Positions 1 through 64,000 of a stretch of 64,000 bases of DNA are shown one piece after another; position 1 is the first letter of the stretch, and every line of letters starts with the position of its first letter. The DNA lies in contig NZ_CP045504.1 of NCBI RefSeq assembly GCF_013376455.1, positions 3,927,001 to 3,991,000 on the forward strand, in the 5' to 3' direction. This DNA comes from Desulfolutivibrio sulfodismutans DSM 3696. GTDB taxonomy: Bacteria; Desulfobacterota; Desulfovibrionia; Desulfovibrionales; Desulfovibrionaceae. Under the pieces are notes generated by a model that was given only the letters and a program-made list of their open reading frames with translations, did not search any database and was not told where the DNA came from. The position numbers and the translations under genes were made by a program.

Positions 1-3000
1 TCTTGAATAAATGGGGGAGCTACGGATCAGCAGACGGGCAGTTCAAAGATCCATATGGCATCGCCGTGGACGCCTCCGGAAACGTTTATGTCGCGGATAC
101 CTATAACCATCGCATTCAGATATTTTCTTCAAGCGGCGCGTTTATTGCCACATGGGGGAGCTACGGGTCAGCAGACGGGCAGTACGCCTATCCACGTGGC
201 ATCACCGTCGATACCTCCGGGAACGTCTATGTGGCGGATACCTCTAACAACCGCATCCAGAAATTCTCCTCAGACGGCGTATTCCAATCCAAATGGGGGG
301 TCGGCGGGACAGCAGACGGACAGTTCATCCAGCCATTTGGCATCGCCGTCGACGCCTCCGGAAACGTCTATGTGGCGGATAGAGACAACAACCGCATCCA
401 GAAATTCTCCTCAAGCGGCGTGTTCCAAGCCAAATGGGGAAGCTTCGGATCAACAGACGGGCAGTTCTTCTATCCATTTGGCATCACCGTCGACGCCTCC
501 GGAAACGTCTATGTGGCGGACACCAGTAACCATCGTATCCAGAAATTTTCCTCAAGCGGCGTGTTCCAAGCCAAATGGGGGAGCAACGGGTCAGCAAACG
601 GGCAGTTCAGCTCTCCAGTCGGCATCGCCTTCGACGCCTCCGGCAACGTCTATGTGGCGGAAAGCGCGAACAACCGCATCCAGAAAGGGACTCCAGCGGC
701 CTTGGCGGCAACGCTCGAATCCCCGCCGCCTGCCGCGACGAACCAGACCAGCTATTCCCTGAGCGTGGACGACACGGTCGTCACCCAATACCGCTACCGC
801 CTCAACGGCGGGGCCTGGAGCGCCATCACCCCCGTGGCCACGCCCCTCGCGCTGACCCTGGCCGAGGGGAGCCACACCCTGGAGCTTGTGGGAGGCGACA
901 CGTGGGGCAACTGGCAGGCAACGGACTCCCCCACCACCTACACCTGGACCATCGACACCACGGCCCCAGGCGATGGCGAGGGCCAGATCACCGGCCAGCC
1001 CGGGGAGAGCACCAACGCCACCGGCACGGACATCACCATCGGCGGCGCGGGGATTACACAGTATCGCTATTCCCTGGACGGCGGCCAGACCTGGAGCGGC
1101 CCCTACGGTGTGGGCACGCACCTGACGCTTGCGGGCCTTGGCGAGGGACAGCACGTCCTGTGGATCCAGGTCCAGGACGCGGCCGGGAACTGGCAGACCA
1201 CCTACACCCCCATCGTCTGGACGGTGGACACCACGCCGCCGGTCATCCACGTGACCGCCGCCCCGCCGACCCCAACCAACCAGACCGCCCTGACCGTCAA
1301 CCTCGTATCCGGCGAGGACTCGACCCATTACCGCTACGATCTGGACGGATCAGGCTACGGCTCGTCCACTCCGGTAGGCACAGCCATCAACCTGTCAAAC
1401 CTCACCGACGGAAGCCACACGCTTTCCATCATCGGCCAGGACGCGGCCGGGAACTGGCAGGCCACCGCCTCGGCCACGACCCTGGCCTTCGTGGTGGACA
1501 CCCAGTCCCCCCTGGCCACGGTGGGCCAGACTCCGGATGATCCGACCTCGGCCACGGCCATCGATATCATCGTCGGCGGCGAGGGCGTGGTCGCCTACCG
1601 GTATCGTCTGGACAGCGGCGAATATGGCGCGGAAACCCCTGTGGCCACCCATGTGGTTGAGAGCGGCCTCTCGGACGGGACCCACCACGTGTTCGTCATC
1701 GGCCGCGACACCGCCGGGAACTGGCAGTCCGAGTCCGGCCCGACCACCGTTTCCTGGACCGTGGACACCCTTTCGCCCATCGCCACGGTCACCGGCGTGC
1801 CGTCTTCTCCCACGAACAACGACGCCGCGACCCTGACCGTGGCCGGGGACGGCGTGACCCACTATAAGTACAGCCTTGACAGCGGCGAGACCTATTCGGC
1901 CCAGACCCCCGTGGCCACGCCCATCGTCCTCGAAAACCTGCCCGACGGTGGCCATTCGGTCTGGGTCTTGGGCCGCGACGAGGCCGGCAACTGGCAGCCC
2001 GAGTCCATATCGACCAAGGTCTCCTGGGTGGTGGACACCGATTCGCCGCAGGTCATGCTGGGCAACGTGCCCTCCGATCCGACCAACCAGACCTCGGCCG
2101 TCGTCAGCATAAGCGGCGAGGGCGTGGTCGCCTACCAGTACCTGTTCGACTCCGGGGGCTACGGGGCGTTCCTGACCGTGGCCGAACATCCGTCCATCAG
2201 CCTGGAATTTGCCACGCAGGGCGCGCATTCGCTCTCGGTCAAGGGGCGCGATGCAGCGGGCAACGTGCAGGAGACGCCGACCACCGCCACCTGGACCGTG
2301 GACCTGCAATCGCCCGTGGCCGTGCTGACCGGCGCGCCGGAAGGCACGGTGGCCACGCGGGACGTGTCGGTCACGGTGGGCGGTGAGGGCGTGACACAGT
2401 ACAAGTTCCGCTTCGACGCCGAGGCCTGGAGCGCCGAGGCGGTTCCCGTGGCCACGCCGATCACCCGGACGGGCCTTGCGGAAGGCAGCCATACCCTGGA
2501 GGTCGTGGGCAGGGATGCGGCCGGGAACTGGCAGGCCGAATCCTCGGCCGCCACCGCCTCCTGGACCATCGACGTCACGGCCCCCACGGCGGAACTGACC
2601 GGGGTCCCCGTGGGCGAGGTCAACACCACCGCCGCCGTCGTCACCGTGGGCGGCCAGGGCGTGACGCAGTACCGCTACAGGCTGGATGCCGGGGCATGGA
2701 GCGCGGCGCGGCCCGTGGCGCAGCAGATCCTCCTGAGCGATCTGGCCGAGGGCGCGCACACCCTGTACGTGGTCGTGGCCGACGCCTTGGGCAACTGGCA
2801 GTCCACGGATGCGGCGACCAGCGCCAGTTGGACCGTGGACCTGACCGCCCCGGGCGATCCGGTCATCCCGCCCGGGCAAAACCCTGGCACGCAGACCACC
2901 CGCCGGCCGACCCTGCGCTGGACGGCCGTAGCCGGGGCCACGCAATACCTGATCGAGGTCAGCGACTCCGCCGACTTCTCGTCGCCGCTGGTGCACCGGA

Positions 3001-3179
3001 CCGTGTCCGGAACCTCCTATACCCTGGCCGACATCGAGGCCCTGGCGCGCACAGGCATCTGGTACTGGCGGGTGCGCGCCCTGGACGCGGCCGGGAACCA
3101 GGGGGCATGGGTTACGGGCTCGTTCGAATACAAGGCTGCGGCGGCCGGGGGGATGATCCTGCTGTTGTTTCAGGAATAA
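1..3179 (+). CDS. NHL-repeat / Ig-like repeat surface protein (5' end cut by window)
   Basis: Probably an extracytoplasmic structural or adhesive protein. The reading frame is open from the window edge and the first codons already lie inside an NHL repeat, so the N-terminus and any signal peptide are missing. The first ~230 residues are five near-identical NHL (beta-propeller) repeats of about 47 residues, each with a VDASGNVYVAD core followed by NRIQKFSS. From residue ~235 to ~950 run about eight Ig-like (bacterial Big/Y_Y_Y style) modules, each ending in AAGNWQ and TWTVDTT-like strings. A last fibronectin-like module follows, and the protein ends in a short hydrophobic tail, AAAAGGMILLLFQE. 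A second NHL protein at 35.8-37.6 kb ends with a similar tail. The ligand is unknown. The TTG near base 3 should not be taken as the real start. Confidence 0.8.
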   Translation, partial: LNKWGSYGSADGQFKDPYGIAVDASGNVYVADTYNHRIQIFSSSGAFIATWGSYGSADGQYAYPRGITVDTSGNVYVADTSNNRIQKFSSDGVFQSKWGVGGTADGQFIQPFGIAVDASGNVYVADRDNNRIQKFSSSGVFQAKWGSFGSTDGQFFYPFGITVDASGNVYVADTSNHRIQKFSSSGVFQAKWGSNGSANGQFSSPVGIAFDASGNVYVAESANNRIQKGTPAALAATLESPPPAATNQTSYSLSVDDTVVTQYRYRLNGGAWSAITPVATPLALTLAEGSHTLELVGGDTWGNWQATDSPTTYTWTIDTTAPGDGEGQITGQPGESTNATGTDITIGGAGITQYRYSLDGGQTWSGPYGVGTHLTLAGLGEGQHVLWIQVQDAAGNWQTTYTPIVWTVDTTPPVIHVTAAPPTPTNQTALTVNLVSGEDSTHYRYDLDGSGYGSSTPVGTAINLSNLTDGSHTLSIIGQDAAGNWQATASATTLAFVVDTQSPLATVGQTPDDPTSATAIDIIVGGEGVVAYRYRLDSGEYGAETPVATHVVESGLSDGTHHVFVIGRDTAGNWQSESGPTTVSWTVDTLSPIATVTGVPSSPTNNDAATLTVAGDGVTHYKYSLDSGETYSAQTPVATPIVLENLPDGGHSVWVLGRDEAGNWQPESISTKVSWVVDTDSPQVMLGNVPSDPTNQTSAVVSISGEGVVAYQYLFDSGGYGAFLTVAEHPSISLEFATQGAHSLSVKGRDAAGNVQETPTTATWTVDLQSPVAVLTGAPEGTVATRDVSVTVGGEGVTQYKFRFDAEAWSAEAVPVATPITRTGLAEGSHTLEVVGRDAAGNWQAESSAATASWTIDVTAPTAELTGVPVGEVNTTAAVVTVGGQGVTQYRYRLDAGAWSAARPVAQQILLSDLAEGAHTLYVVVADALGNWQSTDAATSASWTVDLTAPGDPVIPPGQNPGTQTTRRPTLRWTAVAGATQYLIEVSDSADFSSPLVHRTVSGTSYTLADIEALARTGIWYWRVRALDAAGNQGAWVTGSFEYKAAAAGGMILLLFQE
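40..690 (+). repeat. Tandem 141-bp NHL-coding repeats
   Basis: About five in-frame copies of a 141-bp (47-codon) unit are nearly identical at DNA level around the core gacgcctccggaaacgtcta. Copies recur near 68, 210, 351, 492 and 633. The strong nucleotide identity suggests recent expansion or gene conversion. It encodes the NHL propeller of the first protein. Confidence 0.8.
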
Positions 3180-3345
3180 CGGTGGTGCAGCCTTTGACCT
3201 TTGAAACGGAGGTGCGGCCCTTCACCAACCGGTGCATGCTGTAGGATGCCGTGCGCTGGATGGGGCTGACGTATGCGGCCATGGGGCGTGTCGCCGGGAT
3301 CACCGGCCTTGCCGTGGGGAATATGGCCGCCTTCCTGTTTCCCGA

Positions 3346-4440
3346 TCAGCCCCCCCCGTCTTCAGGGGACCCCTCCCGGTAGACCTCCACCCGGTTGCGG
3401 CCCAGGGATTTGGCCCGATACATGGCCATGTCCGCATGTTTGGACAGGTCCATGGCGGCATCCCCGTGCTCCGGGAAGACCGCGACGCCGACGCTGCATG
3501 AGATCTGGCGGCGGCCGCCCGGCAGGTCGAAGGGCCGTTCGATCTCCCGGCGAATCTCCTCGGCCACCTGCGCGGCGTCCGTGGCCGAGCGCACCGGCGC
3601 AAGCAGGATCACGAATTCGTCCCCGCCGATGCGGCCGACCGTGTCCGCCTCCCGCAACCGCTGGCGCATGCGCCGGGCCGTCTCCTTGAGCAGCAGATCC
3701 CCCTCGGCATGGCCGAAGGTGTCGTTGACGGGCTTGAAATCGTCCAGATCCAGAAAGAGCAGGGCCACCCGGGTGGCGGCGCGTCTGGCCAGGAGCAGGG
3801 CCTGTTCCAGGCGGTCGGCAAAAAGCGCCCGGTTGGGCAGGCCGGTCAGGGTGTCGTGCTGGGCCATGAAGTGGATGCGCTCCTGGTCCTTCTTGCGCTC
3901 GGTGATGTCGAAGGCCGTGCCGATGCTGGCCGGATGTCCCTGGAAGGTGATGCTGCCCGCCGACATGTCCACCCAGCGCGTCTCGCCGTTTTTGGTCAAA
4001 AGCTTGACCTCGTAGCGGTCGGGAACGTCCTCGCCGCGCTGTCTGGCCAGGGCGCGGTTCATGACCGCCACCCGATGGTCGGGGTGGACGATGTCCATCT
4101 GGGTCATGGCCAGGATTTCGTCCCGGGAATAGCCGGTGATGGCGGTCATGGCCGGATTGGCCATGAGAAACCGGCCGTCCCGGTAGACGAAGATGGCGGC
4201 GGCGGCCATTTCGGCCAGGGTCCGGAACTGTTCCTCGCTCTCGGCCAGGGCGGCCTTGGCCCGGGCGGCCTCGGCCAGGGTGCGCTCCAGGCGGCGGCGG
4301 GTGCGCAGGAGATGGCCCACGGCCACACCGAGCAAGACCACGGCGGCCAGAACCAGATAGGGGGACAGGGCCGTCAGCAGGCCCGGAAGATCGAGGCGGG
4401 GAAGAGGGGAGAGGTCGCTCGCCAGATCGCGATCAAGCAT
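3346..4440 (-). CDS. Membrane-anchored PAS-GGDEF diguanylate cyclase
   Basis: Predicted to make cyclic di-GMP from two GTP in response to a signal sensed by its PAS domain. The 364-residue protein has one N-terminal membrane segment (about residues 22-45), a short coiled linker, a PAS/PAC domain (about 65-185, ending in the usual DITERKK) and a GGDEF domain (about 190-355). The active-site motif GGDEF is intact at 272-276. An inhibitory I-site RxxD (R263-D266) sits exactly five residues before it, so product inhibition is expected. There is no EAL domain. It is transcribed alone and diverges from dapA. No strong ribosome binding site precedes the ATG. Confidence 0.92.
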   Translation of the reverse strand: MLDRDLASDLSPLPRLDLPGLLTALSPYLVLAAVVLLGVAVGHLLRTRRRLERTLAEAARAKAALAESEEQFRTLAEMAAAAIFVYRDGRFLMANPAMTAITGYSRDEILAMTQMDIVHPDHRVAVMNRALARQRGEDVPDRYEVKLLTKNGETRWVDMSAGSITFQGHPASIGTAFDITERKKDQERIHFMAQHDTLTGLPNRALFADRLEQALLLARRAATRVALLFLDLDDFKPVNDTFGHAEGDLLLKETARRMRQRLREADTVGRIGGDEFVILLAPVRSATDAAQVAEEIRREIERPFDLPGGRRQISCSVGVAVFPEHGDAAMDLSKHADMAMYRAKSLGRNRVEVYREGSPEDGGG

Positions 4441-4630
4441 GTCGGGGTTCCGTTTGGAGGGTCAGGGGGGCGGGCGGCGGGGAAGGAGGCTCATTCTCCC
4501 TGCGATCACAACCAGTGACCACCCCATAGCCCATGATCCTTATTTGCAAAAGAGGGAAATGCCGCTGCCGCGCGCCTTGCCGTTTTCCGGGAAACGGGCT
4601 AGAAAATGGGACGGACCCACTTTTTTCGGC

Positions 4631-4638
4631 AAGGAGGA
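4631..4638 (+). promoter_or_regulatory. dapA ribosome binding site
   Basis: AAGGAGGA lies 5 bases before ATG 4644. It decides the start against upstream in-frame codons that would add 37 unrelated residues. Confidence 0.85.
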
Positions 4639-4643
4639 CAGTC

Positions 4644-5522
4644 ATGGAGTTTCGGGGAGCCTTTACCGCCTTGGTGACGCCTTTTTCCGGCGGCGAAGTC
4701 GATGAGGACCGCTACCGCGCCCTTATCGAATGGCAGATCGAGCAAGGAATTCACGGACTTGTACCTTGCGGAACCACGGGCGAGTCCGCCACCCTGTCCC
4801 ATGCCGAGCATAAACGGGTCATCCGCATCTGTGTCGAGCAGGTCAAAGGCCGCATCCCGGTTCTGGCCGGGGCTGGCTCCAACAACACCCGGGAGGCCGT
4901 GGACCTGACCCGGGAGGCCAAGGATGCCGGGGCCGACGGCGCGCTGCTCATCACCCCCTATTACAACAAGCCCACCCAGCACGGGCTGGTGGAGCATTTC
5001 GCGGCCATCGCCGCCGAGGTGGCGTTGCCCTTTGTGGTCTACAACGTTCCCAGCCGGACCTCGGTCAACGTGCTGCCCGAGACCCTGGTGAAGATTAAAA
5101 AGCGCGTGCCCCAGGTGGTCGGCGTCAAGGAGGCCACGGGCAACCTGACCCAGATCTCGGACATCATCGAATACTGCGGCCCGGATTTCGCCGTGCTCTC
5201 GGGAGATGACTTCACGGTCCTGCCCACCCTGGCCGTGGGCGGCATGGGGGTCATTTCCGTGGTCTCCAACATCGTGCCCGGGATGATGGCCGGGATGTGC
5301 AACGCCTTTTTCGCAGGCGACCTGCCCAAGGCCAGGGAGCTGCATTATCGTATGGCCCCCCTGTGCCGGGGCATGTTCCTGGAGACCAACCCCGTCCCGG
5401 CCAAGACGGCCCTGGGCTGGATGGGCAGGCTGGGCTTTGAGACGCGGCTGCCCATGGTGGAGATGCTTCCGGCTAACCAGGACAAGCTGCGGGCCATCCT
5501 GGCCGCCGCCGGGCTCGTCTAG
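4644..5522 (+). CDS. dapA: 4-hydroxy-tetrahydrodipicolinate synthase
   Basis: Condenses pyruvate with aspartate semialdehyde, the first committed step of lysine and diaminopimelate synthesis, in the cytoplasm. The 292-residue protein has the usual family length. Key residues are visible: T44-T45 in GTTGES, Y106/Y107 in PYYNKP, Y133 in VVYNVPSRT with R138, and the Schiff-base lysine K162 in GVKEATGN. The start is ATG 4644, chosen because of the strong AAGGAGGA site. A clear intrinsic terminator follows, so it appears to be a single-gene unit. Confidence 0.97.
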   Translation: MEFRGAFTALVTPFSGGEVDEDRYRALIEWQIEQGIHGLVPCGTTGESATLSHAEHKRVIRICVEQVKGRIPVLAGAGSNNTREAVDLTREAKDAGADGALLITPYYNKPTQHGLVEHFAAIAAEVALPFVVYNVPSRTSVNVLPETLVKIKKRVPQVVGVKEATGNLTQISDIIEYCGPDFAVLSGDDFTVLPTLAVGGMGVISVVSNIVPGMMAGMCNAFFAGDLPKARELHYRMAPLCRGMFLETNPVPAKTALGWMGRLGFETRLPMVEMLPANQDKLRAILAAAGLV

Positions 5523-5549
5523 GCGGCGCGGCCGAACACGACACCCCAG

Positions 5550-5578
5550 GGGGATCCTCTTCGGGGGATCCCCTTTTT
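5550..5578 (+). terminator. Intrinsic terminator after dapA
   Basis: GGGGATC (5550-5556) pairs with GATCCCC (5567-5573) around a 10-base loop and is followed by TTTTT. Confidence 0.8.
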
Positions 5579-5586
5579 CATGCGCC

Positions 5587-7155
5587 ATGCTCACACCAAA
5601 AAAATCATTTCCGGATTTATCCCCCGACCTAGCCGCCGCGCCTCTGGCGACCCTCGACCGGGCCAGCGTCAGCCTCGGCGGCCGCCGCATCCTCGACGCC
5701 GTGTCCTTTCGCCTGTTTCCCGGGCAGGCCTGGGCCGTTCTCGGCCGAAACGGCGCGGGCAAGACCACCTTTTTGCGGCTGGTGCGCGGCGACATCCCCC
5801 CGGACCAGGACGGCGCGGGCCGCCGCCGCTATGTGGCCGACGGCCGCGATCAATCCACCGCGCTTGGCCTGCGCCAACGCTTCGGATCGGTCAGCCGCCC
5901 GGACTGGGACTTCTGGCGCGGGCACGAGGGGACGGTCACGGTTTTCGACGCCGTGTGCGCCGGATTTTTCGACTCCCGCCTGCTGCACCAGCCGCCGACG
6001 CCGCACGAACGCCTCCGGGCCAGGGAGGTGATCGGACAGGTGGGGCTGGCGGGACTGGAAGAGGCCCCCATGGCCGCCCTGTCCGAGGGGCGGCTTCGGG
6101 CGGCGCTGGTGGCCCGGGCCCTGGCCCCGTGGCCCCTGCTGCTGATCCTGGACGAGGTTTTGGACGGCCTGGACGCGGACAACCGGGCCCGGGTGCTGGG
6201 TGCCATGGCCGTGGCCGCCGCCTCGGGGACGGCCCTTTTGGCCACGGCCCACCGGCCCGAGGATGTTCCGCCCGGCGTGACCAGGGCCGTGGTTCTTGAG
6301 CAGGGGCGCATTGTGGCCTGCGGCCTGCTGTCGGACATGCCCTTTTCCGGGACGGCGGATGACGGGTCGCAGGCCGAGGCCGCGTCCGCCGCGTCCGCCG
6401 CGTCTGCCGGGCCAGCTGGGCCAGCCCGGGCCGATGCGGCACCGCCGCTTTTCGAGATCGAAAACGCCGACGTTTTTCTGGCCGGGAGGCGGGTGCTCAC
6501 GGGACTGACCTGGCGGGTCATGCCCGGGGAGGGCTGGGCCGTACTCGGCCCAAACGGCGCGGGAAAGACCACGCTTTTGCGCCTGATCCTGGGCGAGATC
6601 CATCCGGCCGAAGGGGGCGCCATCCGCCGTCCGGGACTGGTGGAGCTGGCGGGGACCGACCTGCGCGACATCAAGGCCCGGGTGGGGTTCGTGTCCGCCG
6701 ACCTGGAATCGGCCTATCCGCCGCACACGACGGTCTGTGACGTGGCGGCCAGCGGCTTTTTCGCCGGGGTGGGGCTTTTTTTCACGCCGTCCCAGGCCCA
6801 GGCGCAGGCCGTCCGGACCACCCTGGCCGGGTTCGGCCTGGCCGATCTGGCCGCGCGCCCCCTGGCCAGCCTGTCCACGGGGCAGCGGCGGCTGGCGTTT
6901 CTGGCCCGGGCCGTGGTCCACTCCCCGCAGCTTTTAATCCTGGACGAGCCGTTTTCCAGCCTGGACGCCGCCGCCCGGGACACGGCCGCCTGCGCCGTGC
7001 AGGGGATCATGGCCCGGGGCGCGGCCGTGATCCTGGTCACCCACCGGGCGCGGGACATCCTGCCCGGCATCGGCCGGGTGCTGCGCCTGGAGCGGGGACG
7101 GGCCAGCATCGCGGCCGCGCCGAGGGTCGAAGCACAGGGATCGAACAGGCTATAG
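5587..7155 (+). CDS. Double ABC ATPase, ModF-like
   Basis: A soluble protein of 522 residues with two ABC nucleotide-binding domains in one chain, the arrangement of ModF/PhrA-type ATPases. Domain 1 has Walker A GRNGAGKTT, a weak signature (LSEGRLRAA) and Walker B LLLILDEVLDGLD. Domain 2 has GPNGAGKTT, signature LSTGQRRLA and LLILDEPFSSLD. The linker (about residues 260-285) is a low-complexity Ala/Ser/Gly stretch made of 9-base tandem repeats. No membrane segments and no permease are nearby, so a molybdate role rests only on domain architecture. The start ATG 5587 lies shortly after the dapA terminator; an ATG seven bases upstream is in another frame. Confidence 0.8.
   Translation: MLTPKKSFPDLSPDLAAAPLATLDRASVSLGGRRILDAVSFRLFPGQAWAVLGRNGAGKTTFLRLVRGDIPPDQDGAGRRRYVADGRDQSTALGLRQRFGSVSRPDWDFWRGHEGTVTVFDAVCAGFFDSRLLHQPPTPHERLRAREVIGQVGLAGLEEAPMAALSEGRLRAALVARALAPWPLLLILDEVLDGLDADNRARVLGAMAVAAASGTALLATAHRPEDVPPGVTRAVVLEQGRIVACGLLSDMPFSGTADDGSQAEAASAASAASAGPAGPARADAAPPLFEIENADVFLAGRRVLTGLTWRVMPGEGWAVLGPNGAGKTTLLRLILGEIHPAEGGAIRRPGLVELAGTDLRDIKARVGFVSADLESAYPPHTTVCDVAASGFFAGVGLFFTPSQAQAQAVRTTLAGFGLADLAARPLASLSTGQRRLAFLARAVVHSPQLLILDEPFSSLDAAARDTAACAVQGIMARGAAVILVTHRARDILPGIGRVLRLERGRASIAAAPRVEAQGSNRL
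6379..6426 (+). repeat. 9-bp tandem repeats in ABC linker
   Basis: Successive gcgtccgcc-like 9-mers, then gggccagct-like 9-mers, encode an Ala/Ser then Gly/Pro/Ala linker between the two ABC domains. Being multiples of three, they can vary in number without breaking the frame. Confidence 0.6.
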
Positions 7156-7177
7156 ATGGGTAGAGGCAGAATGGAAT

Positions 7178-7766
7178 TTAGCCGGGAGAACCATTTTCCA
7201 GGCTTTTTAGGTCAAAGTACATGGGGATATAGGTTGAGGTTCGCGGTCTGCACGGCAAAATCCCAAATCCGTTCTTCTCATAGAAAGGTCTGACGTCAAC
7301 CTTGTTTTTCTTGTCGCGCCGCGCATCGACGGTGACGAACCGGCACCCTGTCCTGTTGCTCGTGATAAAGAGCAGTTTTATCATGTACAAAAAAAAGGCT
7401 GCCGAGCTTATTCCCCTGAAGATCGATCCGGATGCCGAACCGTCCGATCTTGACGGCCGGATAGGAACGGTAAGGATATTCGCTGCAAACGCCAGGGAGG
7501 TTGCCGTCGCTTTCCACAACGATGGCATCGTTTTGCAACGTGGCGAACCCAAGCGGCTCGCTGTCAGGAATGTTATCTGCGGCTGTCTGAAGCTTGTACC
7601 TGATGGCGATTTTGTCGCGGAAATGGCGAGCCGCATCGTGGCGGATGAACTCTTCAAGGTCGCGATCCGTGTCGGTATCCGCAAGACAGGAAAACCCCGT
7701 GAAGATCGAAAAATTTTGAACCGGGCTTATCCTGAAATCGCCGAACGCAAGATTATTCCGCTGCAC
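7178..7766 (-). pseudogene. GNAT-family acetyltransferase toxin, frameshifted
   Basis: Two overlapping reverse-strand frames together make one GNAT protein of about 180 residues. The upstream frame carries the N-terminal half, with DLEEFIRHDA, LGFATLQNDAIVV and the acetyl-CoA region YPAVKIGRFGIRIDLQGNKLGS. The downstream frame carries IKLLFITSNRTGCRFVTVDA, PFYEKNGFG and MYFDLK. The frames meet at a run of eight T on the coding strand (bases 7389-7396). One T too many explains the break. The pattern fits GNAT toxins of toxin-antitoxin pairs, which acetylate aminoacyl-tRNA. The start is taken as GTG 7766, overlapping the end of the small upstream gene. It could be a true pseudogene, a sequencing error or a slippage site. 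Confidence 0.75.
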
Positions 7767-7914
7767 GACGCTTTGCGGCGGCCTGTACGGCGTCGTGCAT
7801 TTTTGCGGTGTCGAAGACGGGCGGGGTGTAGGGTTTCGGGTTTTGCGCGCCTTTTATGAAGGTGGCGGCATCCTTCCTCTTCAACACCGGCGTCGCTTCA
7901 ATGGGTCTTGCCAT
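7753..7914 (-). CDS. Small antitoxin-like protein
   Basis: A 53-residue ORF starting MARPIEATPVLKRKDAATFI and ending KRRAAE lies directly upstream of the broken GNAT gene and overlaps its GTG start by 14 bases. Small proteins beginning MARPI..TP.L.GKDA next to GNAT toxins are, as I recall, common antitoxin-like partners. That recollection needs a database check. It has no recognisable DNA-binding fold and is not DUF1778. The gene order, antitoxin then toxin with overlap, is typical of toxin-antitoxin pairs. Confidence 0.6.
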   Translation of the reverse strand: MARPIEATPVLKRKDAATFIKGAQNPKPYTPPVFDTAKMHDAVQAAAKRRAAE

Positions 7915-8188
7915 GACGCCGCCTCCAATCGGGTTATGTGGTATCAGAAGGCGTAAGAATGACCGCCCTCAGGCTGTTAGCTAAACAGCACTTCCGGCAG
8001 CGTCAAGGGGAAAAGCGTGAGGACATAAGCTTTCCCGCCCATGGGGCCGCTCACCCGCCGCCCCCGGCCGGGTGCGTTTTTTGCTTTTCGCCCGGGCCAA
8101 AGCCGGATATGCACACCACAAAAAACGGGAACCGGAGACGGCAGGGCGGTTGTCGCGCCCCGGCGTCCCACGTCCCGCGGCGCATTCC

Positions 8189-8611
8189 ATGAAGATCCTG
8201 GGCATCGATTTCGGGCTGGCCCGCGTGGGACTGGCCGTCACCGACCCGGACGGGCGTCTGGCCTTTCCGCGCGGGGTCGTCGTGCGCACCACCCGTGCGG
8301 CTTTGTTTGAGGCGCTTTCGGCCGTCATGGCGGCCGAGGGCGTGGAGCAGATCGTCATCGGCAGGCCCGAGCCCATGGATGGCGTGCCCGGCCGGGAGGC
8401 CGAGACCGTGCGCCAGATCGAAAACTTCGCCAAAAGTCTGGCCCGGCGCACCCCCCTGCCCATCGCCTTTGTGGACGAGACCCTGTCCTCGGCTCAGGCC
8501 CAAGAGGACTTGCGCGCCGCCGGACTTTCGGGCAGGCGCCTGCGGGAGGCCCTGGACGCCCAGGCGGCGGTTCGCATCGTCAACACGTATCTGGCGGCCC
8601 ATCGGCCGTGA
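8189..8611 (+). CDS. ruvX: Putative pre-16S rRNA nuclease / Holliday junction resolvase-like protein
   Basis: RuvX/YqgF family, RNase H-like fold, linked to 5' maturation of 16S rRNA in E. coli. The 140-residue length is typical. The first strand MKILGIDFGLARVGLAVTD contains the catalytic Asp in GIDFG. IVIGRPEPMDG and FVDETLSSAQAQ supply the later motifs (FVDERL-like), and a DAQAAVRIV segment follows near the end. The start is ATG 8189. It is followed after 11 bases by mltG, the same ruvX-mltG proximity seen in several lineages. Confidence 0.93.
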   Translation: MKILGIDFGLARVGLAVTDPDGRLAFPRGVVVRTTRAALFEALSAVMAAEGVEQIVIGRPEPMDGVPGREAETVRQIENFAKSLARRTPLPIAFVDETLSSAQAQEDLRAAGLSGRRLREALDAQAAVRIVNTYLAAHRP

Positions 8612-8622
8612 AGCGGTGACCC

Positions 8623-9639
8623 ATGCGCTACGTGATCCTGACCGTGTTGTTGGCCGTCCTGGCGGCGGCCGGAGCGGCCGGCTACCATGCCTGGACCTTT
8701 CTGACCGTGCCGCCCGAGGATCCGGGACGCGAGGTGGTGTTCGCCATCGAGCCGGGGCAGCGTTTCGGCGATGTGGCGGACAGGCTGGCGGAGCAGGGGG
8801 TCATTTCCGACGCCCTGTTTTTTCGGCTCTATGCCAAATACACGGACCTGGGCGGCAAGGTGAAGGCCGGAGAGTTCGCCCTGTCCACGGGCTGGACCCC
8901 GGGCCGCGTCCTGGAGGAACTGACCACCTCGGCGGGCATCCAGCGCAAGCTGGCCGTGGCCGAGGGCCTGACCATGCGCCAGATCGCCAGGGTGGTGGAG
9001 GACGCGGGCTTCGGCACGGCCGAGAGTTTCCTGCGGGCCGCCAAGGACAAGGAGCTTCTCAAAAAATACGACATCCCGGCGGACACGGCCGAGGGGTTTT
9101 TATTCCCCGAGACGTACCTGTTCACCCGCCGCCCGGACACGGATGCGGCCTATGTGGTGGAGGCCATGCTCAAGGAATTCCGGCGGCAGATGTATGTTGT
9201 CTGGCCGGGCAAGCCCCTGGAAGGCGAGGATCTGTACCGGGTTGTGACCCTGGCCTCCATCGTGGAGGAGGAGACGGGCGCACCCGCCGAGCGGGCCCGG
9301 GTGGCCGGGGTGTTTCTTAACCGGCTGGCCAAGAACATGCTGCTCCAGACCGATCCCACGGTGATCTACGGCCTGGGCGAGGCCTTCGACGGCAACCTGC
9401 GCCGGGCCCACCTGGACGATCCCAAAAATCCCTACAACACCTACCAGCGTCCCGGCCTGCCCCCGGGCCCCATCTGTTCCCCGGGGCTGGCCTCGCTTTT
9501 GGCCGTGACCGCGCCGGAGATCCACGACTTTTATTATTTCGTGGCCACGGGCGACGGCGTTCATCAGTTCAGCAAAAACCTCAACGACCACATCAACGCC
9601 GTCAACCGCTACCAGAAAACCCGTAAGGCCAATCCATAA
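8623..9639 (+). CDS. mltG: Endolytic murein transglycosylase
   Basis: Cleaves nascent glycan strands in the periplasm and so limits peptidoglycan chain length. The 338-residue protein has one N-terminal membrane anchor (residues 2-22), a LysM-like segment (VVFAIEPGQRFGDVADRLAEQG) and the YceG domain. The catalytic motif ASIVEEETG places the conserved glutamate at E215. LQTDPTVIYGLG, YNTY and GLPPGPICSPG follow, as expected for the family. It sits 11 bases after ruvX and is probably co-transcribed. Confidence 0.96.
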   Translation: MRYVILTVLLAVLAAAGAAGYHAWTFLTVPPEDPGREVVFAIEPGQRFGDVADRLAEQGVISDALFFRLYAKYTDLGGKVKAGEFALSTGWTPGRVLEELTTSAGIQRKLAVAEGLTMRQIARVVEDAGFGTAESFLRAAKDKELLKKYDIPADTAEGFLFPETYLFTRRPDTDAAYVVEAMLKEFRRQMYVVWPGKPLEGEDLYRVVTLASIVEEETGAPAERARVAGVFLNRLAKNMLLQTDPTVIYGLGEAFDGNLRRAHLDDPKNPYNTYQRPGLPPGPICSPGLASLLAVTAPEIHDFYYFVATGDGVHQFSKNLNDHINAVNRYQKTRKANP

Positions 9640-9780
9640 GGGGCAACTGCGCGGCATGGCGGATGTGCCACGCCCGTCAGGGTCGGATCTGGCCCCCGAA
9701 GTCCAGGCGTCCGTGACGCGGGGGGCTGGCATGGGCGGCTGTTGCGGTGTACGCCCCCGACCCGTCGAAAGGCGGGGCCT

Positions 9781-10065
9781 TCAGGGCGCGGTTTGGGGCT
9801 GGTCCTGCTTGCGGCGGGCTTTGATGGCCTGCATGAACGCCGCGAAATGATGGCGAAAGTTCGTGTAGAGGGGGTCGTCGCGGTCCTCCAGCAGTATCCC
9901 GCCCAGGAGTTTCACCCCAAGGAGCAGGCGAAGGTTGTTTGGATCGTCCGCGCCCGCCTTTTCGGCCAGAAGCATGATGTCGTCGTGGCTGTGCATGGGA
10001 AATACAAGCCGCCGTCCGGCCTCGCCTGCCTCGTCCACGGTGACGGTGTAGCTGTGTTTGGTCAT
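9781..10065 (-). CDS. DUF3861-domain protein
   Basis: A cytoplasmic protein of 94 residues starting MTKHSYTVTVDE. The pattern HSYTVTV, FPMHSHDDIMLLAEKA, LLLGVKLLGGILLEDRDDPL and FAAFMQAIK matches the DUF3861 family, whose function is unknown. The start at 10065 has AAGGAG upstream; a longer form with 12 extra residues is less likely. It is the third gene of a reverse-strand operon after a Cys/His-rich protein and a MarR regulator, so it may be part of that regulon. Confidence 0.85.
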   Translation of the reverse strand: MTKHSYTVTVDEAGEAGRRLVFPMHSHDDIMLLAEKAGADDPNNLRLLLGVKLLGGILLEDRDDPLYTNFRHHFAAFMQAIKARRKQDQPQTAP

Positions 10066-10097
10066 GTCGCACTCCTTTGTTGAAGCCTCGTGAGGCC

Positions 10098-10658
10098 TCA
10101 CTCCGGTTTTTCGTGGCGGCGTCGTCCGGGGCCGCCGTTGCGTCCGTGTCTGCCGCCGTGCCGTTTATCAAATCCGCGCCTGCTGCCATGCGGCCCTGTC
10201 TCCATATCCTGCAGAGGGGCGATGAGCTTGTTCAGCAAGTTCCACAGCTGCTGCCGCTCCTTGGGGTTCAGCACGCCGAAGAGGGTCGCGGCGCTCTCGC
10301 GCATGGCATCGTCTGGCCCATCGCCCGGCGGCTGTTCCCCGGGTTCGGCGCTTCCCGCCAGAGGCGAGATGACGAAGCCGCGCCGGTCCTCGGGGTTGCG
10401 TTTACGCACGATGCGCCCGGCCTTTTCCAATTTGGTGAGCAGTTCGCTCAGGGAGGCGGAACGCACGTCCAGTATCGCCAGGAGTTCTGCCTGGCTGATG
10501 CCGCCACGATGCCGCACGATGGACAGGACATGCTCCTGGGCGTGCCCCGCGTGGTCGCGGCTGTAGTGGGCCCGGGCCATGAGCCGTGAGGCCCGTCGAA
10601 AGAGCATGGCCAGGTCCAGGCATTCAATGGGGGGCAGGCTGTCGTGTGGTTCGTTCAT
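10098..10658 (-). CDS. MarR-family transcriptional regulator with His/Arg/Gly-rich tail
   Basis: A 186-residue winged helix-turn-helix repressor-type protein. The MarR core is residues ~15-130: ARAHYSRDHAGHAQEHVLSIV, ISQAELLAILDVRSASLSELLTKLEKAG (recognition helix) and IVRKRNPEDRRGFVISP (wing). The last ~30 residues are unusual, rich in His, Arg and Gly (RRGFDKRHGGRHGRNGGPG), and could bind metal or nucleic acid. Its ATG overlaps the stop of the small Cys/His-rich protein (ATGA), so the two are translationally coupled. Paired palindromes upstream of the operon are candidate binding sites. The ligand is unknown. Confidence 0.9.
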   Translation of the reverse strand: MNEPHDSLPPIECLDLAMLFRRASRLMARAHYSRDHAGHAQEHVLSIVRHRGGISQAELLAILDVRSASLSELLTKLEKAGRIVRKRNPEDRRGFVISPLAGSAEPGEQPPGDGPDDAMRESAATLFGVLNPKERQQLWNLLNKLIAPLQDMETGPHGSRRGFDKRHGGRHGRNGGPGRRRHEKPE

Positions 10659-10963
10659 GCTTGATTTTTCCCGTCAGGGATGCTTCGTGCGGCCATGCGC
10701 CTGCCTTTGCCGCAAGACAGGGCGTCAATCGGGCAGTGCTTGTCGCACAGGGGGCAGTTCTCCACGCCCGTCGCCGCCGTGGCGAGGGGGTTGATGTTCA
10801 GTGCGTCTTTGGTTGTCTCCGTACCCGGTCCCGCCTCCGCGTCCTTTCTGCGATGGTGGAGCGGCCCGCCAAGGACGCGGCCGTGCGAGCGCCGCCCGCC
10901 GCGCCTTTCCAATTCGCCGTGGCCGTGACCACCGCGAGATCTGTGTGTTCTGTGTCCGAACAT
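10655..10963 (-). CDS. Small Cys/His-rich protein, possible metal binder
   Basis: About 102 residues, starting MFGHRTHRSRGGHGHGELER. The N-terminal half is rich in His, Arg and Gly. The C-terminal part has a compact motif, CPLCDKHCPIDALSCGKGRR, with four cysteines (C-x2-C-x3-C-x6-C) that looks like a zinc or Fe-S site. The start at 10963 is preferred because GGAG lies six bases upstream; an ATG at 10975 would add MET F and has no clear site. It is the first gene of the operon and overlaps the MarR start by four bases. Function unknown; the shared His/Arg-rich composition with the MarR tail suggests both sense the same thing. Confidence 0.75.
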   Translation of the reverse strand: MFGHRTHRSRGGHGHGELERRGGRRSHGRVLGGPLHHRRKDAEAGPGTETTKDALNINPLATAATGVENCPLCDKHCPIDALSCGKGRRMAARSIPDGKNQA

Positions 10964-11328
10964 GAATGTCTCCATGGTTTGGTGTTATTTGGTTAGGTAC
11001 CTTCGTTGTTTTCAAGAGGTAAGACTCTGGAGGGTGGATGTCAAGATGAAAAGGTACCTTCGTTTATCGGGGGTGAAAAAGATTTCTCTCGAACTGAGTG
11101 TGGAGGTGTGCGGCGAGATTTTGGCGTCCATTCGAAATCCCGTGCGGTACGGGGCCAATCCGAAGGCATGGGGGGCGGCGTCGTCTGGGGCTGCGGGGCA
11201 GGGCGCGAGGGGACGTCCGGGTCTGGGCGCTGCCGGAAGATGGCCAGCCCCTGGCTGGAAGCGTCGGCAGGCTCTGCGGGGCAGCCGCCAAGCACGCCGT
11301 CGCTTTTCCCGGAACGCCGTTTTGAATC
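10964..11328. other. Intergenic regulatory region
   Basis: About 365 bases without a convincing gene. Bases 10990-11065 hold the candidate promoter and paired boxes of the MarR operon. The rest, to the phoU terminator at 11329, shows nothing recognisable. Confidence 0.6.
10995..11064 (-). promoter_or_regulatory. Paired palindromic boxes around a TTGACA promoter (candidate MarR operators)
   Basis: The 13-base string AGGTACCTTCGTT occurs twice in the same orientation, at 10995-11007 and 11052-11064. Each contains a palindrome: AGGTACCT at 10995-11002 and the perfect AAGGTACCTT at 11051-11060. Between them, reading on the reverse strand, TTGACA (11044-11039) could be a -35 element with a weak -10 (TACCTC) 17 bases on. 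Boxes flanking a promoter of a MarR operon suggest autoregulation. Confidence 0.55.
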
Positions 11329-11359
11329 AAAAAAAAGCCCGACGGATTGACCGTCGGGC
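11329..11359 (-). terminator. Intrinsic terminator after phoU
   Basis: On the reverse strand GCCCGACGG and CCGTCGGGC pair around a 5-base loop (11337-11359), followed by eight T (11336-11329). Confidence 0.88.
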
Positions 11360-11438
11360 CGAAAGGGCATCTGTCGCGCCCTTGCTGTGCAGGGGCGTCG
11401 GGGTGCGTCATCCCCTGGCGGGGCGGGTTGCCCGGGGG

Positions 11439-12098
11439 CTATTTCCCGCATTTGTGCTTGTAGTTCTCGCCTTCCTTGATGAAGATGATGCTCTCGGCGA
11501 TGTTGGCCGACTGGTCGCAGATGCGTTTCAGGCTATGGGCGATGAAGGAATACTGCACGGCCCGCTCCACGGTGCGCGACTCGCGGATCATGTAGTCCGT
11601 GGTGTCCTTGAAGATGCGCACGTTTAAGTTCATGGCGTCGATGTTGCGGTCGAAAATTTCCTTGGCCAACTCGGCGTCGAGCTCCATGAACGACGTGATG
11701 GTCTTGCGCACCAGGTCGAGCGCCATCTCGGACAACTGGCGCAGGGCCGGGTTGATCTCCATGCGCTGGCGTTCGTGCAGGATGAGCACCCGCTCGGCGA
11801 TGTTGGCTCCCTCGTCGCCCAGGCGCTCAATGTTGACGATCATGCGCATGCAGCCCACGATGAAGCGCAGATCCTTGGCCACGGGCTGGTGCAGGGCCAG
11901 GATGCGCAGGCTCTCGGAGTCGATGAGGCATTCCAGGGCGTTGATGTGGCGGTCGTCGTCGATGACCTGCCGGGCCAGGTCGGCGTTGTTGTCGAAAACG
12001 GCCTGGGTGGCCTTGTGCACGGCTTCGGAGGCCATGTGCAGCATCTTTAAGATGTTGACCCGCAGGGTCGTCAGCTCTTGTTGCAGCGCGGTTTCCAC
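11439..12098 (-). CDS. phoU: Phosphate signalling complex protein PhoU
   Basis: A 219-residue all-helical protein that links phosphate uptake to PhoR/PhoB signalling. The two PhoU repeats are visible, each with its metal-binding helix: MRMIVNIERLGDEGANIAERV and SLKRICDQSANIAESIIFI. AAGGAGA precedes the ATG. It lies 30 bases after serB on the same strand and ends in a strong terminator. No pst transporter or phoB/phoR genes are in the window. Confidence 0.95.
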   Translation of the reverse strand: METALQQELTTLRVNILKMLHMASEAVHKATQAVFDNNADLARQVIDDDRHINALECLIDSESLRILALHQPVAKDLRFIVGCMRMIVNIERLGDEGANIAERVLILHERQRMEINPALRQLSEMALDLVRKTITSFMELDAELAKEIFDRNIDAMNLNVRIFKDTTDYMIRESRTVERAVQYSFIAHSLKRICDQSANIAESIIFIKEGENYKHKCGK

Positions 12099-12128
12099 GA
12101 GATTCTCCTTGCGGTTTGGGCCTTTCGT

Positions 12129-13343
12129 TTACGTGACGGTGTCCCGGTCGCGCATGCCGATGAGATAGAGGATGCTGTCCAGTCCCAGGGTGGAGATGGC
12201 CTGCTTCGCCCCCTGCTTGACCACGGGCTTGGCGTGGAAGGCGATGCCCAGGCCGGCCAGGTTGAGCATGGGCAGGTCGTTGGCCCCGTCGCCCACGGCG
12301 ATGACCTGTTGCAGGCTTAACCCTTCGCGGGCCGCGATGTCTTTTAAAATTTCCGCCTTCTTGGCGGCGTCCACGATATCGCCTACCACGTTTCCGGTGA
12401 GACGGCCGTTTTCGATCTCAAGTTCGTTGGCGAAAAGGAAATCGATGCCCAGGCGGTCCTGCAGGCGGCGGCCGAAATAGGTGAAGCCGCCGGAGATGAT
12501 GGCGATCTTGTAGCCGAAGCGCTTGAGGTTGTTGATAAGCCGTTCGGCCCCCTCGGTCATGGGGATGCGCTCGGCCACGGCCGAAAGGGTGTCGGCGGGC
12601 AGGCCGCGCAAAAGCGCCAGCCGTTTGCGCAGGCTTTGCTTGAAATCGATCTCCCCGCGCATGGCCGACTCGGTGATGGCAACCACCTCGCGGCCCACCC
12701 CGGCCTCCTTGGCCAGTTCGTCGATGACCTCGGCGGCGATCAGGGTGGAGTCCATGTCGAAGGCCACCAGGCGGCGGTTGCGGCGGAAGGCCCCGTCCTC
12801 CTGGAAGGCGATATCCACGCCGAGTTCGGCGGCGATGGCCAGGAACTGGCCTTTGATGCGGGCCGGGTCGGCCAGGGCGCCGCGTACGGAAAACTCCACG
12901 CAGGCCTGGCGCAGGGGGGCTTCGTCGTTTAAGGAGGCGCGGCCCGAAAGCCGGGTGATGACGTCGATGTTCAAGTCGTTTTCAGCGATGACCCGGCTTA
13001 TGCTCGCCACCTGTTCGGCGGTGATGGTCCGGGCCAGAAGGGTCACGATATGCCGGTCCTTGCCCTGGGCGTCGACCCATTTGTCGTACCGCTGCGGAGG
13101 GATGGGCGTGAACGTCAGGTTGACGCCGAGTTCGTGGGCGGTGAAAAGAAGGTCTTTGATGATGGGCGCGGATTCGGATTCCCGGGGAATGCGGATGAGG
13201 ATGCCAAGCGACAGGGTGTCGTGGATGACGGCCTGTCCGATATCCAGGATGTCCACCCGGGTCTGGGCCAGTTGGCCGGTGAGGGTGGCGGTGAGTCCGG
13301 GCTTGTCGTCGCCGGTGATGCGGATCAGGATGATCTGCTGCAT
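12129..13343 (-). CDS. serB: Phosphoserine phosphatase with N-terminal ACT domains
   Basis: Last step of serine synthesis, hydrolysis of phosphoserine. The 404-residue protein starts with two ACT-like regulatory domains (about 1-80 and 95-180), then the HAD phosphatase. Its nucleophile motif is FDMDSTLIAAE (D196, D198), with motif II IISGGFTYF and motif IV VGDGANDLPML. The long form with tandem ACT domains occurs in several bacterial groups and suggests amino-acid feedback. It is followed at 30 bases by phoU. Confidence 0.95.
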   Translation of the reverse strand: MQQIILIRITGDDKPGLTATLTGQLAQTRVDILDIGQAVIHDTLSLGILIRIPRESESAPIIKDLLFTAHELGVNLTFTPIPPQRYDKWVDAQGKDRHIVTLLARTITAEQVASISRVIAENDLNIDVITRLSGRASLNDEAPLRQACVEFSVRGALADPARIKGQFLAIAAELGVDIAFQEDGAFRRNRRLVAFDMDSTLIAAEVIDELAKEAGVGREVVAITESAMRGEIDFKQSLRKRLALLRGLPADTLSAVAERIPMTEGAERLINNLKRFGYKIAIISGGFTYFGRRLQDRLGIDFLFANELEIENGRLTGNVVGDIVDAAKKAEILKDIAAREGLSLQQVIAVGDGANDLPMLNLAGLGIAFHAKPVVKQGAKQAISTLGLDSILYLIGMRDRDTVT

Positions 13344-13426
13344 GGGTCGGGGTTATACAGACCCCGCGCCGGGCGCGCAAGCCGGTTGGCGGCCGTGCCG
13401 CCGCGCGTACGCAAAACGGGGGGATC

Positions 13427-14092
13427 ATGAGTGAGTTGTGGCTTATCCGGCACGGACAAAGCATCTCCAACGCCGGACTGCCCACCGGGCATCCCAGCCG
13501 GTCGGCCTTGACCGACCTTGGCCATCAACAGGCCGTATACGTGGCCAAGGCCCTGAAAGCGGCCCCGGATCGCCTGATCGTCTCGCCCTACTTTCGGGCC
13601 ATGGACACGGCCAAGCCCCTCCGGGACCGTTTTCCGGACATGCCTGTCACCGTCGCGGCCGTCCAGGAGTTCACGTACCTGGACCTGGAAAGCTACCAGG
13701 GCGCCACCCGGGAGATGCGCCGTCCCCAGATCCAGGACTACTGGGCGCGGTGCGACCCGCTCCACCGCCAGGGCGAGGGGGCCGAGACCTTTGCCGAACT
13801 GGTGCTGCGGGTGGAGGATTTTTTTTGCCGGTATGTGGAGGGGCCGGACGTGCCGCCGGGACTGACCGTGGTTTGCACCCACGGCCAATTCATCCGGGCG
13901 GCGTATTTGCGGTTTTTCGGCGGGATCGGGGGGGAGTTCGCCGCCGACCCCCGGGCCATGGCCCGGTTCCGGGGGTTCCGTGAGGCCTTCGCGGTGCCAA
14001 ACGGCGCCATTGCCCGGCTGTCTGTGGGGCCGCAGCCGCGCCTGGGGGCTTTCGACGTCTCCCATCTGCCGCCGCGGATGGTGACGTATTGA
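13427..14092 (+). CDS. Histidine phosphatase family protein
   Basis: A 221-residue phosphoglycerate mutase-like enzyme. It has the catalytic RHG motif at the start (LWLIRHGQSISNAG), the second-domain arginine and PYFRAMDTA segment, a GEGAETFAEL stretch and the late histidine in VVCTHGQFIRAA. The substrate cannot be told from sequence. It diverges from serB with about 80 bases between them. Confidence 0.88.
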   Translation: MSELWLIRHGQSISNAGLPTGHPSRSALTDLGHQQAVYVAKALKAAPDRLIVSPYFRAMDTAKPLRDRFPDMPVTVAAVQEFTYLDLESYQGATREMRRPQIQDYWARCDPLHRQGEGAETFAELVLRVEDFFCRYVEGPDVPPGLTVVCTHGQFIRAAYLRFFGGIGGEFAADPRAMARFRGFREAFAVPNGAIARLSVGPQPRLGAFDVSHLPPRMVTY

Positions 14093-14262
14093 GCCGCGCC
14101 GCGCCTGAAATACGAAGTCGTTCATATTTGTCGGATGACGCCCCAAGACGTGTTGAATTGCGCGAGCCAGTGGCGTAGGAGGGTTTCGTGGGTCTTTGCA
14201 CATGGCGCGTCCGGTGCGTTTGGGGGCAATACGACATTTGACGGTCACGGAGGCCATCATCC

Positions 14263-14694
14263 ATGAGAGCGGCGTATCTTCCCGGGCTTGCCCTGGCTTT
14301 CGTCCTGGCCGCCAGCGCCCTGGGCGCGGATCGGGCCAGGGCCGAGGGCAATCGGGACGGGGCCTACTGGAACCGGCTGGACAATGCGGAAAAGACCGAT
14401 CTGGTCATCGGCGTCCTGGAGGGGCTCAATTTAAGCGAGAGCATCCTGCACATCATCCTGCAAAACGAATACACCATGTGCAGCGACATCCTGACCAGCA
14501 TCGCCCGCCAGACCGACGTCTTTTTCGAAGGCCTCACCGTGGGGCGCATCGTCGAGGGCTTAAACGCCCTGTACGTCGATGGAAAAAATCGCTCCATCCC
14601 CATTTCCTGGGGGGTGTGGGTGGTGGCCCGCCAGGACAAAAACGACCGCACCGTGGGCAAGTTCATCCAGGAGTTGCGCACCCTGTACCGGTGA
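14263..14694 (+). CDS. Exported small protein of unknown function
   Basis: 143 residues with a clear signal peptide (MRAAYLPGLALAFVLAASALGADRA, cleavage around residue 28). The mature part has YWNRLDNAEKTDLVIGVLEGL, then an aromatic and charged helical region ending TVGKFIQELRTLYR. The pattern W..L....K...V.G...G with a later LYVDGKNRSIPI loosely recalls Rap1a/immunity-type periplasmic proteins, but I do not claim membership. CGGAGG precedes the ATG by nine bases. It stands alone between the phosphatase and the LUD gene. Confidence 0.75.
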   Translation: MRAAYLPGLALAFVLAASALGADRARAEGNRDGAYWNRLDNAEKTDLVIGVLEGLNLSESILHIILQNEYTMCSDILTSIARQTDVFFEGLTVGRIVEGLNALYVDGKNRSIPISWGVWVVARQDKNDRTVGKFIQELRTLYR

Positions 14695-14814
14695 GAAATC
14701 CGGTTTTTCAGCGGTATTCGGCTTGCTTTTTTTCATGCCCCGTTTCAGTATGCGCCCGGCCGACGCCGGGGAGACCGCTTCACTGGGGTAACCGACTGGA
14801 AGTGTTGATAAAAT

Positions 14815-15468
14815 ATGGAAAATTTTATCGCCGCATACTCCTCCAGACGGCTGGAGGCGGTCAAAAAAGCCCTTGCGGCCAACAACTTTGACGTGCATGT
14901 GGCGGCAGACGCTGCTGCGGCGGCGGAATTGGTCCTGACGCGGCTTGTCCCCGAGACCGGGGCCAAAAGCTTTTCCTTCGGCGGATCGGGCACGGTGGCC
15001 GCCCTGGGCTTGGTGGCGGCGCTTTTGGACAATCCCGAATACACCGTCCTCAATACCACGGACAAGGGCCTGGCCCCGGCGGACATGTACGAACTGCGGC
15101 GAAAGGCCCTTTTGGTGGACTGTTTTCTGACCGGCTCCAACGCCGTCACCGAGACCGGGCAACTGGTCAATCTGGACATGATCGGCAACCGGGTGGGAGC
15201 CATGCATTTTGGCCCCAGGCACGTCATCGTTTTGGTCGGCCGCAACAAGATCGTCCCCGGGATCACGGAGGGCATGCGCCGGATCAAGCAGTTCGCCGCA
15301 CCGGCCAACGCCATGCGCCTGGACAAAAAGACGCCTTGCGCCAAGACCTCGTTTTGCCAGGACTGTAAAAGCCCGGAGCGCATTTGCAACGTGTGGACCA
15401 TCACCGAGAAATCCTTTCCGGCAGGACGGGTGAAGGTCGTCCTGATCGATCAGGATTTAGGCATTTAA
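14815..15468 (+). CDS. LUD-domain (LutC/DUF162-like) protein
   Basis: A 217-residue member of the LUD family, related to lactate utilisation proteins LutC/LutB. It shows SFGGSGTVAALGLVAALL and TGSNAVTETGQLVNLDMIGNR, the core of the fold. The C-terminal part has five cysteines (C in TPCAKTSFCQDCKSPERIC), typical of the stand-alone anaerobe version. Its exact reaction is unknown. No lutA/lutB partners are adjacent. Confidence 0.85.
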   Translation: MENFIAAYSSRRLEAVKKALAANNFDVHVAADAAAAAELVLTRLVPETGAKSFSFGGSGTVAALGLVAALLDNPEYTVLNTTDKGLAPADMYELRRKALLVDCFLTGSNAVTETGQLVNLDMIGNRVGAMHFGPRHVIVLVGRNKIVPGITEGMRRIKQFAAPANAMRLDKKTPCAKTSFCQDCKSPERICNVWTITEKSFPAGRVKVVLIDQDLGI

Positions 15469-15533
15469 CACCCCCGTGCGGGGGAGCAGAACGTCCGGGC
15501 CACGGTTCGCAGACGGCCGACAAGGGGGGACAC

Positions 15534-16316
15534 ATGGACTGGAAGCTGATTCCACGCGATGCGGAATATTTTGCAGGAGACGCCGATGAAGAATACTTTA
15601 TCTGTTCCCGGGGACTGGTCATTGAGGGCCGTTTCCTGGAAGGCGGCGATCCGAATCTGGAGAAGGCCATCTGGCCCACGGTGCAGGGAAACCGGGCCTA
15701 CATCCGCATCCGGCGCAAGGGGCTGGACAAAAAATTTCAGTTGACACGCATCCTGGCCGATCTGTTCCCCGAGGTCTGCCTGACCGAGGTGGTCATCGAG
15801 ACCCGCAAGGGGCCGTGGTCCCTGTCGGGCGAAACGGGCAAGCGGGCGCGGGCCGAGGCCGCAGGCGGCAAAGAGAAATCCAAGGCCCGGCCTGTCAAGG
15901 CCGCAGGCAAGGCCGACGGGGCGGGACGCGGGGAGAAGGTGGCCAAGGCCGCCACGCCGGAACAGGCGGAGCACGGCGAAAGGGCGGAACCGCAGGACGA
16001 GGATTTGCCCGGTCTCGACCCCCTATTCGACATCCAGGAAGATGACGACGACGACCTTATCGCCGAGAGCCGTGAACTGCGCGCCTGCAAGGTGTGCAAC
16101 CTGAAAAAGCGGGTCCAGGAATTCAGCCCCCGCGACGACATGTGCATGGATTGTTACATGGGACGCGACGAGCTGCTCAAGGAGATCATGGCCAAGAAAC
16201 GGCGCAAGGCCAAGGTGTTCCAGCCGCGCATCGTTGAAGAGGGCGACGAGCCGGGCATGGCCGACGGCGTGGATGGCCTGGAGCGCATCGAATACGGGAT
16301 TTCCGTCTCCGAATAG
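15534..16316 (+). CDS. NUMOD4-like domain / CxxC zinc-ribbon protein
   Basis: 260 residues, not firmly assigned. The start ATG 15534 follows an AAGGGGGGA site. Residues 1-85 (MDWKLIPRDAEYF.., ICSRGLVI, AYIRIRRKGLDKKFQLTRILADLF) resemble the NUMOD4 DNA-binding segment of HNH homing endonucleases, but no HNH motif follows. Residues ~95-150 are a low-complexity Lys/Ala/Glu linker, then an acidic run with five aspartates. Next comes a two-CxxC ribbon, CKVCNLKKRVQEFSP..MCMDCY (about residues 183-210), and a basic tail. It may be a DNA- or RNA-binding protein derived from a mobile endonuclease. A strong terminator follows. Confidence 0.65.
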   Translation: MDWKLIPRDAEYFAGDADEEYFICSRGLVIEGRFLEGGDPNLEKAIWPTVQGNRAYIRIRRKGLDKKFQLTRILADLFPEVCLTEVVIETRKGPWSLSGETGKRARAEAAGGKEKSKARPVKAAGKADGAGRGEKVAKAATPEQAEHGERAEPQDEDLPGLDPLFDIQEDDDDDLIAESRELRACKVCNLKKRVQEFSPRDDMCMDCYMGRDELLKEIMAKKRRKAKVFQPRIVEEGDEPGMADGVDGLERIEYGISVSE

Positions 16317-16330
16317 GCCGTTCTTTTTTT

Positions 16331-16376
16331 CCGGGGCCGCCGCCCTGTCGTGTCTCAGGCGGCCCCGGGACTTTTT
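16331..16376 (+). terminator. Intrinsic terminator after the zinc-ribbon gene
   Basis: CCGGGGCCGCC (16331-16341) pairs perfectly with GGCGGCCCCGG (16358-16368), followed by GACTTTTT. The T-run abuts a sigma-54 promoter. Confidence 0.88.
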
Positions 16377-16391
16377 GGTGCGAGTATTGCA
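16376..16391 (+). promoter_or_regulatory. Sigma-54 promoter of the glycosyltransferase gene
   Basis: TGGTGCGAGTATTGCA fits the -24/-12 consensus TGGYRYRNNNNTTGCW at every defined position, with ten bases between GG (16377-16378) and GC (16389-16390). The start site would fall near 16402, about 30 bases before ATG 16433. Confidence 0.75.
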
Positions 16392-16432
16392 TACGCTCGT
16401 GGCATCCCTTGGACCAGGAAAAGGAGACGGCC

Positions 16433-18049
16433 ATGGCGCAATCCGCCGAAAACGTGCAGCCCACGGGCATCGCCGGGGAGATGTTCGCCCTGTCTTTGGA
16501 CGAAGCCTGCCTGTATTATAAAAATTACCTCAATAATTTTCAGGTCGATCTCCCCCTGGCCGTCAATTTCATCAGCCGTGTTTCGGGGGAGCCTGGGGCC
16601 TCACGGTCGCCGGTCGTCCGTCCGATTCTGGAGCAGGCCGTCAAATCGGCGGTGAACCTGGCCCCGCTGGATCCCGATGTCTTGCAGATCGGCCTCAATT
16701 CCGGCCTGGCCCCCGGCGCCGAGGTGGTCCTCAAGATCATCCAGGCCACCCATGTGGAACACGAGACGTTCAAGGAGATGCGCAAGGCCCCGTTCAAGCA
16801 GTTCCACGCCGATCTCCGCCGGGCCTGCATCGCCGTTTTGGGCAAGCATCCCATGGCCGTCCGCTTCGCGGACATGCTGCTGAGCCTTGATCTCTTTGCC
16901 GGGACGCCGCCCTGCGAGCCTCTGTCCCGGTTCAACTGCCCCAAGGCCCTGCGCCTGATATGGGACAAGCGCCTTTTCGACCACTTCGCCACCCTCGGCC
17001 ACGATGAGGCCGCCTGGCCGTTGTGGGAGAGGCTCAAATCCCAGATCAACGAACCCATCGCCCTGGCCCGGGCCGCCGAGATGCACCGCCGGGCCGGGCA
17101 GACGGAGGCGGCCGTGGCCTTGTACGAGCGGGCCTTCGACCTGGACCCCTGGCAGCGTCCCTATGCCCTGCGCGCCAAGGCCCTGCGCCACCCCTTCGTC
17201 CTCGACGCCGGACTTTTGACCGCAAAAAACGTCTGCGTCTATCTTTACAGCTACAACAAGGCCACCATCCTGGGCGAGACCCTGGAAAGCCTGGCGGCCA
17301 CCGATATCGGCCCGGCCCGCATCAAGGTCTTGCTCAACGGCTGCACCGACGACAGCGCCGCCGTGGTGGCCAAGGCCAGGGGGCTTTTCCCGAACAACGA
17401 CTTCGAGATCATCGAACTGCCGGTGAACATCGGCGCGCCCGCCGCCCGCAACTGGCTCCTGAGCCAGCCGACCACCCGGGAGTGCGACTATGTGGCCTTT
17501 CTCGACGACGACATCTACCTGCAACCGGATTGGTTGAGCCATATGCTCACCGTGGCCGAGAGCGACCCCAAAATCGGCAACGTGGGGTGCAAGGTGGTCT
17601 TCCCGGGGACGTATCAACTGTTGCAATACCTGTATCGACACGTCTCCTTTTGCACGGAGGAGGCCATCCGGGCCAGCATCCCCGTGCCCTACATGCAGTA
17701 TGACATCGGACTGTACGACGTGATCCGGGAAACCCGGGTGGTCATGGGCTGCCAGCATCTTCTTCGGGTGGCCTCCCTGGCCGACGCCCCCTGGTTCGAC
17801 ATTCGCTACAGCCCATCCCAGATCGACGACACGGACCATGATCTGCAACTGTGCCTGGCCGGTTGGAAGGTGATGTACTGCGGTACGGTGACCTGCGTGC
17901 ATCGACAGAACTCCGGAACCTCCCTGCGCAGCAAGTTGGATATCCCCGCCCAGGGCAGCATCATGGGCAACGATGTGAAATTCCACTATAAGTGGCTGGA
18001 GCGGATGGACGAAATGCGCCGCCTGGATTCCCTCAGCTTGAACACCTAA
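16433..18049 (+). CDS. Family 2 glycosyltransferase with N-terminal helical region
   Basis: 538 residues. The N-terminal ~260 residues are helical, with TPR-like stretches (AAEMHRRAGQTEAAVALYERAFDLDP). The GT-A catalytic domain starts at VCVYLYSYNKATILGETLES, with NGCTDDSA, PVNIGAPAARN and the metal-binding YVAFLDDDIYL (about residues 352-362). IDDTDHDLQLCLAG and the late CVHRQNSG follow. The start ATG 16433 has AAGGAGA upstream. It has its own sigma-54 promoter. In this group sigma-54 often serves flagellar genes, so flagellin glycosylation is a reasonable guess, not shown here. Confidence 0.85.
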   Translation: MAQSAENVQPTGIAGEMFALSLDEACLYYKNYLNNFQVDLPLAVNFISRVSGEPGASRSPVVRPILEQAVKSAVNLAPLDPDVLQIGLNSGLAPGAEVVLKIIQATHVEHETFKEMRKAPFKQFHADLRRACIAVLGKHPMAVRFADMLLSLDLFAGTPPCEPLSRFNCPKALRLIWDKRLFDHFATLGHDEAAWPLWERLKSQINEPIALARAAEMHRRAGQTEAAVALYERAFDLDPWQRPYALRAKALRHPFVLDAGLLTAKNVCVYLYSYNKATILGETLESLAATDIGPARIKVLLNGCTDDSAAVVAKARGLFPNNDFEIIELPVNIGAPAARNWLLSQPTTRECDYVAFLDDDIYLQPDWLSHMLTVAESDPKIGNVGCKVVFPGTYQLLQYLYRHVSFCTEEAIRASIPVPYMQYDIGLYDVIRETRVVMGCQHLLRVASLADAPWFDIRYSPSQIDDTDHDLQLCLAGWKVMYCGTVTCVHRQNSGTSLRSKLDIPAQGSIMGNDVKFHYKWLERMDEMRRLDSLSLNT

Positions 18050-18295
18050 GTCCCTCCCGCGTCAGGCGTTCGGTCGGCCCCGGCCGCTTTGCCCCTGTTT
18101 GCGCCGCCACCTGCCGGTGCGGCCGGACGGGGGTTTTTTGTTTGGCGGCAGGCGGGGATTCCGGTACGATCATCCACGACCGTGTTCATGATGGTCGCCC
18201 GGCCATGTGCGATGCGTTCGGACATGTCCCGGCCAAACGGGGGGAGGCCCGTGCGGCAGGGGGGGCCGGGGAGGCGACAGGTGCGGGGGGCAACG

Positions 18296-19918
18296 ATGGC
18301 GAGTCGGGAGGAGGGGACGACCGGACGATTGTCCGGTCGGACTGGCGTATTTGCGCGATTTCGATGGGAAGCGGACATGACGTTGCCCATTGTGGCCACG
18401 CTGGGGATCGTGCTTGGCTGGTATCTGGTGCTCAATTACGAGGCTGCGCTTCGTGCGGGCACATCCGTGGCGTTTTGCAAAACGCAGCTTGAACTCGCCC
18501 GCAGTCTGGGCAGAAGCGCCGAGAACTTCATACGGGCCAGGCACGGCGAGTTGCCGCCGCCGGTCATCGAATCCGAGATACGTGAGCGTATCCTGGCCCC
18601 CGTGAGCCTTTTGGGCGGCGGGGCCTGGATGTTTTCCCCGGGACAGGCCGACTGCGGCCGTGATCCCGGTCTCCCCTGGTGTGGGGCGGCGCTTGACGCG
18701 CCCGCCGGGGAGAACGGGCACGATCAGCCGTCGGGCATGGAGCGGCTGGTGGCCGAGGCTTCGTCCGGGCGCGAGGGGGCGGGACGTTTCGTCGCCAAGG
18801 CCGGGAACCGGCAGGAGATCATCGCCTGGGCCCCGGTGCGGGCGCCGGACATGAACTTCGTGGTGGGGGTGACCTCCTCGTTTACGGACGTCCTGGCCGT
18901 CACCGGGGTGGTGCGCCAGTCGCGCAACGCCCTGTTCATGATGGGACTGATGACCCTGGGGGGGCTTGGGCTGGTCATTTTGTCCACCGGCAACATCGTG
19001 CGCAGGCGTCGGGCCGAGATCGAACTGGAGCAGGCCAACGCGGAGCTTGAGGCCCGCGTGGCCAGCCGTACCGAGGAGCTGGCGGCCAAGACCAAGGCCC
19101 TCATGGAATCGCGGCTGCGGGAACGCTTAAGCGAAAAAGAGGCGGAAATCGCCTTTCAAGCCGGGCTGGTGGAATCGGCTGGAACCTATCTGCACACCAC
19201 CGGCAACGCCCTGACCTCCCTGGAAGGGCTTTTTCTCAAGATGCGCCGCACCCTGGAGGCGGCGGCCCGCACCGGGGAGGCCTTCGCCGCCGCCCGGCAG
19301 GCGGCGGAAACCGCCCTGGAGCGCACTCACGGCCCGGTGGTGGAGGACATCGCCGCGTTGGAGGCGGCCCTTCTGGGGCGCGCGGTGCCCCGGCTTTTGG
19401 AGATTTTGGCCGAAATGGGCGAGGTCAAGGCCCGGATGATCGCCGAGCTTGAGGGACGGCGGACCCTGTTCGACGCCCGCAAAAGCCGGGGACGCCTGAC
19501 CCAGGCCGTGGACATGGGTCGGGCGCTGGCGGAAGCCGTCGAACAGGCCCGGCCGGAATGCGCGGCCCGGGGGCTGTCCGTGTCCATCCGGGACGCTTCC
19601 GGGGTTGTGGCCCAGGCGGACAGGCGCAAGGTCAGCCACGGGCTTTTGCGGTGTCTGGCCATGGTCCGCGATGCGGCAAAGGAAGGGCGCGCCGGGGAGA
19701 TCGCCTGCCAAGCCGAACGCGGCGGCGACGGCCGGGTGCGGGTGGTCATGCGGGCCCGGGGGGCGGCTTTCGTGGGGGCCGATCCTGTCCGGGACGATCC
19801 AGAACTTTTGGCCTTCATCAACTATTTAAACGAAAATCACGGCGTTTTCGGCATTGTGCGCGACAGCGAAGGGTTTTGCACGGAAGTGGAGCTCGGAGAC
19901 TTGCCCGTCCCGGATTGA
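18296..19918 (+). CDS. Membrane sensor with degenerate histidine-kinase core
   Basis: 540 residues from ATG 18296. Two membrane segments (about 29-47 and 211-231) flank a ~165-residue periplasmic sensor region of the Cache type. A coiled coil (EIELEQANAELEARVASRTEELAAK) leads to a helical segment with YLHTTGNALTSLE, where H300 could be a phospho-acceptor in an H-x-x-x-N setting. The C-terminal region should be an ATPase domain, but no N-box or G-box is visible, so kinase activity is doubtful. It precedes an HDOD protein and an NtrC-type activator, and the three may form one signalling unit. The upstream start is uncertain. Confidence 0.65.
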   Translation: MASREEGTTGRLSGRTGVFARFRWEADMTLPIVATLGIVLGWYLVLNYEAALRAGTSVAFCKTQLELARSLGRSAENFIRARHGELPPPVIESEIRERILAPVSLLGGGAWMFSPGQADCGRDPGLPWCGAALDAPAGENGHDQPSGMERLVAEASSGREGAGRFVAKAGNRQEIIAWAPVRAPDMNFVVGVTSSFTDVLAVTGVVRQSRNALFMMGLMTLGGLGLVILSTGNIVRRRRAEIELEQANAELEARVASRTEELAAKTKALMESRLRERLSEKEAEIAFQAGLVESAGTYLHTTGNALTSLEGLFLKMRRTLEAAARTGEAFAAARQAAETALERTHGPVVEDIAALEAALLGRAVPRLLEILAEMGEVKARMIAELEGRRTLFDARKSRGRLTQAVDMGRALAEAVEQARPECAARGLSVSIRDASGVVAQADRRKVSHGLLRCLAMVRDAAKEGRAGEIACQAERGGDGRVRVVMRARGAAFVGADPVRDDPELLAFINYLNENHGVFGIVRDSEGFCTEVELGDLPVPD

Positions 19919-19939
19919 GCGGGGGCGTGTCGTGGCGTC

Positions 19940-19969
19940 TTGACACTCCCTGTCGTTTGTCTCCATATC
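19940..19969 (+). promoter_or_regulatory. Possible sigma-70 promoter for the HDOD gene
   Basis: TTGACA at 19940-19945 and CATATC at 19964-19969 are separated by 18 bases, 60 bases before ATG 20029. The -10 is weak. Confidence 0.3.
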
Positions 19970-20028
19970 CGGCATGGAGTCGTTTTGGGGAACATGGTTC
20001 CGCTACGGCGAAGGACGAATTCAAGGAT

Positions 20029-21366
20029 ATGGTCAAAGTCAGATTTTCCGATCTGTCCCCGGGCATGGAACTGGCCGAGGACGCCATGACCCCGAGCGGG
20101 CGGTTTCTCATGCCCCGGGGCACGCGGCTTGAGCGATCCCATCTGACCACCCTGGCCGGATGGGGGATCGCCGAACTGGACGTGGTCGGCGCGTCTTCCC
20201 CTCCGGCGGGGGAAACGGGCGCCGCCGCAACAGGGCAGCCGCCTGCGGCCGAGCGGCCGAAACCCGCCGATTTTCTCGAACAGGCCATGGAGGCGGTCAA
20301 GGGCCGGTTCGTGTTCGTGGATCTGCGCGAGGAGGTCGCGGCCACGGTCTTCCGCTTAAGCGTGGCCAGGACCGCCAAACGGCTGGCCCGGGCCGCCCTG
20401 GAAGAGGCCGACAAGCCCGCCCCGGCGCCAAAGCCCCAGTCCCCGTCCGGGGCGCGGCCCGCGCCCGTGGCGGCGGCCGGGCCCATCCCCTCTCCCGAGG
20501 ACTTGCTGCGCGAGGATCCGCAACTGGTGTCGCTGCCCGAGGTGTTCACGCGCATCAACGAGGTGTTGCGCAACCCGCGCAGCAGCGTGGATGAAGCGGC
20601 GCGCATCATCGGCACGGACGCCAGCCTTTCGGCCACGCTGCTCAAGCTGGTCAACAGCGCCTTTTACAGCCGGGCCTCCCGGGCCGTGGAAAGACGGTTC
20701 CCGGCCAAGGTGGACAGCCTGACCCGGGCGGTGATGATCGTGGGCGGCAAGCAGCTGGCCACCCTGGCCCTGGGGGTTTCCGTGCTGCCCATTTTCCGGG
20801 ACATCCCCCCGGAATACATCAACATGAAGGCCTTTTGGAAACACAGCATCGGCTGTGGAATGATCGCCCGGGCCCTGGCCGAACACTCCGGGGTATGCGG
20901 CGGGGAAAGTTCGTTTGTGGCCGGGCTGTTGCACGATATCGGGCGGCTGGTTCTATACAAGCATCTGCCCGGGCCGTCGGGCCTGGCCCTGCGCCGCTCC
21001 CGGGAGGAATTTTGCACCCTGACCATGCTCGAAAAGGAGCTTTTCTCCTTCGATCACGGCTATCTGGGCGGCCTTTTGCTGCGCAAATGGCAGTATCCGG
21101 CGGCCCTGGAAAAGATGGTGCGCTACCACCACGACCTGACGGAACCGCTTTTTATCGAGGAACCGGCGGTGATTCATGTGGCGGATTTTCTGTGCAACGC
21201 GCTGGAGATCGGAACCAGCGGCGAATGGCGCGTTCCAGCCCTTTTGCCCGAGGCTGCGGAGGCCCTGTCCCTGTCTTCGGCCGATCTCAAGGGGCTGGTC
21301 GGCGGCGTTGAGGAGAGCATCGAAGAGGTCTTTACCAGCTTTTTCCCCGGCGACGAAGCAGCCTGA
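20029..21366 (+). CDS. HDOD-domain signalling protein
   Basis: 445 residues from ATG 20029. The N-terminal ~65 residues (VRFSDLSPGMELAEDAMTPSGRFLMPRG) resemble the leader domain found before HD-GYP proteins. A Pro/Ala-rich linker follows, then the HDOD domain (about 160-430): LVSLPEVFTRINEVLRNPRSS, IIGTDASLSATLLKLVNSAFYS, and an intact HD pair in VAGLLHDIGRLVLYKH. HDOD proteins are regulatory scaffolds in motility and second-messenger networks, usually without proven enzyme activity. It lies 66 bases before the sigma-54 activator gene. Confidence 0.9.
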   Translation: MVKVRFSDLSPGMELAEDAMTPSGRFLMPRGTRLERSHLTTLAGWGIAELDVVGASSPPAGETGAAATGQPPAAERPKPADFLEQAMEAVKGRFVFVDLREEVAATVFRLSVARTAKRLARAALEEADKPAPAPKPQSPSGARPAPVAAAGPIPSPEDLLREDPQLVSLPEVFTRINEVLRNPRSSVDEAARIIGTDASLSATLLKLVNSAFYSRASRAVERRFPAKVDSLTRAVMIVGGKQLATLALGVSVLPIFRDIPPEYINMKAFWKHSIGCGMIARALAEHSGVCGGESSFVAGLLHDIGRLVLYKHLPGPSGLALRRSREEFCTLTMLEKELFSFDHGYLGGLLLRKWQYPAALEKMVRYHHDLTEPLFIEEPAVIHVADFLCNALEIGTSGEWRVPALLPEAAEALSLSSADLKGLVGGVEESIEEVFTSFFPGDEAA

Positions 21367-21432
21367 AGATCGGCCGGGAGGGGAGAAGCGTTCCCGCGCA
21401 AGTGCTGCACAAACGCCAACCAAGGCGGATAG

Positions 21433-22851
21433 ATGGCCGAAAAAATCCTGGTGATCGAGGACGACGCGGCGTTTCGCGAGATGCTCGTCGAGGCCCTGAC
21501 CTCCAAAGGCTTTGAACCCCAGAGCGTTGGCTCGGTGGAGGAGGGCCTGCGCAGGCTGGGGGAGACGCCGTTCGAATTGGTCTTGACCGACGTCATGCTC
21601 CCGGGGAAAAGCGGCATCGAGGCCATAAGCCTCATCCGGGACATGGCGCCGACCACCGACGTCATCGTCATGACCGGCTATTCCACCCGGGAAAAGGCCC
21701 TGGAGGCCGTGCGGCGCGGAGCCTACGACTTTTTTTCCAAGCCGTTCAGCCTGACGGAGCTTGAGATCGTCATCCGCCGGGCCCTGGAACGCCGGGGACT
21801 GCGGGCGGAGCTGGCCTCCCTGCGCACCAGCCTGCGCGAGGCCCGGGGCGGCCCGACAATCGTGGGCCAAAGCGAAGGGATGCGTCGGGTGGTGGAGCTG
21901 ATCCACCGGGTGGCGGGACTGGACACCACGGTCCTGGTCACGGGCGAATCGGGAACGGGCAAGGAGGTGGTCTCCGACGCCGTCCATGCCCTGTCCAAGC
22001 GGGCGACGGGACCGTTTATCAAGGTCAACTGCGCGGCCATCCCGGAAAACCTGCTGGAAAGCGAGCTTTTCGGGCACGAAAAGGGGGCCTTCACCGGGGC
22101 CCTGGCCCTGAAAAAGGGTAAGTTCGAGCTGGCCCAGGGCGGCACCCTGATGCTTGACGAACTGGGGGACATGCCCCTTTTTCTGCAACCCAAGCTCTTG
22201 CGGGCCGTGGAGCAGCGGCAGATCGAGCGGGTGGGCGGGGCCAGGCCCATCGACATCGACATCCGCATCATCGCCGCCACCAACCAGGATCTCCCCCAAC
22301 TGGTGGAGGAAAAGAAGTTTCGCGCCGACCTCTATTACCGCTTAAGCGTGGCCGTCATCCGTATTCCCCCCCTGCGTGAGCGCAAGGAGGATCTGCCCCT
22401 TCTGGTCGAGTTTTTTTTGTCCCGCATCAACGTCAAGCTGGGCATGAACCTGCGGGGGATCACCCGGGAGGCCATGGGTCTTTTGTACGCCCACGACTGG
22501 CCGGGCAACGTCCGGCAGTTGGCCAACGTGCTGGAGCGGGCGGCCATCATGAGTACGGGCGAGGTGCTGGAGGCCGACCACTTTCGCGACGCCTTCCAGG
22601 TCCGGGCCCATGCGGCAGGCCAGGAAAAAGGCCATTCCCCCGGGGCGGCGGCGGACGGCGGGGAGCATGTGGCCTCCCTGCGCCAGACCCTGGAGGACGT
22701 GGAACGCAGCATGATCGAGACCGCCCTGGCCAAAAAGGACGGGGTGCAGAAGGAGGCGGCGGCGCTTCTGGGGATCAGCCCCAAGAACCTATGGAACAAG
22801 ATCCAAAAACACGGCATCGATCCGGCCCGGTTTTCCGGCCAGGTGGCCTGA
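21433..22851 (+). CDS. NtrC-type sigma-54 response regulator
   Basis: 472 residues. The receiver domain (1-120) has phospho-acceptor D53 in LTDVMLPG and the conserved lysine in FFSKPF. The AAA+ domain (about 143-375) has Walker A GESGTGKE (171-178), the sigma-54 contact loop GAFTGA (218-223), Walker B TLMLDELGDMP and a GNVRQL segment. A Fis-type helix-turn-helix ends the protein (QKEAAALLGISPKNLWNKIQKHGI). All motifs are intact, so it should activate sigma-54 promoters. A near-consensus one lies 170 bases downstream, in front of the Tad pilus operon. Confidence 0.95.
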   Translation: MAEKILVIEDDAAFREMLVEALTSKGFEPQSVGSVEEGLRRLGETPFELVLTDVMLPGKSGIEAISLIRDMAPTTDVIVMTGYSTREKALEAVRRGAYDFFSKPFSLTELEIVIRRALERRGLRAELASLRTSLREARGGPTIVGQSEGMRRVVELIHRVAGLDTTVLVTGESGTGKEVVSDAVHALSKRATGPFIKVNCAAIPENLLESELFGHEKGAFTGALALKKGKFELAQGGTLMLDELGDMPLFLQPKLLRAVEQRQIERVGGARPIDIDIRIIAATNQDLPQLVEEKKFRADLYYRLSVAVIRIPPLRERKEDLPLLVEFFLSRINVKLGMNLRGITREAMGLLYAHDWPGNVRQLANVLERAAIMSTGEVLEADHFRDAFQVRAHAAGQEKGHSPGAAADGGEHVASLRQTLEDVERSMIETALAKKDGVQKEAAALLGISPKNLWNKIQKHGIDPARFSGQVA

Positions 22852-22946
22852 CCCGGCGCCTGCCCGTTTCACTTTTTTAAACACATTCTCGTTCATCCCG
22901 TAAAACACTCCACGTTTCTTATCCCGGCGGACCCGGGGCGCGGGCG

Positions 22947-22971
22947 CGGACCATGCCGTCCGGATGGTCCG
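22947..22971 (+). promoter_or_regulatory. Candidate enhancer site (inverted repeat) for the NtrC-type activator
   Basis: CGGACCAT (22947-22954) and ATGGTCCG (22964-22971) form a perfect 8-base inverted repeat with a 9-base spacer, about 50-75 bases upstream of the sigma-54 promoter at 23023. Position and symmetry suit a dimeric activator. Confidence 0.45.
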
Positions 22972-23022
22972 GGTCGGCCTGTGGCGCGCCCTGACGGGAG
23001 GTTTTGGCGTGAAGCGGGTCTT

Positions 23023-23038
23023 GGGCACGCCTTTTGCT
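23023..23038 (+). promoter_or_regulatory. Sigma-54 promoter of the Tad pilus operon
   Basis: GGGCACGCCTTTTGCT matches TGGCACGNNNNTTGCW except for the first base. Ten bases separate GG (23024-23025) from GC (23036-23037). The start site would be near 23049, leaving an ~87-base leader before cpaB. Confidence 0.75.
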
Positions 23039-23135
23039 TCGTCTCAGTCGCCGAGGCAGGCCAGCCGTGTGGCGGGCCGTGGCCCGGAGGTGGCGGGCTT
23101 TTCCGGCGAACCGGAAGACCAAAAGGGTGTGAGGC

Positions 23136-24136
23136 ATGAAATCCAAGGCCGCACTTCATCTCGTGCTGGCGATTCTCCTGGCCACCGTGGCCGGAGGGCT
23201 CACCCTGCGCTGGCTGTCCGGGCAGAAGCCCGCGCTGCGGCAGGCCGACATGGCCCCGGTGGAGGTCGCGCCCCCCGTGAAGACCCAGAATCTGGTGGTC
23301 GCCGCCAAGGGGCTGGAGCGGGGCCTGCGCCTGTCGCCGGACATGCTCAAAACCGTGCCCTACGATCCGGACCTCGTGCCTCCCCAGTCGTTCGCCAACC
23401 CCGACGAGCTGGCGGGCCGCACGCTCTCCCGCAGGCTGTCGCCGGGCGACCCGATCACCGAGGACAAGCTGTTCCCCAAGGGCGCGGCCACGGCCGGGCT
23501 GGAGCAGCTCGTGGAGCCGGGCAGGCGTGCGGTCACGGTCAGAGGCTCCAAGGAGCTGGGGGCCGGGGGCTCATCGTCCCGGGCAGCCGGGTGGACGTGA
23601 TCATGACCATGCAGCGGGAGGAAAGCCCCGACCCGGATGCCCCGGAGATCAAGGAAAGCAAGCTCATTTTGACGGATATCCCGGTTCTGGCCACTGGCAC
23701 GGAGATGGAGCCCAAGATCGGCAAGGACGGCCGGGAGGAACTCTCCGCCACGGACTATTTCACCCTCCAGGTCACTCCGGCCGAGGCCGAAAAACTGACC
23801 TTCGCCGCCAATAACCATGTGCTGTCCTTTGCCCTGCGTTCTCCGGCCGACCGCGACGCCGTGGCCACCTCCGGCGCGGACCTGACCGCCGTCCTGGAAC
23901 GCCGCGACGCCCCCGGCGCTGACCCGGCATTGGTCGAAGACCCGCCCGTGGAGGTCATCCGGGGACTGTCCAAACGGCATCGCCAGCCCAAGGAAGACAC
24001 GGTGGAGAGAAAGGTGGCCCCGGGCAGCCGTGAGGCGGCCGGGACATTGCCCGTCGTCCTGTTTCCCACACCGGATGGCGGGGACGGCAAACCGGCGCAA
24101 GACAGTGATATCGGCCCCCAGCCGGTCATTCCGTAA
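23136..24136 (+). pseudogene. cpaB: Tad pilus assembly protein CpaB/RcpC, frameshifted
   Basis: CpaB stabilises the Tad secretin in the periplasm. The first frame (from ATG 23136) has an N-terminal membrane anchor, the SAF domain (NLVVAAKGLERGLRLSPDML, LAGRTLSRRLSPGDPITEDKL) and RRAVTVRGSKELGAGG. It then runs into unrelated sequence and stops at 23600. The next frame resumes exactly with GLIVPGSRVDVIMTMQRE and continues to 24136. A missing G in the run at 23565-23569 restores one protein of about 333 residues. The gene is either inactivated or carries a sequencing error; the intact downstream genes favour the error or a recent event. Confidence 0.85.
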
Positions 24137-24153
24137 ACCCAGGAGCACGGACC

Positions 24154-25719
24154 ATGACATCCGCCACGCCACGCACCATCTCCCGGCTCCGGGCCATGAC
24201 GGTCTGGGCATTGGCCTGGCTCGTGGTCTTTTCCGGCCCGGCCGGGGCCGGGATCATCAGCGCCGCCCCCGCCTCGGTGCGCCCCGCCCAGCGCCTGGAA
24301 CTGGCCATGGGCAAATCCATCATCTACACCAGCACCCGGGGCGACATCGGCCGGGTGTCCGTGGCCAAGCCCGAGATCGCCAATTTCGTCCTGCTCTCCG
24401 GCAAACAGATTTATATCACCGGCGAGGCCCCGGGCATGACCTCGCTGACCGTCTGGGACCGCGCCGACAAGGTCATGGACATCTACGACCTGGATGTGGC
24501 CCCGGATGTGACGCGCCTTAAGCGCATGCTCCACGACGTCCTGCCCGACGAGCCGGGGCTTGCGGTCATGGCCTCCCAGGATTCCATCACCCTGGCCGGG
24601 TCGGCCAGAAACTCCGAGAACCTCAAGAAGGCCCTGGCCCTGGCCGAGGTCCACGCCCCGGGCAAGGTGGTCAACCTGGTCACCGTGGGCGGGGTGCATC
24701 AGGTCATGCTGGAGGTGCGGGTGGCTGAAATGTCCAAGGACATCGCCAACCGCATGGGCATCAACATCAACGCCATCTCCCAGGGCAATTTCGCCTATTC
24801 CCTGCTGGGAAGCCTGAGCTCCATCGACGGCACCATGATGGACATCATCAATGCGCAAAACGACTATTTTTATCTGCAAGACGACGATGGCAACGCGGTC
24901 TTCCCACCCGTCTCAGCCAAGAGTTCGACCTTCCAGCCCCGTGAGGTGCAGCAAACGGCCACCGTCAGCAGCAACGCCACGGGCGTGGTGCGCTACAACA
25001 CCAACTACGGCCAGCCCAACAACGTCACCTGGACCGGCGTGGTGGACATCCTCAAGAAAAACGGCCTGGCCAAGATCCTGGCCGAGCCCACCCTGGTGTG
25101 CCTGGACGGACAAAAGGCCTATTTCAACGCGGGCGGCCAGATTCCCTACGCCATCTCCAGCGCCTTCAACCAGGGCATCGAATGGAAGGACTACGGCGTG
25201 AAGCTGGAGTTCGCCCCCACGGTCCTGGCTGATGAGCGGATAAATCTCGTCTTGCAGCAGGAGGTGTCGGAGATAGACGACAGCATCAGCACCTCCGCCG
25301 GGCCGGCCCTTCTGTCCCGCAAGGCCTCCACCACCATCGAGCTTGGCGACGGGCAAAGTTTCGCCATCGCCGGGATGCTCAAGCAGATTTCGGGCGAAAG
25401 CCTGGAGAAATTCCCGGCCCTGGGGGACATCCCCATCCTGGGCAGCCTGTTTAAGAGCACCCAGTACACCAACAAGGAAACCGAGTTGGTGATCATCATC
25501 ACCGCGCACCTGGCCAAGCCCCTGGACAAGTCGGCCATCCGCCTGCCCACGGACAACTACACCCCGCCGGACGACATGGAATTTTTCCTCAACATCGCCC
25601 CGAACCCGGTCACGGAAAAAAAGTCCGGTCCCGCCAGGACCGCCGAGGCCAACGGCCTTGACGGACAGTTCGGCGCGGCCCTGCCGCCCGTGGCCCAGGC
25701 CCGGGAACTGGCCCAGTGA
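24154..25719 (+). CDS. cpaC: Tad pilus outer-membrane secretin CpaC/RcpA
   Basis: Forms the outer-membrane pore for the Flp pilus. The 521-residue protein has a signal peptide (hydrophobic stretch WALAWLVVFSGPAGAG, cleavage near residue 30). An N-terminal pilus domain follows (LAMGKSIIYTSTRGDIGRVSVAKPEIANF), then BON-like/N1 segments and the secretin domain (about 310-450) with KILAEPTLVCLDGQKAYFNAGGQIPY and ETELVIIITAHLAKPL. An AGGAG site precedes the ATG. It lies 17 bases after cpaB. Confidence 0.95.
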   Translation: MTSATPRTISRLRAMTVWALAWLVVFSGPAGAGIISAAPASVRPAQRLELAMGKSIIYTSTRGDIGRVSVAKPEIANFVLLSGKQIYITGEAPGMTSLTVWDRADKVMDIYDLDVAPDVTRLKRMLHDVLPDEPGLAVMASQDSITLAGSARNSENLKKALALAEVHAPGKVVNLVTVGGVHQVMLEVRVAEMSKDIANRMGININAISQGNFAYSLLGSLSSIDGTMMDIINAQNDYFYLQDDDGNAVFPPVSAKSSTFQPREVQQTATVSSNATGVVRYNTNYGQPNNVTWTGVVDILKKNGLAKILAEPTLVCLDGQKAYFNAGGQIPYAISSAFNQGIEWKDYGVKLEFAPTVLADERINLVLQQEVSEIDDSISTSAGPALLSRKASTTIELGDGQSFAIAGMLKQISGESLEKFPALGDIPILGSLFKSTQYTNKETELVIIITAHLAKPLDKSAIRLPTDNYTPPDDMEFFLNIAPNPVTEKKSGPARTAEANGLDGQFGAALPPVAQARELAQ

Positions 25720-25745
25720 CAGGCCGCGCAGGCCAAGGAGCCCCC

Positions 25746-26024
25746 ATGACCCACGGCACATCCCTCTCCCTCGCCTCGGCCCTTGCGGCCCTTCTGGTCT
25801 GCGGGATCGGCGGCTGCAACGATGTGACGCGCAACAGCGACATGCATTTCGGGGAGTCCTTCCATACGGTCTTCGCCAATCAGAAGCTCAACCCCGACGC
25901 CGGGGCTGTGGGCACGCCGGTCAGCGGCTACGATGGCCAGAAGGCCGCCAACACCATGGGCCAGTACCAGAACAAGCCGGCCCCCGTTAAGGCCGGGGCC
26001 AAGGCCGGGGGGGGGGAGGCATGA
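25746..26024 (+). CDS. Small Tad-associated lipoprotein
   Basis: 92 residues from ATG 25746 (AAGGAG upstream). The signal peptide ends in a lipobox, CGIGGC, with the lipidated cysteine at about residue 24. The mature part has FHTVFANQKLNPDA..PVSGYDGQKAANTMGQY, a pattern (Q.LNP.A, G.DG..A, Y) that I associate with small lipoproteins in Tad loci. It probably helps place the secretin, like CpaD, but is much shorter. Confidence 0.75.
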   Translation: MTHGTSLSLASALAALLVCGIGGCNDVTRNSDMHFGESFHTVFANQKLNPDAGAVGTPVSGYDGQKAANTMGQYQNKPAPVKAGAKAGGGEA

Positions 26025-26307
26025 CCGATGCCGTGCTTTTTACCCCCAAAGACAGCGGAACGTCCGGGAATTAAGCCCGTCTTCCAGGCCGGGGAGCGGT
26101 TTTCATCCCCCCGGAAACGGCGTATGTTGTTTTCCACGTGACCTGGTTGAGCGCCGCACCCCGCCGCCTGTCGGCGGTTCCCGCCCGGGACGGGGCCAGC
26201 CCTGTCCGGCGTCGCGCCTGCGGCGCAGCGCCGCCAACGAACCAACGCGGATTGCCGCCCCGGCAAAGGGCCATGGCCTGTCGGCGCGACGGTTCCTTTA
26301 GGCTCAC

Positions 26308-27501
26308 ATGCAGGAAAAGATCGCCGTTGTTTTGGATGTCGCCGACCACGGCGTGCGCGCCGCCTTTGAGCGGTGTCTGGCGGAGTTTGCCGATTTCGAG
26401 GTGCTCGGTGCCGCGACGAGCCTGGTCGAATTGGTGGTGCGGGAGGCCGCCTCCGAGGATATCGGGCCGGAGCTCGACGACCTGCGTCCCTTTCTCGACG
26501 CCGCGCACGGGGTGGAGGTCTTTTTGGTGGCCCCGCGCCTGTCCACGGACACCCTCATGCAGGCCATGCGGGCCGGGGTGCGCGAATTTTTCCAGGCCGA
26601 TTCCCCCGAGGACGAAATCCGCATGGCCCTGTGGCGCTTCAAGGAGCGCCGCGACAAGCGTCTGGCCGAACGCCAGGGCCAGAACGGCGCTGCCGCCAGG
26701 CAGGGGCGGATCATCAACGTCTTCGGGGCCAAGGGCGGGGTGGGCACCACCACCCTGGCCGTCAACCTGGCCGCCTCCTTTTTATCCGGAAAAAGCGGGG
26801 CCATGGTCTCGCTCATGGACATGAACCTGCCCTTTGGCGAGGTGCAGCTTTTCCTGGATCTGCATCCGCGCTACCACTGGGGCGAGATCATCGGCAACAT
26901 TGCCCGCCTGGACGCCACCTACCTCATGAGCATCGTCTCCCGGCACGCCTCGGGGCTCTACCTCCTGCCGCCCCCCAGCCGCCTGGAGGACTTGCAGATG
27001 GCCACCCCGGAGAACATTTCCGCGCTTTTGACCTGCATGCGGTCGCTTTTTGACACCGTGGTCATCGACCTGGGCATGTACCTGGACGAGATCACCCTCA
27101 AGGTCATGGACATCTCCGACGACATCGTCCTGGTGTGCGTCCAGAACCTGCCCTGCCTGGCCAACGTGCGCCGGTTCATGGAGAACGTGCGGGGCGTGGA
27201 GGGGGAGCTGGTGCAAAAACTCAAGGTGGTGGTCAACAGGCACCTGCCCGAGAGCGACCTGTCCGTGGAGGACATGGAAAAGGCCCTGGGCATCAAGGTC
27301 TTCCGCAGGATACAAAACGACTACAAGACCACGCTGGCGGCCATAAACCAGGGCAAAACCCTGGCCGAGATCGCCCCCAAGGCCGAGGTCACCCGGTCCA
27401 TCGGGGATCTGGCCCGGGCCCTGGTTCCCCCGGGCGAGGCCAAGAAAGGACGCGGACTGTTCGGCCTCCCGTTTTTGTCCGCAGGCAAACGCCAAGGATA
27501 A
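26308..27501 (+). CDS. cpaE: Tad pilus localisation ATPase CpaE/TadZ
   Basis: 397 residues. The N-terminal ~125 residues are a receiver-like domain without a convincing phospho-acceptor. The MinD/ParA ATPase domain follows, with the deviant Walker A VFGAKGGVGTTTLAVNLA, SLMDMNLPFGEVQLFLDL and VVIDLGMYLD. TadZ proteins place the pilus machine at the pole or other sites. A 283-base gap precedes it, longer than elsewhere in the operon; I see no clear promoter or gene in it. Confidence 0.93.
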   Translation: MQEKIAVVLDVADHGVRAAFERCLAEFADFEVLGAATSLVELVVREAASEDIGPELDDLRPFLDAAHGVEVFLVAPRLSTDTLMQAMRAGVREFFQADSPEDEIRMALWRFKERRDKRLAERQGQNGAAARQGRIINVFGAKGGVGTTTLAVNLAASFLSGKSGAMVSLMDMNLPFGEVQLFLDLHPRYHWGEIIGNIARLDATYLMSIVSRHASGLYLLPPPSRLEDLQMATPENISALLTCMRSLFDTVVIDLGMYLDEITLKVMDISDDIVLVCVQNLPCLANVRRFMENVRGVEGELVQKLKVVVNRHLPESDLSVEDMEKALGIKVFRRIQNDYKTTLAAINQGKTLAEIAPKAEVTRSIGDLARALVPPGEAKKGRGLFGLPFLSAGKRQG

Positions 27502-27507
27502 CGCCCC

Positions 27508-28875
27508 ATGGACAATTCTCCCCGCCGCGCCATCCGGGGCATGCCCCCCCGCTTCGAGACGCCCGCCGTGACCAAGGATGCGGGCATGGCCGGGGACGAA
27601 TACTACGAGGTCAAAACACGCATCCATGATCGGCTGATCGACCTGATCGACCTCTCCCTGCTCGATTCCCTCGATCCCGAGGCCCTGGCGGCCGAGATCG
27701 GGCGGCTGGTGGAGAAGCTCTTGCGCGAGGAGTTCGGGCAGACCCCGCTTAACCAGGGGGAGCGGGAGCGCCTGATCGGCGAGGTCAAGGACGAGATGCT
27801 GGGCCTTGGGCCGCTGGAGCCCTTCCTCAAGGACGATTCCGTCAACGACATCCTGGTCAACTCCTATCGCCAGATCTACGTGGAGCGCAAAGGCAAGCTG
27901 GTGCTCACGGGGTCGCGCTTCAAGGACAACTCGCACCTAAAAAAGATCATCGACCGCATCGTCTCCCGGGTGGGCCGCCGGGTGGACGAGTCCGCCCCCA
28001 TGGTGGACGCGCGCCTTCCCGACGGCTCCCGGGTCAACGCCATCATCCCCCCCCTGGCCATCGACGGCCCGGCCCTGTCCATCCGCAAATTTTCCAAGGA
28101 CAAGCTCACGGCCCAGGATCTCATCGGTTTCAAGGCCATCACCCCGGACATCGCCGAGGTCTTGCGGGGCATCGTCCTGGCCAGGCTCAACATCCTGATC
28201 TCCGGCGGCACGGGTACCGGAAAAACCACCATGCTCAACTGCCTCTCGGGTTTTATTCCCCACGACGAACGCATCGTCACCGTGGAGGACGCCGCCGAGC
28301 TGCAACTCAAGCAGGACCATGTGGTGCGCCTGGAGTCGCGGCCGCCCAACATTGAGGGCCGGGGCGAGGTCACCCAGCGCGACCTGGTCAAAAACTGCCT
28401 GCGCATGCGCCCGGATCGCATCATCGTGGGCGAGGTGCGCGGGGCCGAGGCCCTGGACATGCTCCAGGCCATGAACACCGGCCATGACGGCTCCCTGGCC
28501 ACCATCCACGCCAACAGCCCCCGCGACGCGCTTATGCGCCTGGAAACCCTGGTGGCCATGGCCGGTCTGGCCATCTCGCCGCTGTCGCTGAAGCGCTACA
28601 TCGCCTCGGCTGTGGACGTGATCGTGCAGATCGCCCGGTTTTCCGACGGCTCGCGCAAGCTGACGAGCTTTCAGGAGATCACCGGCATGGAGGGCGAGGT
28701 CATCACCATGCAGGAGATCTTCGCCTTCGAGCAGCGCGGGCTGACCCCGGACGCCCGGGTCAAGGGCGCATTTTTGTCCCGGGGCATCCGCCCGAAGTTC
28801 GCCTCCAAGTTCGAGGCCAAGGGGATCAAGCTCCCAGAGACCATCTTCGACCCCAGGAACGTGGTGGAGGTCTAG
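27508..28875 (+). CDS. cpaF: Tad pilus secretion ATPase CpaF/TadA
   Basis: Powers pilin extrusion (type II/IV secretion ATPase family). The 455-residue protein has the N-terminal helical domain and the [20 protein letters not shown] segment. Walker [15 protein letters not shown], Asp box [11 protein letters not shown], Walker [21 protein letters not shown] and the His box [19 protein letters not shown] are all intact. It begins six bases after the CpaE stop. Confidence 0.96.
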
Positions 28876-28976
28876 GGCCGCTGCACAACGCAGGATGACG
28901 GCGCCTGTCCCGGGCGGGCGGTTGCGCCCCCCCTCACCCCCAACCGCACGCCGCCGCGCCGGGAGGCCCAGCCCAC

Positions 28977-29942
28977 ATGCCGACCCTTCTATCCGTTCTG
29001 GTCCTTGCGGCCTTCGCCTACCTGGCCGTGGCCACGGTTCTGGTCTGGCACGCCCGGGGCCGAGCCGAAAAAGACCGCCTGTCGCGCCGGTTGTCCGAAC
29101 TGACCGGGCGCGAGCCTGACGCGGCCCCCCTGGACATCGTCAAAAAACATCAGTTGAGCGCCGTGCCCTGGCTGGACACGGCCCTGTCCCGGCAACGCTG
29201 GACTTCGGCCGTGGACCGCATGTTGGCCCAGGCCGACATCCGTGCCCCGCTTGGGGTGTTCGTGCTGTCCTCCCTGGTTTTGGCCGTGTTCGGAGCGGTC
29301 TTTGTCCAGACGGCCACCCGGAATACGATCCTGGCCGGTCTCGCGTCCGCCGCCCTGGCGGCCCTGCCCTTTTGGTGGATACGCCTCAAGCGCAAGCGGC
29401 GCATGGCCCACTTCGAAAAACAGCTCCCCGAGGCCCTGGACCTGGTGGCCCGGGCGCTCAAGGCCGGGCATACCTTCAACAGCGGCATGGCCATGGTGGG
29501 GCAGGAGTTCGGCGATCCCATCCGCATGGAGTTCGGCAAGACCCTGGAGGAGATCAATTTCGGGGTGACCCTCATGGAGGCCCTGGACAACATCATGGAC
29601 CGGGTGGACTGCCCGGACCTCAATTTCTTCGTGGTGTCGCTGAAGATCCAGAGTGAGACCGGCGGCAATCTGGCCGAGATCGTGGAGAACATTTCGTCGC
29701 TTATCCGGGAGCGGTTCAAGCTGCGCGGGCGCATCCGCATCCTGTCCGCCGAGGGCCGTTTTGCGGCGCTGGTGCTGTCGCTGATGCCCTTTGGCGTGGC
29801 CGGCGCCATTTACGCCAGCAACCCCAGCTACATCATGCTGTTGGTCGACGACCCCCTGGGCCGGATGATTTTGTGGACCTGCGGCGGCATGATGCTTTTC
29901 GGCATTCTCGTGATGCGCAAGATGATCCGCATCGCGGTCTGA
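28977..29942 (+). CDS. tadB: Tad pilus inner-membrane protein TadB
   Basis: 321 residues with a type II secretion F-domain (about 165-285: EALDLVARALKAGHTFNSGMAMVGQEFGDPIRMEF). It has N-terminal membrane segments (residues 2-20, about 88-125) and two C-terminal ones. Works with TadC as the membrane platform driven by TadA. GGGAGG lies about ten bases before the ATG. Confidence 0.93.
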   Translation: MPTLLSVLVLAAFAYLAVATVLVWHARGRAEKDRLSRRLSELTGREPDAAPLDIVKKHQLSAVPWLDTALSRQRWTSAVDRMLAQADIRAPLGVFVLSSLVLAVFGAVFVQTATRNTILAGLASAALAALPFWWIRLKRKRRMAHFEKQLPEALDLVARALKAGHTFNSGMAMVGQEFGDPIRMEFGKTLEEINFGVTLMEALDNIMDRVDCPDLNFFVVSLKIQSETGGNLAEIVENISSLIRERFKLRGRIRILSAEGRFAALVLSLMPFGVAGAIYASNPSYIMLLVDDPLGRMILWTCGGMMLFGILVMRKMIRIAV

Positions 29943-29973
29943 ACGACCGCGCAAAAAAAGCGAGGCCATTTTC

Positions 29974-30933
29974 GTGGACGCAACGCTCCTGGCCGCCCTG
30001 GCCGTGGCCATGCTGGCCCATCTGACGGTGTTCGCCCTGGTTCTCGGCGTCTTCGCCCACCTGGAGGAGTTGCGCCGCCGCCGGGAGATCATGGGCCGCA
30101 CCCTGGGACTCACCCCCAATGACGCGACCCGGCGACGTCCCGGCGCCCTGGGCTGGCTGGCAGGCTTTTTCTTGTCTGCGGCCGAGTCCTTCGGGCGCAA
30201 GGTCCAGCCCTCCAAGGCCGAGGACATCTCCGCCACCAAGGCCACCCTCCTGCACGCCGGGTTTCGCGGCCAAAACGCCGTGGAGATCTATTGGGGCATA
30301 AAAATCGGCATGGCCCTGCTCGGGATCGGCCTGGCGGCGGCCCTGGTTTTGGTGGTCATGCCCACCATGCGTCCGGAATACAAGTTCGTCGTCGGCGCGG
30401 GCGTTGTGGCGGTTTTTTTCTACACCCCGGGCCTGATTCTCAACCATCTGGTGACCAAACGGCAGCGGGCCATCCAGAACGGACTGCCCGACGCCCTGGA
30501 CCTCCTGGTGGTGTGCGTGGAGGCGGGCATGGGCCTGGACGGGGCCATCCAGCGGGTGGGGATGGAACTGGCCCACAAGGAGCCGGTCTTAAGCTCCGAA
30601 CTGAGGCTTCTGACCCTGGAGCTTCGGGCCGGAAAATCCCGTCGCGAGGCCCTCAAAAACCTGGCCACCCGGGTGGGTCTGGAGGATGTGGGCAGTCTGG
30701 TGGCGCTGCTCATCCAGGCCGACATGTTCGGCACGAGCATCGCCCAGACCCTGCGGGTCTACGCCGACGCCATGCGCACCAAGCGGTTCCAGCGGGCCGA
30801 GGAGATCGCGGCCAAGCTGCCGGTCAAACTGCTCATGCCCTTGGTCTTTTTCATCTTCCCCACGCTTTTGCTGATCATTCTCGGCCCGGCCGCCATCCGG
30901 CTCATGGCCATGTTTTCCCACACCCATAAATAG
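29974..30933 (+). CDS. tadC: Tad pilus inner-membrane protein TadC
   Basis: 319 residues from a GTG start. The F-domain (about 165-290) has NGLPDALDLLVVCVEAGMGLDGAIQRVG. Membrane segments occur near the N-terminus, in the middle (about 108-155) and at the C-terminus. It is the last recognisable Tad gene here. The usual tadD, tadE/F/G, the prepilin peptidase and a Flp pilin are not in this window. Confidence 0.93.
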   Translation: MDATLLAALAVAMLAHLTVFALVLGVFAHLEELRRRREIMGRTLGLTPNDATRRRPGALGWLAGFFLSAAESFGRKVQPSKAEDISATKATLLHAGFRGQNAVEIYWGIKIGMALLGIGLAAALVLVVMPTMRPEYKFVVGAGVVAVFFYTPGLILNHLVTKRQRAIQNGLPDALDLLVVCVEAGMGLDGAIQRVGMELAHKEPVLSSELRLLTLELRAGKSRREALKNLATRVGLEDVGSLVALLIQADMFGTSIAQTLRVYADAMRTKRFQRAEEIAAKLPVKLLMPLVFFIFPTLLLIILGPAAIRLMAMFSHTHK

Positions 30934-31164
30934 GCCCCAAAACGGTTCGCAGGCGTTCTCCGAGGGGGAAGGCCCTTGTCAAAGGCCCGTCGCCAAAACG
31001 ATTTACAACCGCAACGTTCTTGGGTAGGCCTTGATGTACTGTCACGGTTGGCAAAACGATGCCATGCCACGATGATTCGCTTTGGCGTCATGAACGCGCC
31101 GCAGACGGCGCACAGGCGGGATGATTCCCTCAGGGAAACATACCGTCTTCGGGAGGAGGCACCC

Positions 31165-31473
31165 ATGTCGCTTGGCAAGAAATTTCTCAAAAGCAAGCCC
31201 ATATGCAAGGTCACTTTTACAGTGGACAAGGAACTGGCCAAGGACGCCGTGACCGTGTCCCTGGTGGGTGAGTTCAACGGTTGGGAGACCGGGGCCACGC
31301 TTTTGAAAAAGCAGAAAAATGGGAATTTCTCCGTCACCTTGGACCTGGAAACGGGTCGGGAATATCAGTTTCGCTACCTCATCGACGACACCACCTGGAT
31401 AAGCGATCCGGCAGCGGACAAATATGCCTTCAGCCCCTTCGGCGATTGCGACAACTCCGTGGTCGCGCTCTAG
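31165..31473 (+). CDS. CBM48 / isoamylase early-set domain protein
   Basis: 102 residues, a single carbohydrate-binding E-set domain of the type at the N-terminus of glycogen-branching enzymes: VSLVGEFNGWETGATLLKKQ, FSVTLDLETGREYQFRYLIDD and WISDPAADKYAFSPFGDCDN. GGGAGGAGG precedes ATG 31165. It has no catalytic part, and may bind glycogen or act as a regulatory subunit. Trehalose/maltokinase metabolism is encoded 7 kb away. Confidence 0.85.
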   Translation: MSLGKKFLKSKPICKVTFTVDKELAKDAVTVSLVGEFNGWETGATLLKKQKNGNFSVTLDLETGREYQFRYLIDDTTWISDPAADKYAFSPFGDCDNSVVAL

Positions 31474-31752
31474 CGCCGTAGTTGGTGCAGGCCGGGGGCG
31501 CGGGGGGGCGTAGGGCGGCTGCCCCGGGCCGTGTCCGGAGGATTTTCCGCCGCGGCGGCCCAGGCGGACATCGGCGTACGCCGGGTGCGCGTCTCGGAAG
31601 GCCGCCGCCGCGATCATGGCCGCCTGCGGACGTTTCGCGCGGCATCCGATTCCTTTGCATTTCAGGACCGTGGCCCCGCAGGCTTGCCCGGGGACAGGGC
31701 TTGGGCTAGTGTGCCGCAAAACGCGCCCCGGCGCGAAGGAGCGGCACGGCGC

Positions 31753-32274
31753 ATGGAACTTTTGCAGGCCATCCAAACCCGGCGAAGCATCCGGCACTTC
31801 ACCCCCGAACCGGTCCCCGTCGCGGACATCCTGACCGTCCTGGACGCCGGACGATGCGCGCCCAGCGGCCAGAACAAGCAGCCCTGGCGGTTTCTGGCCG
31901 TGCGCGGAGACGATTCCCGTCGGGAGATCCTGGCCGGGCACACGGCCTATTCCCGTATCCTGCGCGAGGCGGCCTTTGTCGTGGCCGTGTTTCTGGACCG
32001 CCAGGCCGCCTACCACCCGGTCAAGGACCATCAGGGGATCGGGGCCTGCCTGCAGAACATGCTCCTGGCCGCCCATGCCCTGGGGCTTGGGGCGGTGTGG
32101 ATCGGAGAGATCATCAATCACGAGCCGGACGTCACCCGGGCCCTTGGCCTCGACGCCGAGCGGTACGCGCTTATGGCCGTGGTGGCCGCCGGACATCCGG
32201 CCAAACCCGGGAGCAGCACCCGCAGGCCCCTGGAGGAGTTGCTTTTGGAACCGTTGCACGGAGACGAGGCATGA
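31753..32274 (+). CDS. Nitroreductase-family protein
   Basis: A 173-residue flavin-dependent oxidoreductase of the nitroreductase fold. The FMN-binding N-terminal motif is TRRSIRHFTPEPV, followed by APSGQNKQPWRFL and GIGACLQNMLLAAHALGLGAVWIGEI. The start ATG 31753 has AAGGAG upstream. Its stop overlaps the next gene by four bases, so it is the first gene of a four-gene run ending in comF. Confidence 0.9.
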   Translation: MELLQAIQTRRSIRHFTPEPVPVADILTVLDAGRCAPSGQNKQPWRFLAVRGDDSRREILAGHTAYSRILREAAFVVAVFLDRQAAYHPVKDHQGIGACLQNMLLAAHALGLGAVWIGEIINHEPDVTRALGLDAERYALMAVVAAGHPAKPGSSTRRPLEELLLEPLHGDEA

Positions 32275-32894
32275 AGGTCGAGACGTTTCCCCTGGGCCCC
32301 TTGCAGACCAACAGTTACCTGGCCTGCGCGGGCGGATTGGCCGCCGCCTTCGACGTGGGCGGCGATCCGGCCCCCATGCTGGATTATCTGCGGAAAAACA
32401 GCCTGACTCTGACCCACATCCTGGCCACCCACCTGCACTGCGACCATCTCTACGGCGTGGCCGCGCTGGCCGGGGCCACGGGCGCGCCGGTGTGGGCCAG
32501 CCCGGCGGACAGGTTCCTCATGGACACGGAGCTTGGCGGCGGAGGGCTTATGGGGCTGCCCCTGGTTGCGCCGTTTACGTTTACGGACGCCTCGCCGGGC
32601 GAGGCCGTATTGGCCGGACGGACCTGCCGCATCCTGACCACTCCGGGCCACAGCCCGGGCGGGCTGTCGTTTTATTTCCCCGACGACGGCGTGGTCTTCG
32701 TGGGCGATCTGTTGTTTTCCAGGTCCGTGGGCCGCACGGATTTCCCGGGCGGCGATTCCGACGTGCTCCTGGCCTCGGTGAAGGAGCGCATCTTCACCCT
32801 GCCCGGGGACACGGCGGTCTATCCCGGCCACGGCCCGGCCACCACGGTGGCCGAGGAACGGCGGCACAATCCTTTTTTTTCGGAGTTCGCATGA
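32271..32894 (+). CDS. Metallo-beta-lactamase fold hydrolase
   Basis: 207 residues, glyoxalase II-like MBL subfamily. Zinc ligands are visible in ATHLHCDHLYG (HxHxDH), in TTPGHSPGG, in VFVGDLLFSRSVGRTDFPGG (bridging Asp) and in VYPGHGPATT. A substrate such as a thioester is likely but not shown. It overlaps the nitroreductase stop (ATGA) and the following gene. Confidence 0.9.
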   Translation: MKVETFPLGPLQTNSYLACAGGLAAAFDVGGDPAPMLDYLRKNSLTLTHILATHLHCDHLYGVAALAGATGAPVWASPADRFLMDTELGGGGLMGLPLVAPFTFTDASPGEAVLAGRTCRILTTPGHSPGGLSFYFPDDGVVFVGDLLFSRSVGRTDFPGGDSDVLLASVKERIFTLPGDTAVYPGHGPATTVAEERRHNPFFSEFA

Positions 32895-33556
32895 ACGCGC
32901 CGCGTCCTGATGCTGTCGGAGGGCAGTCCGCTTCCCCGGCGGCCCCGGTGGTGGTCCTGTGTTGCAGTCCCCGGGCCGGGGGCAACTCGGATCTGGCCGG
33001 GCAGGCCGTGGCCCGGGGGGTTCTGGCCGCCGGGGGGGAGAGCCGCACGTATTATTTGCGCGAGCACTGCGTGTTGCCGTGCGTGGGCTGCGGGGCCTGC
33101 GCCGCAAGCCCGGGCCATCGTTGCGTGCTCGGCGACAAGGACGACGCCGAGACCCTGTTTGCGGCCATGCGCTACGCCTCGGCCATCGTCCTGGCCTCGC
33201 CCATCTATTTCTACCATGTCCCGGCGGGCCTCAAGGCCCTCATCGACCGGGGGCAGCGCTTTCATGCCGCCGTGCCTCCGGCTGCGGGCGCGGAGGGCGG
33301 CGATGCGGCGGACAGGCCCGAGGTGCACGTCATCCTGGTGTCCGGGCGCAAGAAGGGGGCGAAGCTTTTTGACGGGGCGCTTTTGAGCCTGAAGTATTTT
33401 TTCGAGCCCATGGGCCTGGCCCTGGCCGAGCCCACGCTGCTTCGCGGCTACGACGCGGCCGGGGATCTGTCCGCTGACACGACGGTGGGGGCCCGGCTGG
33501 CCTGGCGGGGCGGGGAGTTGTGGCGGGAGCTTGCGGCGCGAAAGATGGCCGGTTGA
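32891..33556 (+). CDS. NADPH-dependent FMN reductase / flavodoxin-like protein
   Basis: 221 residues. The flavodoxin-fold phosphate loop CCSPRAGGNSDLAG and a cysteine pattern CVLPCVGCGACAAS are visible, with ASPIYFYHVPAGLKALIDRGQ for the flavin site. This is the iron-sulfur flavoprotein-like/NADPH-FMN reductase group of anaerobes. The C-x3-C-x2-C-x2-C could be redox-active or hold a cluster. Overlaps its neighbour by four bases. Confidence 0.88.
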   Translation: MNAPRPDAVGGQSASPAAPVVVLCCSPRAGGNSDLAGQAVARGVLAAGGESRTYYLREHCVLPCVGCGACAASPGHRCVLGDKDDAETLFAAMRYASAIVLASPIYFYHVPAGLKALIDRGQRFHAAVPPAAGAEGGDAADRPEVHVILVSGRKKGAKLFDGALLSLKYFFEPMGLALAEPTLLRGYDAAGDLSADTTVGARLAWRGGELWRELAARKMAG

Positions 33557-33568
33557 TCCGGAGGGGGC

Positions 33569-34390
33569 ATGGCCTTTGTGCGACGCCTGCTTGCCGCCGT
33601 GTCCTGGCGCGACCTGCTTTCCAGGCGGTGCCGGGTGTGCGGCGATCCGGTCCCGCCAGGGCCGGATGGCAGGGCGTCGGCCACGGCGGACTGGCCCCCG
33701 CGCGGCCTGTGCCCGGCCTGCGCCAAGAGCCTTTCCCCCAGGCGGGGCGGGTTTTGTCCCCGGTGCGGGGCCATGGAGGCGGACCCGGCGGACGACCCCG
33801 ACCTGTGCGCCGCCTGTCTGCTCGAACCCAGGCCCTTTTCGGCCCTGGCCTTCCACGCCCCCTACGGCGGGCTTTTACGAGACATGATCCTCGCCTTCAA
33901 GTTCGGGGAACGCCCGCAGTACGGGGCCGTGTTGCGCGATCTTTTCCTTTTGGCCTTTGAGCGGGCCGCCGCCCGGGGCGTCCGGGAGGGTGGCACGGCG
34001 CCCGCCACGCCACATGCGCCAGTCGCGCCAATTGCGCCAATTGCACCGGACGTGGTGATCCCCGTCCCCCTGTATCCCCGGCGGCTGGCCTGGCGGGGAT
34101 TCAATCAAAGCCTGGAACTGGCCCGGCCCCTGGCCCGGAAGTACGGCTGGCCCGTCGATGCCCAGGCGCTGTCGCGCATCCGCGACACCCGCCCCCAAAG
34201 CACCCTGTCCGGCCGGTTGCGGCGGGAAAACATCCGGGGGGCCTTTGCCGCCGACCCCGCCCGCGTCCGGGGCAAAACCGCGCTTTTGACCGACGACGTC
34301 ATGACCACCGGGGCCACGGTGGAGGCCGCCGCCCGGGCCCTGCTGGCGGCCGGGGCCAGCCGGGTGGACGTGCTGGTGCTGGCCAGATGA
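33569..34390 (+). CDS. ComF-family phosphoribosyltransferase-like protein
   Basis: 273 residues. The N-terminal part has three CxxC pairs of a double zinc-finger (CRVCGDP, CPACAKS, CPRCGAM, CAAC). The C-terminal phosphoribosyltransferase domain ends in the PRPP motif TALLTDDVMTTGAT. The linker contains APVAPIAPIAP, encoded by 9-base repeats. ComF is needed for DNA uptake in naturally competent species; its role here is unproven. Confidence 0.92.
   Translation: MAFVRRLLAAVSWRDLLSRRCRVCGDPVPPGPDGRASATADWPPRGLCPACAKSLSPRRGGFCPRCGAMEADPADDPDLCAACLLEPRPFSALAFHAPYGGLLRDMILAFKFGERPQYGAVLRDLFLLAFERAAARGVREGGTAPATPHAPVAPIAPIAPDVVIPVPLYPRRLAWRGFNQSLELARPLARKYGWPVDAQALSRIRDTRPQSTLSGRLRRENIRGAFAADPARVRGKTALLTDDVMTTGATVEAAARALLAAGASRVDVLVLAR
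34018..34047 (+). repeat. 9-bp tandem repeats in comF linker
   Basis: About three copies of gcgccaatt-like 9-mers encode Ala-Pro-Ile repeats between the zinc-finger and transferase parts. Confidence 0.55.
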
Positions 34391-34530
34391 CCCCGGCCGC
34401 CCTTGGGCGGCTGGACAATTTTATGAATGAGGTTAACCTGTATCGACAGGGATCGTGCGCCATACTCCCCTGTCCATTCCAGGAGTTGCCGTTTCACTTC
34501 GCATACGTACCGGTAGGATAAGGTGTCGCC

Positions 34531-35682
34531 ATGCCCCAGACAGCACTCGGAACCCGCTTCGCATCCCCCGCACGCAGCCCCGAAAACGAACTCGACCGCC
34601 AATACGCCATCATCACCAACCAGCAGATTCCGCAATTGCTTGATGCCGTCCCCATCATCGTCATGGTGCTCAACGGCAACCGCCAGGTGGTCTTCGGCAA
34701 CAGGATGTTCCTGCAGGCCGTGGGCGCGCGCGATGTGCGGGAGATGCTCGGCAAACGTCCCGGCGAGGCCTTTGGCTGCATCCATTCCGATCTGACGCCC
34801 GGGGGCTGCGGCACCACGGAGTTTTGCGTGGAGTGCGGCGCGGTGCGCTCCGTACTCAAGGGACTGCGCGGCGAGTGGAACGTCATGGAGTGCAACATCA
34901 ACCGCGAGGCCGCCCTGGGCGGCGGGGCGGAGTCGCTGGACCTTCGGGTGTGTTCCGCGCCGTATACGGTCAAGGGGGAGACGTTTGTGGTCTTTTCCAT
35001 CACCGACGTAAGCCACGAGAAGCGCCGCCGCATCCTGGAACGTATCTTTTTCCACGACATCTTAAACACCCTGGGGGGCATCAAGGGCATCCTGGAATTC
35101 GTCAAGGAGGAGGCCCCGGAGCACCTGCGGGAGGATGCCGAACTCATCCACGGGGCCATGATCTCCCTGTCCGAGGAGATCGTCAGCCAGAAACAGCTTC
35201 TGGCCGCCGAAAGCAACGAACTAGACGTCAATGTCATCGATCTCTCCGCCATGGACATTCTGGAGGTGTTGCAGCGCACCTTCCGCAATACGGACGAGGC
35301 GAAAAACCGGCGGCTGGTGATCGATGCCGGGGCGCAGCAGGCGGAGTTTCGCAGCGACTATGCGCTGTTGAAGCGGGTTTTGGGAAACATGATCAAAAAC
35401 GCCCTGGAAGGGACGCCGTCCGGGGGGGCCGTGACCATAAGCGCCACGGTTCTCGGGGGCTGGATCACCTTTTCGGTCCACAATCCGGGGTTTATCCCGC
35501 GCAAGGTCCAGTTGCACCTGTTTAACCGGTCCTTCTCCACCAAGGGCGCGGGCCGGGGCCTGGGCACCTATTCCATGAAGCTTCTGGCCGAACGCTACCT
35601 GGACGGCGAGGTGGGGTTTTCCACCTCCGAGGAGGAAGGGACCACGTTTTTCGTGCGCCTGCCGCTTAAGGGGCCGGAGTGA
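34531..35682 (+). CDS. PAS-domain histidine kinase with Cys-rich sensor
   Basis: A soluble kinase of 383 residues. The PAS domain (about 35-165) carries four closely spaced cysteines in FGCIHSDLTPGGCGTTEF then CVEC, a likely Fe-S or metal/redox site. The dimerisation helix has the phospho-acceptor in FFHDILNTLGGIKG. The ATPase domain has N-box NMIKNALEG and G-box GAGRGLGTYSMKLLAE. There is no membrane segment, so it senses a cytoplasmic signal. No response regulator is adjacent. Confidence 0.9.
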   Translation: MPQTALGTRFASPARSPENELDRQYAIITNQQIPQLLDAVPIIVMVLNGNRQVVFGNRMFLQAVGARDVREMLGKRPGEAFGCIHSDLTPGGCGTTEFCVECGAVRSVLKGLRGEWNVMECNINREAALGGGAESLDLRVCSAPYTVKGETFVVFSITDVSHEKRRRILERIFFHDILNTLGGIKGILEFVKEEAPEHLREDAELIHGAMISLSEEIVSQKQLLAAESNELDVNVIDLSAMDILEVLQRTFRNTDEAKNRRLVIDAGAQQAEFRSDYALLKRVLGNMIKNALEGTPSGGAVTISATVLGGWITFSVHNPGFIPRKVQLHLFNRSFSTKGAGRGLGTYSMKLLAERYLDGEVGFSTSEEEGTTFFVRLPLKGPE

Positions 35683-35711
35683 TGTCCGGGCCGTCTCGCG
35701 GCGACGCGCAA

Positions 35712-35746
35712 AAAAGCGGGAGAGGGCATGGCCCCCTCCCGCTTTT
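35712..35746. terminator. Bidirectional terminator between kinase and NHL gene
   Basis: AAAAGCGGGAG (35712-35722) pairs with CTCCCGCTTTT (35736-35746), with A-rich and T-rich flanks. It serves the kinase on + and the NHL gene on -. Confidence 0.8.
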
Positions 35747-35791
35747 CCTTTTCTCGCCGCAGGGTGACGGTTCGCGCCTTCCCCGGCGGGG

Positions 35792-37621
35792 CTATTCCAC
35801 ACCCATCAGAAGGAGCAGGGCTCCGGTGGGCGCGGGCACGGCGGCGCCGGGCGCGGCCGTTTCGATGCGGTTGTTGTGCGTGTCGGCCACGTAGAGCGCG
35901 CCCGACGGGCTCACGGTCAGCCCCATGGGATAGGAAAACTGTCCGTCCGCCCATCCCTCCGCCGTTCCAGTCGATCCCCCGCCGTAGACCGTCCAGTTCC
36001 CCGAGGTGTCCCGGACCTGGACGCGGTTGTTGTAGGCGTCGGCCACATAGATCTTCCCGGCGGCGTCCGCGGCCACGGCCAGGGGCTGTATGAACTGGCC
36101 GGGATTTGTCCCCTCCGATCCGATAGCCGTCCAGACGCCGGAGGTGTCGCGGATCTGGATGCGGTTGTTGCCGGTGTCGGCCACGTAGATCCTCCCGGCG
36201 GCGTCCACGAAGATGCCGGTGGGCCCGGTGAATTCTCCGGTCCCCTGGCCGGACGAGCCCATGGCCGTCCAGACGCCCGAGGTGTCGCGGACCTGGAGGC
36301 GGTTGTTGATCGTGTCGGCCACGTAGACGTTCCCGGCGGTGTCCGTGGCCACGCCGCAGGGCATCATGAACTCTCCGACCCCGGAGCCCAGCGTTCCGTC
36401 GCTGGTCCAGTTGCCTGCGGGGTCCCGGGTCTGGATGCGGCAGTTGGAGGAGTCGGCGACGTGGATCGTGCCGTCGGCGCGGCAGGCCACGCCTTGCGGT
36501 CCTATGAACTGCCCGGGGTCCGTGCCGTAGGATCCGATGGCCGTCCAGACGCCGGAGGCGCTGCGGACCTGGATGCGGGCGTTGCCCATTTCGGCCACGC
36601 AGAGCCTTCCCGCGCTGTCCGCGGACAGGCCAACCGGGGTGTCGAAGAAGCCGGGCAGCGAACTGCTCCCGCCCCAGAACACGGGCCACACGCCCACGGT
36701 GTCCTTCGTTCCGGCCTGGACGCTGAGCGAGGCGACCACGTAGATGCCCCCCGCGCCGTCCAGGGCGATGCCCGTGGGAGAATTGAAAAAGGATGTGTCG
36801 GATGTGTCCGCGCCGCCGTAGACCGTCCATGTCCCCCCGGCGTCGCGTATCTGGACCCGGTTGTTGTAGGAGTCGGCCACGTAGAGGGCCCCGGCGGCGT
36901 CCGCCGCCACGCCGGCCGGCCAGATGAACTGCCCGGCGCCTGTGCCGTAGGAACCGTAGGACGTCCAGTTCCCCCCGGTGTCGCGGACCTGGATGCGGTT
37001 GTTGCTGGTGTCGGCCACGTAGAGGGCCCCCGAGGCGTCCAGGGCCAGGCCCACGGGACTCTCGAACGCGCCCAGGCCGCTCCCCGGGCCACCGATGGTC
37101 GTCCACGACCCTCCGGTGTCGCGGACCTGGAGGCGGTTGTTATTGGTGTCGGCCACGTAGAGGTTGCCCGTAGCGTCCAGCACAAGGCCCAGGGGCCTGT
37201 CGAACTGCCCGGCGGCCGTGCCCGTGGAGCCGATCCGGGACCATGCTCCGGCGCTGTCCCGCACTAAGATGACGTCGTTGTCGCCGTCCGGGACGTAGAT
37301 CGTTCCGGAGGCGGACACGGCGATGGCGCGGGAGTCGGTAAAGCCGCCGACGGAGGCGTCGGGACCGCTCAGCGTGGTCCATGTCCCGGAAGCGTCGCGC
37401 TTCTCGATTTCGTTGTAGGTGGCGTTGACGATGTAGAACGCGCCGTCGGCGGAGCGGGTGATGCCTGTCGTTTTTCCTGCCCCGAAGGTGTAGTTCGGGG
37501 CGTCGGCCGGGGCCAGACGGGTGAAGGTCAGATCGGATGCCGCCATGGCCGCCGATGCGCACAGGATGAAGGCCATGATGAATTGTGAAAAAAGAAGATG
37601 GCGAATCCTTGCATGTTGCAT
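35792..37621 (-). CDS. Exported NHL-repeat beta-propeller protein
   Basis: 609 residues from ATG 37621, which has AAGGAG upstream; a longer form starting at 37654 is less likely. The signal peptide is MQHARIRHLLFSQFIMAFIL..ASAAMA (cleavage near residue 27). The rest is about 12 NHL repeats of ~45 residues with the core DAAGxxYVADTxNNRIQVRD and spacers such as GPGSGLGAFESPVGLALD, predicted to form one or two beta-propellers. It ends PAPTGALLLLMGVE, a tail resembling that of the first NHL protein. Probably periplasmic or surface located; ligand unknown. Confidence 0.88.
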   Translation of the reverse strand: MQHARIRHLLFSQFIMAFILCASAAMAASDLTFTRLAPADAPNYTFGAGKTTGITRSADGAFYIVNATYNEIEKRDASGTWTTLSGPDASVGGFTDSRAIAVSASGTIYVPDGDNDVILVRDSAGAWSRIGSTGTAAGQFDRPLGLVLDATGNLYVADTNNNRLQVRDTGGSWTTIGGPGSGLGAFESPVGLALDASGALYVADTSNNRIQVRDTGGNWTSYGSYGTGAGQFIWPAGVAADAAGALYVADSYNNRVQIRDAGGTWTVYGGADTSDTSFFNSPTGIALDGAGGIYVVASLSVQAGTKDTVGVWPVFWGGSSSLPGFFDTPVGLSADSAGRLCVAEMGNARIQVRSASGVWTAIGSYGTDPGQFIGPQGVACRADGTIHVADSSNCRIQTRDPAGNWTSDGTLGSGVGEFMMPCGVATDTAGNVYVADTINNRLQVRDTSGVWTAMGSSGQGTGEFTGPTGIFVDAAGRIYVADTGNNRIQIRDTSGVWTAIGSEGTNPGQFIQPLAVAADAAGKIYVADAYNNRVQVRDTSGNWTVYGGGSTGTAEGWADGQFSYPMGLTVSPSGALYVADTHNNRIETAAPGAAVPAPTGALLLLMGVE

Positions 37622-37684
37622 GACATACTCCTTGCCGAAAAAATGAATACGCACCGGTCATTTTTGCCGAGCATCATGCGCTAC

Positions 37685-37704
37685 GGAAAGGAGAATTCCT
37701 TTCC
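37685..37704 (-). promoter_or_regulatory. Inverted repeat upstream of NHL gene
   Basis: GGAAAGGA and TCCTTTCC form a perfect 8-4-8 repeat about 64 bases before the NHL start codon. Candidate operator. Confidence 0.35.
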
Positions 37705-37887
37705 TGGCACGCTGCAAAGGGAACACGACGCCTGGGCAGCTTCGGAAAAAAAACAGACGCCTGCGGCCGTGACCCTGGACGGATCGGCATGCGCCGCTCA
37801 GGCCGGTGGCATGCGCCGCGCCGCCTTGCCCTGGAGACGTCGGATGTCCATGGCCGTGTGCGGGATATCTCGATGGTCAGGAGTAGT

Positions 37888-37973
37888 GTGGTTAAAAATA
37901 ACTACACGCATGCCTTGTCCAGAGAAAAGAATGCTGCGCTGTCAGAAACAGATGTAGTTAAAAATAACTACAT
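37888..37973. promoter_or_regulatory. Pair of GTAGTTA-AAAA-TAACTAC palindromes
   Basis: Two copies of an 18-22 bp inverted repeat: GTGGTTAAAAATAACTAC at 37888-37905 and ATGTAGTTA-AAAA-TAACTACAT at 37952-37973 (9-base arms). Centres are 66 bases apart. Two near-identical sites on one stretch suggest cooperative binding by a dimeric regulator, which I cannot name. Confidence 0.55.
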
Positions 37974-38159
37974 GAGAAATTGCAACCTATAGCGACCATA
38001 CATGACGTCCGGCCAGGAACATCTCTGGTCGAATTTCTATCCTTGATTCAAAAGTATTGTCAATATACGTTGTGTTGTTTTGGAGATGAGTCGATCATGA
38101 GGTCTCGCTCGGCGCAGGTATCGTCGAGGTGGTTGGCGAGCTGCTTTCCAATCGCCGGG

Positions 38160-41100
38160 CTATCCGAAGGCCCGCAGTATCCCGACCAGGGCCGCCAGAA
38201 TGACCGGAATCTCCTCCCCCTCGTCCTGGGCCAGGGCCCGGGCCAGCCGTTCAAGGGCGTGTTCCAGAAGGAAACAGTGAAACATGGTCCACAAGGTTTC
38301 GTCGGAGGTCGGGACGAACGCCGCGCCCGCCGCCTCCTTCCGGTAGCCCGACCACAAGGCCGAAGCCGCTGTGAAGGCCAGGGACTCCACCCACGGGCCC
38401 AGGGCGGCGGCGTCGCTCTGACGTTCGCGGCACAGCCTCGCCGCGCCGACATGGGCCGCGAAAAACATGGACAGGCACATCCCGGCCACGTCGCGCAGCG
38501 GCGACCGCTTGATGCGCCGTTCGCTGACAGGCTTGTCCGTGTCGCCCTCGAAATCCCCGAACACGAAGTCCTTGCCGGTGTACAGCACCCGGGAAAGCGT
38601 CAGATCCCCGTGCAGCCGGGTTTTCACGGTGACGAACTTGCCTGCCGCAAAGCGGGAGAACACCCCGAGCATGGCCTTTTCCGAGGCCATGACCTCCCGG
38701 GCCAAAGCCGCATCCTCGTCGCCGAGCCCGGCCAGACGGCCTCGCAGGGCGGCCAGGGTGCGCCTGGCCAGGTTGCGCATGGATTGGTAAGCCGAGCGCT
38801 GGTAGAGCAGGGAAAAGGGCTCCGGCGCGAAACGTGCGTCCGTGGCGTCGGCGGCCAGGGCCAGATGCATCTGGGCGATGCGTTTCCCCAGGAGGTCGAG
38901 CATCTCCAGGTGAAAGTGCCCCAGGCGTCGGGCCAGAATCCGGGCCGCCTCGCGCGGCGGGGCCGCGTGCAGCGTGATGGGAGCAGGCGGGTTCCCCGCC
39001 GCCTCCGGGCCGGAGGCCAGGACGTTCTCCAGGGCCCGGGCCATGCCCTCGGCCACCAGGTCGAAGGCCGGGGTTGCGCCAAAGGCATGGGAGGTCAGAA
39101 GGGCCAGGACCGTGGCCTCCTCCTTGTGCGGGCGATGGCGCAGGACCGCATACGGAACCGGCGCATGGTCGCGGCAGGCGCTTTTGGCCAGAAATTCCAG
39201 AAGCTCCACCTCGTGATGCGGCCCCGGCTCCACCCGGGCGTACGTTTTGAGCGCCCAGGCGTTGTCCGCCGCCACGACCATGTTGCCGCGGGCGTCGCGG
39301 GAAAAACGGGACGGCGCGCCAACGGCCACAGCCGGACGGGCCCGGGACAGGGGCGTAACCGACAGTTCCTCCTGCCCGGCCAGGGCCTTCCGTCCCCGGA
39401 CCATAGCCGTACAAAAGGCTGTCCGGGCCGCGCTTACGGCAAAGCCGTTGACTAAAAGGGCCTGCTCCCCGGCCAGACGGCCCCGGGCGGCCACGGCCCC
39501 GGGATATTCCCCGGCCAGCCGCGTTCCGGCCTCGCCCCGGCTCAGGGTCAGAAGCAGGGGCAGGGTCACCGGCGACCCCTGCCTGGCGTACACGGCGGCC
39601 AGCACCAGCCAGACCGGGTCGTCGCCCCCGGGCAGGACATGGACGGCGGCCGTCTCCACCCGCAACAGGCCGGACAGTTCGGGGAAAAGCCGGGGCAGAT
39701 AGACGGGGAGCACCCGTTCCGCCAGGGTGCGGTGGAAACGCCGTCCCACCTCGCCGCTGTCGATTTCGGGAAGCTCCACCTCGGGGGGCGTCCAGCGGCT
39801 GCGGCCGCGCCGTCCGCGCCGCATGCCGTCCGCGTCCGGCGTCCGGGGCGGCGTCAGGCGGAACCAGAAATAGCTGTGGAAGCCCATGGGCAGCACATAG
39901 GGCGTGTCGCGGATGACCGGGAAGCGGGTGTTGCCGAAGACCTCCACGGGTTCGTCCCCGGCGTAGGCCGACAGGTCCATCTCCGCCACCTGGGCGTAGC
40001 GCGACAGGTTGACCACCACCAGGATGACCTCGTCGTCCAGACGGCGCACGAAGGACAAGACCTTGGGGTTGCCCGGCAAAACGAACTCCATGCTCCCCCG
40101 GCCCAGGCAGCGCAGGCGCTTGCGCATGGCGATGACCCGGCGCATCCACCACAGAAACGAGGTCAGGTTGTGTTCCTGGTTCTCCACATTGACGGCCTGG
40201 TAGTGGTATTCCGGATCGATGACCACGGGCAGGTACAGGCTGTGGGGATTGGCCCGGGAGAACCCGGCGTTTTTGTCCGGGCTCCACTGCATGGGCGTGC
40301 GCACCCCGTCCCGGTCGCCCAGGTGGAAGTTGTCGCCCATGCCGATCTCGTCGCCGTAATAGATGATGGGCGTGCCGGGGAAGGAAAACAGGATGAAGTT
40401 GATCAGCTCCAGCCGCCGCCGGTTGTTTAGCATAAGCGGGGCCAGCCTGCGCCGGATGCCCAGGTTGATGCGGGCCCGGGCGTCCTTGGCGTAGACCCGG
40501 TACATGTAGTCGCGCTCCTCGTCGCTGACCATCTCCAGGGTCAGTTCGTCGTGGTTGCGCAAAAACATGGCCCACTGGGAGGTCTCGGGGATGGCCGGGG
40601 TCTGCTCGAAAATGTCGATCAGGGGGAAGCGGTCCTCCATCATCAGCGACATGAAGATGCGCGGCATGATGGGGAAGTGGAAGGCCATGTTGCATTCGTC
40701 GCCGCGCCCGGCCCCGAAATAGGCCGCCGCGTCCTCGGGCCATTGGTTGGCCTCGGCCAAAAGCATGCGGCCCGGGTAATTTTCGTCCACATGGGCCCGC
40801 AGTTCGCGCAAAAAGGCGTGGGTCTCGGGCAGGTTCTCGCAGTTGGTCCCGTCGCGCTCGAAAAGATACGGCACGGCGTCCAGGCGCAATCCGTCCACGC
40901 CCATGGACAGCCAGAAGTCGAGGATCCGCAGCATCTCCTTTTTGACCCGGGGATTGTCGAAATTGAGATCCGGCTGGTGGGAATAAAACCGGTGCCAATA
41001 GTAGGCCTTGGCCTCGTGGTCGAAGGTCCAGTTGGATTGTTCGAAGTCCTTGAAGATGATCCGGGCGTCGGGGTAGCGATCGGGGGTGTCGGAAAAGACG

Positions 41101-41510
41101 TAGAAATCGCGCGCCGCCGAACCGGGTTTGGCCCTGCGGGCGGCCTGGAACCAGGGGTGCTGATCCGAGGTGTGGTTTAAGACCAGTTCCGTGATGACCT
41201 TCATGCCCCGGGCGTGGGCCGCGCGCAAAAAGGCCCGGAACTCCGCAAGCGTCCCGTAGTCGGGATGGATGTCCCGGTAGTCGGCGATGTCGTAGCCGTC
41301 GTCGCGCCGGGGCGAGGGATAAAACGGCAGAAGCCATATGGCCGTGATCCCCAGCCGCTCCAGGTGGTCCAGGCGGCTGGTCAGGCCTGCGAAATCTCCG
41401 ATGCCGTCGCCGTTTGCGTCCATGAAGGCCTTGATGTGCACTTCGTAGATGACCGCATCCTTGTACCACTGCGCGTCTGTCTCGCTTCCCGGTGTGCTTT
41501 GCGTCGTCAT
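38160..41510 (-). CDS. treS: Trehalose synthase-maltokinase fusion
   Basis: Interconverts maltose and trehalose and phosphorylates maltose to maltose 1-phosphate, feeding the GlgE glycogen route. 1116 residues from ATG 41510. The GH13 domain (about 1-560) has WYKDAVIYEVHIKAF, the catalytic regions GVDGLRLDAVPYLFER (nucleophile), MLLAEANQWP (acid/base) and FLRNHDELTLEM. The maltokinase part (about 600-1116) has KTRLHGDLTLSRVLYTGKDF and FVFGDFEGD. In relatives the first motif usually reads HGDLHLGQ, so the second histidine is replaced by Thr here. The kinase half is fused rather than separate. No other glg genes are adjacent. Confidence 0.93.
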   Translation of the reverse strand: MTTQSTPGSETDAQWYKDAVIYEVHIKAFMDANGDGIGDFAGLTSRLDHLERLGITAIWLLPFYPSPRRDDGYDIADYRDIHPDYGTLAEFRAFLRAAHARGMKVITELVLNHTSDQHPWFQAARRAKPGSAARDFYVFSDTPDRYPDARIIFKDFEQSNWTFDHEAKAYYWHRFYSHQPDLNFDNPRVKKEMLRILDFWLSMGVDGLRLDAVPYLFERDGTNCENLPETHAFLRELRAHVDENYPGRMLLAEANQWPEDAAAYFGAGRGDECNMAFHFPIMPRIFMSLMMEDRFPLIDIFEQTPAIPETSQWAMFLRNHDELTLEMVSDEERDYMYRVYAKDARARINLGIRRRLAPLMLNNRRRLELINFILFSFPGTPIIYYGDEIGMGDNFHLGDRDGVRTPMQWSPDKNAGFSRANPHSLYLPVVIDPEYHYQAVNVENQEHNLTSFLWWMRRVIAMRKRLRCLGRGSMEFVLPGNPKVLSFVRRLDDEVILVVVNLSRYAQVAEMDLSAYAGDEPVEVFGNTRFPVIRDTPYVLPMGFHSYFWFRLTPPRTPDADGMRRGRRGRSRWTPPEVELPEIDSGEVGRRFHRTLAERVLPVYLPRLFPELSGLLRVETAAVHVLPGGDDPVWLVLAAVYARQGSPVTLPLLLTLSRGEAGTRLAGEYPGAVAARGRLAGEQALLVNGFAVSAARTAFCTAMVRGRKALAGQEELSVTPLSRARPAVAVGAPSRFSRDARGNMVVAADNAWALKTYARVEPGPHHEVELLEFLAKSACRDHAPVPYAVLRHRPHKEEATVLALLTSHAFGATPAFDLVAEGMARALENVLASGPEAAGNPPAPITLHAAPPREAARILARRLGHFHLEMLDLLGKRIAQMHLALAADATDARFAPEPFSLLYQRSAYQSMRNLARRTLAALRGRLAGLGDEDAALAREVMASEKAMLGVFSRFAAGKFVTVKTRLHGDLTLSRVLYTGKDFVFGDFEGDTDKPVSERRIKRSPLRDVAGMCLSMFFAAHVGAARLCRERQSDAAALGPWVESLAFTAASALWSGYRKEAAGAAFVPTSDETLWTMFHCFLLEHALERLARALAQDEGEEIPVILAALVGILRAFG

Positions 41511-41683
41511 GGCCCGTCCTCGTCTCGCATGTTGCGGCGCTGGCCTTTTCCTGGCTTGCCGAGTGTCATCCTTCCCTCGTTTTCCCCCAGGCGTCAAGGC
41601 GGCGGGGCTTTGCGCGGAAGGCTGCCCGCCGGGTGAAAAACCCGCTTGATTGTTTGCCCGGCATCTGGTTTGTCTTTCTTCCC

Positions 41684-43024
41684 ATGATCGTCAAACTGAC
41701 CCTGGATAACTTCCTGGCCCACGGCGCAAGCGTCTTCGAATTCGCCCCGGGCCTAAACGTCCTCACCGGTCCCAACAACACCGGAAAATCCGCCGTGGTC
41801 GAGGCCCTGCGCTGCCTGGCCGAAAACCCCATCCCCAAGCACGTCATCCGCCATGGGGCCAAGGAGGCCCGGGTGACCGTGGAGCTTTCCGACGGAACCC
41901 GCGTAGCCTGGGTCAGAAAGCCGAAATACGCCGTCTACGAGCTTACCCCGCCCGGGGCCTCCGAGCCCCAGACCTACGCCAAGTTCAACCGCACCCCGCC
42001 CGAGGACGTCCTGGCCGCCCTGCGACTGAACCTCGTCCCCGTGGAAGGATCGGACGACATCGACGTGCATCTGGGCAACCAGCGCGAACCCGTGTTTCTG
42101 CTCGGCAAGCCCGGGTCGGTCATGGCCTCGTTTTTCGCCGCGTCCTCGGAAAGCGCCCACCTGATCGCCATGCAGAACCTGCTCACGGACAAGGTGCGCA
42201 AGGCCAAAAACGAGAAGCGCCGCCTGGAGGCCGCCGCCGACGCCGCCCGCCGCGACCTGGACCGCCTGTCCCGCCTGCCGGACCTGGAATGCGCCCTGGA
42301 GGTCGGACGCGACACGGAAGACCGGCTTGCCGTCCTGGCCCGGGACATCCCGGCCCTTCAAACCGTCCTTTCGCGCCGCGAAAGTCTCAAACGCCGTCTG
42401 GCCGCCCTGGCCGCCAGGACGGCCGCCCTGCAAACGCTTGCGCCAGCCCCGCAGCCCTTTGCCGTGGCCCCGTTGGCCCGCGTCGTCGAGAGGCAGACGG
42501 CGTTTCTCCGGTCGCGGGAACAGGCCGCCTCCCGCATCACGGCCCTGGCCGCCCTGGCCGCGCCGCCGACCCTGGCCGCCACCGCCGCCATGGACCGTCT
42601 GGCCGCCGACATGGCCCACGTCCGGGCCGCCCACCGCCGCATGTCCCGAAAATCCGCCGCCCTGGCCGTCCTGGCCCCGGCCCCCGAGGTCTTTCCCGTG
42701 GCCGCCCTGGCCGATCACCTGGCCGCACGCCGGGCCCTGGCCGCCAAAATGACGCGTCTGGAAAAGTCGCTTGCCCGGCGCGAACACCTTTCGCCGCCCC
42801 CGGAGGCCCAAAGCGCCGCGCCCCTGGCCGCCCTGGTGCGGGACATGCGCGCCCTGCGCCAGCGCCGGGATGCCGCCGCCGACGTCCTGGCCGGACGCGA
42901 CGCGCGTCTGGCCAGCCTGCATACGGATATCGAGGCCCGCCTGGGGCAGGTGGGCGTGTGCCCCTTGTGCGGCGGCGATCTGCGTCCCGAAACCTTTCTC
43001 GACGCCCCCCGGCGCGCCACTTAG
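41684..43024 (+). CDS. N-terminal half of a split Rad50/SbcC-like ATPase
   Basis: 446 residues from ATG 41684. It begins with the SMC/Rad50 N-lobe: LTLDNFLAHGASVFEF, then Walker A TGPNNTGKSAVVEAL (G29-S36). From about residue 155 to 420 it is Ala/Arg/Leu-rich and helical, as in a coiled-coil arm. It ends only 17 residues after CPLC (C426, C429), the zinc-hook motif that in Rad50 sits at the middle of the arm. No signature or Walker B is present. Those motifs are found in a separate protein at 46.6-47.3 kb in the same run of genes. An Mre11-like gene follows after 16 bases. Confidence 0.85.
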   Translation: MIVKLTLDNFLAHGASVFEFAPGLNVLTGPNNTGKSAVVEALRCLAENPIPKHVIRHGAKEARVTVELSDGTRVAWVRKPKYAVYELTPPGASEPQTYAKFNRTPPEDVLAALRLNLVPVEGSDDIDVHLGNQREPVFLLGKPGSVMASFFAASSESAHLIAMQNLLTDKVRKAKNEKRRLEAAADAARRDLDRLSRLPDLECALEVGRDTEDRLAVLARDIPALQTVLSRRESLKRRLAALAARTAALQTLAPAPQPFAVAPLARVVERQTAFLRSREQAASRITALAALAAPPTLAATAAMDRLAADMAHVRAAHRRMSRKSAALAVLAPAPEVFPVAALADHLAARRALAAKMTRLEKSLARREHLSPPPEAQSAAPLAALVRDMRALRQRRDAAADVLAGRDARLASLHTDIEARLGQVGVCPLCGGDLRPETFLDAPRRAT

Positions 43025-43040
43025 GCCCCAAGGATCGCTC

Positions 43041-43994
43041 ATGGAACTGCCGCGCCGCACCACCTGCGGGGTGCTCGTCATCCCCGACCCCCATGTGGCC
43101 GCCACCCCTCCCGGGCACCGCCTGGAGGGCTATACCGATCAGGTCATGGACAAGCTGGCCTATTGCCTGGACTACGCCGCCGCCCATGACCTCATCCCCC
43201 TTTTCCTCGGCGATCTCTTCCACTGGCCGCGCGAGAATCCCAACACCCTGCTGGTGCGCCTGATCGACCTTTTCCGGCCGCATGCGCCCTATACCCTGGT
43301 GGGCAACCACGACAAATACCAGGCCCGGTTCACCTCCGACACCTCCCTGGCCGTGCTCGCCGCCGCAGGCGTGGTGCGGCTTTTGGACGAACCCGGTCCC
43401 TTTTTGCGCATCGACACGCCCACCGGGCAGGCCATCCTGGGCGCGTCCCCCGACGCCACCCCCATCCCCCTGTCCTTCGACCATGCCGACGGCCTGGAAA
43501 CCGCGTGGTTCACCCACCACAACATCAGTTTTCCCGAATTCAAGGACCGCTTCCAGCACATCCGCGAGATCCCCGGGGTCACCTGGCTGATAAACGGCCA
43601 CATCCACCGGCCCCAGCCCTCGGTCACGTCCGGTTGCACCACCTGGGTCAACCCCGGCAACATCACCCGGCTTTCCTTCACCCCCCGCTCCCGCGACCGC
43701 ATCCCGGCCGCCGCCATCTGGCGGCCCGGCTGCACCGAACTGGAAAAAGTCCCCCTGCCGTGCCTGCCCTTCAACGAGGTCTTTCCCGACGCCGATTTTC
43801 CGCCGGAAGAAAACAACATCCCCCAGACCGAATCCCGGTTCCTCCTGGGGCTCGAACGCCTGGCCATGCGCCGCACCGCCGAGGGCGCGGGACTCAAAAC
43901 CTTCCTCCAGGCCAACCTGAATCCCGAAAATCCCGAGACCAGCCTCATCTGGGAACTCTACCGCGAGGTCACCCATGCCGAAAACGCCGAATAG
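43041..43994 (+). CDS. Mre11/SbcD-like metallophosphoesterase
   Basis: 317 residues from ATG 43041 (AAGGAT upstream). All calcineurin-like metal motifs are visible: VIPDPH (D16, H18), FLGDLFHWP (D58), LVGNHDKY (N89-H90-D91), AWFTHHN and INGHIHRPQ. The last ~90 residues are an extension, predicted to contact the ATPase partner. It overlaps the next gene by 20 bases. Position directly after the hook-bearing ATPase half suggests a nuclease partner as in Mre11-Rad50. Confidence 0.9.
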   Translation: MELPRRTTCGVLVIPDPHVAATPPGHRLEGYTDQVMDKLAYCLDYAAAHDLIPLFLGDLFHWPRENPNTLLVRLIDLFRPHAPYTLVGNHDKYQARFTSDTSLAVLAAAGVVRLLDEPGPFLRIDTPTGQAILGASPDATPIPLSFDHADGLETAWFTHHNISFPEFKDRFQHIREIPGVTWLINGHIHRPQPSVTSGCTTWVNPGNITRLSFTPRSRDRIPAAAIWRPGCTELEKVPLPCLPFNEVFPDADFPPEENNIPQTESRFLLGLERLAMRRTAEGAGLKTFLQANLNPENPETSLIWELYREVTHAENAE

Positions 43995-44286
43995 CCCCTT
44001 CGACGACCAGGGGTTGGAAAAGGAACTGGCCAGCCTCAAGGCCGACTACGTCAAATTACGTGATGAAAAGGTCCGGGCCGAGCAAGACCTGGCCAACCTC
44101 ACCGCGCAACTCGCGGAACTGGAAACAAAGGCCCTGGCCGAGTACGGCACCGCCGACCCGGACGAACTGGCCCGGCTGCTCGAATCCAAACGGCAGGAAA
44201 ATGCTGCCCTGGTCGCCGATTACCGCAACCATATCCAGGCCGTGCGCCAGGAACTTGACGCCATCGACAGGGATTTCGGAGAATAG
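43975..44286 (+). CDS. Small coiled-coil protein of the split-Rad50 operon
   Basis: 103 residues, almost entirely charged heptads (LEKELASLKADYVKLRDEK, AEQDLANLTAQLAELETKAL, RQENAALVADYRNHIQAVRQ). No enzyme motif. It overlaps the phosphoesterase gene, so it is translationally coupled. It may supply part of the coiled-coil arm that both ATPase halves lack, or tether the ribonuclease. Function unknown. Confidence 0.75.
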   Translation: MPKTPNSPFDDQGLEKELASLKADYVKLRDEKVRAEQDLANLTAQLAELETKALAEYGTADPDELARLLESKRQENAALVADYRNHIQAVRQELDAIDRDFGE

Positions 44287-44290
44287 GAGG

Positions 44291-44316
44291 CGGGGAGGGG
44301 GCGTCGCCCCCTCCCG
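44291..44316 (+). repeat. GC-rich hairpin element, copy 1
   Basis: GGGAGGGGGC and GCCCCCTCCC pair around a 3-base loop just after the coiled-coil gene. The same element recurs at 46419. There is no T-run, so it is unlikely to be a full terminator. Confidence 0.7.
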
Positions 44317-44353
44317 AGGTCTTCTCACATCAGAGCATCGTAAAGGATGATTC

Positions 44354-46417
44354 ATGCAACAGTTTCCCGGCTCGGGGTGTATCGTCGAATTCATGCACGG
44401 CAACGAGCCGCAGTTGGCCTGGGTACTGGAGGAGACGGGCGGTCGGCTGCGCCTGTACACGATCAACAAGCGTGAGATGAAGCTGCCTGCGGCCCGGGTG
44501 TTGCCGTGGGTGGGGCCGTGCGATGCGTCGGTACGCGAGCGTGGCGGAATGTTGGAGCGGCTCTCCGCCTGCGAGACAAGGCGGGCCAAGGCGGCCTCGG
44601 AAGTGGACGCCATGGAGATATGGGAGCTGGCCCAGGGCGAGGTAAGCGAGGAGACGGTGGGCTGGTTTGCCGGGCTTGTGTGGGAGTCGCCGGGCTTTGA
44701 CCAGGTGGCGGGCCTGGGGCGGGCCCTTTTGGCCTGCAAGACGCATTTCAAATTTCATCCGCCGAAATTCGAGGTCTATCCGGCCGAGGTGGTGGAGCGG
44801 CGGCTCGTGGAGCAGGCGGCGGCGCTTGAACGGGAGCGGGTGGTCACGGCCGGGCAGGGGTTTTTCAAGGACTTGTGGACGGCCTGGGCCTCGGGAACGG
44901 GCCGGGACTCGGCCAGACTGGCGGCCCGGCTCGACCCCGAGGCGGCGGACAAGCTGCGCGAGCTTCTGCTTGGGCTGGTGGCCGATCCGGAGAATGCCGA
45001 TCTGGCGGTGCTGTGGGGGACGCTGCGCAAGGGCCTGCCCGAGCATCCCTTTTTGCCCCTGGTTTTGGCCGAGCAGTGGGGAGTGGTGCCGCCGCACTAT
45101 AATTATCTCCTGGATCAGGCCGGATATGAGGCCGGCGACGGCTGGTCCGGGCGTTTTGATGGCGAGATCGAGGCCATGCGCCAGGCCTGTGCGGACACGA
45201 TCCGCGACCCCGAGCCCATCCCCTTCGTCAGTGTGGATTCGCCCACGACCCGGGACATCGACGACGCCTTTCATGTCGAGCCCCTGCCGGACGACGGATT
45301 TTTGCTGCGCCTGGCCTTGGCCGATCCGGCCTCGGGGTGGCGTTTCGACGGCCCCCTGGACCGGGCCGTGGCCCGCCGGGCCAGCAGCATCTATCTGCCC
45401 GAGGGCACAAGCCACATGATGCCCGAAGCCTTTGCCTCCGATCTGTATTCGCTTGTGGAGGCGTCGCCGCGTCCGGCCCTGATCATGGAATGGAACCTGG
45501 ATGCGGCGGGCGCGCCCCGGGATTTTTCCATGCGTTCTTCCGTGGCGGCGGTTTCCAACCGGACCTACGCCGATGTGGAGGCGGAACTGGCCACGGGCGC
45601 GCCGGGCCAAAGCGTGGCCTTGGCTGCACGCCTGTCCGGTCTGTTGCGCGGTCGCCGGGTGGCCGCCGGGGCGGCCATCATCGAGCGCAGCGAACCCGAT
45701 GTGGTCCTGGTCGGGCCGCCCGACGACCCGCAGGTGGAGCTTGCGCCTTCGGATGCCTATCCCAACGCCCAGCTTTTGGTCAGCGAACTCATGATTCTGG
45801 CCAATTCCTCGGCCGCCGCCTTTGCCGCCGTGCAGGGGTTTCCGCTTTTGTTCCGCACCCAGGACGCCGTGTTGCCCAAGGAGTTGGCCGGGGTCTGGAG
45901 TCGCCCCGAGGACATCCACCACGTGGTCAAGCACCTGCCGCCCACCAGCCTGGAACTCGCCCCCCGGCCCCACGCGGCCATCGGGGCCAAGGCCTACGCC
46001 ACGGTGACCTCGCCGCTTCGCCGCTATGTGGATCTGGTCAACCTGGCCCAGTTGCGCCAGTTTCTGGCCGCCGGAAGGCCCAAATGGTCCCGGGCCGAAC
46101 TGGAGCAACGCCTGCCGGACATCTGCGCCCAGACCGAGGCGGCCGGGCGCATCCAGCGTTTTCGGCCCCGCTATTGGAAGCTGTTGCACATCCGGCAGCA
46201 GTGTCGGGTCAGGACGTGGACCGGCGTCGTCGTGGAGGCCGCCGGGGCCTTCGTCACCCTGGCGCTTCCGGATTTCCAGATCTACGTGCGCGCCAACCGC
46301 GAACAACTTGGCGAAAAAATTCGTCCCGGACAGCCCTTCGCCTTGCGCCTGGGCAAGGTGGACCCGCTGACCAACGAACTGCGGGTGCTGGAAGCCACGG
46401 AGATGGAAGCGGAATAG
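44354..46417 (+). CDS. RNB-domain (RNase II/R-like) exoribonuclease
   Basis: 687 residues. The RNB domain (about 285-590) has the catalytic string VDSPTTRDIDDAFH with D295, D301, D303 and D304 all present, and the later motif TVTSPLRRYVDLVN. A C-terminal OB/S1-like region follows (WTGVVVEAAGAFVTLALPDF..). The N-terminal ~280 residues lack typical cold-shock domains and resemble the long helical leader of cyanobacterial/plastid-type RNB proteins. It should degrade RNA 3' to 5'. Its place between the phosphoesterase and the second ATPase half is unusual and points to a shared complex. Confidence 0.88.
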   Translation: MQQFPGSGCIVEFMHGNEPQLAWVLEETGGRLRLYTINKREMKLPAARVLPWVGPCDASVRERGGMLERLSACETRRAKAASEVDAMEIWELAQGEVSEETVGWFAGLVWESPGFDQVAGLGRALLACKTHFKFHPPKFEVYPAEVVERRLVEQAAALERERVVTAGQGFFKDLWTAWASGTGRDSARLAARLDPEAADKLRELLLGLVADPENADLAVLWGTLRKGLPEHPFLPLVLAEQWGVVPPHYNYLLDQAGYEAGDGWSGRFDGEIEAMRQACADTIRDPEPIPFVSVDSPTTRDIDDAFHVEPLPDDGFLLRLALADPASGWRFDGPLDRAVARRASSIYLPEGTSHMMPEAFASDLYSLVEASPRPALIMEWNLDAAGAPRDFSMRSSVAAVSNRTYADVEAELATGAPGQSVALAARLSGLLRGRRVAAGAAIIERSEPDVVLVGPPDDPQVELAPSDAYPNAQLLVSELMILANSSAAAFAAVQGFPLLFRTQDAVLPKELAGVWSRPEDIHHVVKHLPPTSLELAPRPHAAIGAKAYATVTSPLRRYVDLVNLAQLRQFLAAGRPKWSRAELEQRLPDICAQTEAAGRIQRFRPRYWKLLHIRQQCRVRTWTGVVVEAAGAFVTLALPDFQIYVRANREQLGEKIRPGQPFALRLGKVDPLTNELRVLEATEMEAE

Positions 46418-46418
46418 C

Positions 46419-46443
46419 GGGGAGGGGGCGTCGCCCCCTCCCC
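46419..46443 (+). repeat. GC-rich hairpin element, copy 2
   Basis: GGGGAGGGGGC and GCCCCCTCCCC pair around a 3-base loop directly after the RNB stop. Same core as at 44291. A second hairpin (CGGGGGGAATGATTCCCCCC, near 46459-46480) follows. Together they resemble a dispersed intergenic repeat. Confidence 0.7.
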
Positions 46444-46579
46444 GCGCCCCACCCCTGCCCGGGGGGAATGATTCCCCCCGGTCCCCCCCGACGGGGGCGC
46501 GGGGCGAAGCCGCTAAAAGTTTTGGGAGGGGAGGGCGCCCCTCCCTGGCCGCCGGAGGCCATCTGGGAGGATGAGAACT

Positions 46580-47260
46580 ATGGACGCATTGAAGGAACTG
46601 CAGGATGAACGCCGGGGACTTGAGCGGCGGCTGGACCGGTTGTCGGGCGTGGCGGCGTCCCGGGCCCGGGAATTTTTGGAGGTCGGCGAGGCGCAACGCG
46701 GGGTGGAGGCGTTTTTGGAGCTGGCCCCGGGCGCGGCGTCACGGCTGGAGGTCTTGACGGGGGAGCTTTTCGGGGAGGTGATGGACGACATCGAGGTGAA
46801 CCTGACGCACGCCGTGCGCGAGATACTGGCCCAGGATCGGGAGGTGAAGGCCCGGCGGGAGGTGAAGGGGAACCGGTTGTCGATCCATTTCGAGATGATC
46901 AACCAGGGCGGCCCCGAGGACATCCTGTCCGGGCAGGGGGGCTCGGTGTGCAACATCATGTCCGTGGGACTCCGGCTTCTGGCCTTGTCACAGCTTGACC
47001 CAGGGCGGCACCGGCCGTTTCTGGTCTTGGACGAGCAGGACTGCTGGCTGCGGCCGGACCTGATCCCCCGTTTCGCCAAGCTGATCCGCAAGATCGGCGA
47101 CCGGCTGGGGTTTCAGGTGCTTTACATCAGCCACCACCCGGTGGACCATTTCATGGGCGAGGCGGCCAAGGTGTTTTTGTTGCGCCAAAGCCGCGAGACA
47201 GGGGTGGCGGTGGATGTGTTGTTGGATCGGACGGCGGATGCGGCCGGGCGAGAGGTATAG
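46580..47260 (+). CDS. C-terminal half of a split Rad50/SbcC-like ATPase
   Basis: 226 residues from ATG 46580, chosen because GGAGG lies nine bases upstream; the in-frame ATG at 46571 abuts that site. It begins with a coiled segment (LKELQDERRGLERRLDRLSG). It then shows the ABC signature region ILSGQGGSVCNIMSVGLRLLAL (S117-S122), Walker B RPFLVLDEQDCWL (D151-E152) and a switch histidine in VLYISHHPVDHF. There is no Walker A. These are the pieces missing from the 446-residue protein at 41.7 kb, so the two are predicted to assemble one ATPase head. Confidence 0.82.
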   Translation: MDALKELQDERRGLERRLDRLSGVAASRAREFLEVGEAQRGVEAFLELAPGAASRLEVLTGELFGEVMDDIEVNLTHAVREILAQDREVKARREVKGNRLSIHFEMINQGGPEDILSGQGGSVCNIMSVGLRLLALSQLDPGRHRPFLVLDEQDCWLRPDLIPRFAKLIRKIGDRLGFQVLYISHHPVDHFMGEAAKVFLLRQSRETGVAVDVLLDRTADAAGREV

Positions 47261-47662
47261 GAACGCGACATGGAGCTCCATGCAACTTTTTTCACAAGAA
47301 GATACAGGGGCGAGGAGTTCCTTGAAATCCGCATAAATGTATGTTGCAGGGGGTCATGAAGGTGTCGAATGCGGCGGGGGGGTATTTTTTTGCAAAAGAG
47401 CGGATGCCCTCTTGATTTTTTCCGGTCACTTTGTTGATATCGATACCGCTGGCATGACCCGAGTGGTCGGCCCGTGGCGTCCCGGGGGGGAGACGGCCTC
47501 GGATCGGGCCGGGCAGACCGCGCCGGGAACCATTGTCGTCGGCCGTGTGCCCTCGTAGTTTCGCTACGTACCGACATTCCACGAGATGTGAATCGGTCCA
47601 TGGGCCGCACCGTTGGCAGGAGGCGGTCCAGGGATTTTTTTCCGAATGAACAGGAGGAGTGT
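47261..47662. other. Intergenic region before the por operon
   Basis: About 400 bases without a gene; in particular no room for a por gamma gene. One plausible promoter at 47412 (separate entry). Confidence 0.6.
47412..47440 (+). promoter_or_regulatory. Candidate sigma-70 promoter of the por operon
   Basis: TTGATT (47412-47417), 17-base spacer, TGATAT (47435-47440). The leader would be about 215 bases. Confidence 0.4.
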
Positions 47663-47953
47663 ATGTCCAAGCAAGCGATCATGGCCTGGGAGGACTTGGC
47701 GCTGGGAGCGGCTATTTTGAAGCCGGGCAACGCCAAGGAACTCAGGACCGGGGACTGGCGGAGCATGAAGCCCAAACTGGATGAGGAAAAGTGCATCAAG
47801 TGCGCGCTGTGCGCCATGTACTGTCCCGAGTTCTGCATCAGCGTAAATGCTGAGGGCTTTTATCATCCGGATTTCTATTTTTGCAAGGGATGCGGAGTCT
47901 GCGCCAATGAATGTCCCAAGGAAGCCATCACGATGGTCAAGGAGGGCGAGTAA
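47663..47953 (+). CDS. porD: 2-oxoacid:ferredoxin oxidoreductase delta subunit
   Basis: 96-residue ferredoxin-like subunit with two 4Fe-4S motifs, CIKCALCAMYCP and CKGCGVCANECP. It carries electrons from the thiamine-pyrophosphate centre to free ferredoxin. AGGAGGAG lies about eight bases before the ATG. Its stop overlaps the alpha start by one base. Because alpha and beta look like the pyruvate/2-oxoacid group, the exact keto acid is not certain. Confidence 0.88.
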   Translation: MSKQAIMAWEDLALGAAILKPGNAKELRTGDWRSMKPKLDEEKCIKCALCAMYCPEFCISVNAEGFYHPDFYFCKGCGVCANECPKEAITMVKEGE

Positions 47954-49128
47954 TGGGCAAGCGCGTCGGACTTGAAGTGTCCCTGGCCGTGGCCGAAGCG
48001 GTGAAACTTGCCAATGTGGATGTCGTATCCGCCTATCCGATCACTCCTCAGACGCATATAGTGGAAGAGCTTTCCATATACGTAGCCAACGGCGAACTGG
48101 ACGCGGAGTTCATCCCCGTGGAGTCCGAGCATTCGGCCATGAGCGCGGCTCTGGGCGCGGCCACCGCCGGGGCCCGGGTGTATACCGCCACGGCCTCCCA
48201 GGGCCTGGCGCTCATGCATGAGATCCTGTTCATCGTCTCGGGCATGCGCATGCCCCTGGTGATGACCGTGGCCAACCGGGCCTTGTCCGCGCCCATCAGC
48301 ATCTGGAACGACCACGGCGACATCATGGCCGAGCGCGACATCGGCTGGGTGCAGATCTTTGCGGAAAACGGCCAGGAGGCCCTGGACCTGACCTTGTGCG
48401 CCTTCAAGATCGCCGAGGACAAGCGGGTGCTTTTGCCGATGATCGTCAACATCGACGGCTTCACCCTAAGCCACGTCATCGAGCCGGTGATCATCCCGGA
48501 CCATGCCGAGGTGGACGCCTTTTTGCCGCCGTATACGCCGGTGCTCAGGCTGGACACGGAAAATCCCGTGACCTTTGGGCCGGTGGGCGTGCCTGAAATG
48601 TATACCGAGGCCCGCAAGCAGCTGGAGCAGGCCATCATCGGGTCGAAACCCGTGGTGGAAGAGGTGCTGGACGGATTCGGCGCGGCCTTCGACCGCCACT
48701 ACAAGCTGGTGGAGCAAAACGGCAAGCCCGGGGCCAAGACCCGGTTTGTGACCATGGGGTCTTTGGGCGAGACGTGCATGACGGCGGTGGACGAGCTTGT
48801 GGCCGAGGGCCAGGATGCGGGGCAGACGCGCATCCGGCTGTGGCGGCCGTTCCCGGAGGAGGAGTTCCTGGCGGCCTGCGCCGGGGCCGAAAGGCTGGTG
48901 GTCATCGACCGGGCCCTGTCGCCCGGCGCGGTGTGCGGGCCGGTGGCCTCGGAGCTCAAAAGCCTTTTCTACGGACGCCCGGACGCTCCCGAGATCGTCA
49001 ACCTCGTCGCGGGCCTGGGCGGACGCGACGTGACCGTCCGGGAATTCAAGGAAATGTTCGCCATGGCCGTTTCCGGAAAGCTTTCCGGCAACTATACGAT
49101 GTGGGGGGTGGAAAGCCATGCTTCGTGA
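47953..49128 (+). CDS. porA: 2-oxoacid:ferredoxin oxidoreductase alpha subunit
   Basis: 391 residues. The N-terminal pyrimidine-binding domain shows VVSAYPITPQTHIVEEL, FIPVESEHSAMSAALGAATAGARV and TASQGLALMHEILF, the standard POR alpha motifs. A C-terminal transketolase-like domain carries RLWRPFPEEEFLAAC. It likely oxidises pyruvate to acetyl-CoA and CO2, central to lactate-fed sulfate reduction. Overlaps beta by 11 bases. Confidence 0.9.
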   Translation: MGKRVGLEVSLAVAEAVKLANVDVVSAYPITPQTHIVEELSIYVANGELDAEFIPVESEHSAMSAALGAATAGARVYTATASQGLALMHEILFIVSGMRMPLVMTVANRALSAPISIWNDHGDIMAERDIGWVQIFAENGQEALDLTLCAFKIAEDKRVLLPMIVNIDGFTLSHVIEPVIIPDHAEVDAFLPPYTPVLRLDTENPVTFGPVGVPEMYTEARKQLEQAIIGSKPVVEEVLDGFGAAFDRHYKLVEQNGKPGAKTRFVTMGSLGETCMTAVDELVAEGQDAGQTRIRLWRPFPEEEFLAACAGAERLVVIDRALSPGAVCGPVASELKSLFYGRPDAPEIVNLVAGLGGRDVTVREFKEMFAMAVSGKLSGNYTMWGVESHAS

Positions 49129-50098
49129 CGTCGACTTAAGCGGCTATGAGAAAATCACCGCCAAGAATATTCCCTGGGAGAAGTTCATCACCTCCGGGCA
49201 CCGGGCCTGCCAGGGCTGCGCCGAGGTGTTGGCCATGGGCATGGTGATGAAGGCGGCCGGTCCCGAGACCATCGTGTGCAACGCCACGGGCTGCATGGAG
49301 ATCATCACCTCGCCTTTTCCCCAGTCGGCCTGGTCGGTGCCCTGGCTGCATGTGGCCTTCGAGAACGTGGCGGCCGTGGCCTCGGGCGTGGAGTCGGCCA
49401 ACCGGGCGCTTGAGCGCAAGGGGAAGCTGAAAAAGCGGCCCAAGGTCATTGCCTTTGCGGGCGACGGCGGCACGGCGGACATCGGGATGCAGGCCTTGTC
49501 CGGGGCGCTCGAGCGCGGACACGACTTCGTCTACGTGTGCCTGGACAACGAGGCCTACATGAATACCGGCATCCAGCGGTCGAGCTCCACGCCGTATGGG
49601 GCCATGACCACCACCTCGCCTCCGGGACGCAAAAGCATCGGCCAGCACACCTGGAAAAAGAACATGGCCATGATCGCCGCGGCCCATGAGATTCCGTATG
49701 TGGCCACGGCCAGCCCGGCCTACCATCTGGACCTGATGAACAAGGTGCGCAAGGCCCTGACCGTGGAAGGCCCGGCGTACCTGCACATCTTCGCCACCTG
49801 TCCCACGGGTTGGCGCAGCGACCCGGCCAAGAGCGTGGAACTGTGCCGCCTGGCGGTGCAGTCCAAGGTGTTTCCGCTCTATGAAGTGGTCGGCGGCCGC
49901 TACATCATCACCCAGAAGGTGAAAAAGCCCAAGCCGGTGACGGAGTATTTCAAGTTGCAACGGCGCTTCCGGCACCTGACGCCGGATTCGGTGGAATACA
50001 TCCAAAAGCGCGTGGAAGAGGAATATGCCCGCCTGGAGGCCTTCGAAAAGGCCACCGCCCCCCTGGAAGAGGTGTCCGAGCCGTCCACGGAGTCCTAG
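49118..50098 (+). CDS. porB: 2-oxoacid:ferredoxin oxidoreductase beta subunit
   Basis: 326 residues, thiamine-pyrophosphate binding. HRACQGCAEVLA and the third cysteine in NATGCMEI are cluster ligands. The TPP motif is FAGDGGTADIGMQALSGALER..DNEAYMNTG. A fourth cysteine appears later in FATCPTGW. It is the last gene before a strong terminator. Confidence 0.92.
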   Translation: MLRDVDLSGYEKITAKNIPWEKFITSGHRACQGCAEVLAMGMVMKAAGPETIVCNATGCMEIITSPFPQSAWSVPWLHVAFENVAAVASGVESANRALERKGKLKKRPKVIAFAGDGGTADIGMQALSGALERGHDFVYVCLDNEAYMNTGIQRSSSTPYGAMTTTSPPGRKSIGQHTWKKNMAMIAAAHEIPYVATASPAYHLDLMNKVRKALTVEGPAYLHIFATCPTGWRSDPAKSVELCRLAVQSKVFPLYEVVGGRYIITQKVKKPKPVTEYFKLQRRFRHLTPDSVEYIQKRVEEEYARLEAFEKATAPLEEVSEPSTES

Positions 50099-50133
50099 GC
50101 GCGAGGCTGCGCGTGAGCGAACGACGAGACGAA

Positions 50134-50162
50134 AGGCGGGCCGCGAGGCCCGCCTTTTTTTT
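50134..50162 (+). terminator. Intrinsic terminator after porB
   Basis: AGGCGGGCC and GGCCCGCCT pair around GCGA, followed by TTTTTTTT. Confidence 0.92.
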
Positions 50163-50457
50163 GAGCAATAGACGGGTTCGAGGTGTTGGTTGTTCATATA
50201 TAGATAAATCCTATTTGACAAATAGATTTCATAAATATACCCAGGGTGGGCTTTGAAAGCATTGATACATCAGACCTGACGAGATGCGAAAGGCGATATC
50301 GGCATGTGGCATGGCGTCTGCTCTGTGCCTTTTTGTTCATGGGTGTTCCCAATTAGGTGATGAGTCCTGTTGTCCCTGGTGAGGCAACATCCAAATGGTT
50401 TGCATGCGTCCCCGTCAATATGTTTTCATGAGCATATAATTGGGCGTGTATGGTGGA
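50163..50457. other. AT-rich upstream region of the ABC-molybdoenzyme island
   Basis: About 295 AT-rich bases marking the start of a lower-GC segment. It holds a TTGACA -35-like element inside a palindrome at 50211-50225. Confidence 0.5.
50211..50225 (+). promoter_or_regulatory. 7-1-7 palindrome over a -35-like element
   Basis: CTATTTG-A-CAAATAG is a perfect 7-1-7 inverted repeat and contains TTGACA (50215-50220). An operator overlapping the -35 box would suit a repressor. Which protein binds is unknown. Confidence 0.5.
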
Positions 50458-51327
50458 ATGAACATGCGAGATGGTGCCGCCGAGAAGGCGCTTCGAGGGA
50501 TAGCAAGAAATCCAGGCGAAGCTGCGTGCTCTGAGGGCGTCAAGTTGTCGGTTCGGGGGATAAGCCATGTGTACGCATCCCCGTCAGGGACCGCCACGGT
50601 TTCCCTGCAATCCGTTGATCTCGATATCCGTGATCAGGAATTCGTCGCCATTGTAGGGCCGAGCGGATGCGGCAAGAGCACGCTCCTCAACATCATGTCG
50701 GGTTTGATAGGGCCCAATGCGGGGGACGTCTTCCTTGACGGATGTCGGCTTCTCGGCGTGACCCAGCGCATCGGGTACATGTCCCAGGCTGATACCCTGA
50801 TGCCATGGAGGAACACTCTCGAGAATGTCGAACTGTCCTTGGAGATCCGTGGAATGCCCAAGGCAGAGCGCCGTGAGCGGGCCAGACATCTGATCCATAA
50901 AGCCGGTTTGAGCGGTTTTGAGAAGAGCTATCCCCATGAACTCTCGGGGGGCATGAAGAAACGGGTCGTGATCATCCGCATCCTGGCGGCGGATTCGGAA
51001 GTGTTATTCATGGATGAGCCGTTTGGCGCCCTCGATGTCTTTACCAAAGAGATGCTTCAGGACGAGATACTGAAGGTCTGGCAGGAAACGAAAAAAACCA
51101 TTGTCTTTGTCACCCATGACCTTGCGGAGGCGATCACCCTTTCCGATCGCGTCGTGCTTCTGACGGCGAGGCCGTCTACGGTCAAAAACGAATACGATAT
51201 CCCCATTCCCCGTCCCAGGTCGGCCCTTGAAACACGGTTTCAGCCCGAATTCGTCGCATTGCAGAAACTCATCTGGAATGATTTGCGGGAGGAGGTCGTA
51301 AAGACCAAGGGCGGCCAGGATGCTTAG
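50458..51327 (+). CDS. ABC transporter ATP-binding protein (TauB/SsuB/NrtD type)
   Basis: 289 residues from ATG 50458; a TTG at 50440 is also in frame. Walker A VGPSGCGKSTLL, Q-loop YMSQADTLMPWRN, signature LSGGMKKRV and Walker B VLFMDEPFGALD are intact, with switch THDLAEAI. The family imports nitrate, sulfonates, taurine or similar small anions and organics. It overlaps the permease by eight bases. Base composition is lower in GC than the flanking genes. Confidence 0.92.
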   Translation: MNMRDGAAEKALRGIARNPGEAACSEGVKLSVRGISHVYASPSGTATVSLQSVDLDIRDQEFVAIVGPSGCGKSTLLNIMSGLIGPNAGDVFLDGCRLLGVTQRIGYMSQADTLMPWRNTLENVELSLEIRGMPKAERRERARHLIHKAGLSGFEKSYPHELSGGMKKRVVIIRILAADSEVLFMDEPFGALDVFTKEMLQDEILKVWQETKKTIVFVTHDLAEAITLSDRVVLLTARPSTVKNEYDIPIPRPRSALETRFQPEFVALQKLIWNDLREEVVKTKGGQDA

Positions 51328-52102
51328 TGCGACGGGCCCCCTCTCCGGGAAAATGGTGTTTCTCCTCCGGCTGCTGCTCATCCTCGCGGTCCTGGCCGTC
51401 TGGGAGATGCTCGCCAGATTCAAGATTCTCGACCCTTTCTTCATGAGCCAGCCAACCGCCATCCTTGTCGATATGAAGGAGGCGTTTTTTTCCGGGGAAA
51501 TCATTCCCCACATTGCCGTGACCTTGAAAGAGGCCTTGGCCGGGCTGTTTTTCGGAACGCTCACGGGGGTGCTCACGGCGCTTATTCTGGAAAAGGCGGA
51601 AACCGCAGCGCGGGTGTTGGACCCCATCATCATGGCTTTGTACGGAATTCCCAAGCTGGCGCTTGGTCCGATCTTCATCCTTTGGTTCGGTTTGGGGATT
51701 GAATCAAAGATATTTCTGGCCGCGCTCATGGTTTATTTTCTTGTCCTTTTCAACTCCTACGCCGGTTTCAGGAATGTTGACCAGAGTCTGGTCAACGCCG
51801 TCAAGCTTATGGGCGCAAGCAATAGGCAGATCATGCTGAAAGTGGTGTTGCCTTCTTCGATTCCCTGGATGCTGGCAGGCATCAAAGCGGGGTTGGGGGC
51901 TGCTCTGCTCGGAGCTGTTGTGGGTGAATACATCGGGGCCAATTCCGGGCTGGGCTGGATGGTGGAGTATGCCGGTGGGATGTATGACATTGCGCGAGTC
52001 TTTACATGCATCATAGTCCTTATGCTGCTCATGGCTGCGCTCAACACAGCTCTTGGAATGGTGGAAGGAAGGCTCCTCAAGTGGAGGCCGACGGTTGAAT
52101 AA
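51320..52102 (+). CDS. ABC transporter permease (TauC/SsuC type)
   Basis: 260 residues with about six membrane segments and the EAA-like loop NAVKLMGASNRQIMLKVVLPSSIPWMLAG. LGAVVGEYIGANSGLGWMV is typical of SsuC/TauC. Ends 23 bases before the binding-protein gene. Confidence 0.92.
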   Translation: MLSATGPLSGKMVFLLRLLLILAVLAVWEMLARFKILDPFFMSQPTAILVDMKEAFFSGEIIPHIAVTLKEALAGLFFGTLTGVLTALILEKAETAARVLDPIIMALYGIPKLALGPIFILWFGLGIESKIFLAALMVYFLVLFNSYAGFRNVDQSLVNAVKLMGASNRQIMLKVVLPSSIPWMLAGIKAGLGAALLGAVVGEYIGANSGLGWMVEYAGGMYDIARVFTCIIVLMLLMAALNTALGMVEGRLLKWRPTVE

Positions 52103-52125
52103 TCAAAAAACAGGAGGTGGCGTTT

Positions 52126-53160
52126 ATGTGCATCGCGAAGAATTTTATAAAATGTAGCGTTGGATTTGTGATAGTGGCCATGTTCATTTCTTTATCCGTA
52201 AATTTCGGGAATGCAACAGATGCTGGATCTGCCGCATCTGATGGAAAATCGTTGCAACAGATCATCGTGGGACAACCTGGGCATGACGATTACGGCATCC
52301 CACTCTATCTTGCCGACAAGCTTGGATATTTCAAGGAAGAGGGGCTTGCGGTACAGTTCATGAACTTCAAATCGAGTCCCTTGTCCGTCGCGTCTCTGCT
52401 GGCGGGTGAAATCCAATTCTGTCTCACCAGCTACGATCAGGCTTTGAAGACGTTCGAAAAGGGAAAAATACTGAAAATTGTGCTCACCACCACGGAGAAG
52501 CACCCCTGGTGCCTTCTGGCCCGGCCTGAGATCACGTCTCTCAAAGACCTGAAGGGGAAGACCATCTCAGCCAAAATGCCTGGCTCCGGCCCGCGTGCCT
52601 TTGCGACCAGCATTGTCATCCATGGCGGTCTCGACCCCAATAAGGACGTAACCTTTGTTGATCTGCCGGAAACAGCCATTCTTCCTGCCTATATCAATGG
52701 CGACATCGACGCCACGGTGGGTAGCGGCATCCGGAAAGCGGAAATGTTGAGCCGTGGGGCCGTGGTGCTCGCCGATATGAACGACCCCGCCCAGCATAAG
52801 GCCATTCTGGAGACGGACACGTTTCCGTTGAAGGTCGTCCTGGCTACGGACGACTATCTGAAGAGCAATCCGGAGATCGCTCAGAAGTTCGTCACTGCGG
52901 CGTATCGGGCCATGCAGTGGGAAAAGGCGCACAGCAGTGCGGAAATCGCCGAGAAGGTGTCGGAGTATTTCCTGGGCTCGGTGAGCCAGGAAGTGGTGGA
53001 CGATATCCGGAGGGCTTTCAGCCACACCGGACTGGTCACCGCCGGGGGGCATAAGGCCATCGAGAAGCAATCTCTGAGCGTCGGGCTGATCAACAAGCCG
53101 GTTCCCATGGAGAGTGTCGTGGACATGTCCTATCAAGAAAAGGCTGCCGCAAAGCAGTAG
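52126..53160 (+). CDS. ABC transporter substrate-binding protein (NMT1/TauA-like)
   Basis: 344 residues from ATG 52126, preceded at eight bases by AGGAGGTG. The signal peptide is rich in hydrophobic residues (VGFVIVAMFISLSVNFGNA). The mature domain is of the SsuA/NMT1 type: PLYLADKLGYFKEEGLAVQF, LLAGEIQFCLTSYDQAL, SLKDLKGKTISAKMPGSGPRA and YINGDIDATVGSGI. The ligand is not evident. Low GC. Confidence 0.9.
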   Translation: MCIAKNFIKCSVGFVIVAMFISLSVNFGNATDAGSAASDGKSLQQIIVGQPGHDDYGIPLYLADKLGYFKEEGLAVQFMNFKSSPLSVASLLAGEIQFCLTSYDQALKTFEKGKILKIVLTTTEKHPWCLLARPEITSLKDLKGKTISAKMPGSGPRAFATSIVIHGGLDPNKDVTFVDLPETAILPAYINGDIDATVGSGIRKAEMLSRGAVVLADMNDPAQHKAILETDTFPLKVVLATDDYLKSNPEIAQKFVTAAYRAMQWEKAHSSAEIAEKVSEYFLGSVSQEVVDDIRRAFSHTGLVTAGGHKAIEKQSLSVGLINKPVPMESVVDMSYQEKAAAKQ

Positions 53161-53331
53161 GGGCAAAGGCGTCAAACCCCGGCCAGGGCCTGCCCACAGG
53201 GCATGCTGCGGCGGACCTTGGCCCTGCGGGCAGGCGGCATGGCTGGAGATGAAGAGACGCCGTGCATTACAGATTGGCTTCGAGCCCGGCGCATGATGGG
53301 GGTCGGGGCCGGAAAAGGTTCAGGAGCGGCA

Positions 53332-55416
53332 ATGGGTGACCAATTCCTGCGGACGATTTGTCAGTTCTGCCATAACAACTGCGGCCTGCTGGTACGCAAA
53401 AGTACTTCCGGACATCTGCTCATTCACGGTGATCCGGAGCATCCCTCGAACCGGGGGTGGTGTTGTCCAAAGGCGCAGGCCAATGCAGAGATCCTCCTCG
53501 CCGATGATCGCCTGAAGCGCCCATTGAGAAAAACGCGTGCAGGCTTCCAGCGGATATCCTGGGATGAAGCCCTGGACTATGCAGCGGACAGATTGGGCGA
53601 GATTCTCGCCAAGCATGGCCCGTTGAGTCTGGCGCGATGTACTGGAGCCCCGGTGTCCTACCATTCCCGTGACGGCTTCCTTCAATTCATGGGTGAGGTG
53701 GGATCGCCAAATCTAACGGGGATAGGCAATCTGTGCATGGCGCCCCGGATGACGGCCTATCGGGCTGTCACTGGCGGAGCGCGAACCGAGCCCGACTACG
53801 ACGCCACGAATCTGGCCATCTTCTGGGGCGCAGACCCCGTGGGCGTGAAGCGTTTCGCTTCCTATGCGGCCCATGGCGGCATGAATCGTATTCTTCCCCG
53901 GCTCAAGGAACGGGGGGTGAAAATCATCTGCATTGATCCCTATTTCTCGGCAACGGCCCAGGAAGCCGACCAGTGGATACGCATCAACCCGGGCACGGAC
54001 ACCGCGCTGGGGTTGGCCATGATCCATGTGCTCGTGGCAAACGAAATCTACGATAAAGAGTTTGTGGCCGGGTATTCCGTTGGCTTGGCGGAACTCGCCG
54101 GGCATGTTCGGGATTGCACCCCCGAATGGGCCGAGGGACTGACGGGAATCCCGGCTGGTGTCATTGATATGCTTGCCAGAACGTATGCCGCAACCAAGCC
54201 TGCGGTTATCTATGAAGGCAATGGGTTGGACATGTACGCCAACGGGGTGGACGCGGTGCGCACCATCGCTACGTTGGTCTGTCTCGCCGGGAATCTGGAC
54301 GTTCCCGGCGGGAACGTGTTCATGCCGTTTCCACATCCTGCGCCGCTTCCGACCAAAGCGTTGCCGATCAATCGGAGGGTGTGGTTTGATCGCTTTCCCC
54401 TTTTGCCGCATGTCCCCTTTCCGGCCATCAAGGAGGCCATCCTGGGCGGGGAACATAATCGTCCCAGGGCCATGATCGTTCATCACGGCAATCCCGTTCT
54501 GGTGCAAGCCAACGAGCAGCGGACCAGGGTGGCCCTGGAGAAACTGGATTTCCTGCTGGTCACCGAGTTGTTTCCCACAGCCACTACGGAACTCGCCGAC
54601 CTGGTCCTGCCCATGGCCTCCGCATTTGAATGCTACGGATATCGCGCCTATTCGAGTGTCGCAGGAGGCTTTTTCGCACTGGCGCGTCCCATTGTGGAGC
54701 CTGTCGGAGATGCGAGGCCGGTTTTCGATGTCGAATATGCGTTGGCCAGTCGAATGGGACTGCACCGGGACTATCCATTTCAGGACGATCGCGGATGGGT
54801 TGATTACATGGTCAAGGCCCATGGCGTGACCGTACGACGCCTGGAAGAGGAACAGATTGTCTTCGCCCTTCCGGGAGTTCGCTACCGGAAATACACGGAC
54901 AGCCCTTGCGGCACGCCGTCAGGGAAGGTTGAATTTTTCTCCCGTTGGTTTGCGCAGGCGGGAGCTCGGCCCATGCCGATATATGAAGAGCCAGCCGGGG
55001 AATCCTTGTCGCGGGACCGGTGTCTTGAAAAGGGATTTCCCTTGCGCGGCACGAGTCGGCGACCCTCGCAGTTCGTGCATACCAAGTTCAAAACTCTCGA
55101 TGCGATAACCAAATCCTATCCCGAGCCGCTGGTACGCATGCATCCGGATGACGCAGTGGTCCGTGGCGTCCTAGAGGGGGAGATGGTGAAAGTGACATCG
55201 CCCCAGGGAACCATAACGGTCAAGGCCAGGCTCAGCGAACGGACTTCTCCCGGGTTGGTGTGGGTTGATTTCGGTTGGGGAAATCCGTCAGATGGAAAAG
55301 CCAATATCAATGTTCTTTGTAATGACGGATTGTTTGACCCTGTCTCCGGAGGCACGCCCAACCGCCTTTTCCCTTGCGAGGTACAGAAAGCTCGTGTGAG
55401 CGAGCCGAAGGAGTGA
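53332..55416 (+). CDS. Cytoplasmic molybdopterin oxidoreductase (DMSO-reductase family)
   Basis: 694 residues from ATG 53332 (AGGAG five bases upstream). An N-terminal 4Fe-4S motif, CQFCHNNC.., with the fourth ligand in GWCCPKA, is followed by the bis-MGD catalytic domain (about 50-540; GNLCMAPRMTAYRA, where the Cys may ligate Mo). The C-terminal molydopterin-dinucleotide domain (about 560-690) has VRMHPDDA and GEMVKVTSPQGTITVKA. There is no Tat signal, so it acts in the cytoplasm. It resembles thiosulfate/polysulfide reductase and acetylene-hydratase-like subgroups, but no electron-transfer or membrane subunits follow. The adjacent ABC importer may deliver the substrate, which I cannot name. 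Confidence 0.85.
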   Translation: MGDQFLRTICQFCHNNCGLLVRKSTSGHLLIHGDPEHPSNRGWCCPKAQANAEILLADDRLKRPLRKTRAGFQRISWDEALDYAADRLGEILAKHGPLSLARCTGAPVSYHSRDGFLQFMGEVGSPNLTGIGNLCMAPRMTAYRAVTGGARTEPDYDATNLAIFWGADPVGVKRFASYAAHGGMNRILPRLKERGVKIICIDPYFSATAQEADQWIRINPGTDTALGLAMIHVLVANEIYDKEFVAGYSVGLAELAGHVRDCTPEWAEGLTGIPAGVIDMLARTYAATKPAVIYEGNGLDMYANGVDAVRTIATLVCLAGNLDVPGGNVFMPFPHPAPLPTKALPINRRVWFDRFPLLPHVPFPAIKEAILGGEHNRPRAMIVHHGNPVLVQANEQRTRVALEKLDFLLVTELFPTATTELADLVLPMASAFECYGYRAYSSVAGGFFALARPIVEPVGDARPVFDVEYALASRMGLHRDYPFQDDRGWVDYMVKAHGVTVRRLEEEQIVFALPGVRYRKYTDSPCGTPSGKVEFFSRWFAQAGARPMPIYEEPAGESLSRDRCLEKGFPLRGTSRRPSQFVHTKFKTLDAITKSYPEPLVRMHPDDAVVRGVLEGEMVKVTSPQGTITVKARLSERTSPGLVWVDFGWGNPSDGKANINVLCNDGLFDPVSGGTPNRLFPCEVQKARVSEPKE

Positions 55417-55581
55417 ACCGGGCCGTCTGCCGCATTGTAAATGAAGTGATGTGGTATCGACGTTATCCGGCGATGGTGATGCCGGAAACCGTCGTTGAGG
55501 GAGGAGATACATTTCATAGTCCGGCTTGATCGGCTGATGGCCGAAAGATGTTTCGAGGAAGGAAAAGTATTCTCTCTTTTC

Positions 55582-55608
55582 TAAAGTTTTCGCTATCCTC
55601 TCCGATAT
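55582..55608 (+). promoter_or_regulatory. Sigma-28 (FliA) type promoter
   Basis: TAAAGTTT (55582-55589), 11-base spacer, TCCGATAT (55601-55608). The flagellar consensus is TAAAGTTT-N11-GCCGATAA, so the -35 is perfect and the -10 matches six of eight. Lies 80 bases before ATG 55688. Confidence 0.75.
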
Positions 55609-55687
55609 ATATCCCCATGGGCGGGGGCAAATCCCGCCGCACGGCGGTGCGTTTTCCCGCTTCACGTCGCATAAGGGGAGTATCAGC

Positions 55688-57373
55688 ATGGCGTTCGAGC
55701 TTTCCACCTCATCCCTCGTTTCAAGCAGCCTTGGCCTGGACATCCTGGACAGCACGCAAAGCACCGCCTCTTCCCAGAAGACCGGGACGAGCCAGACCTC
55801 CTCTGCCTCCGGCGCGGACACGGTGAGCATCTCCGAGGAGGCCTACCGCAAACAGCGCCAGGCCGCGTATGCCGCCTGGGTGGCGGCCCGCGACGCCGCA
55901 CAAACCGCGACCCAGGCCACCGCAAACGCCTGGGAGACCAACTTCGGCCTAAAAAGCGGCTCCACCACCCTGAAAAACGGCAACACCCAGGTCACGACCA
56001 TCGACGGCGCGAAGATGGAGCGTCTCGAATATAAAAACGGCGTGCTGGTCAAGAAGGAGACCGGCTCCATCGTCGGCGACCGGGCCGTATGGGATACGCA
56101 GCACTACGACATAAGCGGCGCGGTCACCCAGAAGGCCCATGCCGAATTGACCGGCCTTGGCGGCACGGATGCCGAGACCATGGCCTCCTTGCGCCGGGAC
56201 GTGCAGTGGTACGAAAACGGCAAGATCACGCGGGAACTGCATGACGGCATGAACGTCCAGGCCTCCTCGGTCAGCCCCGAGCTTGTCAGCGGCGGCGAAC
56301 TGGACGGGGCCGCAACCCTGGAGGACATGGCCGGAACCCTGACCCGGGACTACGTCAACAGTGACTATCAGGCCGACATCGTGGAATACGCGGACGGCAA
56401 GGTGTCCCTGACCGCCTCCATCCACAACCAGTTGGAGGCCGAAAATGCGACCAACCGGACAAGCTCGGCCGTGGGCAGCCTGGCGGCCTGGTCCACCAGG
56501 GAACTGACCAACGCCAACGCCCTGACCGTGCAGTTCACCCGCTATGACGCCGACGGCGACGTGCAGGTCCAGGCCAACCTTACGGATCAGGTGCAGCAGG
56601 GCATGGATCTGACCCAGACCGTGGCCGTGTCCTGGTACGACCAGGGCGAACTGGTGCGCCAGGAGGAGGGGAGCCTGAGCATGGCCTTGATCCCGGGCTC
56701 TGGGCAGCAACTGCCGGAGCGGCCGGGCATTCTGGAGACTTTTGGCATCGCCCGGGAGACCTTCAGCGGAAGCACGCCGCTTTCGGCCGACGGGATTCTG
56801 GCCGCCAGCCGCGAGGAGAACGCCGGGGCGGCCGACGCCTTCGTGAACGGCCTGGATTCGGACATGGCCGCCGGAGGCTTCAGCCTGGCTGAAAATCTGG
56901 CGGAGTACCGGGACATGGACAATCCGTACAGCATAAGCTTCACCAGCCGGACCTACCGGGATGGGGAGCTTGCGGCCGTGTCCACGGACACCGAAGAGGT
57001 GCGCGAAAACCCCATGCCCCAGGAGACGCGGTTCGAAACCGGCAAGGGCCTGACCGAGGATGACATCCCGGCCATGCTGCGCTCGGCGAGCCACGAGGAA
57101 TCGGCCTATGAAAACGGAGAGCTCACGGCCCACGGCGAGCTTTCGATGCGCGAGTTCGTGCAAAAAGACGCCCGGGGCGTCTTTGGCCTGAATACGAGTT
57201 TTACGGGCGCGGCCGGGATCGGTCTGGACCGGGAATCCCTGTCCGGAACCCGGCAGGGCTCCCTGGAGGACCTGGACAGTGAGGCCAACGCGGCCTCCAT
57301 GGCCATGGGGCAGTCGGCGGAAATGGCCGTCCGCGACACCCGGGCGCTGTTCGCGGGCCTTGGCGAGGTCTGA
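55688..57373 (+). CDS. Repeat protein under a sigma-28 promoter, unknown function
   Basis: 561 residues, no signal peptide and no membrane segment. The Ser/Thr-rich N-terminus (SSLVSSSLGLDIL, SQKTGTSQTSSASGADTVSISEEAYR) looks like flagellar or type-III-like secreted proteins. Seven [YW]x[NDQ]G[EKV]-type motifs recur: EYKNGVL, WYENGKI, EYADGKV, RYDADGD, WYDQGEL, TYRDGEL and AYENGEL (residues about 113, 173, 232, 285, 316, 422, 473). They resemble MORN/YwqK-type repeats. With a sigma-28 promoter upstream it may belong to the late flagellar or filament-associated set. No homolog is recognised. Confidence 0.7.
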   Translation: MAFELSTSSLVSSSLGLDILDSTQSTASSQKTGTSQTSSASGADTVSISEEAYRKQRQAAYAAWVAARDAAQTATQATANAWETNFGLKSGSTTLKNGNTQVTTIDGAKMERLEYKNGVLVKKETGSIVGDRAVWDTQHYDISGAVTQKAHAELTGLGGTDAETMASLRRDVQWYENGKITRELHDGMNVQASSVSPELVSGGELDGAATLEDMAGTLTRDYVNSDYQADIVEYADGKVSLTASIHNQLEAENATNRTSSAVGSLAAWSTRELTNANALTVQFTRYDADGDVQVQANLTDQVQQGMDLTQTVAVSWYDQGELVRQEEGSLSMALIPGSGQQLPERPGILETFGIARETFSGSTPLSADGILAASREENAGAADAFVNGLDSDMAAGGFSLAENLAEYRDMDNPYSISFTSRTYRDGELAAVSTDTEEVRENPMPQETRFETGKGLTEDDIPAMLRSASHEESAYENGELTAHGELSMREFVQKDARGVFGLNTSFTGAAGIGLDRESLSGTRQGSLEDLDSEANAASMAMGQSAEMAVRDTRALFAGLGEV

Positions 57374-57466
57374 TCCCGCAGGAGCCTGGCCTGCCCCGGG
57401 GGATTTACGGGCTGTCGGGTGCTCGCGGCGGCGGTCGCCCCAGAGGCGGGAGGGCGGTGTTCTTGA

Positions 57467-58030
<564 letters not shown>

Positions 58031-58515
58031 GGGCGCGCCCATGGCAGCGATGCGGGATCGAGCGTTCGCAGCGATGAAACAGCGGAAGGCGGTCCCACCG
58101 GGCCGCCTTTTCCATGGGAAAGCGCCGGGCGGGGAGCACCTTTTTCCGCATGCGGTCCTTGGCGCGGCATCGTCCCTGATGCCCCGGAGCCCAAACCATC
58201 CCTCATCATCATCCGATCCACCGGCAGCTGTTTTTTTCTTCCCTCGTGCACGAAAGCCCTGCGGAATGCGTGGCGCTCACAACAAACGCCCGGGCGACGT
58301 TCTGCCTGGGCGTTGCGGACGTTGCAGCTTGAAATATTTATTGACTTATCGAATACGACTTATTATTTTTTCAAATAGCATGTAAAGAATATGTCAAATA
58401 AGCTTGGTGGATACGAAGTCGAGCCTTGTCAAGCCGCCGCCTGCTTCTGCTCGTATTCCGGCGGGGGATGGGCGGATAATGAAAAAGGGCAAAACAACAT
58501 ACCAGGGAGAGGGTC
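58031..58515. other. Intergenic region with terminator and AT-rich stretch
   Basis: About 485 bases with no gene recognised. It holds the flavodoxin terminator, an imperfect hairpin (AACGCCCGGGC..GCCTGGGCGTT, 58285-58314) and an AT-rich stretch (58320-58400) that probably carries the promoter of the CCG protein, though no -35/-10 pair has good spacing. Confidence 0.5.
58086..58112 (+). terminator. Terminator after flavodoxin
   Basis: AAGGCGG and CCGCCTT pair around ten bases, followed by TT. Short U-run. Confidence 0.6.
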
Positions 58516-59817
58516 ATGAGCGAACCGGCGATCCATCTCGAAGGCAGGCGGAAAGGGTCATTGATCGGCGACATGGCTGCGTTGCTGCCGCAGGGGGGGA
58601 ACTTGGGCATGTGCCTCACCTGCGGCGCGTGTACGAGCGGGTGTCCCGCCACGGGCATGGAGGGCATGGACCCGCGCAGGCTGCTGCGCATGGCCGTGAT
58701 GGGGCTGGACGAGGAGATCAGATCCACACCCTGGGTCTGGATGTGCACCATGTGTTTTCGCTGCATGCACGCCTGCCCCATGCAGGTGAACATCCCCATG
58801 CTGGTGTACGAGTTGCGGGCCGGCTGGCCCCGTGATCGGAAGCCCAAAGGGATCATCGGTTCCTGCGACCAGGGATTGCGTACTCAGGGCGCGAGCGCGG
58901 TAGGCATCTCCACCGAGGATTTTCATTTCGTCGTCGAGGATGTCTTGGAGGAGGTCCGCGAGTCGCAACCCCGCTTCAAGGATCTGAAAGCTCCCATCGA
59001 CAAGCAGGGGGCGTTTTTTTTCGTCAACCAGAATTCCCGGGAGCCGGTCAAGGAGCCTGAGGAAATGGTTCCGCTTTGGAAGATACTGCATCTGGCCGGA
59101 GCGGATTGGACCTACGGCACGACGGGCTGGGGGGCTGAGAATTATTGCATGTTCGCGGCGGAGGACGATCATTGGCGCGCGGTGCTCGAAAAGCAGGTGG
59201 CGGGAGTCAAGAAACTGGGCTGCTCATCATGGATAAATATCGAATGCGGCCATTCCTTTTATTCCATCTGGGCCGGATTGAAGCGATTCAACATCGACAG
59301 CGGCGTCGATTTCGATCATATCGTGAACTGGTACGCCCGCTGGATTCGCGAGGGCAAGCTGCGCCCAAACTCGGACTGGAACAAGGATCTCGGGTTACGT
59401 TTTACGGTTCAGGATCCATGCATGGCTGTCAGAAAATCCATGGGCGACGCCTTCGCCGACGAGCTGCGATTTGTCGTCAAGGCCTGTGTGGGCGAAGAGA
59501 ATTTCGTGGATATGTTTCCCAACAAATCCAATAACTATTGCTGCGGTGGCGGAGGCGGATTCCTGCAGTCGGGATATAAGGATGCACGTTTGAATTACGG
59601 CAGGGTCAAGGCCGGGCAGATTCTGGCGACGAAGGCGGATTATGTCATCACCCCCTGTCACAATTGTCATGCCCAAATCGAGGAACTTTCCGAGCATTAT
59701 CACGGCGCATGGCGCACCGTGCACCTGTGGACCATGCTCTGCCTGAGCCTGGGCGTGCTTGGCGAAAACGAACGCATCTATCTCGGCCCGGAATTGGCCG
59801 AGGTGGCGTTGCCCTAA
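58516..59817 (+). CDS. CCG-domain (HdrD/HmcF/TmcB-like) Fe-S protein
   Basis: 433 residues. N-terminal ferredoxin part with two 4Fe-4S motifs (CLTCGACTSGCP and CTMCFRCMHACP). Two cysteine-rich CCG-type motifs follow: PNKSNNYCCGGGGGFL and later PCHNCHAQIEEL, plus IECGHSFYS. Such proteins reduce disulfides or pass electrons from membrane complexes; HmcF and TmcB are the closest Desulfovibrio relatives by pattern. Here it stands alone, without Hmc/Tmc partners. A terminator follows. Confidence 0.85.
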   Translation: MSEPAIHLEGRRKGSLIGDMAALLPQGGNLGMCLTCGACTSGCPATGMEGMDPRRLLRMAVMGLDEEIRSTPWVWMCTMCFRCMHACPMQVNIPMLVYELRAGWPRDRKPKGIIGSCDQGLRTQGASAVGISTEDFHFVVEDVLEEVRESQPRFKDLKAPIDKQGAFFFVNQNSREPVKEPEEMVPLWKILHLAGADWTYGTTGWGAENYCMFAAEDDHWRAVLEKQVAGVKKLGCSSWINIECGHSFYSIWAGLKRFNIDSGVDFDHIVNWYARWIREGKLRPNSDWNKDLGLRFTVQDPCMAVRKSMGDAFADELRFVVKACVGEENFVDMFPNKSNNYCCGGGGGFLQSGYKDARLNYGRVKAGQILATKADYVITPCHNCHAQIEELSEHYHGAWRTVHLWTMLCLSLGVLGENERIYLGPELAEVALP

Positions 59818-59931
59818 AGGGGCGGGGTTTCACCGGGAGGCCTGGGCCCGGGCGGGCCAGGCTTCAGTCACCGGAGAAAAACCAGTGTGCGGTCACGCAT
59901 GCGGCCGCCGCGCTTATAATGCCAAATCGGA

Positions 59932-59963
59932 CAAGGCGGGCCTCGGGGTCCGCCTTGCATTTT
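59932..59963 (+). terminator. Terminator after the CCG protein
   Basis: CAAGGCGG (59932-59939) pairs with CCGCCTTG (59950-59957), followed by CATTTT. Confidence 0.65.
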
Positions 59964-60054
59964 GGGTGGTTTTTCTCTTCCCCCGCAACGCCTTCAGGGC
60001 GGCCACCCGCGTCGTTTTGACTTTCCCGCCGGGTCCGGCTATTTTGTCCCCTTA

Positions 60055-60205
60055 CTTGGACAGGAAACGGAAGACGGTGAAACTCCGTCGCGGACGCGCC
60101 GCTGTAACCGGCATGATCCCCGCCCGGGCCACTGTTTCGCTTATGAAACGGGAAGGACCGGGCACGCATGAAACAATGCGGGGGCCGGAAGCCAGAAGAC
60201 GTCCT
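60055..60205 (+). ncRNA. Cobalamin riboswitch before metE
   Basis: The conserved elements appear in order: GGTGAAACTCCGTCGCGG, CGCCGCTGTAACCGG, GCCACTG, GGGAAGGACCGGGCACGC and the B12-box-like AAGCCAGAAGAC (60188-60200). Adenosylcobalamin binding would shut off metE, since MetH does the job when B12 is present. A CTGTCTCG..CGAAACAGACAG-like hairpin (60221-60240) and GCCCCC/GGGGGC (60265-60280) lie between it and metE and may form the expression platform. Confidence 0.9.
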
Positions 60206-60354
60206 GTCCCAGGAGCAGGGCTGTCTCGCGAAACAGACAGGCGTGTGAAGAAAGCATGTCCCAGGCCCCCTCCCGGGGGCGTCGCCCACCGTGCTTTTTC
60301 CCTACGCATGTTCTCGCCTGGGTTGTCCTCGCTCCCTTTCACGAAACCACTTCT

Positions 60355-60361
60355 GAAAGGA
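60355..60361 (+). promoter_or_regulatory. metE ribosome binding site
   Basis: AAAGGAG lies ten bases before ATG 60372 and could be hidden by the riboswitch platform. Confidence 0.7.
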
Positions 60362-60371
60362 GCAACGCGCA

Positions 60372-62651
60372 ATGCAAACGCATGTCCTTGGTTTTCCCCG
60401 CATGGGGGCCTCCCGTGAACTCAAGTTCGCCCTGGAACGACACTGGCGCGGCGAACTGTCCGCCCAGGGCCTGGTCGACATCGGCCGGGAACTGACCGTC
60501 CGGCATTGGGAAATCCAGCGTGAGGCCGGGTTATCGCTGGTGGCCGTGGGGGATTTTTCCTTTTACGACCACGTGCTGGATACGGCCGCCATGCTCGGGC
60601 TTCTGCCCGGGCGGTTTGCGGATGAACCCCGTCCCCTTTTCCCGGAGACGTATTTCGCCATGGCCCGGGGCGATGCCGAAAAAAACCTGCCGCCCCTGGA
60701 CATGACCAAGTGGTTCGACACCAACTACCACTACCTCGCGCCCGAGATCACCCCGGGCATGACCCCGCGCCTTGCCCGGCAGGCCGTGATCGAGGACGCC
60801 CGGCTGGCCGTGTCCCTGGGGCATCGGCCCAAGGCCGTGCTCCTGGGGCCGTTGACCTTTTTGTCCCTGTGCCGGGCAGAGGACGGGGCGGATCGTTTTG
60901 AGCTGCTTCCCGGGATCATGGCCGTCTACCGCGAGATCCTGCAGCAATTGGCCCCCCTGTGCCCGGTCATCCAGATCGACGAGCCCATCTTGTGCACGGA
61001 GATGGCTACGGCGGCCAAGGCCTATTTCAAACCCGCCAGCGTCATGTTGCGCGCCGCCGCCGAGGGCGCCAAGCTCCTTTTGGCCACGTATTTCGGCGGG
61101 CTGGGGGAAAACCTGGACCTGGCCCTGGAGTCCGGGTTCGACATCCTGCACCTGGACGCCACCCGGGCCGGACACGAGCTCTCCGGTGTCGCCGACCGGC
61201 TCCTCGGGGACATGTCCCTGTCCCTGGGGCTGGTCTCCGGCCGCAACATCTGGAAGACGGACCTCGCCCGGGCTGTGGCGACCGCCCGGGACATGGCCCG
61301 GAAACTGGGGGAGGACCGGCTGCTCATCGGTACGGGCTGCTCGCTTCTGCACTGCCCGGTGGACCTGGAGCGGGAGCGGGCGCTTGCGCCGGACGTGCGT
61401 CGGACCATGTCCTTTGCCGTGCAGAAATGCCGCGAGGTGGCGGTCATCGCCGAGGCGGCCGAGGGGTGGGACCATGCCGAGACCCTGGCCAAAAACGCCG
61501 CCGACCTGGCGGCCGGGCGCGACAATCCCCTGGCCTGCGACCCTGCCGTGCGCCGTCGCCTGGAGGGCGTCACCCCGGCCATGCTCTCGCGGCAAAGCCC
61601 CTTTGCCGAGCGCAAAAAGGCCCAGCAGGCGCGCCTGAACCTGCCCCTTTTGCCCACCACCACCATCGGCTCCTTCCCGCAGACCGCCGCCATCCGGGCT
61701 GCGCGGCTGGCCCTGCGCCGGGGGGAGATGGATCAGGCAGGCTACCGGGCGGCCATGCAGGAGGCCATCGCCGACGCCGTGGCCCGGCAGGAGGCGCTTT
61801 CGCTGGATGTCCTGGTCCACGGCGAGCCCGAGCGCAACGACATGGTGGAATATTTCGGGCAGATGCTGGGGGGCTTTTGCTTTACGGAAAACGGCTGGGT
61901 GCAGAGTTACGGCAGCCGCTGCGTGAAGCCGCCGGTCATCTTCGGCGACGTGTCGCGCCCGGCGCCCATGACCGTGGACTGGATCGGCCATGCCCAAAGT
62001 CTGACCCAAAAACCGGTCAAGGGCATGCTGACCGGGCCGGTGACCATCCTCAACTGGAGCTTCGTGCGCGAGGACATCCCCCGGGCCGAGGTCTGCCGCC
62101 AGATCGCCCTGGCCGTGCGCGACGAGGTGGCGGACCTGGAGCGGGCCGGGACGCCGATCATCCAGATCGACGAGGCGGCCTTCCGGGAGGGGCTGCCGCT
62201 TGGCCGGGCGGACCAGGAGGCCTACCTGACCTGGGCCGTGGAGTGCTTCCGGCTGACGGCCTCGGGGGTGTCCGACGCCACGCAGATCCACACCCACATG
62301 TGCTACAGCGAGTTCGGGACCATCATCCGCTGGATCGCGGCCATGGATGCGGACGTCATCAGCATCGAATGCAGCCGCAGCAAGATGGAGCTTTTGTCGG
62401 CGTTCGGGGAGTTTGAATATCCCAACGACATCGGGCCGGGCATCTACGACATCCACAGCCCCCGGGTGCCCGGGGTGGAAGAGATGGCGGGGCTTTTGCG
62501 CAAGGCCATGGCCGTGATCCCGGCTGAGCGGTTGTGGGTCAATCCGGACTGCGGCTTAAAAACCCGGGACTGGCCCGAGACCATGGCCTCGCTGGCCAAT
62601 GTGGTGGCGGCGGCGAAGATGCTTCGGGCGGAAATCGAGGCTGAAAAATAG
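60372..62651 (+). CDS. metE: Cobalamin-independent methionine synthase
   Basis: Transfers a methyl group from 5-methyltetrahydropteroyl-triglutamate to homocysteine. 759 residues, the family's length. [15 protein letters not shown] opens the N-terminal domain; [16 protein letters not shown] and [10 protein letters not shown] mark both barrels. Zinc ligands are visible near [11 protein letters not shown] (His and Cys), in [12 protein letters not shown] (Glu) and in [14 protein letters not shown] (Cys). It is under a B12 riboswitch. Confidence 0.97.
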
Positions 62652-62658
62652 CGCATGG

Positions 62659-62717
62659 CCTGACGCAGCGTCAGGAACGGAAAAGAAGAAAGGCGGTCCA
62701 AGGGGGCCGCCTTTTTT
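62659..62717 (+). terminator. Terminator after metE
   Basis: A first hairpin CCTGACGC/GCGTCAGG (62659-62675) is followed by AAAGGCGGTCC paired with GGGCCGCCTTT (62689-62714) and a run of T to 62717. Confidence 0.8.
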
Positions 62718-62736
62718 GTCGTCGTGTGCGGCGAGG

Positions 62737-63198
62737 TTACAAATTCTGCACCAAAAATCCCAGTATCATGCGCCGCGACACCTCCCCCATCAGGATGCCC
62801 TGGTCGTCCAGAACCGGCACGGCATTGGCCCGCTGCTCCATGATCAGCCCATGCGCCGTGACGAACAGGTCGTCGGCCCGGGCCGTGGGAAACTGCGTAT
62901 CCATGATGCTGCCCACCTCCGTGTCGGCAATGGCCGCCATATTGCGCCGAAGCGCCCGCAAAAGCGCATCGCGCCCCTGAATCCGCCCTGCCAGGCTGTC
63001 CTCGGCGACCGGCCCGGGCACCAGCATGAACAGGAAATCGAAAATGGTCACCACGCCCAGGAGCCCGCCGCGTTCATCCACCACGTAGGTGTTGCGGGAG
63101 GTGTCGGTCAGGCCGTTGTACCAGATGAGCACATGCCCGATATGGGCCTCGGGGCGCACCTTGATGAGATTTTTACGCATCAGGTCGGAAATTTTCAT
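62737..63198 (-). CDS. CBS-domain protein
   Basis: 153 residues with a pair of CBS domains: [23 protein letters not shown] / [18 protein letters not shown] and [25 protein letters not shown] / [19 protein letters not shown]. Such stand-alone pairs bind adenine nucleotides and regulate partners. It faces metE tail to tail. Confidence 0.88.
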
Positions 63199-63457
63199 GA
63201 CGGGTTGCCGGGTGGTTGACGGTTACGAGGCCTGTTTCCCCGCCGGGTCGGTCCCGACGGGTGCAGTCTGGAAAACTGCCTCTTTTAACGGCATGATAGC
63301 GGCATTCGCCGGATTTTTGAAGGCGTTTGGCGGTGTATTTGTTATTTTTCTCACGAAGTAGGCCCCGGGGGCTCCAAAAAAGAGCAGGATCGTTCAAGAC
63401 CGGCCGCCGCGTTTTTGGGCAGGATACCCGAAACGCAAACGCGAGGAGGAAGCGGCC

Positions 63458-63844
63458 ATGAACGAGAACGGGAGTGGTTTCGAGGAAGGGTGCTGCGTGT
63501 TCCCGGGTAGGACGATCCGCCTTGCCGATATCCCGGAAAAACCCCATCCGGCCTTTGCCGGGGTGTTTTTACGCTGCCTGGTCCCGGGGCGGGAGACCGG
63601 GGGCACGCTCAGCCTTCATCTGGTCCGGGTGGCGCCGGGATGCCGCCTTGACGCCCATGTCCATGAGGGGCAATGGGAGGTGCATCGGGTGGCGGCCGGA
63701 AGCGGCGTGGCCGTCATCGACGGCAAACAGGCGGCGTATCGGCCCGGGGTGGCGGCGGTCATCCCCAAAGGGGCCCGGCATGAGGTTCGGGCCGGGGACC
63801 AGGGCCTTTTGCTGTATGCGGAGTTCGCCCCGGCCCTGGTGTAG
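63458..63844 (+). CDS. Cupin-domain protein
   Basis: A 128-residue single cupin barrel. Metal-binding pattern: DAHVHEGQWEVHRVAAGSG (H, H, E, H) and VAAVIPKGARHEVRAG. GAGGAGGA precedes the ATG. Substrate unknown. The remaining 155 bases of the window show no further gene. Confidence 0.85.
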   Translation: MNENGSGFEEGCCVFPGRTIRLADIPEKPHPAFAGVFLRCLVPGRETGGTLSLHLVRVAPGCRLDAHVHEGQWEVHRVAAGSGVAVIDGKQAAYRPGVAAVIPKGARHEVRAGDQGLLLYAEFAPALV

Positions 63845-64000
63845 CGGGCCGGAATGCCTGCGGCGTCCCTGCGATCACCCGGGGCGTCCGGTTCGGGCGC
63901 GACCGGGCCGGGACCAGCCCGGATCTTTTTGGGGGGCAAAGGGCGCCCGCCCGCCTGCCGCCGCAGGCATGGTCCCGGCGCTATGGTGCGCTTTCGAGGT

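Follow-up and report, generated by a model that had tools for sequence, protein, structure and literature searches.

Some bacteria and at least one phage appear to encode an Mre11-Rad50-type machine with a Rad50 divided at the zinc hook

In current models of Mre11-Rad50 a long antiparallel coiled coil runs from the head to the hook and back and relays the ATP state. The locus described here raises the question of whether an ATPase of this type can be made of two separately encoded pieces. It lies at 41684-47260 on the plus strand of a 64,000-nucleotide stretch of the Desulfolutivibrio sulfodismutans DSM 3696 genome (the window), where a first-pass annotation had reported five open reading frames with their motifs; all five were found there, and coordinates, strand and motif positions were verified (Table 1). 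The first protein (P0001) contains TGPNNTGKS at position 28, GNQREP at 131 and CPLC at 426, which we take to be Walker A, the Q-loop and the hook, and 17 residues remain after CPLC. The last protein (P0005) contains LSGQGGS at 119, FLVLDE at 150 and ISHH at 186, which we take to be the signature, Walker B and the His switch, and the Walker A pattern G....GK[ST] is absent from it. The phosphoesterase (P0002) has DPH at 16, GDLF at 57, GNHD at 88, HH at 159 and GHIH at 186.

Table 1. Features of the locus, with positions counted in the window
Feature	Position	Strand	Remarks
Rad50 N half, 446 aa	41684..43024	+	N lobe with Walker A and Q-loop, segmented helical arm, CPLC hook
Mre11/SbcD-like calcineurin-type phosphoesterase, 317 aa	43041..43994	+	metal-binding motifs intact
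Coiled-coil protein, 103 aa, cassette gene 3	43975..44286	+	20-base overlap with the end of the phosphoesterase gene
23-bp near-palindrome, copy 1	44293..44315	no strand	5' side of the RNB gene
RNB-family exoribonuclease, 687 aa	44354..46417	+	between coiled coil and C half; Pfam RNB E 7e-52
23-bp near-palindrome, copy 2	46420..46442	no strand	3' side of the RNB gene
Rad50 C half, 229 aa	46571..47260	+	85-residue helix, then C lobe with GQGGS signature, Walker B and His switch

For the C half itself Pfam gives nothing below E 0.07 and NCBIfam nothing below 0.1, and Pfam SMC_N weakly matches 10 of 21 C-half orthologues (best E 1e-3). The top VIA-align match of its AF2 model (pLDDT 87.9) is the C-lobe chain of Pyrococcus furiosus Rad50, 1f2u_B, with Z 12.7 and 2.9 Å over 142 residues. 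A profile of the N half built from 57 rows matches the Rad50 N-lobe chains 5f3w, 3qkr and 1ii8, with SMC6 scoring slightly better, and also the Rad50 hook structures 6zff (E 3.5e-6) and 1l8d (E 1e-4). The AF2 model of the N lobe aligns with 1f2u_C (Z 11.8, 3.2 Å over 129 residues), and RecF and SMC rows reach Z 13.2, above the Rad50 value; as the Foldseek and VIA rows of the N half tie for Rad50, SMC and RecF, fold alone does not name the family. The two halves are read as one ATPase because their ATPase motifs are complementary and the AF2 models match the two chain kinds of 1F2U. The assembly of one ATP site in trans by the two halves is a well supported reading. LSGQGGS had been proposed as the signature motif. 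A signature is indeed present, but the part of it that is conserved differs: over 80 C-half rows G121, G123, G124, S125, V126 and N128 are invariant and Q122 is kept in at least 90%, whereas the initial LS varies, so the signature is an atypical GQGGSVxN and not LSGGE.

The gene order of this cassette is conserved. Among the 57 informative named loci, which are those with at least 4 kb upstream and come from Desulfobacterota and Planctomycetota, the order N half, phosphoesterase, coiled coil, C half on one strand is seen in 52, and in the other five the C half stands without any of the three partners inside the stretch. Among 20 fetched loci, L040 and L058 depart from this, with a disrupted order or with partners that fall outside the stretch. 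With starts set by script, neighbouring cassette genes were scored as overlapping or abutting at 56, 60 and 41 of 67 junctions. The pattern is beyond chance, since four of the five genes, all except the RNB gene, repeat in one order in distant bacteria. It should be considered here that a canonical SbcC/Rad50 gene could have been interrupted recently by insertion of the RNB gene and be a pseudogene now, as in the window it is the RNB gene, flanked by the two near-palindrome copies, that parts the C half from the other genes. Such an origin is hardly credible, because RNB is missing from 17 of the 18 fetched loci of conserved order, where the halves are still separate with the nuclease and the coiled coil between them; the layout in Planctomycetota is identical; and 80 rows of the C half show 37-92% identity and keep their motifs invariant. 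The split is conserved in relatives and in distant bacteria, which rules out a simple broken gene. The claim of the first-pass annotation that a Rad50/SbcC-type ATPase is split at the zinc hook, and that genes for an Mre11-like nuclease and a coiled coil accompany it, is supported by the motifs and by the conserved order.

The RNB gene is a different matter. The annotation had grouped it with the other four in a machine coupling DNA-end processing with 3'-5' RNA decay, and it does lie inside the cassette on the same strand both in the window and in L039, a locus of the same genus; in a third member of the genus, G007, RNB and the C half are on different contigs. The RNB protein (P0004) carries its four catalytic Asp, with VDSPTTRDIDD at 294, and scores under the RNase R and RNase II equivalog cut-offs. 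However, an RNB homologue occurs in 198 of 199 Desulfovibrionia genomes at E<=1e-30, including those without a C half, and it adjoins the cassette in only one (L039) of 100 fetched loci. Of 27 genomes examined with RNB and C half on one contig, the two are within 3 kb only in G000 and G010, at 19 kb in G183 and at least 665 kb apart in the other 24. The slot between the coiled coil and the C half is filled instead by a CAAX-type protease in L046 and by similar sequence, judged by eye, in L047 and L053, and holds nothing in most loci. A five-part machine is thus most improbable. The coupling to RNA decay was not borne out, the RNB protein was rejected as a fifth subunit since its linkage to the cassette is confined to the window's genus, and co-conservation holds for four genes only. 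Given the near-universal homologue and the rare linkage, the RNB gene looks like an incidental insertion and not a part of the system. The 23-bp near-palindrome has four sites genome-wide at no more than one mismatch, and two of these flank the RNB gene.

The halves also occur in one chain. A fused-protein query matched 21 among 72,556 plasmid records searched, and all 21 align with it unbroken, in one frame, across both lobes with the C lobe first. Four of these plasmid proteins were read closely, and each is a single polypeptide with C lobe, N lobe, arm and a CxxC near the end. Such swapped-order fusion on large plasmids is an argument for the halves being one unit. Phage Mvi-JY20 has four overlapping genes, for the N half, the phosphoesterase, a small protein that matches the coiled coil weakly (E 0.002) and the C half; in phage LR745208 the N half, the phosphoesterase and the C half follow one another in this order, spaced by other DNA; and Bacillus phage vB_BboS-125 carries an N half annotated as exonuclease and a C half annotated as ATPase. 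In the PHROG library, phrog_16465 ('exonuclease', 491 positions) matches the N half at E 7e-19 and phrog_15167 ('ATPase', 211 positions) matches the C half at E 2e-4, yet they are listed as two families, unlinked in the library descriptions seen. Scans of IMG/VR, queried once with the C half and once with the fused protein, turned up no relative, and as annotated phages carry the halves these scans are not evidence of absence from viruses. Magritte gene 4, considered as an N half by its name, was rejected, as the N-half profile fails to match it and it resembles a clamp-loader ATPase.

One could still suppose that each half has a different partner, the N half some other C-lobe protein and the C half some other N-lobe protein. 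The five loci where the C half lacks its partners would agree with this, and so would the presence of RecN and other SMC-like ATPases in the window's genome. It is nevertheless very unlikely in view of the natural fusion of C to N lobe in every matching plasmid record, the gene order shared by distant bacteria and phage Mvi-JY20, and the fact that the window's genome has the C half only once. Our data indicates that N half, phosphoesterase, coiled coil and C half very probably make up a split Mre11-Rad50 complex of the SbcCD type.

The phosphoesterase matches Pfam Metallophos at E 8e-6, and its family profile matches the Thermotoga SbcD/Mre11 structures 2q8u and 3qg5 (E 1.7e-4 to 3.4e-4). GNHD and GHxH are present in the phosphoesterases of all 67 named loci that have the four genes; the Metallophos match is missing in three of four plasmid phosphoesterases examined. 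The orthologues of the coiled-coil protein share a conserved loop, mostly EYGTxDP, with a helical-looking stretch on either side. This protein is a candidate for a piece of the missing return arm, or for a cofactor. Its weak match to the phage SbcC profile phrog_77, at positions 635-727 just past the hook (E 0.0085), would fit a return-arm remnant and is too weak to rely on.

The arm itself consists of modules of about 39 residues, each a 28-residue helix with a proline loop as counted by a loose pattern. In 65 of 67 N halves inspected the CxxC, predicted to bind zinc, sits 15-42 residues from the C-terminus, and it is missing from those of L123 and L131. Hook positions in 75 N halves, some of them near-duplicates, cluster mostly at 377-393, 408-434, 448-469 and 500-508. 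The sequence available for a return coil, some 65 residues of the C half plus the 103-residue protein, falls short of the arm of roughly 270 residues, hence the arm cannot be canonical. It is conceivable, and we put it forward tentatively as somewhat less likely than not, that this is a Rad50 without a return arm, in which the hook sits at the free end of a one-way modular arm whose length grows in steps, and the head closes only once the separately translated C half docks.

In Desulfovibrionia the split version occurs almost only where the ordinary SbcCD is missing. In 199 genomes of the class, which are related so that the counts are not independent, and scored by the C half alone with the N half checked in part of them, SbcD at E<=1e-6 gave 75 with the C half only, 110 with SbcD only, two with both and 12 with neither; at a loose E of 1e-3 the figures were 67, 112, 10 and 10, and G114 (25% identity, E 6e-4) was left out of the C-half-positive set in both counts. 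Of the double carriers, G059 has an intact SbcD but a damaged SbcC, which is in two ORFs with a transposase-like ORF between them; in G069 just short SbcC fragments are left. SbcD was used for this count because TIGR00618 (SbcC) is a poor discriminator over the class, matching 104 of the 199 genomes, many weakly, and among them the window's near relative G007 at E 1e-13. The window's own genome has no match to TIGR00618 or TIGR00619 (SbcD) anywhere at E 1e-3, where controls matched in 14 and 13 of 14. Two Bacillota genomes have the cassette and an SbcD-like match at E ~1e-12. The split machine seems to stand in for SbcCD in Desulfovibrionia.

A role as an anti-phage or anti-plasmid defence module akin to Lamassu or Wadjet, in place of housekeeping repair, has to be weighed at this point. 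P0001 matches 50 PADLOC models at E 0.01, among them LmuB at E 8e-15 (best over residues 14-71) and another LmuB model over residues 3-433 at E 5.5e-12, and the cassette is patchy, being found in seven of 149 in a Planctomycetota draw. On the other hand none of the five proteins matches LmuA or LmuC, P0002-P0005 match no Lmu model at E 0.01, and the best PADLOC match of these four is at E 9e-6. A codon-usage script called 55 ORFs in the neighbourhoods of 15 loci, and the 20 scanned, from 14 loci, included no recurring defence gene and no recurring partner save an Exo_endo_phos protein. Together with the near-exclusion of SbcD, which points to a housekeeping role, this makes a defence module unlikely. 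The Exo_endo_phos protein lies upstream of the cassette in two related Desulfobacteraceae loci, L127 and L135.

For the split Mre11-Rad50 complex we infer a stoichiometry, a nuclease activity with its substrate and a role for the coiled coil as follows. The N half would supply Walker A and the Q-loop and the C half the signature, Walker B and the His switch; the two lobes would associate into one ABC head, and two heads would dimerise around two ATPs. An Mre11-like dimer at the base could then cut DNA ends or hairpins under ATP control. Since the arm and, at its end, the hook belong to the N half, the hooks of two arms may pair through zinc. The N-half chain lacks the return strand of a canonical coiled coil, so the 85-residue helix of the C half might close the neck, perhaps with the aid of the 103-residue coiled coil.

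It looks as though some bacteria and at least one phage build a DNA-break-processing machine of the Mre11-Rad50 type from a two-piece Rad50 cut at the zinc hook. A natural, widely conserved Rad50 without an evident return path, seemingly replacing SbcCD, would make the coiled-coil requirement directly testable. If the one-way arm is real, Rad50 function would not depend on an unbroken antiparallel coiled coil or on the lobes being covalently joined. For bacteria scored as lacking SbcCD the cassette offers a likely end-processing complex, and it suggests that two phage protein families listed separately are halves of one ATPase. The split operon of cells and phages, set beside the swapped-order fusion of large plasmids, suggests that evolution keeps lobe-lobe over arm-arm contacts.

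The cassette shares with SbcCD/Mre11-Rad50 the Walker A, Q-loop, signature, Walker B and His switch, here across two chains, the CxxC hook, an Mre11-type phosphoesterase in the same operon, and lobe models that match P. furiosus Rad50 chains. It differs in that the ATPase is two polypeptides and not one with the hook in the middle (the plasmid form being one chain in swapped order), in the hook at the C-terminus of the N half, in the N-half chain without a return arm, in the arm of ~39-residue modules, in the atypical GQGGS signature, and in the extra conserved 103-residue coiled coil within the order N half, phosphoesterase, coiled coil, C half. Mre11/Rad50 fusion proteins of Mimivirus (R555) and of a Clostridium kluyveri plasmid are likewise a non-standard gene architecture of this complex on plasmids and viruses; there the nuclease is fused to Rad50, whereas here Rad50 is split or fused in swapped order, and the word 'split' is absent from the portion of that text available to us (PMC3175470). 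In the literature searched, from which subscription papers and preprints were mostly absent, and in the accessible parts of PMC7824862, PMC1193525 and PMC3175470, no split or swapped-order Rad50 was found described. Lamassu differs in that LmuB comes with the LmuA effector and LmuC, while the cassette matches LmuB only, through P0001. In the Rad50 crystals 1F2U/1F2T the N and C lobes are likewise two chains, and each cassette half matches one chain kind. That two-chain catalytic domain is a laboratory construct, whereas the split of the cassette is natural and conserved.

All five open reading frames of the first-pass annotation were recovered as it had described them, and the motifs of the two Rad50/SbcC-type halves (Walker A, Q-loop, signature, Walker B and the like) are listed in the table. 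A motif scan of the window's C half detected no Walker A. The phosphoesterase encoded between the halves has DxH, GD, GNHD, HH and GHxH, and the RNB protein has all four Asp. A family search assigned the N half to AAA_23 (E 1e-8) and the phosphoesterase to Metallophos; the C half had no Pfam match below 0.07 and no NCBIfam match below 0.1, and 10 of 21 C-half orthologues matched SMC_N weakly. A profile of 57 N-half sequences matches the N lobes of SMC6 and Rad50; in a separate match it finds the zinc-hook structures of Rad50 (6zff, E 3.5e-6; 1l8d, E 1e-4).

Coordinates of the features discussed (L, fetched loci)
Feature	Location	Remarks
N half	window 41684-43024	Walker A residue 28, Q-loop 131, CPLC hook 426, then 17 residues
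C half	window 46571-47260	signature region 119, Walker B 150, ISHH 186
23-bp near-palindrome, two copies	window 44293-44315, 46420-46442	flank the RNB gene
Rearranged class locus	L040 2028-8596	
CAAX-type protease	L046 11695-12447	Pfam Rce1-like
Planctomycetota N half	L131 6308-8569	754 aa
Interrupted SbcC of G059	L150, G059:C1:1172000-1178300	
Plasmid phosphoesterases without a Metallophos match	L139 9706-10602; L140 9548-10324; L141 9776-10549	three large plasmids
Stand-alone C-half-like ATPase in Tunturi_5 and Magritte	L143 5716-6381, L147 284-934	annotated ATPase and exonuclease

It was found that the C half occurs in 78 of 199 Desulfovibrionia genomes (E ≤ 1e-3) and in 17 of 45 genera; one match (G114) seems spurious and was left out, so that 77 genomes are counted. 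The main matches in the class, the window's own aside, show 53-93% identity, mostly over about 200 residues, and that of G183 spans residues 51-211. The order N half, phosphoesterase, coiled coil and C half on one strand was observed in 18 of 20 loci fetched from different genomes. Within the class L040 departs from this order, its C half being inverted and set 5.4 kb apart from the rest of the cassette, and L058 has the C half alone within the fetched stretch. When named genomes were scanned, 124 relatives came up; the best 80, which were retained, belong to Desulfobacterota (some labelled Deltaproteobacteria, Myxococcota or just Proteobacteria), Planctomycetota and two Bacillota. The same one-strand order was seen in 52 of 57 named loci for which the stretch upstream of the C half was 4 kb or longer, only the C half being found in the other five (L073, L101, L102, L107 and L128); a Bacillota locus below that limit, L132, also has it in full. 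A reading of the halves as a simple broken gene is ruled out, as they stay separate in this same four-gene order across class loci and named genomes. Neighbours overlap or abut, by script-set gene starts, in 56 (N half and phosphoesterase), 60 (phosphoesterase and coiled coil) and 41 (coiled coil and C half) of the 67 four-gene loci. The last CxxC lies 15-42 residues before the end of the N half in 65 of these 67, and none was found in the N halves of L123 and L131. The L131 protein lacks a CxxC hook and has a long additional C-terminal part. Among the Planctomycetota genomes drawn, 7 of 149 have a C half. In the C-half tree, some branches of which are weak, lineages group more than under shuffled labels, and seven Desulfobacterales rows sit among Planctomycetota, so that the cassette was probably transferred between phyla.

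In the AF2 model built for the C half (80 rows, pLDDT 87.9, pTM 0.63) a helix of 85 residues precedes the C lobe, and the model's top VIA-align match is Pyrococcus furiosus Rad50, chain 1f2u_B (Z 12.7, 2.9 Å over 142). In the N-half model (57 rows, pLDDT 80.9, pTM 0.36) the lobe fits 1f2u_C (Z 11.8, 3.2 Å over 129), with SMC and RecF heads scoring above or level with it. The two lobes are separate chains in 1f2u, a laboratory construct, and thus separate lobes can form one ATPase. The arm of the N half is not predicted as one unbroken coil: 11-residue loops with prolines part the helices 262-289, 301-328 and 340-367. Counted with a loose search pattern in 75 N halves, some of them near-duplicates, the loop spacing is most often 39 (83 cases), then 42 (27) and 36 (25). 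Hook positions in this set mostly group about 40 apart (377-393, 408-434, 448-469 and 500-508). Such adjacent steps of one module favour an arm that would be linear and kinked over a zigzag.

The N half and the C half probably form one unit. Of 72,556 plasmid records searched, 21 had a match, and with all 21 the fused query aligns as a single piece through both lobes. Four of these proteins (Bosea, Pseudomonas FeN3W, Alteromonas and Aeromonas; 573-637 aa), read in detail, run from C lobe to N lobe to arm, with CxxC near the C-terminus. The small gene upstream is matched by the profile of the coiled coil (E 5e-18, 4e-10 and 6e-9; weakly, 0.03, in Alteromonas) and the gene downstream by that of the phosphoesterase (E 1.5e-49 to 5e-4). 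This plasmid order, CC-[C::N]-MPE (coiled coil, fused lobes, phosphoesterase), is a rotation of the four-gene order N-MPE-CC-C, as would follow if a tandem copy had shed its outer genes. The Bosea phosphoesterase matches Metallophos and the other three do not at E 0.01; the fused ATPase beside these three keeps its motifs, and they are possibly a nuclease-dead structural form.

Phages also carry the halves. Microcystis phage Mvi-JY20 has overlapping genes, all annotated hypothetical, for an N half (332 aa, profile E 1e-23), a phosphoesterase (319 aa, 1e-9) with GQHD where GNHD is expected, a 94-aa protein (0.002) and a C half (205 aa, 9e-10). In uncultured phage LR745208 three cassette genes follow one another with further DNA separating them, first the N half (2e-39), then the phosphoesterase (3e-20) and last the C half (1e-16); a gene for the coiled coil was not confirmed. 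In Bacillus phage vB_BboS-125 an AP2-domain gene and a 78-aa protein, but no phosphoesterase, lie between the N half (2e-36) and the C half (1e-12). Tunturi_5 and Magritte have C-half relatives, and an N half was not located in the stretches read. Among viral proteins, the three that match the C half best in structure are stand-alone and 193-219 aa long, and the PHROGs families matching the two halves remain separate (phrog_16465 and phrog_15167).

SbcC and SbcD models gave no match at E 1e-3 in the window's genome (4.44 Mb in 2 contigs, completeness 100), while they matched 14 and 13 of 14 controls. Four of its other AAA_23 matches were examined and are RecN, a weakly RecF-like protein, a MAD3-like defence ATPase and one without a family. 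With SbcD at E ≤ 1e-6, the 199 class genomes divide into 75 with just the C half, 110 with just SbcD, 2 with both and 12 with neither (Fisher 4e-39, relatedness of genomes ignored); at E ≤ 1e-3 the numbers are 67, 112, 10 and 10. SbcC is damaged in both double carriers. In G059 it is broken into two ORFs around a third that by eye is transposase-like, next to an intact SbcD, and G069 retains just short SbcC and SbcD fragments, SbcD with a stop. Outside the class, two Bacillota among six cassette genomes also carry an SbcD-like match (E about 1e-12), which argues against universal replacement of SbcCD; the best SbcD match in the other four is 8e-6 or none.

It had been proposed that the RNB exoribonuclease couples the machine to RNA decay, and this part of the first-pass annotation was not supported. 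Of the 199 class genomes, 198 have an RNB homologue, whether they carry the C half or not, and the RNB gene adjoins the cassette in one of 100 fetched loci (L039). Among 27 genomes, taken from the C-half and RNB match lists, that have both on a shared contig, it lies within 3 kb of the C half only in G000 and G010, of the window's genus; in G007, of the same genus, the two are on different contigs. The near-palindromes flanking it have only four sites in the window's whole genome, and L039 also has a pair. Insertions occur in the slot that separates coiled coil from C half: a CAAX-type protease in L046, with similar sequence by eye in L047 and L053, RNB in the window's genus, and little or nothing in most loci. 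Because of the class-wide homologues, the rare linkage, the flanking repeats and the other insertion in the same slot, RNB is treated as a lodger.

Taken together, the cassette is a conserved split Mre11-Rad50 system, which probably acts as a single complex and replaces SbcCD. The novelty lies in the architecture, with halves probably joined in trans, the hook at a free end and a modular arm that has no evident return strand. Literature searches turned up no description of a Rad50 that is split or has its lobes in swapped order. The nearest variant found is the opposite case, in which Mre11 and Rad50 are fused (PMC3175470) and not, as here, Rad50 divided in two.
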